22,429 bases of DNA from the IMG/VR virus record IMGVR_UViG_3300042475_004874, positions 1 to 22,429 of that record. One strand, 5' to 3'. The notes below the pieces were generated by a model that saw only the letters and a list, made by a program, of their open reading frames with translations, was not told the DNA's origin and made no database searches. Positions 1-22,429 of the stretch are shown here, piece after piece. Every line of letters begins with the position of its first letter. Position 1 is the first letter of the stretch. The position numbers were made by a program, and so were the translations under genes. This stretch comes from a virus.

Positions 1-359
1 CGTTCATAGAGAGAAGTGTAAGCACGAGCAAAAGACTTTGAAAGTCCAGGGAACTTGCGCTTGACAAGTTTCTCAATGCGCGCATCTTCGATGACATTCA
101 AGAAATCTTTGAATTTCTTGTCACTTTCTTTGACTTGATTGTGCCAGCCATCATCAGGAGTGTTCAAAGCATGACCGACTTCGTGACCTGTTAACAAGTC
201 ATACAAGTCGCCGTCCATGTCCTTCCATACGGGAAGAACCATCGTGCGATTCTTGAGGTCGAAGTATGCCGTTCGAACATTTTGGTGAGAGACGGTGATA
301 TTCTCGCTCGCCAAGAGTTTGGCGAGGATCGATTTAGAAGCCTGTAAATTCGTTTTCAT
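1..359 (-). CDS. Zinc metalloprotease-like protein, N-terminal part (runs off the left edge)
   Basis: This reading frame starts at the ATG at 359-357 and stays open for 119 codons to the window edge, so the C-terminus is missing. It shows a zinc-metalloprotease signature HEVGH at residues 59-63 in the context LLTGHEVGHAL. A second conserved-looking block, VIEDARIEKL at about 89-98, supplies an acidic residue where gluzincin-type proteases carry their third zinc ligand. In HExxH enzymes the two His bind zinc and the Glu activates water. Similar HExGHAL plus EDARIE proteins occur in marine T4-like phages as unnamed predicted peptidases; that is recalled family knowledge, not a search. The substrate is unknown; prohead maturation in this phage already has gp21. 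A ribosome site AGGGG lies 11 bases before the ATG, a long spacing, and a three-codon ORF (MVV) lies between them. The fold is fairly sure; the role is not. Confidence 0.7.
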   Translation of the reverse strand, partial: MKTNLQASKSILAKLLASENITVSHQNVRTAYFDLKNRTMVLPVWKDMDGDLYDLLTGHEVGHALNTPDDGWHNQVKESDKKFKDFLNVIEDARIEKLVKRKFPGLSKSFARAYTSLYE

Positions 360-398
360 ACAACCATTGTCCCCTAAAACGGCTAGAAAAACAACAGT

Positions 399-427
399 AA
401 AAACTCGAATAAAATCAATAACTTACG
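399..427 (-). repeat. 29-bp direct repeat, copy 1
   Basis: A perfect 29-bp copy of the sequence at 634-662, in the same orientation. Read on the coding (minus) strand it begins CGTAAGTTATTG and ends CGAGTTTTT. In this copy the TAA at its third to fifth base is the stop codon of the small gene at 423-572. The bases just outside the 29 do not match, so the identity is sharply bounded. Confidence 0.9.
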
Positions 428-572
428 ACAGGTATTTTTGCCTAAAGATTTCAGCCTTCACAGGATCAGTTTTTTTCAGGTTATTATAAATCCGCTTATT
501 GTTTTCACGTATAATTTCAGGGGTTTTTGAACTAAAATCTGAGCGCCAGCCACGCTTCACGGACTTTTTCAT
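423..572 (-). CDS. Small basic protein of unknown function, 49 residues
   Basis: An ATG at 572-570 opens 49 codons ending in TAA at 423-425. The ATG follows a good ribosome site, AGGTGAGT directly before it. The product begins MKKSVKRGWRSDF and ends EIFRQKYLS; it is short, hydrophilic and Lys/Arg-rich, with no membrane segment or recognisable motif. It sits between peptide deformylase and the metalloprotease. Copies of the same 29-bp repeat lie on both sides: one upstream, directly after the deformylase stop codon, and one that includes its own stop codon. That arrangement suggests a cassette that could be gained or lost by recombination (inference). I do not recognise the family. The ribosome site and fit to the gap make it likely to be real. 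Confidence 0.6.
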   Translation of the reverse strand: MKKSVKRGWRSDFSSKTPEIIRENNKRIYNNLKKTDPVKAEIFRQKYLS

Positions 573-590
573 ACTCACCTAATTGTTACC

Positions 591-615
591 GTAATCAAGT
601 ATTGTCGCTGATTAC
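591..615 (-). other. Inverted repeat / stem-loop upstream of the small gene
   Basis: GTAATCA (591-597) and TGATTAC (609-615) form a perfect 7-bp inverted repeat around an 11-base loop. It lies 19 bases upstream of the ATG of the 49-codon gene, in the only sizeable non-coding gap of this region (573-662). It has no T-run after it, so it is not a typical terminator. It could be an mRNA hairpin or a protein-binding site. The pairing is visible; the function is inferred. Confidence 0.4.
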
Positions 616-633
616 AGTCACATCGTAAATAGA

Positions 634-662
634 AAAAACTCGAATAAAATCAATAACTTACG
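634..662 (-). repeat. 29-bp direct repeat, copy 2
   Basis: Identical over 29 bases to 399-427. It starts at the base right after the peptide deformylase stop codon (TGA, 663-665). On the coding strand it ends in a run of T, but I see no stable stem before that run, so it is not a convincing intrinsic terminator. Confidence 0.9.
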
Positions 663-1319
663 TCAACCAGTGGAATAGACGAATTTTTCAGCCTCAGTTT
701 GTTCTTGTTTCTTCACAATCTCTTGTGTTGGCTGTTGCATTTCTAGAATCTCTCGCGACTCTGTTAATGCTTTCATCTTCTTCAGATTCTTCTTGACTTT
801 TCTTTTTGCTTGATCAAGTTTAATTGGACTGACTTTATCAGTATACACAATTCCATTCAAATGATCTAATTCGTGTTGAACACAAACAGCAGTCAATCCA
901 TCAAACTCATGAATCACTTCTTGACCATACATTGCTTGAAACTTCACTTTGATATGATCGTATCTTGGAAGTTTCAGATATAGTCCAGGATATGATAAAC
1001 ATCCTTCAGAGTATTCAGATAATTTCTCTCCATGTTCAATAATTTCTGGATTGAACATTGTCCATATTCCATGTTCACCCATATTCACTACACAAATTTT
1101 ATGAGGTAGTCCTACTTGGTTGGCTGATAAACCAAGACCGCCGAGTTTCTGTAATGTTTCAGCCAGAGAGAACCCCAAATATTCTGATTCCTTTGGATCA
1201 TACTTTTTATGATCCCATGGAATTGTTGGTTGGCGAAGAATTGGATCGTAAAAGTCAACTAGTTTGAATATGCTATATTCAATCAAATCGCCTTTGTAAT
1301 ATTTGACCAATCTTTCCAT
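663..1319 (-). CDS. def: Peptide deformylase with N- and C-terminal extensions
   Basis: Removes the formyl group from the N-terminal Met of new proteins, using a metal ion in the cytoplasm. All three family motifs are present: GLGLSANQ at 61-68 (usual form GxGxAAxQ, here Ser for the first Ala), EGCLS at 105-109 (Cys metal ligand) and HELDH at 149-153 (two His ligands and the catalytic Glu). About 20 residues precede the usual start region (the normal beginning matches KLVDFYDPILR), and some 50 Lys/Gln/Glu-rich residues follow the catalytic core. No internal Met allows a shorter start, and AGGTGA precedes this ATG at good spacing, so the extension looks real. It starts 1 base after gp46 ends and is the last gene of the uvsY-to-46 run. 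Phage deformylases are known in marine T4-like phages and are thought to favour processing of phage or short-lived host proteins. Confidence 0.93.
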   Translation of the reverse strand: MERLVKYYKGDLIEYSIFKLVDFYDPILRQPTIPWDHKKYDPKESEYLGFSLAETLQKLGGLGLSANQVGLPHKICVVNMGEHGIWTMFNPEIIEHGEKLSEYSEGCLSYPGLYLKLPRYDHIKVKFQAMYGQEVIHEFDGLTAVCVQHELDHLNGIVYTDKVSPIKLDQAKRKVKKNLKKMKALTESREILEMQQPTQEIVKKQEQTEAEKFVYSTG

Positions 1320-1320
1320 T

Positions 1321-3027
1321 TTAAATCACCTGTGAGAAATTCTTCACTTTGCCAAATCGAATTGTGTGTTTAAATTTATCAACCATCTGATCAGTCTTGT
1401 GAGTGATCACAAAGATGTTTGTATTATCAGCAAACATATTTATCAACTTCATAAATTCTTCAGTGCCATTGATGTCAAGAGAACCATCAAAGACCTCGTC
1501 GAAGATGAGAAGATTGGTATTGACACTGTTCTTTAGTTTGGCGACCGACCTCCAAGTGAACAACAGTGCTAGATCAATACGTTTCTTTTCACCTTCTGAG
1601 AAATTTTCATAACTGAAATCATCTCGGTGACGAGACTTGATGGTCTCCTTGAACTCCTCGTCAATGTTGAAGTTGACAAAGAAGTCCATCGCAGCCAAAT
1701 ACTTATTTACCAGTTTGTTTATAACTGGCACGTACTGCTTAATGATTTTCGACTTAATCCCGCCATCTTTAAGCAACTGCGCGACAATATCATAATGTTG
1801 TGTTTGTTCAGATACCGTTTTTCTTTTTTCGTTAAATGCTTGTAATGCGTTGAGCAACTCTTTTGATTGTGCCTTGAACTCATCGCTCATGGCTGGTTTG
1901 CTTTCTATTTCACCAATTTCTTTTTCAAGTTTCGTAATATAGTTTCGAACCTGCTTGCGAGAAGTATTGATCCGCACAAGATCTTGCTCAAGAGTTTTGA
2001 GAGTTTGTTGGGTTGATTTAATTGTATTGATTCGACGTAGAACGGCATCACTCTCTTCCTTTAGTTTGTTTAGACCTTCGGTTAGTTCTGTGATTTTACT
2101 GTTGCATGTGTGTACTTTTTCGTCTTTGTTATTGATAGCCTGATCGCAGGTTGGACAAGTCGAATTTACAGAATAAAACTCGATGTCTTTCTCGAGTTTC
2201 TGAATATTCCCTTCAATCTTGGCTTCAAGTTGATTTAGTTTAGTGAATTTTTTACTGGTTGAATCGTCGTCTGATACTTCGGTTAGTAGATTTTCAATTT
2301 GAGTTTCTTTTTCAGTTGCTTCGATTTCAAGTGCTGAGAGTGATGCCGTGTTTTCAGTCACTTCTTGTTTCTTAGCGTCTACGATTTCCTTTGTATTCTT
2401 CTTGAGTTCGTCAAGATGTTTCTTGTGTAGTTCAATTTTATCACGTGTGTTATCAATTTGAATCTTGAGTTGCGCTGCTTCGTCTTTGAGTGTGTGTAGT
2501 TTACCTTTCACAATTACATTCATGGAAGAGAAGATCTGGATGTCAAGTAGATCTTCAATTACTGCACGACGATCCGATGCTGACAACTGCATGAATGGAG
2601 TGAAGTTGGTTGACCCTAGAATAACGATCTGCGTGAATGACTTATAGTTCATCTTGAGAATGATTTTTTCAAGATGATCCTGATAATCTTTTGCTCTTGC
2701 GTCTTGATTTAGTAATTCATCGTCGCAATAAATTTCAAAAACATTTGGTCGAATGCCACGAACAACTTTGTATGACTTCTTACCAATATCAAATTCAACT
2801 TCAACGAGACAATCTTTTTCGTTGACAGAATTTACGAGTTGTGGCTTATTGATATTGCGAAATGGTTTGCCAAACAATGAGAATGTAATAGCATCCAGGA
2901 ATGTGGATTTACCTGCACCATTTTCACCAACGATCAATGTCGTGGTGTTTTCATTCAATGAGATTTCAGTAAAAACATTTCCAGTAGAAAGGAAATTTTT
3001 ATAGCGAACTTTTTTAAATAAAATCAC
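1321..3027 (-). CDS. 46: gp46, Rad50/SbcC-like recombination ATPase subunit
   Basis: Large subunit of the T4-type Mre11-Rad50 complex, which resects DNA ends for recombination-dependent replication and host DNA breakdown. Visible parts in order: N-terminal Walker A GENGAGKST at 34-42; Q-loop region near 132-147; a long hydrophilic coiled-coil arm; zinc hook CPTC at 291-294 in the middle of the arm; a second coil; ABC signature FSEGEKKRIDLAL at 476-488; and Walker B NLLIFDEVFD at 505-514. Length is 568 residues against about 560 in T4. The start codon is GTG (3027-3025) and overlaps the gp47 stop as GTGA, with GGAG just upstream, so translation is probably coupled to its partner nuclease. Confidence 0.97.
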   Translation of the reverse strand: MILFKKVRYKNFLSTGNVFTEISLNENTTTLIVGENGAGKSTFLDAITFSLFGKPFRNINKPQLVNSVNEKDCLVEVEFDIGKKSYKVVRGIRPNVFEIYCDDELLNQDARAKDYQDHLEKIILKMNYKSFTQIVILGSTNFTPFMQLSASDRRAVIEDLLDIQIFSSMNVIVKGKLHTLKDEAAQLKIQIDNTRDKIELHKKHLDELKKNTKEIVDAKKQEVTENTASLSALEIEATEKETQIENLLTEVSDDDSTSKKFTKLNQLEAKIEGNIQKLEKDIEFYSVNSTCPTCDQAINNKDEKVHTCNSKITELTEGLNKLKEESDAVLRRINTIKSTQQTLKTLEQDLVRINTSRKQVRNYITKLEKEIGEIESKPAMSDEFKAQSKELLNALQAFNEKRKTVSEQTQHYDIVAQLLKDGGIKSKIIKQYVPVINKLVNKYLAAMDFFVNFNIDEEFKETIKSRHRDDFSYENFSEGEKKRIDLALLFTWRSVAKLKNSVNTNLLIFDEVFDGSLDINGTEEFMKLINMFADNTNIFVITHKTDQMVDKFKHTIRFGKVKNFSQVI

Positions 3028-4076
3028 GCTGTCTCCATAGACAATGCTTCGTTATATACATCACGCAATACTGTTTTGATTTTATCTGATTCTACAGGTA
3101 AAGTCAAGCCATCAACATACTTATTTAAGATTGTCATTGTGTCTTCTGCTTGGTCAATATCAACGTCAACGTTCTCTGTAATCTCAGAAAAGTCTTCAAC
3201 GACTGATACTTCCAACGGATTTACTTTTGCCAACGTATCTAGCAATGTATCAAACAAGAAAGAGTTATTGCGTTTCTCAACTACAATCTTAACATACTTG
3301 CTTGCAAGATGAGAATAATCTGCGTTCACAAGATCATTGTAGTATAACTCATCATCATTGTATTGGATCTTATAGAACATCTTCAACGGATTTTGAATAA
3401 ATTCTAATTGACGAGATTGAGTGTCGTAGATATGAAACCCACGATCATCATTATGATCTGCCCATGTCATTTCACCAGGAGTTCCAACGTACACAATACT
3501 GCCATTATTGCTTTTGTGATGAAAGTGGCCAGAAAGAACAAGATCATATTTTTGTAAGGTGGAGGGGTCCATACCTTCGTGGCAGATATTGCCACGATCC
3601 ATTTCGAATCCTTGCAACTCAAAGTGACCAAAGCAAACGCTGTTAGTACTGCGTTTGATAAAGTCCATGATTTCTAGTTCATTGTCTTTGCAGATCCAAG
3701 GAATGATATCAATACCATTCCACTCTGTTGCTTCATTATACACGACAACATTCGGATAATCTTTGAGCAATAACTCAGGCGAATTGACTTCTAAAGTATT
3801 CTTGAATGTAATGTCATGGTTGCCAAGCAACGTATGCATCTCTATATTATGTTCAGCCAGTTTATCAAAAAAGTAACGACGGCAAAGAGCAAGAGACTGA
3901 AAAGAGATATACTTCCGACGATCAAATAAGTCACCCAACTGAAAGATGGTGGTAATTCCATTTTGCACCAAATAAGGGAAAAAGTGTTTAGTATAAAACT
4001 CACGATAGTGATTATGGAAAGCGATACTATCGCCTCTCATACCAAAGTGAGTATCACCCAGGATTGCTATCTTCAT
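3024..4076 (-). CDS. 47: gp47, Mre11/SbcD-like recombination nuclease subunit
   Basis: Metallophosphoesterase that pairs with gp46 to process DNA ends. The metal-binding motifs are complete: GDTHFG with D8 and H10, GDLFD with D49, GNHD with N86 and H87, GHFEL with H151, and SGHFHH with H184 and H186. The length (350) is near that of T4 gp47 (339). The ATG lies inside the 3' end of gene 55 (23-base overlap) and the stop overlaps the GTG of gene 46. The order 55-47-46 is the one known from cyanophage-type T4 relatives. Confidence 0.97.
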   Translation of the reverse strand: MKIAILGDTHFGMRGDSIAFHNHYREFYTKHFFPYLVQNGITTIFQLGDLFDRRKYISFQSLALCRRYFFDKLAEHNIEMHTLLGNHDITFKNTLEVNSPELLLKDYPNVVVYNEATEWNGIDIIPWICKDNELEIMDFIKRSTNSVCFGHFELQGFEMDRGNICHEGMDPSTLQKYDLVLSGHFHHKSNNGSIVYVGTPGEMTWADHNDDRGFHIYDTQSRQLEFIQNPLKMFYKIQYNDDELYYNDLVNADYSHLASKYVKIVVEKRNNSFLFDTLLDTLAKVNPLEVSVVEDFSEITENVDVDIDQAEDTMTILNKYVDGLTLPVESDKIKTVLRDVYNEALSMETA

Positions 4077-4593
4077 CTACAAATTTCTCCAGACCTGCTT
4101 TCTTGGCTTTCTTTTCTTTACGAGCATTTTCGTAGTTTACAATAAACTCTGAAATATTTTCGTACAATTCAAATTGCCTAAAAGTTCCGTCTTCATTTTC
4201 ATTTAATTCAAACTCATCAAGAATACCAGCAGTCTCTGTCGCCTTGTACTTGACATATAGTTGCTTCTTTTCTTTTTGAATTCTTCTTAAGAATGCATAA
4301 TATACTATTTGAGTGAAATAGGCAAATGGATTGCTCGATTTGCTAGGATCAAAATTGTCAACGTACATTACGCAGTTTTCAATTGCATCGGCAACCATCT
4401 CATCTCTAAAAGTATATGAAAGAAAATTTGGTTTATGCGAGAGATTCTCAGCAATTTTCATAAAGCATTCAGCAACGTATCGAGGGATCTGTGGCTTTGG
4501 TTGACCAAGTCTCTTTGCTTTTCGAATTGCTGTACGATATGCAGTCATTTCCTTGAGGAAATCTTTGTTATTGATGTAGTGATTTTTAGCCAT
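4054..4593 (-). CDS. 55: gp55, late-transcription sigma factor
   Basis: Small sigma-like protein that directs host RNA polymerase to TATAAATA-type late promoters, in T4 helped by the sliding clamp and gp33. The 179-residue product aligns with T4 gp55 (185) over most of its length. YINNKDFLKE matches the T4 N-terminus. SYTFRDEMVADAIEN and NPFAYFTQIVYYAFLRRIQK match the sigma region 2-like core that reads the late -10 element. The C-terminal stretch GLEKFVDED may serve as the clamp-binding tail (T4 has a similar hydrophobic/acidic tail), but the match is weak. It starts 2 bases after the oxygenase gene, and its last 23 bases overlap gene 47. Its presence agrees with the six TAAATA-core motifs found upstream of structural genes in this window. 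Confidence 0.93.
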   Translation of the reverse strand: MAKNHYINNKDFLKEMTAYRTAIRKAKRLGQPKPQIPRYVAECFMKIAENLSHKPNFLSYTFRDEMVADAIENCVMYVDNFDPSKSSNPFAYFTQIVYYAFLRRIQKEKKQLYVKYKATETAGILDEFELNENEDGTFRQFELYENISEFIVNYENARKEKKAKKAGLEKFVDEDSNPG

Positions 4594-4595
4594 AA

Positions 4596-5195
4596 TTAAC
4601 CAATATGTAACAGTTGTGAAATTGTAAATCTTGCATCTTCGGGGTTATCTGTTTTTAATTTGACTTCAGTCACCTCATGACGCACCACTGATGGAAAAAT
4701 AATTGTTGAATTATTTTCAAGTTTTGAATTATAGTTATAATCAGGAAATATCAATTCACCACCTTGATATTTTTTTGGTGTCTTATGAATTAACGTTACT
4801 GCCGTGAAAACTGCACTATCTTCATGAGGTTCGTAATAATCACCATTTCTATACGCTTGAACTAATGTGCATCCGTGATTAATGTGCTTGAACAATTGCA
4901 TATAAACATCTGAACTTTCTTTAGATGCATTTCTAACTCTCTCACTCACAGTTTTAGTCATGAACAATAAAATATCCGAATGTTCTTTGTTATTGAACAT
5001 TGAATCGATCATGATTCCGTAACCTTTCTTTCGAGGAATTCCACGCTCTCGTGTTGCAGCACTTGTTTGTTCAGGTGGAAGCATTTTTGGAACTAAAAAA
5101 ATCAACTCATTCCAAATCAATTGGAACTCTTTTGGGTCTAACAAATTATGTATTGTTATGTGGGGAAATGGATCACTAAAAATTTTAATGTTCAT
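4596..5195 (-). CDS. 2-oxoglutarate/Fe(II)-dependent oxygenase
   Basis: Prolyl-hydroxylase-like double-stranded beta-helix enzyme of 199 residues. The iron triad and 2-oxoglutarate site are intact: H124 and D126 in YEPHEDSAV, H173 in SVVRHEVTEV, and R189 in ARFTISQLL. GGELIFPDY at 145-153 is typical of the core strand. I start it at the ATG at 5195-5193 (MNIKIFSDPFPH), 4 bases after the upstream stop. The longer form starting at 5261 would overlap the neighbour by 62 bases and add 22 Lys/Arg-rich residues with no family match. Such oxygenases are frequent in marine T4-like phages; substrates proposed for relatives include proteins and nucleobases, and none is established here. It sits between uvsW and 55, so it is probably made with the replication/recombination genes. 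Confidence 0.9.
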   Translation of the reverse strand: MNIKIFSDPFPHITIHNLLDPKEFQLIWNELIFLVPKMLPPEQTSAATRERGIPRKKGYGIMIDSMFNNKEHSDILLFMTKTVSERVRNASKESSDVYMQLFKHINHGCTLVQAYRNGDYYEPHEDSAVFTAVTLIHKTPKKYQGGELIFPDYNYNSKLENNSTIIFPSVVRHEVTEVKLKTDNPEDARFTISQLLHIG

Positions 5196-5199
5196 AAAT

Positions 5200-5640
5200 T
5201 TAATGTACTGGTTTGTCTTTTTTATTTGCCATCGCTTCAAGAATAGAAACAACCTTCTCAACTGTTTCGGGATTATTGTCTAATCCCTTTGTTTTCTTTT
5301 TAACAGGCGTCTTTATGTTAGCAGTGTTGTTATAAAAGAAATCTGCAACGTATTCATATTGCTCAACAAATTCAGCACGAACTGGTGACGCAAATAACAC
5401 CTCGTAATCATCAAAATCTACTTCTTTTATTTCAATAACTGATTGAGGAAGGTACTCTTGCATTGCAAGAATTTGACGACCTTCATCAAATATAGTTTCA
5501 ATTTCAATTCTTAGAGGCAACTCTACTGTAATGTATCCTTCTTTATAAGTCACATATCCAATGATATCATCTGGAATTGAACGAAGGCGAACAAACTTGA
5601 GTTCGCCTCTTGGTTTATATTCTACTTTATCTTCAGACAT
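5200..5640 (-). CDS. Conserved-looking phage protein of unknown function, 146 residues
   Basis: Begins MSEDKVEYKPRGELKFVRLRSIPDD. Residues 14-95 alternate hydrophobic and polar positions and read like a small beta-rich domain: FVRLRSIPDDIIGYV, then ITVELPLRIEIETI, then VLFASPVRAEFVEQYEYVADFFY. The C-terminal 45 residues are Lys/Asn-rich and look flexible. An Sm-like or other small beta-barrel fold is only a guess. The ATG overlaps the uvsW stop codon as TAATG, with AAGGA upstream, so it is translationally coupled to the helicase. Position and coupling suggest a DNA- or RNA-related accessory role. I recall similar unnamed proteins at this place in cyanophage genomes but cannot confirm it. Confidence 0.8.
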   Translation of the reverse strand: MSEDKVEYKPRGELKFVRLRSIPDDIIGYVTYKEGYITVELPLRIEIETIFDEGRQILAMQEYLPQSVIEIKEVDFDDYEVLFASPVRAEFVEQYEYVADFFYNNTANIKTPVKKKTKGLDNNPETVEKVVSILEAMANKKDKPVH

Positions 5641-7106
5641 TAATTTATCCTTACGTTATTCGTTGTGAAAGGAAATTTTTCTTCACTGTAGATCTTCACT
5701 CGTTCCTCATAGTGCTTCAGCGTGAAGTTTGTATAAGGACCATAACGTAGATCATCAGCAATATCGTACAATGTGGCTGCTTCTTTGTTTTCACCTAGAC
5801 GCAGCACACGACCGATAGATTGCAATGCTCGAATCTTACTCTTTGTTGGTGAGGAGAATATAATATTATGTAGGTTACGGATATTGACACCAGTCGAGAA
5901 CGTTCCGTAACTTGCTACAATGATCGCATCGTTTTCTTGTTCAGTGATATGTCTTACTGCTTCGCGATCTTCTGCTTCAACCCCACCATGGATAAAGAAT
6001 ACTTTTCGACCATTTGCTTTTTCAGTTATCCATTCATATAATAGTTTACCGTGTTTTTCGACATAAGTAAATAACACAAGACTATTGCCTTTGAGATTCA
6101 ATGCAAGATCAGTGATGAATCGATTTCGCCCCTCGTGTTGCGTCAGAAAATTCATTTCATCAGGATATGTAAATCCTTTGACTGTCTTACAAACTATTTC
6201 TGGATACTTCAATACAATGCACTTGATACTGAAGTTGGCGAGTTGCTTGCGCTCAATCAATTCCTTTGTAGAAATAACTTTGAACGTTGGTCCAAACAAT
6301 CCTTCAAGAACTAGTTTGTTTACTTTACTATCATCAAGTGTACCTGTTGTGCCAATACGCACGTCACAGTTGATGAGTTTGGTCATGATGCTTGTCAGTG
6401 ACTTTGCTTTGAACGTGTGCGCTTCGTCGCCGATGATAAAATCAAATTGAGTAAAATATTTCTTTGGCATGTCATAGATTGACTGCCATGTAGAGATAAT
6501 CAAATCACTATCAGGGATTTTACTTTCGCCACCATAAATCTTCTGACAGTATTTCTCTACATCCCATCCGTTGACAGATGAGTAGTTCTTGAAGTCACTA
6601 TGCATTTGGGTGACGAGATTAATCGTAGGAACAATCAACAATCCGCGCTTCTTACCTGTATTAAGTAAGTGGCGAATCATCATATAAATGATTAGTGATT
6701 TTCCCGATGCGGTTGGTGAAACGAGTACAGTTCTCTTTTTTGTAAGTCCGACGCTAGACGCAAGTAACTGATAATCTCTGGGCTCAATTGACAAAGAAAG
6801 AGCCGAAGCCAAATTTTTGGTGTCAACAGGATAGATTTCTTTTTCTTCATCGATATACTCGCAGGTATAGTTGCTGTCCTTGCAAAACTTTTTGATATAC
6901 GGAACTAAACCAAGATAGATTTGTCTCGTGTTTAGATTCAGAAGTCGAATCTTTCCGTCCCAATATTTATTTTTAAACGCAGGTGAAAACTGATAGCCTG
7001 GAGTTGAAAATGTAAAAAACTCTGACATCTCTTGCAAGATCGCAGGTTCAGCAGTCACTTGGACATAGATATTATTTACTTTTTCAACAACGACGTGTTC
7101 TATCAT
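5640..7106 (-). CDS. uvsW: UvsW, superfamily 2 DNA/RNA helicase
   Basis: ATP-driven helicase that unwinds R-loops and branched DNA, helping the switch from origin- to recombination-dependent replication in T4. It has 488 residues from the chosen start. Motifs: Walker A SPTASGKS at 130-137, DEAH at 227-230, TTGT at 253-256 (motif III), and QSIGRVLR at 429-436 (motif VI arginine finger). The N-terminal 80 residues (FFTFSTPGYQFSP, WDGKIRLLN) match the small N-terminal DNA-binding domain of T4 UvsW. I place the start at 7106 rather than 7157: this ATG overlaps the uvsY stop as ATGA, has AGGGTG upstream, and begins where the family begins. The longer form would add 17 unrelated residues and overlap uvsY by 55 bases. 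Confidence 0.95.
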   Translation of the reverse strand: MIEHVVVEKVNNIYVQVTAEPAILQEMSEFFTFSTPGYQFSPAFKNKYWDGKIRLLNLNTRQIYLGLVPYIKKFCKDSNYTCEYIDEEKEIYPVDTKNLASALSLSIEPRDYQLLASSVGLTKKRTVLVSPTASGKSLIIYMMIRHLLNTGKKRGLLIVPTINLVTQMHSDFKNYSSVNGWDVEKYCQKIYGGESKIPDSDLIISTWQSIYDMPKKYFTQFDFIIGDEAHTFKAKSLTSIMTKLINCDVRIGTTGTLDDSKVNKLVLEGLFGPTFKVISTKELIERKQLANFSIKCIVLKYPEIVCKTVKGFTYPDEMNFLTQHEGRNRFITDLALNLKGNSLVLFTYVEKHGKLLYEWITEKANGRKVFFIHGGVEAEDREAVRHITEQENDAIIVASYGTFSTGVNIRNLHNIIFSSPTKSKIRALQSIGRVLRLGENKEAATLYDIADDLRYGPYTNFTLKHYEERVKIYSEEKFPFTTNNVRIN

Positions 7107-7552
7107 CGAGCACCCTGAATGAACTTCTCCCAGCCCATGTACTCTTTTAATTGCCATGTACGGTTGTTTAACTCTTTCATGACGTTGGTACAGAAACTTG
7201 CTGCCTCGTCATGATACGCTTTCTTGCGCTTGAGTTTGTTTAGATCATCATCGCCATCAAGATATACAGCAATGTCTGACTTTAATGTAAATCTAAATGG
7301 TTCCCAACCAAGTTTATCTAATTCTTCTTGGTCTAACTTGCCGTTGTAATACATCCATTTGAGTTTCTTGAGTTTGTCAAACTCTAGTGCAGCGCGTTTG
7401 GCTGCAAGATTATGCAATGACAAATATTTGTTGTATTTGTTATGCAACAATGGAATGCGCAGGATTTCTTTACCAGGCTCCGTCGTGTCAACTTCGGAAT
7501 CCTTTTCCCATTGTTGCATCAATTCTTCAAGTGGAGGTGTTTCTATTTTCAT
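7103..7552 (-). CDS. uvsY: UvsY, recombination mediator protein
   Basis: Loads the UvsX recombinase onto single-stranded DNA covered by gp32. It has 149 residues against 137 in T4. The start (PPLEELMQQWEKD) parallels the T4 beginning (LEDLQEEL), and the middle is an Arg/Lys- and Leu-rich helical stretch (NKYLSLHNLAAKR, FDKLKKLKWMYYNGKL) as in the family. It also stands directly before uvsW, as in T4 relatives. There is no ribosome site before the ATG at 7552-7550, and a strong sigma70-like promoter ends only seven bases upstream, so the message may be leaderless. A later start at M12 would remove family-matching residues. Confidence 0.88.
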   Translation of the reverse strand: MKIETPPLEELMQQWEKDSEVDTTEPGKEILRIPLLHNKYNKYLSLHNLAAKRAALEFDKLKKLKWMYYNGKLDQEELDKLGWEPFRFTLKSDIAVYLDGDDDLNKLKRKKAYHDEAASFCTNVMKELNNRTWQLKEYMGWEKFIQGAR

Positions 7553-7558
7553 GCATCA

Positions 7559-7587
7559 ATTATAAATCATTTCAAATCAAAAGACAA
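7559..7587 (-). promoter_or_regulatory. Sigma70-like promoter for uvsY-uvsW-55-47-46
   Basis: On the minus strand TTGTCT (7587-7582, four of six bases of the -35 consensus) is followed by exactly 17 bases and a perfect TATAAT (7564-7559). It lies in the 114-base gap between the gp3-like gene and uvsY. The expected start point, 6-8 bases after the -10, falls on or next to the uvsY ATG. It would let the recombination block be transcribed early by unmodified host polymerase, independently of the late promoters upstream. Confidence 0.55.
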
Positions 7588-7607
7588 GTCATGACAAGAG
7601 TTGTCTT
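7581..7607 (-). other. Inverted repeat overlapping the -35 element
   Basis: AAGACAA (7581-7587) and TTGTCTT (7601-7607) form a perfect 7-bp inverted repeat with a 13-base spacer, which itself contains another GACAA. On the minus strand the second arm runs into TTTT. It may be an operator, since it overlaps the -35 box of the uvsY promoter, or a weak terminator for the gp3-like gene. It may also be chance in AT-rich sequence. Confidence 0.3.
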
Positions 7608-7666
7608 ACAAGGATTGCATAAGTATAATCAGTATGTCTGGTTTGATCGGGACTCTCAAGAATATA

Positions 7667-8215
7667 TTAAGAAAATAATCTCTCATAATCATAGTATGAG
7701 AATCTAAAAGATGCATCCGCAACAACAATATTTTCAGCAGTGTCTTGTGCGCTCATTAACAAAGATGATAAAGAAACTGGAAACAAATCAAACAATTTAA
7801 TTCTAAAGTTTGGATTATTTTTGTTTGTATGAAGAGTCATAATTGCTTCAGAGTATTGAACTCTAATGTTATCGCGATTTCGAATATATGGTGCTCTTGC
7901 TTGGCGTTCTAGATTGATATACTCTTTGAAATCAGTTGGGAATGTCAACCCACGAATCCAATCGTGAATTTCAGTCCAGTTACGCATATCTTCATCGACC
8001 AAGAAAGTAATATTGAACGTATCATACACCATTTTCTCACCTGGATGAAACAAATCTATAAATGGTGTTGGTCGAATAATTTCTGTAAGTGAAACTCCAG
8101 GAACGTTTGCTGCTTGGCAGTAATATGTTGCTCCAGGCAAACGATCAAACGTCACTCTAAATTTGGTACTTTGTAAGAGTGCTGTATTAGTCGGTGTTCT
8201 TGTGAGTGCTGTCAT
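7667..8215 (-). CDS. 3: Tail-tube-fold protein, probably gp3 (tail terminator / sheath stabilizer)
   Basis: 182 residues. The pattern FRVTFDRLPGATYYCQAANVPG, then PTPFIDLFHPGEK, then ITFLVDEDMRNWTEIHDW is the tube-protein pattern. It resembles gp19 of this same phage (FEVQINRLGPNFNFLCKAAQLPG and VTILNDEDFAIRNALEL), so the two are probably paralogues. Its place directly after gene 23 and before uvsY is where marine T4-like phages carry the gene annotated as 3, whose product caps the tail tube (T4 gp3 has 176 residues). The ribosome site AAGGGA precedes the ATG. It is separated from gene 23 by a strong terminator and has its own late-promoter motif. It could instead be a second tube protein; the tail role is firm, the exact name less so. 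Confidence 0.8.
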   Translation of the reverse strand: MTALTRTPTNTALLQSTKFRVTFDRLPGATYYCQAANVPGVSLTEIIRPTPFIDLFHPGEKMVYDTFNITFLVDEDMRNWTEIHDWIRGLTFPTDFKEYINLERQARAPYIRNRDNIRVQYSEAIMTLHTNKNNPNFRIKLFDLFPVSLSSLLMSAQDTAENIVVADASFRFSYYDYERLFS

Positions 8216-8240
8216 TGCGCATCCCTTTGAAGATCTACTC

Positions 8241-8247
8241 TATTTAG
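8241..8247 (-). promoter_or_regulatory. Late-promoter-like motif for the gp3-like gene
   Basis: CTAAATA on the minus strand ends 25 bases before the ATG at 8215 and sits just after the terminator of gene 23. It matches the T4 late -10 TATAAATA except at its 5' side. A promoter is needed here because the terminator would stop upstream transcripts. Confidence 0.5.
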
Positions 8248-8253
8248 GGAAAT

Positions 8254-8280
8254 AAAAAAAGGGGAGCATTGCTGCTCCCC
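8254..8280 (-). terminator. Rho-independent terminator after the major capsid gene
   Basis: On the minus strand GGGGAGCA pairs perfectly with TGCTCCCC around a GCAA tetraloop (GNRA class). Seven T follow directly (8260-8254). It lies about 45 bases after the gene 23 stop. A GC-rich 8-bp stem, stable loop and U-tract make it a textbook terminator, and it would also protect the 3' end of the abundant capsid mRNA. Confidence 0.92.
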
Positions 8281-8325
8281 CCGAGTCACATTACCTTATT
8301 ATTTTTATAAAGTCGGTAATAACTA

Positions 8326-9663
8326 TTACTGGTTGATGTTCAACACTTGGAACTTACGATAGTACACGTTTGTGCCGTTTGAAAGAGCACCAGTGCCTGC
8401 TGCAGTTGCGAATGGGTTTGCAACGAGACCGTAACGAGTCTTGAAGCCAACTTTTGGTTGGTAAGTCGTTGGGTCGATTGCGCGTACCATTTGTAGTGGA
8501 ACGTATGGGCAGTAGAACAAGCCAGCGTCATAAGCGTTTGTACCCTTATAACCAACAACAACATAATCTGCATTAGATACAGAATATGGATCAACATAGA
8601 CCTTGATACGTCCGAAGAGTGTACCAGCGAATGTGTTGCCAGTATCATCAACTGTTAGGTTGGTGTTATTTGACAATGCTGAGTAGTAGTCTAGAAGACC
8701 TGTCATTGCTAGGGCTGATGCAACATCCGTTGATAGGATGAGGATGTTACCCTTACCGCGACGTGTGTCTTTAGCGATCTTGTTTGCTGCTCTTTCGATT
8801 GCGAACAAGAGTGACTTATACTTTTCTACCTGCCAACGACCTGATGTACCACCTGCAGTGGTGTCGCTTGAATTCAAGTTGAAGGTATTTGAAGTTACAC
8901 CGACGATGCCGACGTTAGCAGTTGCATAGATCGTACGAACAACTTCGCGGTTGATTTCAGCAAGAATTTCTGTTGACAAGATGTTTGTCAATTCTGTTTC
9001 TGCGTCGAGACCGTGGATTGCCTTTAGATCTTGTGCAAGTTCTAGCGTATATGCTGCTTGCAAGCCGCGTGTATTTGCTGTAACAGCAACGCGATCGATT
9101 TGGAAGCCCATGTTCTTCATCGTTAGGTCTTCACCAGCAGCGGTGTCGAGACCGAAGCCTGTGTTTGCTAGACCGTAGATTGATGAGTTAGCATTACCTG
9201 GATTTACTGCAGTGCTGAATGCAGTCATTGTACCGTTACCAGAGTGAGCGTTATTGGCTTCTTCGAAGAGAGCCTCGCCGCCACGTGCTGTTGAAGATGC
9301 ATAGACTGAGCGCATTGCGAAAATCAAACCTGTTGGACCAGTCATTGGCTGAACGCCGCAGATGTCATAAGCCATTAGGTTTGGAAGTGCGCGGCGAACG
9401 AGACCAATTAGGATTGGGTCGAAGCCTGTAACACCAGTGTTGACTGTTGAAGCAAGACCGCTTACGCCAGCTGAACCCATGGCATTAGCAGGTGATGCTT
9501 CCCATAGGTTGTGCATTGAGCGATTTTCTTCTTGGAGGGCGCGTTCTTGGTTTTCCAAAACAAGTGCAGTTACTGCGCGCTTGTATGGATCTGTGACTGA
9601 TGGAAGATCACCGTGATCAAGAACTGGAGCCCACTTTTTTACGAGCGTTTCATTTAGATACAT
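8326..9663 (-). CDS. 23: gp23, major capsid protein
   Basis: Forms the hexamers of the head (HK97-type fold). The hallmark block RRALPNLMAYDICGVQPM at 90-107 followed by GPTGLIFAMRSVY matches T4 gp23 closely. The precursor has 445 residues, shorter than T4 (521), as usual in marine relatives. A gp21 cleavage site of the type L-x-E is visible at NLWE/ASPA, between E55 and A56, close to the T4 site after residue 65, so about 390 residues would remain. The ATG follows GGAGA with good spacing, and the gene starts 31 bases after gene 22 ends. No separate late-promoter motif is visible in that gap, so it is probably read with gene 22, and it is followed by the strong terminator. Confidence 0.97.
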   Translation of the reverse strand: MYLNETLVKKWAPVLDHGDLPSVTDPYKRAVTALVLENQERALQEENRSMHNLWEASPANAMGSAGVSGLASTVNTGVTGFDPILIGLVRRALPNLMAYDICGVQPMTGPTGLIFAMRSVYASSTARGGEALFEEANNAHSGNGTMTAFSTAVNPGNANSSIYGLANTGFGLDTAAGEDLTMKNMGFQIDRVAVTANTRGLQAAYTLELAQDLKAIHGLDAETELTNILSTEILAEINREVVRTIYATANVGIVGVTSNTFNLNSSDTTAGGTSGRWQVEKYKSLLFAIERAANKIAKDTRRGKGNILILSTDVASALAMTGLLDYYSALSNNTNLTVDDTGNTFAGTLFGRIKVYVDPYSVSNADYVVVGYKGTNAYDAGLFYCPYVPLQMVRAIDPTTYQPKVGFKTRYGLVANPFATAAGTGALSNGTNVYYRKFQVLNINQ

Positions 9664-9694
9664 TTTTTATATTCTCCGTTAAAAGATGAGTTAA

Positions 9695-10933
9695 TTAGGC
9701 TTTTGGAGCCGTTTTTGAGATTGCTTGTACATAATGTTTCATTAAACCATGAACTTCTACTTCTGGCTTATCTTCAGTGACCGTCGTCTCTTGAAGTGCC
9801 TTTACCTCACTTTTCACTTTACCGACTGGGAAGTAGTTCTCGCGAATTACTGCGAGTTTATTATTAAACTCACCTTCTGTGGTGAACTCCACGCCCTCTG
9901 CGAGCGATTTCATTTTCTCAACCTGTACTTCGGTTAAACCTTCACAGATTTTGCGAATTGCTTCATTTCTTTTTGCAACGTTGAGTTCTTCTGTAAGAGC
10001 AGCAATCTTATCATCAGCATCTGATGCCAAAGATGTTACTGACTCTTCGAGTTCTGCAACGCGAGCAGCTAGTGTTTCTGCTACGTCAACTTTTTCTTCT
10101 GGAATTTCAATATAGTGTTCTGCGAATAGATTCTTGAGACCACCAATGAAATCATCAACAAGTTCTGCACGTAGACCAGTTTCGATTGCAACTTGATTTT
10201 GCTCCATCCACTGTTCAACAACATAGTTTAAATACTCGTCGACTTGATCAGCCATTTGTGATTGAATTTCTTCAACTGCTTCGGCAAGAACTTTATTGTT
10301 CTCTGTGATCATTTCTTCAAGAATCGTATCGATGCGAGCATTTACAGCTGCTTCGAAGATTGTTGTTGCTTTTGTCTTAAATTCTTCTGAGAGTGATTCG
10401 CCATTGAAGAGAGCGTCAACATCTTCAGCCATTGACTTGTGAGCCTTTTTCTTCATTTCGTGTTTATAGGCTTCTTTCATCTTCTTCTCGTCTTCTTCTT
10501 CCTCTTCCTCTTCTTCCTCGTCTTTTTCTTCATCTTCTTCAGATTCAGCTTCGCCGAGTTTCTTAACAGGAGGTGGCATTGGAACCTTTGTTCCACCTTC
10601 TGCGACTACTTCACCTTCAACTTCTGTTTCTTCGGTTTTATATTCGCCAGTGTCAACTGGATTCTTTTTGAGACCTTCCTCTTCATCAGCAAGTTTCTTA
10701 ACTTCTGATCCTGGAAGTTTCTTCATTGGTTCTGCTGGAACTCCTGGTGCGCCTGGTTTTGCAGCAACTTTCATTCCTGCTGATGCCTTGTGACCATAGT
10801 CATCTGGAAGAGATTCTGGTGTTTGTCCACCGAGATCTTGAACCTCTGCTGGCATCTTCTGCATTGGTTCCTTACCTGCAGTCATAGATGCCTTTAGAAT
10901 TTCTGCAGCGGATTCTGATAATGTCTTAGCCAT
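9695..10933 (-). CDS. 22: gp22, prohead core scaffold protein
   Basis: Main internal scaffold of the prohead, later degraded by gp21 to small peptides. 412 residues against 269 in T4. Residues 1-125 are rich in Lys, Pro and Glu. Residues 128-149 are almost wholly acidic with nine Glu in a row (139-147). The conserved part starts at VDALFNGESLSEEFKTKATTIFEAAV (about 172-197) and continues as a long Glu-rich helical region to about 330. Many L-x-E and I-x-E tripeptides, the gp21 target type, are present. It stands directly between the protease and capsid genes. It has its own TATAAATA late promoter and the ribosome site AGGAG. The long N-terminal half is the unusual part. Confidence 0.93.
   Translation of the reverse strand: MAKTLSESAAEILKASMTAGKEPMQKMPAEVQDLGGQTPESLPDDYGHKASAGMKVAAKPGAPGVPAEPMKKLPGSEVKKLADEEEGLKKNPVDTGEYKTEETEVEGEVVAEGGTKVPMPPPVKKLGEAESEEDEEKDEEEEEEEEEDEKKMKEAYKHEMKKKAHKSMAEDVDALFNGESLSEEFKTKATTIFEAAVNARIDTILEEMITENNKVLAEAVEEIQSQMADQVDEYLNYVVEQWMEQNQVAIETGLRAELVDDFIGGLKNLFAEHYIEIPEEKVDVAETLAARVAELEESVTSLASDADDKIAALTEELNVAKRNEAIRKICEGLTEVQVEKMKSLAEGVEFTTEGEFNNKLAVIRENYFPVGKVKSEVKALQETTVTEDKPEVEVHGLMKHYVQAISKTAPKA
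10487..10546 (-). repeat. Purine-rich trinucleotide tract coding for the Glu run in gp22
   Basis: GAA/GAG/GAC codons in series encode the acidic run at residues 130-149 of gp22. The tract resembles a degenerate triplet microsatellite and may vary in length between relatives by slippage (inference). Confidence 0.6.
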
Positions 10934-10960
10934 TTTGTTAAACTCCTGAAGAGATAAAAT

Positions 10961-10968
10961 TATTTATA
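10961..10968 (-). promoter_or_regulatory. Late promoter for gene 22 (and 23)
   Basis: A perfect TATAAATA on the minus strand, ending 27 bases before the gene 22 ATG, in the 39-base gap after gene 21. It is identical to the T4 late-promoter -10 element read by gp55. Confidence 0.8.
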
Positions 10969-10972
10969 AAAT

Positions 10973-11617
10973 TTAAAGTTTTGACAAGAAGTTCTCAAAG
11001 ATTTTCAAGGAGATCTCGTCGATTTGCTTCTGCTTTGCGTTCTTGATTTGATTATAATATGCGTTGACATCTAATTCTTTTACAACGCCATTATCCCAAA
11101 CCCACTCTTTACCTTCCATAATACCTTGAACAAAAGCACCTGGTGCGGATGGATCCGCAACAATATCAGCCGCTGTGGCTAGATAATAGTCATCTTGCAC
11201 GACGTTGACACCGCCCTCATTTTTAAGAGAACCCATGCCACGGCATGACACACCAAGAATTGCACCGCCTTCCATAAGGGACTTGGCGATTTTACCCATT
11301 GGTGTTTCAAGAATTTTTGCTTTACCAACCCAAACGTTACCTTCTTGTTTAAGGTTGGTAATAAGATGTGATACGCGATCTAGATTGATCGTTGGTGAGT
11401 CTGGATGACCTAACTCACCAAATGCGCGATTCTTTTGAACGTATTCTTCATTGTAACGATTGACTTCTTTTGCAAGCGTTTGTACTGGATACACACGACC
11501 GTTGCGATTTTTTGTTTCAGCAACGAGAAATGGTCCTTGAATGTAAAGAGATTTGACACCGTTTTTTTCTTCGGTGATCATCTTCACTGCTTCAACTGTT
11601 TCGGTGATTAATTTCAT
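10973..11617 (-). CDS. 21: gp21, prohead core protease
   Basis: Serine protease that becomes active inside the prohead and cleaves scaffold and capsid proteins after L-x-E type sites. 214 residues against 212 in T4. Catalytic His H71 in AFGELGHPDSP and Ser S124 in ILGVSCRGMGS are visible. The acidic stretch ATAADIVADPSAPGAF at 147-162 is the next conserved block. The ATG lies directly after the stop of the basic 100-residue protein, with GGGG nine bases upstream. The position between the core genes and gene 22 is that of T4. Confidence 0.95.
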   Translation of the reverse strand: MKLITETVEAVKMITEEKNGVKSLYIQGPFLVAETKNRNGRVYPVQTLAKEVNRYNEEYVQKNRAFGELGHPDSPTINLDRVSHLITNLKQEGNVWVGKAKILETPMGKIAKSLMEGGAILGVSCRGMGSLKNEGGVNVVQDDYYLATAADIVADPSAPGAFVQGIMEGKEWVWDNGVVKELDVNAYYNQIKNAKQKQIDEISLKIFENFLSKL

Positions 11618-11920
11618 TTATTTTAGCCCCAACGATGTGCGTTTTCTTAATGAACGCTTTCTTTTAATTAATGATCGTGCAAGTTTTGCTCTACGTTTTA
11701 TTTTTGCTCTGCGAGCACCAATTTTTCTTTTAATTCTTTCAGATGATGACATACGAATCATCTTTCCACCACGAATTGTGTAGCCCTTTACACCTGAAAC
11801 AATTTTACGTCTTTGAACTTTTCCACCACGCACTCTCAAACGAATGAGTTTTTTACGTCCAATTTTTTGAACGTTTGCTTCAGCAATAATTTTTCTTACT
11901 ACTTCTGATACAATACTCAT
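11618..11920 (-). CDS. Very basic small protein, candidate prohead core protein (gene 68 position)
   Basis: 100 residues, of which well over a third are Lys or Arg (for example KRKIGARRAKIKRRAKLARSL and KRKRSLRKR). A Gly/Arg-rich middle (LRVRGGKVQRRKIVSGVKGYTIRGGK) could form beta hairpins and the C-terminal half a charged helix. There are no acidic clusters. It occupies the place of T4 gene 68, a prohead core protein, immediately upstream of gene 21. I recall similar basic proteins at this place in marine T4-like phages, but no firm homology to gp68 can be claimed. It could bind the acidic gp22 scaffold or packaged DNA (inference). Its ATG overlaps the stop of the preceding gene by 4 bases. 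Confidence 0.75.
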   Translation of the reverse strand: MSIVSEVVRKIIAEANVQKIGRKKLIRLRVRGGKVQRRKIVSGVKGYTIRGGKMIRMSSSERIKRKIGARRAKIKRRAKLARSLIKRKRSLRKRTSLGLK

Positions 11921-12816
11921 TTGTCGATCTTATATGCAGTGTTTTTATTTGCAAAGTCAGCAACTTTCATAAACTGACCTTTGCTATGTGAAATCATTCG
12001 AGCAACTTTTGCTTTATTTTCGTCATTCAATGCATCATGAACTAAATGAATTGCTTTTGCTGTTTGTGCATCAACATTTAATGTTGTGCCATCTTGAAAC
12101 TTTAATTTTTTGGCTTGATTGTTTTTTACAATATCTTTGATATGCTCAATGTTTTCATCAATCATTTCTTCAGATAAATCTGTTTCTTCAGCAGTAACAC
12201 CTGGAAGCCCACCAACATTTGATGGTGTTGATACACCTGTAGATTTATTGTATGGAACAGAGAATACTAATCCTAATTTGTCATTCGTATACAATGCTAC
12301 ACGACGACCATCAGGAAAAATACGAATGCCAGTTCTTTTTAAAAGTACAAGAGCAGGTGGATAAAATTCTTCGTTCAGTGATTCAGAAATTTGTTCCTTA
12401 TCTAAAATTTCAACGCTATTGTTCAATCGTTGAATAGCATCTTTTTGTGATTTGATTCTTTGCAACGTTGTTCGAAAAATATTTTGCGGTGTTTGTGAAG
12501 ACAACATTTCTGGTGGAATTTCAGAAGAAACCTTTAAATAGTTTTGTCTTGCAAGTGGAGAAATCTTATTCAACACTTGTGAGATTTGAGCATTTGGATT
12601 TTTTTGTGAATGCTGTTGAAATGCTTTATGACCAGCCGCAGCCGCAGTCACATTGAGACCTTTAAGTTTCAATGCAGATTTTACAGCTGAAACTCTATTT
12701 ACAAGAGACGCTGAATCTTTTGCAGAAGATTTATTCTTCTGTGGTTGGTTCGGAGGTTGCATCGACATCGTCGGTTTCTGCTCCTGCAACGATTGCTTCA
12801 TTTCCTTCAGATTCAT
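11917..12816 (-). CDS. Unknown protein of the head-core cluster, 299 residues
   Basis: Not recognised as a named T4 gene. The N-terminal 100 residues are Gln/Lys/Ser-rich and low in complexity (PPNQPQKNKSSAKDS). A central part, YPPALVLLKRTGIRIFPDGRRVALYTNDKLGLVFSVPY at about 153-190, looks beta-rich. The last 85 residues (EHIKDIVKNNQAKKLKF, then a helical segment to VADFANKN) look like a small compact domain. It overlaps the gp67-like gene by 86 bases in another frame. Later starts at residues 6, 17 or 19 would shorten the overlap but have no better ribosome site. Lying between 67 and 21, it is likely a core or internal head protein. L-N-E and L-S-E tripeptides are present that gp21 could cut (inference). 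Confidence 0.78.
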   Translation of the reverse strand: MNLKEMKQSLQEQKPTMSMQPPNQPQKNKSSAKDSASLVNRVSAVKSALKLKGLNVTAAAAGHKAFQQHSQKNPNAQISQVLNKISPLARQNYLKVSSEIPPEMLSSQTPQNIFRTTLQRIKSQKDAIQRLNNSVEILDKEQISESLNEEFYPPALVLLKRTGIRIFPDGRRVALYTNDKLGLVFSVPYNKSTGVSTPSNVGGLPGVTAEETDLSEEMIDENIEHIKDIVKNNQAKKLKFQDGTTLNVDAQTAKAIHLVHDALNDENKAKVARMISHSKGQFMKVADFANKNTAYKIDK

Positions 12817-12982
12817 TTGATTCTTCGTTTCCTAGTAATGAGGTAGCAATTTCTACTTTCTTAATTTCTAATGCATCCGTAACTTTATTTGCAATTGCGC
12901 TATTAAAAGCATTTAAAAATGCTTCTTTGTCACCAGCAACTGCAGCAGTTACAGCGTTCAATGAATATCCATCGTCTTGCAT
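12731..12982 (-). CDS. 67: gp67-like prohead core protein
   Basis: 83 residues from the ATG at 12982-12980, which has GGAG upstream (a TTG four codons earlier is not needed). The sequence has two parts: a helical first half (DKEAFLNAFNSAIANKVTDALEIKKVEIATSLLG) and an acidic tail (about 50-83, many Glu/Asp/Ser/Thr). Size, acidity and position directly after gene 20 match T4 gp67 (80 residues), a minor core protein needed for correct head shape. The helical VEIATSLLG-type ending is shared with core proteins of marine T4-like phages as I recall them. The next gene overlaps its last 86 bases. Confidence 0.75.
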   Translation of the reverse strand: MQDDGYSLNAVTAAVAGDKEAFLNAFNSAIANKVTDALEIKKVEIATSLLGNEESNESEGNEAIVAGAETDDVDATSEPTTEE

Positions 12983-12997
12983 AAAATTCTCCAATTA

Positions 12998-14581
12998 TTA
13001 TTTAGTAATTTCGGCATTAAATGTTGAATTGATATCATCTGCTTGCGCTTGTGCCGCCCCCATCTGTTGTTGTGCATCATTTGAAGGTGGTGGTTCATTT
13101 GCAGATTCGGCATTCAACTCATCATCCATACGAGAAATGCCTTCTTCGTCAAAGTGCAACACATTCTTTTTGACCCATGATTTAGAGAAGTAAACTCCAA
13201 CATATGGATCGATTTGTTGCATAAGTTGTAAACGAGAAGAAAGCAATTCTGCTTCTTTCAATTCTGCGAAATTATTATCTTTAAGGAAGTCATAATGAAT
13301 TTTTTCCTTCATCTCTTCCCATTCATCAATAGAACATATACCCTTTAATGCTAATTGACGTTTCATTAATTCGTCAAATAGAATACTAAATTTGGTTCTT
13401 AATCTATCAATAAACTTGGTAAACTTCAACTCATCACGTGTGATTTCAGTTGATCGACCAATAGAAAATCCTGTTTGTGGTTCCAAACGAGAAACTGGTA
13501 CGTTCAGAGCCTTATACAATTTTTGTTCGAAATAACGAACATCTGCCAACTCACCAAGATTTTGACCTGCTGGAAGAGTTGTGATTTCTGTTGACTTACC
13601 TTCGCCGCGACGTGGAATCCAAAAATCTTCCATCATTGACATAAACTTACGATCGTCTTTGACTTCGCCAGTTGCTGAGTCGTAAACAACCTTGTTGCGG
13701 AACTTTGTCATGATATCACGAAGATATTGTTCTGCTTTGATCTTTGGCATGTTGCCAACATCAATATAGAACACACGACGTTCTGGAGCACGTGATAGAC
13801 GATAGATCACAACAGCGTCCTCAACCATTCGGAGCTGGTTGAGTGGCTTGATTGCCTTGTGAAGGTATGATAACACAAGTGCTCTTTTTGGATCCATTAA
13901 TCCAGAGTTAACATTTACGATTGCATCAGTTGCAATTTTTAAACCAGAATCTGTTGGAGACGTAATCAAGGTTTGACCCTGATTCATCGCTCTTTCATTA
14001 TAAACATAGAATTCTTGCACACCAGCGGTTACTTCAACACCAGTACGTGGATCTTTTTTACGAATTACGCTACGAACTTTACGAATTTTTCTTGGATCAA
14101 GATAAAGAATTTCTTGAATACCGAGTCTTGGTTGTTGTTCATTGATTAAGATTTGATAAAACAATCTTCCATCAATATACCAGTTGCGAAAAATATCTGC
14201 ACCTGAATTGGAAAAATCAAGTAATCTTAAAATGTTTCCAAATTCTTCTCGAATTTTTTCTTTAATTGGTTCTGGTTGTTCAAGGTCATCAAGAATAATT
14301 GTAACTGATTTACCAAAATTATCGTGAACAATTGCTTCGTTCACAATGTCATCAATTGCAGTTTCCAGTTCTGGTTGCATTGACATCTCACGATAACGTG
14401 AGATGAGATCGTTTTCATTTTTGAAACTGGCTTCAAGATCTAGATATGTGCCAAAATAGCCACCAGATGTGACTGTAATTGCACCATCATCGTTAATTGG
14501 AGCAGCGACCTGCGGTTGGAGTTCAACTTCAGCCGCAGGTTTTTTTCGAAGAATTTCGAAGCCGAATAGATTAATAGCCAT
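12998..14581 (-). CDS. 20: gp20, portal protein
   Basis: Forms the 12-fold ring at the special vertex, where head assembly starts and DNA enters. 527 residues, nearly equal to T4 (524). The marker block RRVFYIDVGNMPKIKAEQYL at 268-287 and the run FWIPRRGEGKSTEITTLPAG at 320-339 are highly characteristic of gp20, as is VPVSRLEPQTGF at 361-372. The C-terminus is Gln/Ala-rich and probably flexible. Upstream of the ATG only a weak GATGAG is visible, in an A/T-rich leader after the 88-residue gene. Confidence 0.97.
   Translation of the reverse strand: MAINLFGFEILRKKPAAEVELQPQVAAPINDDGAITVTSGGYFGTYLDLEASFKNENDLISRYREMSMQPELETAIDDIVNEAIVHDNFGKSVTIILDDLEQPEPIKEKIREEFGNILRLLDFSNSGADIFRNWYIDGRLFYQILINEQQPRLGIQEILYLDPRKIRKVRSVIRKKDPRTGVEVTAGVQEFYVYNERAMNQGQTLITSPTDSGLKIATDAIVNVNSGLMDPKRALVLSYLHKAIKPLNQLRMVEDAVVIYRLSRAPERRVFYIDVGNMPKIKAEQYLRDIMTKFRNKVVYDSATGEVKDDRKFMSMMEDFWIPRRGEGKSTEITTLPAGQNLGELADVRYFEQKLYKALNVPVSRLEPQTGFSIGRSTEITRDELKFTKFIDRLRTKFSILFDELMKRQLALKGICSIDEWEEMKEKIHYDFLKDNNFAELKEAELLSSRLQLMQQIDPYVGVYFSKSWVKKNVLHFDEEGISRMDDELNAESANEPPPSNDAQQQMGAAQAQADDINSTFNAEITK
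12999..13005 (-). promoter_or_regulatory. Late-promoter-like motif for gene 67, overlapping the gene 20 stop
   Basis: CTAAATA on the minus strand, whose TAA is nearly the end of gene 20 (ACT AAA TAA). It ends 16 bases before the gene 67 ATG. It is a weak candidate alone but repeats the arrangement seen before gene 13. Confidence 0.35.
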
Positions 14582-14611
14582 ATTTTTTACTCATCATAAC
14601 AAAAAAAGACA

Positions 14612-14878
14612 TTAAAGTTTAAATGGGTCTACGATTTTTTCACTTTTTGCTCTAGCAATTGCACCTTTAGCAATTGAAGATGCGTTAATATTTGCCAGTG
14701 GATTATTTCCTGCTCTTCTTGCTTGAACACCAAGAGATGTCAATCGATTACTTAATCCACCAGTTGCTCGGCTCACTGCACCTTGTGCAGTTCTTCCAAC
14801 AAACCCAGTAACTTGTGATGTTACTTGCGCTTTTACAGTGCGTTTAACTCTACGCACGAGACTTTTGAAGAAACTCAT
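14612..14878 (-). CDS. Small basic protein of unknown function between gp19 and gp20
   Basis: 88 residues starting MSFFKSLVRRVKRTVKAQV. The first 25 residues would form a basic amphipathic helix; the middle is Gly/Ala/Arg-rich (RTAQGAVSRATGGLSNRL) and the end is SEKIVDPFKL. No membrane span, Cys or known motif is visible. The start has a clean AGGAG ribosome site, 12 bases after gene 19 ends, so the gene is very likely translated. T4 has no gene here. The strong positive charge could fit DNA or acidic-protein binding in the head or connector (inference). Confidence 0.7.
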   Translation of the reverse strand: MSFFKSLVRRVKRTVKAQVTSQVTGFVGRTAQGAVSRATGGLSNRLTSLGVQARRAGNNPLANINASSIAKGAIARAKSEKIVDPFKL

Positions 14879-14890
14879 ACGGTTCTCCTA

Positions 14891-15400
14891 TTAGGTTGCG
14901 CTAGTATCTGAAGTCCAGTACTGGTATGCAAATGTCACTTGATATTCTTCAATTGTGTCGTTTGCGCCCCAATCTAGTTCAATTGGTGAAATATCGATTG
15001 GGAACATTCCTCTGAAGTTATACTCTTTGATAATTGCGCCAGTCTTTGAATATTGAGAAACTAGAGCATCAAATTGATAACCATCAGCAAGAACAGCAGC
15101 CAAGTTTTCTTCGTGACTATTAATGTCTTGCATCAACAACTCAAGAGCATTGCGAATTGCAAAGTCTTCATCGTTGAGAATCGTTACAGTCCAATCAGCG
15201 AACGTTCTATTTCCAGCGTACTTAACGTTACGACCGAAATATGGAACTTCAACTAATCCAACTGTTGATCCTGGCAACTGTGCTGCCTTACACAAGAAAT
15301 TGAAGTTTGGTCCTAATCTGTTGATTTGAACCTCAAACAGATTAGGACGTGCGCCATCACCAGTAAATGTAGAAGTGAATTCTGAAATATTAAATGGCAT
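14891..15400 (-). CDS. 19: gp19, tail tube protein
   Basis: Builds the inner tube through which DNA passes. 169 residues against 163 in T4. Blocks RPNLFEVQINRLGPNF, CKAAQLPGSTVGLVEVPYFGR and ADWTVTILNDEDF are typical, and the end EYQVTFAYQYWTSD is the usual last strand. It stands after the sheath gene as in all T4-like phages. The ribosome site AGGAG and an upstream late-promoter-like motif are present. It shares its fold with the gp3-like protein after gene 23. Confidence 0.95.
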   Translation of the reverse strand: MPFNISEFTSTFTGDGARPNLFEVQINRLGPNFNFLCKAAQLPGSTVGLVEVPYFGRNVKYAGNRTFADWTVTILNDEDFAIRNALELLMQDINSHEENLAAVLADGYQFDALVSQYSKTGAIIKEYNFRGMFPIDISPIELDWGANDTIEEYQVTFAYQYWTSDTSAT

Positions 15401-15425
15401 TGTTTATTTCTCCTGAAACTTTATC

Positions 15426-15433
15426 TATTTATT
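15426..15433 (-). promoter_or_regulatory. Late-promoter-like motif for gene 19
   Basis: AATAAATA on the minus strand (one base off TATAAATA), ending 25 bases before the gene 19 ATG and lying between the stop of gene 18 and gene 19. It would raise expression of the abundant tube protein. Confidence 0.55.
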
Positions 15434-15438
15434 GCCTG

Positions 15439-17154
15439 TTAAGCACCAGTTTTACCGACGACTTCTTCGAAGGCTACACCAGTACGGACAGCAACAAAGT
15501 TCAACTTGATAAAGTTAATGCTTCTTGCTGGCTTGACGTAGATATCTCCAACAAACTCATTACGATCAATGACGTCTGGAGTGTTGTTTGTTGTATCGCA
15601 AACCACGCGATAGTCAAAGATACCACGACGACCTTTAACTGTTCTCAAGAATGGCTCAACAAGTGACACGAACTGTGCTCTTGTAAATTCATCGTTGAAT
15701 TCGAAGAGGCTTGAACGTGCAGCGATTGCAATTGCTTTTTCAAGAACAATAAACAAGCGACGTACATTGATACGATCGAACGCACTTGGCTTGCCCAACA
15801 TTGTCTTATCGCCGAAGAGAATCGTTCCTTCTCCTGGGAAACTTACAACTGGGTTGATACCATTCTTATAGAGCGTATCGCGTTGTGTTGAAGTTGGATA
15901 ATATGCAAGTTTAACAAGATTTCGAATTGCACCACGTGAAGATCCTGCTGGTGAGAACCATGGATCGCGCACTGCATCTGTTCTTGCGCAAATACCAGCG
16001 ATATCGCCGTTCAATGGAATCCAACGATAAATGTCGTTGTATTTGTCATACTGATATTTCCAACCAGAATCCATCACTGCATAAGAAGAACTGACGTTTG
16101 CGAGAGCATTCTTACGATAGTTTACGATGTCATCAGTTGCAGTTGATGATTGGCAGTTTGCGAGTGTTGGTGATACGAACGTTACTGAATCTTTTCTTGC
16201 TTCAGATACGTTTTGAATTGCGTACAACACTGTTGCGGAATCATGGTTGCCTGTCATCACGAGAGAAACGTCGATTTCTTCTGGGTTGATAAATTTGGCG
16301 TAACCTGTTTGGACGTTACCAGAAACTGGACCACCGTCAGTACCATTTACAAGCGATACTGTATGGACAGCAGAAACATTGACTAATTGAGCGAATGTAC
16401 GACCAGCCGCTGATTTACCCCAAGTTGCTGAAGTATTTGCAACGTCCAAGTGATCTGTCCAGTGAATATACTTTGATAAACGATAGATTACATCACGATA
16501 GTAGTTTGAATTACCAACACTGTCCTTGGCATCAGATGCCTTAGAAACGAATGGGTAAACTTCAAGAACCGTATTTGATGTTCCTGTGAACAATCCGTCT
16601 TCATCCACAACAACGATATGCATTTCGTCGTTTGCACCGCTCACGCTTGCTGCATATGGAGAAGTGCCAGGAGCAGAAGTAAAGTTGCCTTGATATGGCC
16701 AAGAAGCGAATAGAGTTGCGTTTGCATTTGCCCAAACAGAAACTTTGAGCGTGTTTCCTTGTGCGCCAGGATAGCGAGCAGCCCAAGCACCTACTGTTGC
16801 ACTATTTGAATTATAGTAGTTATTGAAATATGTTTCGTCATTCTTAATCAAGACATTTGAAGAAGAATTTGTAACTGCAGTGTTCGTGTTAACACCGTTC
16901 ACAGCACGAACAACACGAATGTCACTTCCGTAAGAAAGGAAATTGGCGCAGGTGAAGAAAGAAACGGCAGTATTGCTGTCTGGTTTACCGAAAAACTCTA
17001 CCAACTTCGTCTCATCAGAAACTTGGATAGCAATTTCAGCTGGACCCCAGTTAAAAACGCCGCAAAACGCACCAGTTGTAGTCGCAACAGCTGGAACAAC
17101 TGTTGTTAGATCCACTTCAGAAGTAACAACACCAGGAGATACTTGAAAAGCCAT
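15439..17154 (-). CDS. 18: gp18, contractile tail sheath protein
   Basis: 571 residues (T4 659). The N-terminus AFQVSPGVVTSEVDLTTVVP and the following GVFNWGPAEIAIQVSDETKLVEFFG are the conserved sheath start. The C-terminal 100 residues (FEFNDEFTRAQFVSLVEPFLRTVKGRRGIFDY and the end block PARSINFIKLNFVAVRTGV) are the conserved contractile core. The middle (about 120-330) is Ser/Asn/Thr-rich and would form the variable outer domains. A perfect late promoter and an AGGAG ribosome site precede it, fitting a protein needed in more than 100 copies per virion. Confidence 0.97.
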   Translation of the reverse strand: MAFQVSPGVVTSEVDLTTVVPAVATTTGAFCGVFNWGPAEIAIQVSDETKLVEFFGKPDSNTAVSFFTCANFLSYGSDIRVVRAVNGVNTNTAVTNSSSNVLIKNDETYFNNYYNSNSATVGAWAARYPGAQGNTLKVSVWANANATLFASWPYQGNFTSAPGTSPYAASVSGANDEMHIVVVDEDGLFTGTSNTVLEVYPFVSKASDAKDSVGNSNYYRDVIYRLSKYIHWTDHLDVANTSATWGKSAAGRTFAQLVNVSAVHTVSLVNGTDGGPVSGNVQTGYAKFINPEEIDVSLVMTGNHDSATVLYAIQNVSEARKDSVTFVSPTLANCQSSTATDDIVNYRKNALANVSSSYAVMDSGWKYQYDKYNDIYRWIPLNGDIAGICARTDAVRDPWFSPAGSSRGAIRNLVKLAYYPTSTQRDTLYKNGINPVVSFPGEGTILFGDKTMLGKPSAFDRINVRRLFIVLEKAIAIAARSSLFEFNDEFTRAQFVSLVEPFLRTVKGRRGIFDYRVVCDTTNNTPDVIDRNEFVGDIYVKPARSINFIKLNFVAVRTGVAFEEVVGKTGA

Positions 17155-17198
17155 GTTTTATGCTCCTATGCATGGAGAATTGTAAGAAATCTACTAGT

Positions 17199-17206
17199 TA
17201 TTTATA
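17199..17206 (-). promoter_or_regulatory. Late promoter for gene 18
   Basis: A perfect TATAAATA on the minus strand in the 64-base gap between genes 17 and 18, ending 44 bases before the gene 18 ATG. It is the longest late leader in the window. Confidence 0.8.
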
Positions 17207-17218
17207 AAATTGGGTATT

Positions 17219-18853
17219 TTAACGCTCGACGGTGTTCCAAAGGGCACCATCTGAGATAAATCGACCATCATTTTGATCCACATCAATATGACCAGAAAGA
17301 AACGTTGGTAGTGACTCTTCTTCAATTTGCCTCATCTGTTCTTCATAAAGTTTCATTTTAATGTTTGAATTTGAAAGATCAGCAAAAAAAGATTGATTTG
17401 TCATCCATGAGAACAATACAAGACACATAACCAAATCATCGTGGCTACCTTCTTCAGCCTCAAAACTACTACCCTTCGAAATAAAAGTAGATAACTCTGA
17501 AATTATATCAAAATCTTGTATGATTATCTTTTGAGACTCAATTAAATTCTTTAGAATCGAGGTTCCAAGACGTTTTACAGACTTTGTTGTTCGAATTCCT
17601 CTTTGAGATTTGTTTCCATAACCCCAAGTCAAAGACATTTTTCCCTTTATATCCACCGTTGAAAGAATATTCTCATATTCGTAATCTTCAAACAATGAAT
17701 CAACAACTTGTTGACCATTATCGTTTATTTCTACTAATGCATAAGCATTATTGTAATATTCTCCAATCTTTTTAATCACACCAGGATAAACAAGAGGACT
17801 AATATTATTGTCTCTATAGGTGGCTACAACCTGATAAGGAACATCTGTAATGTCAACAACAACGCATGCGGAATAATCTAAACCCTTTCCACGAGAAGTA
17901 TCTACTACTGTTGCATAAGTTCTTTCTGGAACTGGTGTTTTATAGATTTTAATTCCATTCTCAGAAACATGCGCAGGAGTTACAAAGGCTAATGATTTAA
18001 GACCTGCAGCAGAGATAAGTGTTCCAGAAGAACCCATGAACTCGCATTCCATTTCCTGCATAAACTTCTGATCACCAAGAACACGACGCTGTTCATCTGC
18101 CCATTGTTGTGTTCTTCCTGGAACTTGTCGCCAGTTTGCTTCAACATGCGTGAATCCGTTTTGTCCTTCAACGGCTTCGGTCCACATTTTATAAAAGTGA
18201 TTCATGCCGTTTGGCGTTGAAGAAATTAAAATCTTAGAGGTTGTACCAGAAGAAATGGTTGGGTAAACGGACGTGAAGAATTCTTCGGCGATATTACTTG
18301 GCACGAATGCAAACTCGTCGAGATACAAAAGCGAGATAGAGAAACCACGAATCGCGCTGGAAGCAGTAGAATTAGCAATTACACGACATCCGTTTTCTAA
18401 TTCAATGTCACCCTTGTTCCAAACTTTCACGCCCTGTTGAATCCACATTGGCAATGCTTCATACGCCAACTTAATACGAGCAAGAATTTCTCTTGACGTA
18501 CTGGCTTTGTTTGCAAGAATCGCGACAGTTTTGTCTTGATTGAATAGAATGTACCAAAGGATATATCCAACGATAATCGTGGTCTTACCAACCTGACGAC
18601 CTGCTTTTACAATCACACGACGATTATCATTGATGTCACTTACGACTTGTTTTTGAAAAGGATATAGTTCAATTTGAACAAACCCCTTATCAAGTGTAAT
18701 GATCTTCACATAGTTTTCAATAAAGTATGTTGGATCTTGTGCGCACTTGACGAATTCTCGAACCTGATCTTCAGTCAGATTCATCGCCATGTTCACTCGC
18801 TTCAGCTTGGGGTTGCCAAGATAATGTTTTAGTTTAGCCGCTATTGGATTCAT
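17219..18853 (-). CDS. 17: gp17, large terminase (packaging ATPase and nuclease)
   Basis: Motor that cuts concatemeric DNA and pumps it into the prohead through gp20. 544 residues (T4 610). ATPase part: Walker A GRQVGKTT at 85-92, Walker B SLLYLDEFAF at 174-183 with D179 and catalytic E180, and coupling motif SSTPNG at 211-216. Nuclease part, RNase H fold: D318 in VVDTSRGKGLDYS, E376 in LVEINDNG, and D472/D473 in GSHDDLVM. All key residues are present, so both activities should be intact. Its first 20 bases overlap the end of gene 16, which suggests coupled synthesis of the two subunits. Confidence 0.97.
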   Translation of the reverse strand: MNPIAAKLKHYLGNPKLKRVNMAMNLTEDQVREFVKCAQDPTYFIENYVKIITLDKGFVQIELYPFQKQVVSDINDNRRVIVKAGRQVGKTTIIVGYILWYILFNQDKTVAILANKASTSREILARIKLAYEALPMWIQQGVKVWNKGDIELENGCRVIANSTASSAIRGFSISLLYLDEFAFVPSNIAEEFFTSVYPTISSGTTSKILISSTPNGMNHFYKMWTEAVEGQNGFTHVEANWRQVPGRTQQWADEQRRVLGDQKFMQEMECEFMGSSGTLISAAGLKSLAFVTPAHVSENGIKIYKTPVPERTYATVVDTSRGKGLDYSACVVVDITDVPYQVVATYRDNNISPLVYPGVIKKIGEYYNNAYALVEINDNGQQVVDSLFEDYEYENILSTVDIKGKMSLTWGYGNKSQRGIRTTKSVKRLGTSILKNLIESQKIIIQDFDIISELSTFISKGSSFEAEEGSHDDLVMCLVLFSWMTNQSFFADLSNSNIKMKLYEEQMRQIEEESLPTFLSGHIDVDQNDGRFISDGALWNTVER

Positions 18854-19253
18854 TCTTTAATTGTCGCAATAATTCAGCAGTGCTTCCAACGAAGATTGCT
18901 TTGTCTACATTCACATTCGTTGGTGCTGTTTGTTCTTCAGGACCACGCAATTCTTTTTGCTGCTTTTGTAAGATCATCAACTTCTCTGTCACATCAGAGA
19001 GATTCTTGATCATATTTGCTGCTACTTCATACGCTCTTGGGTGTTGCGATTCTTTTGCCACTTCAAGAATGCCGTCCAGAGCTTCGTTACCCTTCTCGAT
19101 AAGGTTGTAATAATTAGAACGAGAATAGTCAGCGTCAGGATTAACGCTTGAGTCGTTTGATCCATGAATAGTAACACTTTTATTGCCCTCGCTCATCACA
19201 GGAACATAATCAGTGTTTAAAATTTCTGCTAGATTTTTATCTACTTCACTCAT
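18834..19253 (-). CDS. 16: gp16, small terminase subunit
   Basis: Recognises DNA and regulates gp17. 139 residues (T4 164). The middle (about 47-103, NLIEKGNEALDGILEVAK through MIKNLSDVTEKLMILQKQQKEL) is a long helical, coiled-coil-like region that forms the ring core in T4 gp16. The N-terminus is acidic and Ser/Asn-rich; the C-terminus (FVGSTAELLRQLKN) is a short helix. The ATG overlaps the gene 15 stop as ATGA and the end overlaps gene 17. Confidence 0.93.
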   Translation of the reverse strand: MSEVDKNLAEILNTDYVPVMSEGNKSVTIHGSNDSSVNPDADYSRSNYYNLIEKGNEALDGILEVAKESQHPRAYEVAANMIKNLSDVTEKLMILQKQQKELRGPEEQTAPTNVNVDKAIFVGSTAELLRQLKNESNSG

Positions 19254-20254
19254 GTAATATTTGGTGCTTCTTGTAATATCTCATCAAATCCAAATGCAGT
19301 ATTTGCATTTGCTGTTGTTGGGTCTGGAGTTACTTGTAATTTTGTTAACTGATAATCGTTAGTTCCAAAACTTGAAATGTTATACGATGCGTTTGATAAT
19401 GCACCTGTCAAAAATCTTCCATCTTTGAGTATGCCCTTTTGATCAGAAACATACAAAACAAGAGCCTCAGAGTCCCAAGCATCAACATAGGCTGTTGCAT
19501 TTGCTGAAGTTATTGTTCGCCCCTCATAAACCAACTCACCAGAACGAAATGTTCCTTGACCACCTGTATTAGCAAAATACACAACTCTTTGATCTTCAGG
19601 AGTTGTAACCATTGCATATGTATTTGCTGTAACTTTTCGGATTACATCAACAGAAGCAATAGGTCCATACATATAACCTTTTACTGTAAATGAAAGCGTC
19701 CATGTCAACATACGAAGATTATCAGGTGAGCCAACATCATCAACGTTATAATTTACACTTTGCAAAATAAAAGGTACATCGATTTTTTGATCTGATAAAC
19801 CAATAATATCTAATGACAAGTTTAAATCTGGATTGAAATATGGTAGAATTTGTTCGACGATTTGAGTGCCATCCTCAACATTGCGAACATAAATGTTTAA
19901 TTCAAAATTAAAATCATATGGAACTGCACGTATTGCTTTTATCGTTTGACCAGATTCTGGTGAATAACTTTCAGCGTATAGATTTCTTTTTCTTAGTGGA
20001 TCATAATTAATCGCAGTAAGTTCAAAACTCATACGTGGCAATGTCATTTGAACTTCTTTTGTTAACTCAGGATCTTGTGTGATGCGCGCATAAAATTTTT
20101 CTTTTTGCGCATACTGCAATGGAACAATAATTCTTTCGATCTCTTGAGTTCCCGCTTTATTGTATCTTACAAGACGAATGTTATTAAAGATTGTGCCAAA
20201 TGACACAACCATTTTTCTTACAATTCTATGATAAAAATGTGTATTTGAAAGCAT
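19250..20254 (-). CDS. 15: gp15, tail sheath stabilizer / tail completion protein
   Basis: Caps the sheath end of the tail and joins it to the head neck. 334 residues, about 60 longer than T4 gp15 (272). The first 200 residues match the family: NTHFYHRIVRKMVVSFGTIFNNI, IVPLQYAQKEKFYARI, and LPRMSFELTAINYDP. The extra length lies in the C-terminal part: residues 232-296 align without gaps to 194-258 of gp14 in the next gene (17 identical of 65), and this segment looks like an added beta-rich domain. Its ATG overlaps the gene 14 stop (TAATG). Confidence 0.95.
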   Translation of the reverse strand: MLSNTHFYHRIVRKMVVSFGTIFNNIRLVRYNKAGTQEIERIIVPLQYAQKEKFYARITQDPELTKEVQMTLPRMSFELTAINYDPLRKRNLYAESYSPESGQTIKAIRAVPYDFNFELNIYVRNVEDGTQIVEQILPYFNPDLNLSLDIIGLSDQKIDVPFILQSVNYNVDDVGSPDNLRMLTWTLSFTVKGYMYGPIASVDVIRKVTANTYAMVTTPEDQRVVYFANTGGQGTFRSGELVYEGRTITSANATAYVDAWDSEALVLYVSDQKGILKDGRFLTGALSNASYNISSFGTNDYQLTKLQVTPDPTTANANTAFGFDEILQEAPNIT

Positions 20255-21141
20255 TATGGTTCACCAAATGGATTGACTTCAGTAAAGTCAATAATATTAT
20301 CAGCCTCTGTTTCAATTCTAGAATTGTCATCCATTGATTCAAGATTAACATTCACCATCAAATCAGGAACAGTGTTCATTGTCCACTGAGCGTTACTTGA
20401 ATTACCTTTGATAATTGTATTATTTGCAAATTCACCACGAATATTTCTCAAATATAATGTTCCACTTGGTTTGTCCCATGCAGAAACAATTCCACGACAA
20501 GTTGAACTTGCTAGATTTGCACCTTGGAATGCCCATTCATACAAAGTAAATGATCCATTACCACCAGGAGCAACTTTGTATTCAATGTTAACTGCTTGTT
20601 TGTTTGCAATTCTATCAATTTCATCCATGCCAGTATCAAGTAATTCACCATTATACTTGAAGGCTTCAACAGTTAATCCATACATGTATGGATTTCTGGC
20701 GTCTTTACCTAATTGGAAGAAGTTTTTTTCTTCTGCAACAAATTTAATCTCCATTAGTTTGTATTGAACTGGAAGATAAATTAAATCGCCTTCTTTTGGA
20801 ACATTATGAGTATCGCCCATTGTAGAAAAAACATATTTTTCAAACGAGCGGCGTGACATTACAAGCCTTGCAGTTTCTTGAATTTCTAATCCAAACTTAC
20901 TGAAAAATTCTTTATTGCCCTCATAATCTCTAACTGATTCAAGATACATCTCAATTTTGATTGCATGCGAGAAATACTTAACTGGATCGTCACCAAATAA
21001 TTCATCAGTAGAGGATTGTGAATCTCTTGGAATATAATAAACATCAATTCCGTGATTCTTGATTGATTCGATGATCAAATCTTCTAGCAAAAACTGTTCA
21101 GTTTTTGCAGCTTGATTGTTAAAATATACGCTAGTTGCCAT
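20254..21141 (-). CDS. 14: gp14, neck protein
   Basis: Part of the neck that seals the filled head and takes up the tail. 295 residues (T4 256). Typical blocks are IESIKNHGIDVYYIPRD near the N-terminus, LVMSRRSFEKY, and PKEGDLIYLPVQYKLMEIKFVAEEKNFFQLGK. Residues 194-258 form a beta-like segment also present in gp15. It starts one base after gene 13 ends, with AGGA at good spacing. The C-terminus is acidic (EADNIIDFTEVNPFGEP). Confidence 0.95.
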   Translation of the reverse strand: MATSVYFNNQAAKTEQFLLEDLIIESIKNHGIDVYYIPRDSQSSTDELFGDDPVKYFSHAIKIEMYLESVRDYEGNKEFFSKFGLEIQETARLVMSRRSFEKYVFSTMGDTHNVPKEGDLIYLPVQYKLMEIKFVAEEKNFFQLGKDARNPYMYGLTVEAFKYNGELLDTGMDEIDRIANKQAVNIEYKVAPGGNGSFTLYEWAFQGANLASSTCRGIVSAWDKPSGTLYLRNIRGEFANNTIIKGNSSNAQWTMNTVPDLMVNVNLESMDDNSRIETEADNIIDFTEVNPFGEP

Positions 21142-21142
21142 T

Positions 21143-21904
21143 TTATCCTACTAAGAATGGCACTGGTTCTTCGAAAGTGTCTCGGAGTTTTTCTTCAAGA
21201 CGTTCGATTTCTACAGATGCTTCATCCCAAATTTTTTGACCATTGATTGTAAGACCACCAGGAAGAACATAATTATCATATTTCTTCAAGTTTTCACCCC
21301 ACTGTCTCTTAAACAATTGAGCCGTGTATTCCTTTAACCAACTATCGTTGAAAACTTTATAATAACAATCTGGATCTACAATTCTAAAACATTCAAATAC
21401 CATAAAATTGCCTGGATCAAATCGTCTGTCCATCTCAATTTGAAGGTACAAACGATTGGTCTTTTTATTAAATGTGTAAGGATATTCGCCTGTGATAATC
21501 ATGTCGAGCATTGAAAGATGCTCACGCGCGATCACATAATAGGTATATGAAGAAGAAGTTAGATTGTAAAAATCATTTAAACGAAGCTGATAATTAATAT
21601 CAAAAATGTTAAATCCAGCTGAAGAAGTTGAAGATTGAGTCGATCCTGTATACGGAAATACCTTCGAAACTCCGATGATGGAATCAGGAAGTTGAATATA
21701 TTTGTTTTGAATGTCACCTGCTGTTAATTTGTGAGCAAGCCACGTTCTTTCGGTTCCGTCGAAATGATAGTCTCGAAATCTCTGTAAAGCATCATCGATG
21801 CGATCGTCTAACTGATCATCATCGACGTTGATGTCAATAACTGGAAACCCGAGTTTACGGAGACAAAAATCTTTTAGTTCTGTTCTGGAAGAAGGTTGCG
21901 CCAT
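21143..21904 (-). CDS. 13: gp13, neck protein
   Basis: Connector protein that works with gp14 after packaging. 253 residues (T4 309). The N-terminal block SRTELKDFCLRKLGFPVIDINVDDDQLDDRIDDALQRFRDYHFDG is characteristic of gp13 in marine T4-like phages, as is REHLSMLDMIITGEYPYTFNKK in the middle. The C-terminal 70 residues are helical and rich in charged residues. The ribosome site GAGAGG lies upstream, together with a late-promoter-like motif at the stop of the previous gene. Confidence 0.93.
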   Translation of the reverse strand: MAQPSSRTELKDFCLRKLGFPVIDINVDDDQLDDRIDDALQRFRDYHFDGTERTWLAHKLTAGDIQNKYIQLPDSIIGVSKVFPYTGSTQSSTSSAGFNIFDINYQLRLNDFYNLTSSSYTYYVIAREHLSMLDMIITGEYPYTFNKKTNRLYLQIEMDRRFDPGNFMVFECFRIVDPDCYYKVFNDSWLKEYTAQLFKRQWGENLKKYDNYVLPGGLTINGQKIWDEASVEIERLEEKLRDTFEEPVPFLVG

Positions 21905-21927
21905 CTGAAACCTCTCTAATTATTGTA

Positions 21928-21934
21928 TATTTAG
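21928..21934 (-). promoter_or_regulatory. Late-promoter-like motif for gene 13, overlapping the upstream stop
   Basis: CTAAATA on the minus strand contains the TAA stop codon of the upstream gene and ends 23 bases before the gene 13 ATG. It could start the 13-14-15-16-17 transcript. Confidence 0.45.
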
Positions 21935-22429
21935 TTCTCTATCAATTTCCCTTCTCGAGAAGTATAGAATTTATTCGGATCCATATGTGCAAAAAACTCA
22001 TATCTGGGCTCGTTTGGGAGAATTCTTTTTCCTGTCGATACCTCTCCGATATGTTCAATTAAATTTAATCCGTTTTGAGCCTTTAAAGTGACTGAATGCA
22101 TTTGCTCAAAATGATTCAGATAGACCATTATCATACCTTCGTTTAAATTAAATCCCCAATAATCTTGAAATGGATAATCAACAATATTCTTTCTATAAAG
22201 AGAGAAGATAATGGGAAATGTTTTAGTGTTTTTTGAATAGTAATAGTTTTTAAATGCAGTATCATCAGGCTCAATCTTACATTCTGATTCTGTGAAATAC
22301 CATGGTTGTCGTTGCAAAACAACAGAAGCGATCTTCGAATCACTTTGTAAACACTCAATCATATCATTGATTCGAATTATCCCCTTTAAAACGACGTCAT
22401 CTTCTTGATGCAAGATGTAATCGAAGTCT
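21931..22429 (-). CDS. Possible glycosyltransferase, C-terminal part (runs off the right edge)
   Basis: The frame is open from the right edge of the window to TAA at 21931-21933, giving at least 165 residues with the N-terminus missing. The first visible residues, DFDYILHQEDDVVLKG, resemble the acidic metal-binding turn (a hydrophobic strand, then H-x-EDD) of GT-A type glycosyltransferases. Further on come VVLQRQPWYF, YPFQDYWGFNLNEGMIMVYL, and NEPRYEFFAHMDPNK. No internal ATG near the edge is convincing: a TTG at 22413 only appears as a start because the sequence is cut. Glycosyltransferases near neck genes occur in aquatic T4-like phages; this could modify virion proteins or host glycans (inference). 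The family is moderately likely; the substrate is unknown. Confidence 0.45.
   Translation of the reverse strand, partial: DFDYILHQEDDVVLKGIIRINDMIECLQSDSKIASVVLQRQPWYFTESECKIEPDDTAFKNYYYSKNTKTFPIIFSLYRKNIVDYPFQDYWGFNLNEGMIMVYLNHFEQMHSVTLKAQNGLNLIEHIGEVSTGKRILPNEPRYEFFAHMDPNKFYTSREGKLIEN

Follow-up and report, generated by a model that had tools for sequence, protein, structure and literature searches.

A plug-in module shared by the neck protein gp14 and the tail terminator gp15 of a T4-like phage, with further copies in baseplate proteins of its relatives

In this study, we found that two neighbouring virion proteins of a T4-like phage, the neck protein gp14 and the tail terminator gp15, carry homologous segments (gp14 residues 194-258 and gp15 residues 232-296), and that this segment is a plug-in module, since the gp15 of some relatives exists without it. 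In the account that we prefer, the modules form a plug-in family that would have entered gp14 first, would have been gained once by gp15, and would augment the joint between head and tail. We give this account as a whole a probability of about 0.5.

The window analysed here is the whole stretch of 22,429 nucleotides, positions 1-22,429 of IMGVR_UViG_3300042475_004874, and its numbering is used throughout. Its minus strand carries part of a T4-like phage structural gene block, in which genes 13, 14 and 15 follow one another in the T4 order. The features concerned are the following.

21143-21904, minus strand: gene 13, the neighbour of gene 14.
20254..21141, minus strand: gene 14, neck protein or head closure protein gp14, 295 aa (PF11649, E 7.8e-32, residues 5-187; phrog_460, E 4.6e-76).
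20368..20562, minus strand: shared module of gp14, residues 194-258 (agreement with the gp15 copy in BLASTP, profiles and models; domain profile match).
20257..20367, minus strand: C-terminal arm of gp14, residues 259-295, with a terminal conserved NPFG motif (gp14 alignment).
19250..20254, minus strand: gene 15, tail terminator or sheath stabiliser gp15, 334 aa (PF16724, E 7e-65, residues 6-221).
19367..19561, minus strand: shared module of gp15, residues 232-296 (agreement with the gp14 copy in BLASTP, profiles and models; domain profile match).
19253..19366, minus strand: C-terminal arm of gp15, residues 297-334, with the motif PDPxTANxxxxFGF (gp15 alignment and slot comparison).

Both carriers belong to their T4-type families, gp14 to PF11649 (head closure Hc2) and gp15 to PF16724 (tail terminator), as indicated by the profile matches of their cores and by the core folds in AlphaFold2 models of the full-length proteins, each built from its own alignment. 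The core of the gp14 model matched T4 gp14 (9lu7) with Z 11.8, rmsd 4.2 and 123 aligned residues, and that of the gp15 model matched T4 gp15 (4huh) with Z 14.5, rmsd 4.2 and 169 aligned residues. The PF11649 and PF16724 matches stop short of the C-terminal parts that hold the modules.

Elsewhere, the window holds two different tail-tube genes (gp19-type, phrog_45) at 7667-8215 and 14891-15400 (minus strand). One follows the sheath gene, its usual position, and the other lies downstream of a 445-aa protein at 8326-9663 that looks like a putative major capsid protein. A peptide deformylase (663-1319, minus strand, phrog_2890) and a 2OG-Fe(II) oxygenase (4596-5261, minus strand, phrog_61) are host-type genes, which are frequent in phages.

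The original prediction gave the coordinates, lengths and residue numbers of both segments correctly, and its gapless alignment of 65 residues with 17 identities was exact on recount. As the identities are just 17 of 65, chance resemblance between two beta-rich segments has to be weighed as an explanation. BLASTP of the gp14 segment against the gp15 segment gave E 5e-10. The top ungapped score between whole gp14 and whole gp15 was 95 and lay on the module diagonal (gp14 residues 186-257), while 200 shuffles gave a mean of 32.6 (SD 4.4) and a maximum of 50. At the DNA level the segments are identical at 89 of 195 bases, compared with 56.3 +/- 6.3 (maximum 77) when codons were shuffled. The claim had been said to fall if family profiles of the two segments gave no significant score; in hhalign, an 18-sequence gp14 profile and a 17-sequence gp15 profile matched over 64 of 65 columns with a probability of 99.1 and E 4e-19, which is significant.

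Searches between the two proteins agreed with this result. A profile of gp14 copies alone found the gp15 of the window at 8e-12, and the reverse search gave 9e-10. Against shuffled (20-fold) and reversed proteins, the only match of these separate profiles at 0.01 was one shuffled protein (0.009, gp15 profile), and the combined module profile had no match to such controls at 0.01. On the window, the module profile gave E 2.4e-29 for gp14 and 7.4e-29 for gp15 in one search, and 5.4e-28 and 1.7e-27 in the search run with the controls. With the combined profile, gp8 reached 6.6e-17 and gp53 6.9e-14, and the copies of the window and of the baseplate all scored above the controls. Five positions of the module (E9, G14, V26, L36 and G53) are invariant in an alignment of 34 rows. 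Compared with T4, in which gp14 has 256 aa and gp15 has 272 aa, the proteins of the window are longer by 39 and 62 residues, as had been claimed. Taken together, the shuffle test, the profile comparison, the search controls and the matching models contradict a chance similarity, which we regard as excluded for practical purposes.

The structure predictions pointed in the same direction. The confidence of the whole models was modest (mean pLDDT 64.5 for gp14 and 65.5 for gp15) but higher in the segments, where most ten-residue blocks had pLDDT values of about 73-89 for gp14 and of 81-91 for gp15. The two modules were compared through the positions of their strands, which were modelled at residues 203-206, 215-223, 228-235, 243-246 and 252-256 in gp14 and at 241-244, 253-261, 266-274, 281-284 and 290-296 in gp15. 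Equivalent strands start 38 residues apart, which is the offset of the sequence alignment, so that two separately predicted models place five strands in matching positions and bear out the beta-rich character proposed for the segment. The predicted module comprises five or six short strands within 65-75 residues; in our reading it may be a small closed barrel, a candidate rather than a proven fold. Structure searches with both models returned lists dominated by the protein cores, and the module itself gave weak matches to EF-Tu domain III (2c78; Z 5.2, rmsd 2.6, 64 aligned) and to T-protein (1woo; Z 4.9, rmsd 3.0, 68 aligned). The module matched no Ig domain in sequence searches of Pfam and PDB. 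WD40 propellers were considered as relatives and set aside, their weak sequence matches being at chance level.

In both proteins, the module occupies a slot between the conserved T4-type core and the C-terminal arm. Its proposed add-on character is confirmed by relatives in which it is cleanly missing from gp15, namely L126, L129, L130, L057 and the cyanophages. In L126, L129 and L130, which belong to the clade of the window, the gp15 core runs directly into the conserved arm. No module was found in gp7, gp8, gp13, gp14, gp15 or gp53 of T4. On the other side, gp14 carried the module in all eight cyanophage-type records examined (including S-SM1, Syn1 and S-SZBM1), and cyanophage gp15 is without it. 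Among the loci in which both genes were read, the module was present in both proteins in 71 and in gp14 alone in 36; 21 had no copy in either protein, and a copy in gp15 without one in gp14 was never seen. Near-identical contigs are among these loci, which means that the counts are not independent.

The slot can also hold other sequences. The gp15 proteins of S-CAM9 (L062:2504-3583) and Bellamy (L063:2492-3493) fill the same slot with another insert, about 65-80 residues long, which a Pfam search did not recognise and which is also present in relatives from metagenomes (L146 and L174, for example). In gp14, G-Y-rich beta repeats are nested in the first part of the module in L059:2501-3625, L062:514-2487, L063:1000-2451 and L064, giving proteins of 374-657 aa in the three annotated cyanophage-type phages (L059, L062 and L063). 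From the varied gp15 inserts and the nested gp14 repeats, the place where the core meets the C-terminal arm seems to be an insert-tolerant site. The arm motif PDPxTANxxxxFGF of gp15 is conserved in most relatives, whether the module is present or absent. The C-terminus of gp14 is an NPFG-type motif in the window and in cyanophages, with a comparable SPFD in T4, regardless of the preceding sequence, which suggests that this end is a docking peptide. In one relative (L042:2902-3911), gp15 is split into two overlapping frames (2902-3399 and 3348-3911), through a frameshift or an assembly error.

It had been proposed that two neighbouring neck and tail proteins carry the same add-on. Both do carry a homologous module, but the statement was too narrow, since copies also occur in gp7, gp8, gp53, another large protein and cyanophage gp14. 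The suggested search of further virion proteins found only the gp14 and gp15 copies in the window, within which no gp7, gp8 or gp53 gene was recognised. Additional copies were found when the module profile was run on larger contigs of the window's clade, so that the add-on occurs in gp14, gp15 and several virion proteins unrelated to them.

Related contigs: copy in the baseplate wedge protein gp53 (carrier identified by PF11246).
Related contigs: copy in the baseplate wedge protein gp8 (carrier identified by PF09215 and phrog_438).
Related contigs: copy in the baseplate wedge protein gp7 (carrier identified by phrog_17744).
Related contigs: copy in an unassigned protein of about 1060 aa (carrier matching phrog_358 and phrog_877).

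Several known systems can be compared with this family. The C-terminal region of gp14 in cyanophages (Kyanoviridae), which lies within phrog_460 (head closure Hc2), has the same module in the same protein and the same place. The module profile matched the eight cyanophage-type records with E values between 8.8e-12 and 7.2e-7, and its strongest matches were full length. Cyanophages differ in their gp15, which has no module, and in the extra repeats nested in the module of several gp14 proteins. Cyanophages also have large structural proteins of the virion (phrog_701, phrog_18802 and phrog_4406) in which homology is detectable across the whole module. A large protein of S-SM1 matched the module profile with E 2.3e-15, and the gp15 segment of the window matched phrog_701 with E 1.7e-5. 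These proteins differ in that they run to thousands of residues and contain the module as one part among many. T4 gp14 and gp15 have cores clearly homologous to those of the window, and in T4 it is through their C-terminal regions that head and tail make contact (PMC12270204), but neither has the module. The Ig-like and BACON add-on domains of phages are likewise small, beta-rich and reused across virion proteins (PMC6949934, PMC10684548), but we found no sequence link between them and the module.

In a tree of 54 copies (65 columns), the module sequences grouped by carrier protein. The copies of gp14, gp7, cyanophage gp14 and the unassigned protein formed one group each with starred support, and those of gp8 were grouped with 86/75. 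The gp15 copies fell together except that of L052, and an enforced gp15 group was not rejected (p-AU 0.48). Since genes 14 and 15 are adjacent, the pair could be thought to have arisen recently, by a local duplication or by gene conversion from one gene to the other, and a single clade of gp14 and gp15 copies was also not rejected (p-AU 0.502). However, copies from the same genome were 31.0% similar and copies from different genomes 31.4% (permutation p 0.51), which indicates that the pair is old, and the same-genome comparison showed no trace of gene conversion. The gp14 profile gave gp8 a better score than gp15, and for the gp15 profile both gp8 and gp53 outscored gp14, so that neither profile places the other protein first. 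These similarities and rankings argue against recent copying between the two genes, and we consider it highly improbable. The gp14 copy of L004 was checked as a gp14/gp15 recombinant, as it is partly gp15-like, yet its first half is nearer to other gp14 copies (67% vs 57%), so we make no case for recombination. An ancient copying from gp14 into gp15 is possible.

The distribution of the module in gp15 bears on its gain. We built a tree of 92 gp15 cores. One group of 41 rows, with support of 100/100, contains every one of the 36 module-bearing rows, and the module is absent from the other 51. Within this clade, 36 of the 41 rows have thus kept it, with few members lacking a copy; a recognisable copy is absent from L163, and L119 has a divergent insert, perhaps a degraded copy, perhaps a sequence of another kind. 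The pattern is most simply read as a single gain in gp15 with a few later losses, and, as the gp15 tree is unrooted, the single gain is what we infer rather than read from it. We suggest that gp14 acquired the module first, and that gp15 would then have received one copy from some virion gene, near the base of the window's clade.

In T4, residues 178-256 of gp14 are disordered before tail attachment, and in the virion they make extensive contacts with residues 203-245 of gp15 (PMC12270204). Our profile alignments indicated that the gp14 and gp15 modules begin inside the stretches that match these contact regions, which makes strengthening or spacing of the head-tail joint, judged by position only, the likeliest and best-supported role. 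The "interface domain" of the original prediction appears to fit the T4 structural data (PMC12270204). Six gp14 and six gp15 copies would surround the joint, where the equivalents of the T4 regions grip each other, and their contact surface would strengthen or space it. Because gp14 has retained its copy in phages whose gp15 has none, contact between the two copies need not occur, and an obligatory pairing of the modules is unlikely. The T4 neck is plugged by a ring of host Hfq (PMC12270204); a replacement of this ring by six gp14 barrels was considered and not adopted, position being its sole support.

Since copies also sit in baseplate proteins, at a distance from the neck, the module is not peculiar to the head-tail joint, and in the baseplate it may likewise act between wedge proteins. 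A general assembly connector, in which copies in at least six tail proteins pack on one another or on common partners in an extra network absent from T4, seems to us rather improbable; if it were true, this network would lock head to tail and wedge to wedge. We see a somewhat better, still minor chance that the modules point away from neck and baseplate to bind an outside partner, for example glycans on the host surface or the tail fibres of the phage itself when these are folded back. In T4, the long tail fibres meet the baseplate as well as the neck. Their contact with the neck (PMC12270204) and the reuse of the module in unrelated virion proteins, which resembles that of Ig-like and BACON domains (PMC6949934), agree with such a decoration, and an outward binding role has been proposed for the Ig-like add-on domains of phages (PMC6949934). 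However, the module sits in the stretch that forms the gp14-gp15 contact in T4, and sequence searches of Pfam and PDB matched it to no known binding domain. Slightly less probable is a neutral spacer, a passenger that has no specific job and is tolerated by the core-to-arm linker. The unrelated inserts in the same slot of other gp15 proteins, the repeats nested in several cyanophage gp14 modules and the missing gp15 copy in a few clade members would suit it, but its retention in most rows of the gp15 clade and its five invariant positions in the 34-row alignment speak against it. We keep augmentation of the head-tail joint as the preferred role.

Domain sharing among phage virion proteins is already well described (PMC10684548). 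For this module, Pfam has no entry as a domain of its own, a PDB sequence search gave no relative, PHROGs contain it solely inside larger profiles, and a literature search that covered few subscription papers found no description of it. These T4-like phages seem to reuse one snap-in part across their neck and baseplate proteins. The finding defines a mobile virion domain that recurs in T4-like phages widespread in metagenomes, in their neck proteins, tail terminators and baseplate proteins, and helps to explain why neck proteins vary in length (gp14 has 256 aa in T4 and 657 aa in S-CAM9). It also calls for caution about false family links among gp14, gp8 and giant structural proteins that have just the module in common, and it offers a testable idea on how the conserved head-tail joint of T4 may be remodelled.
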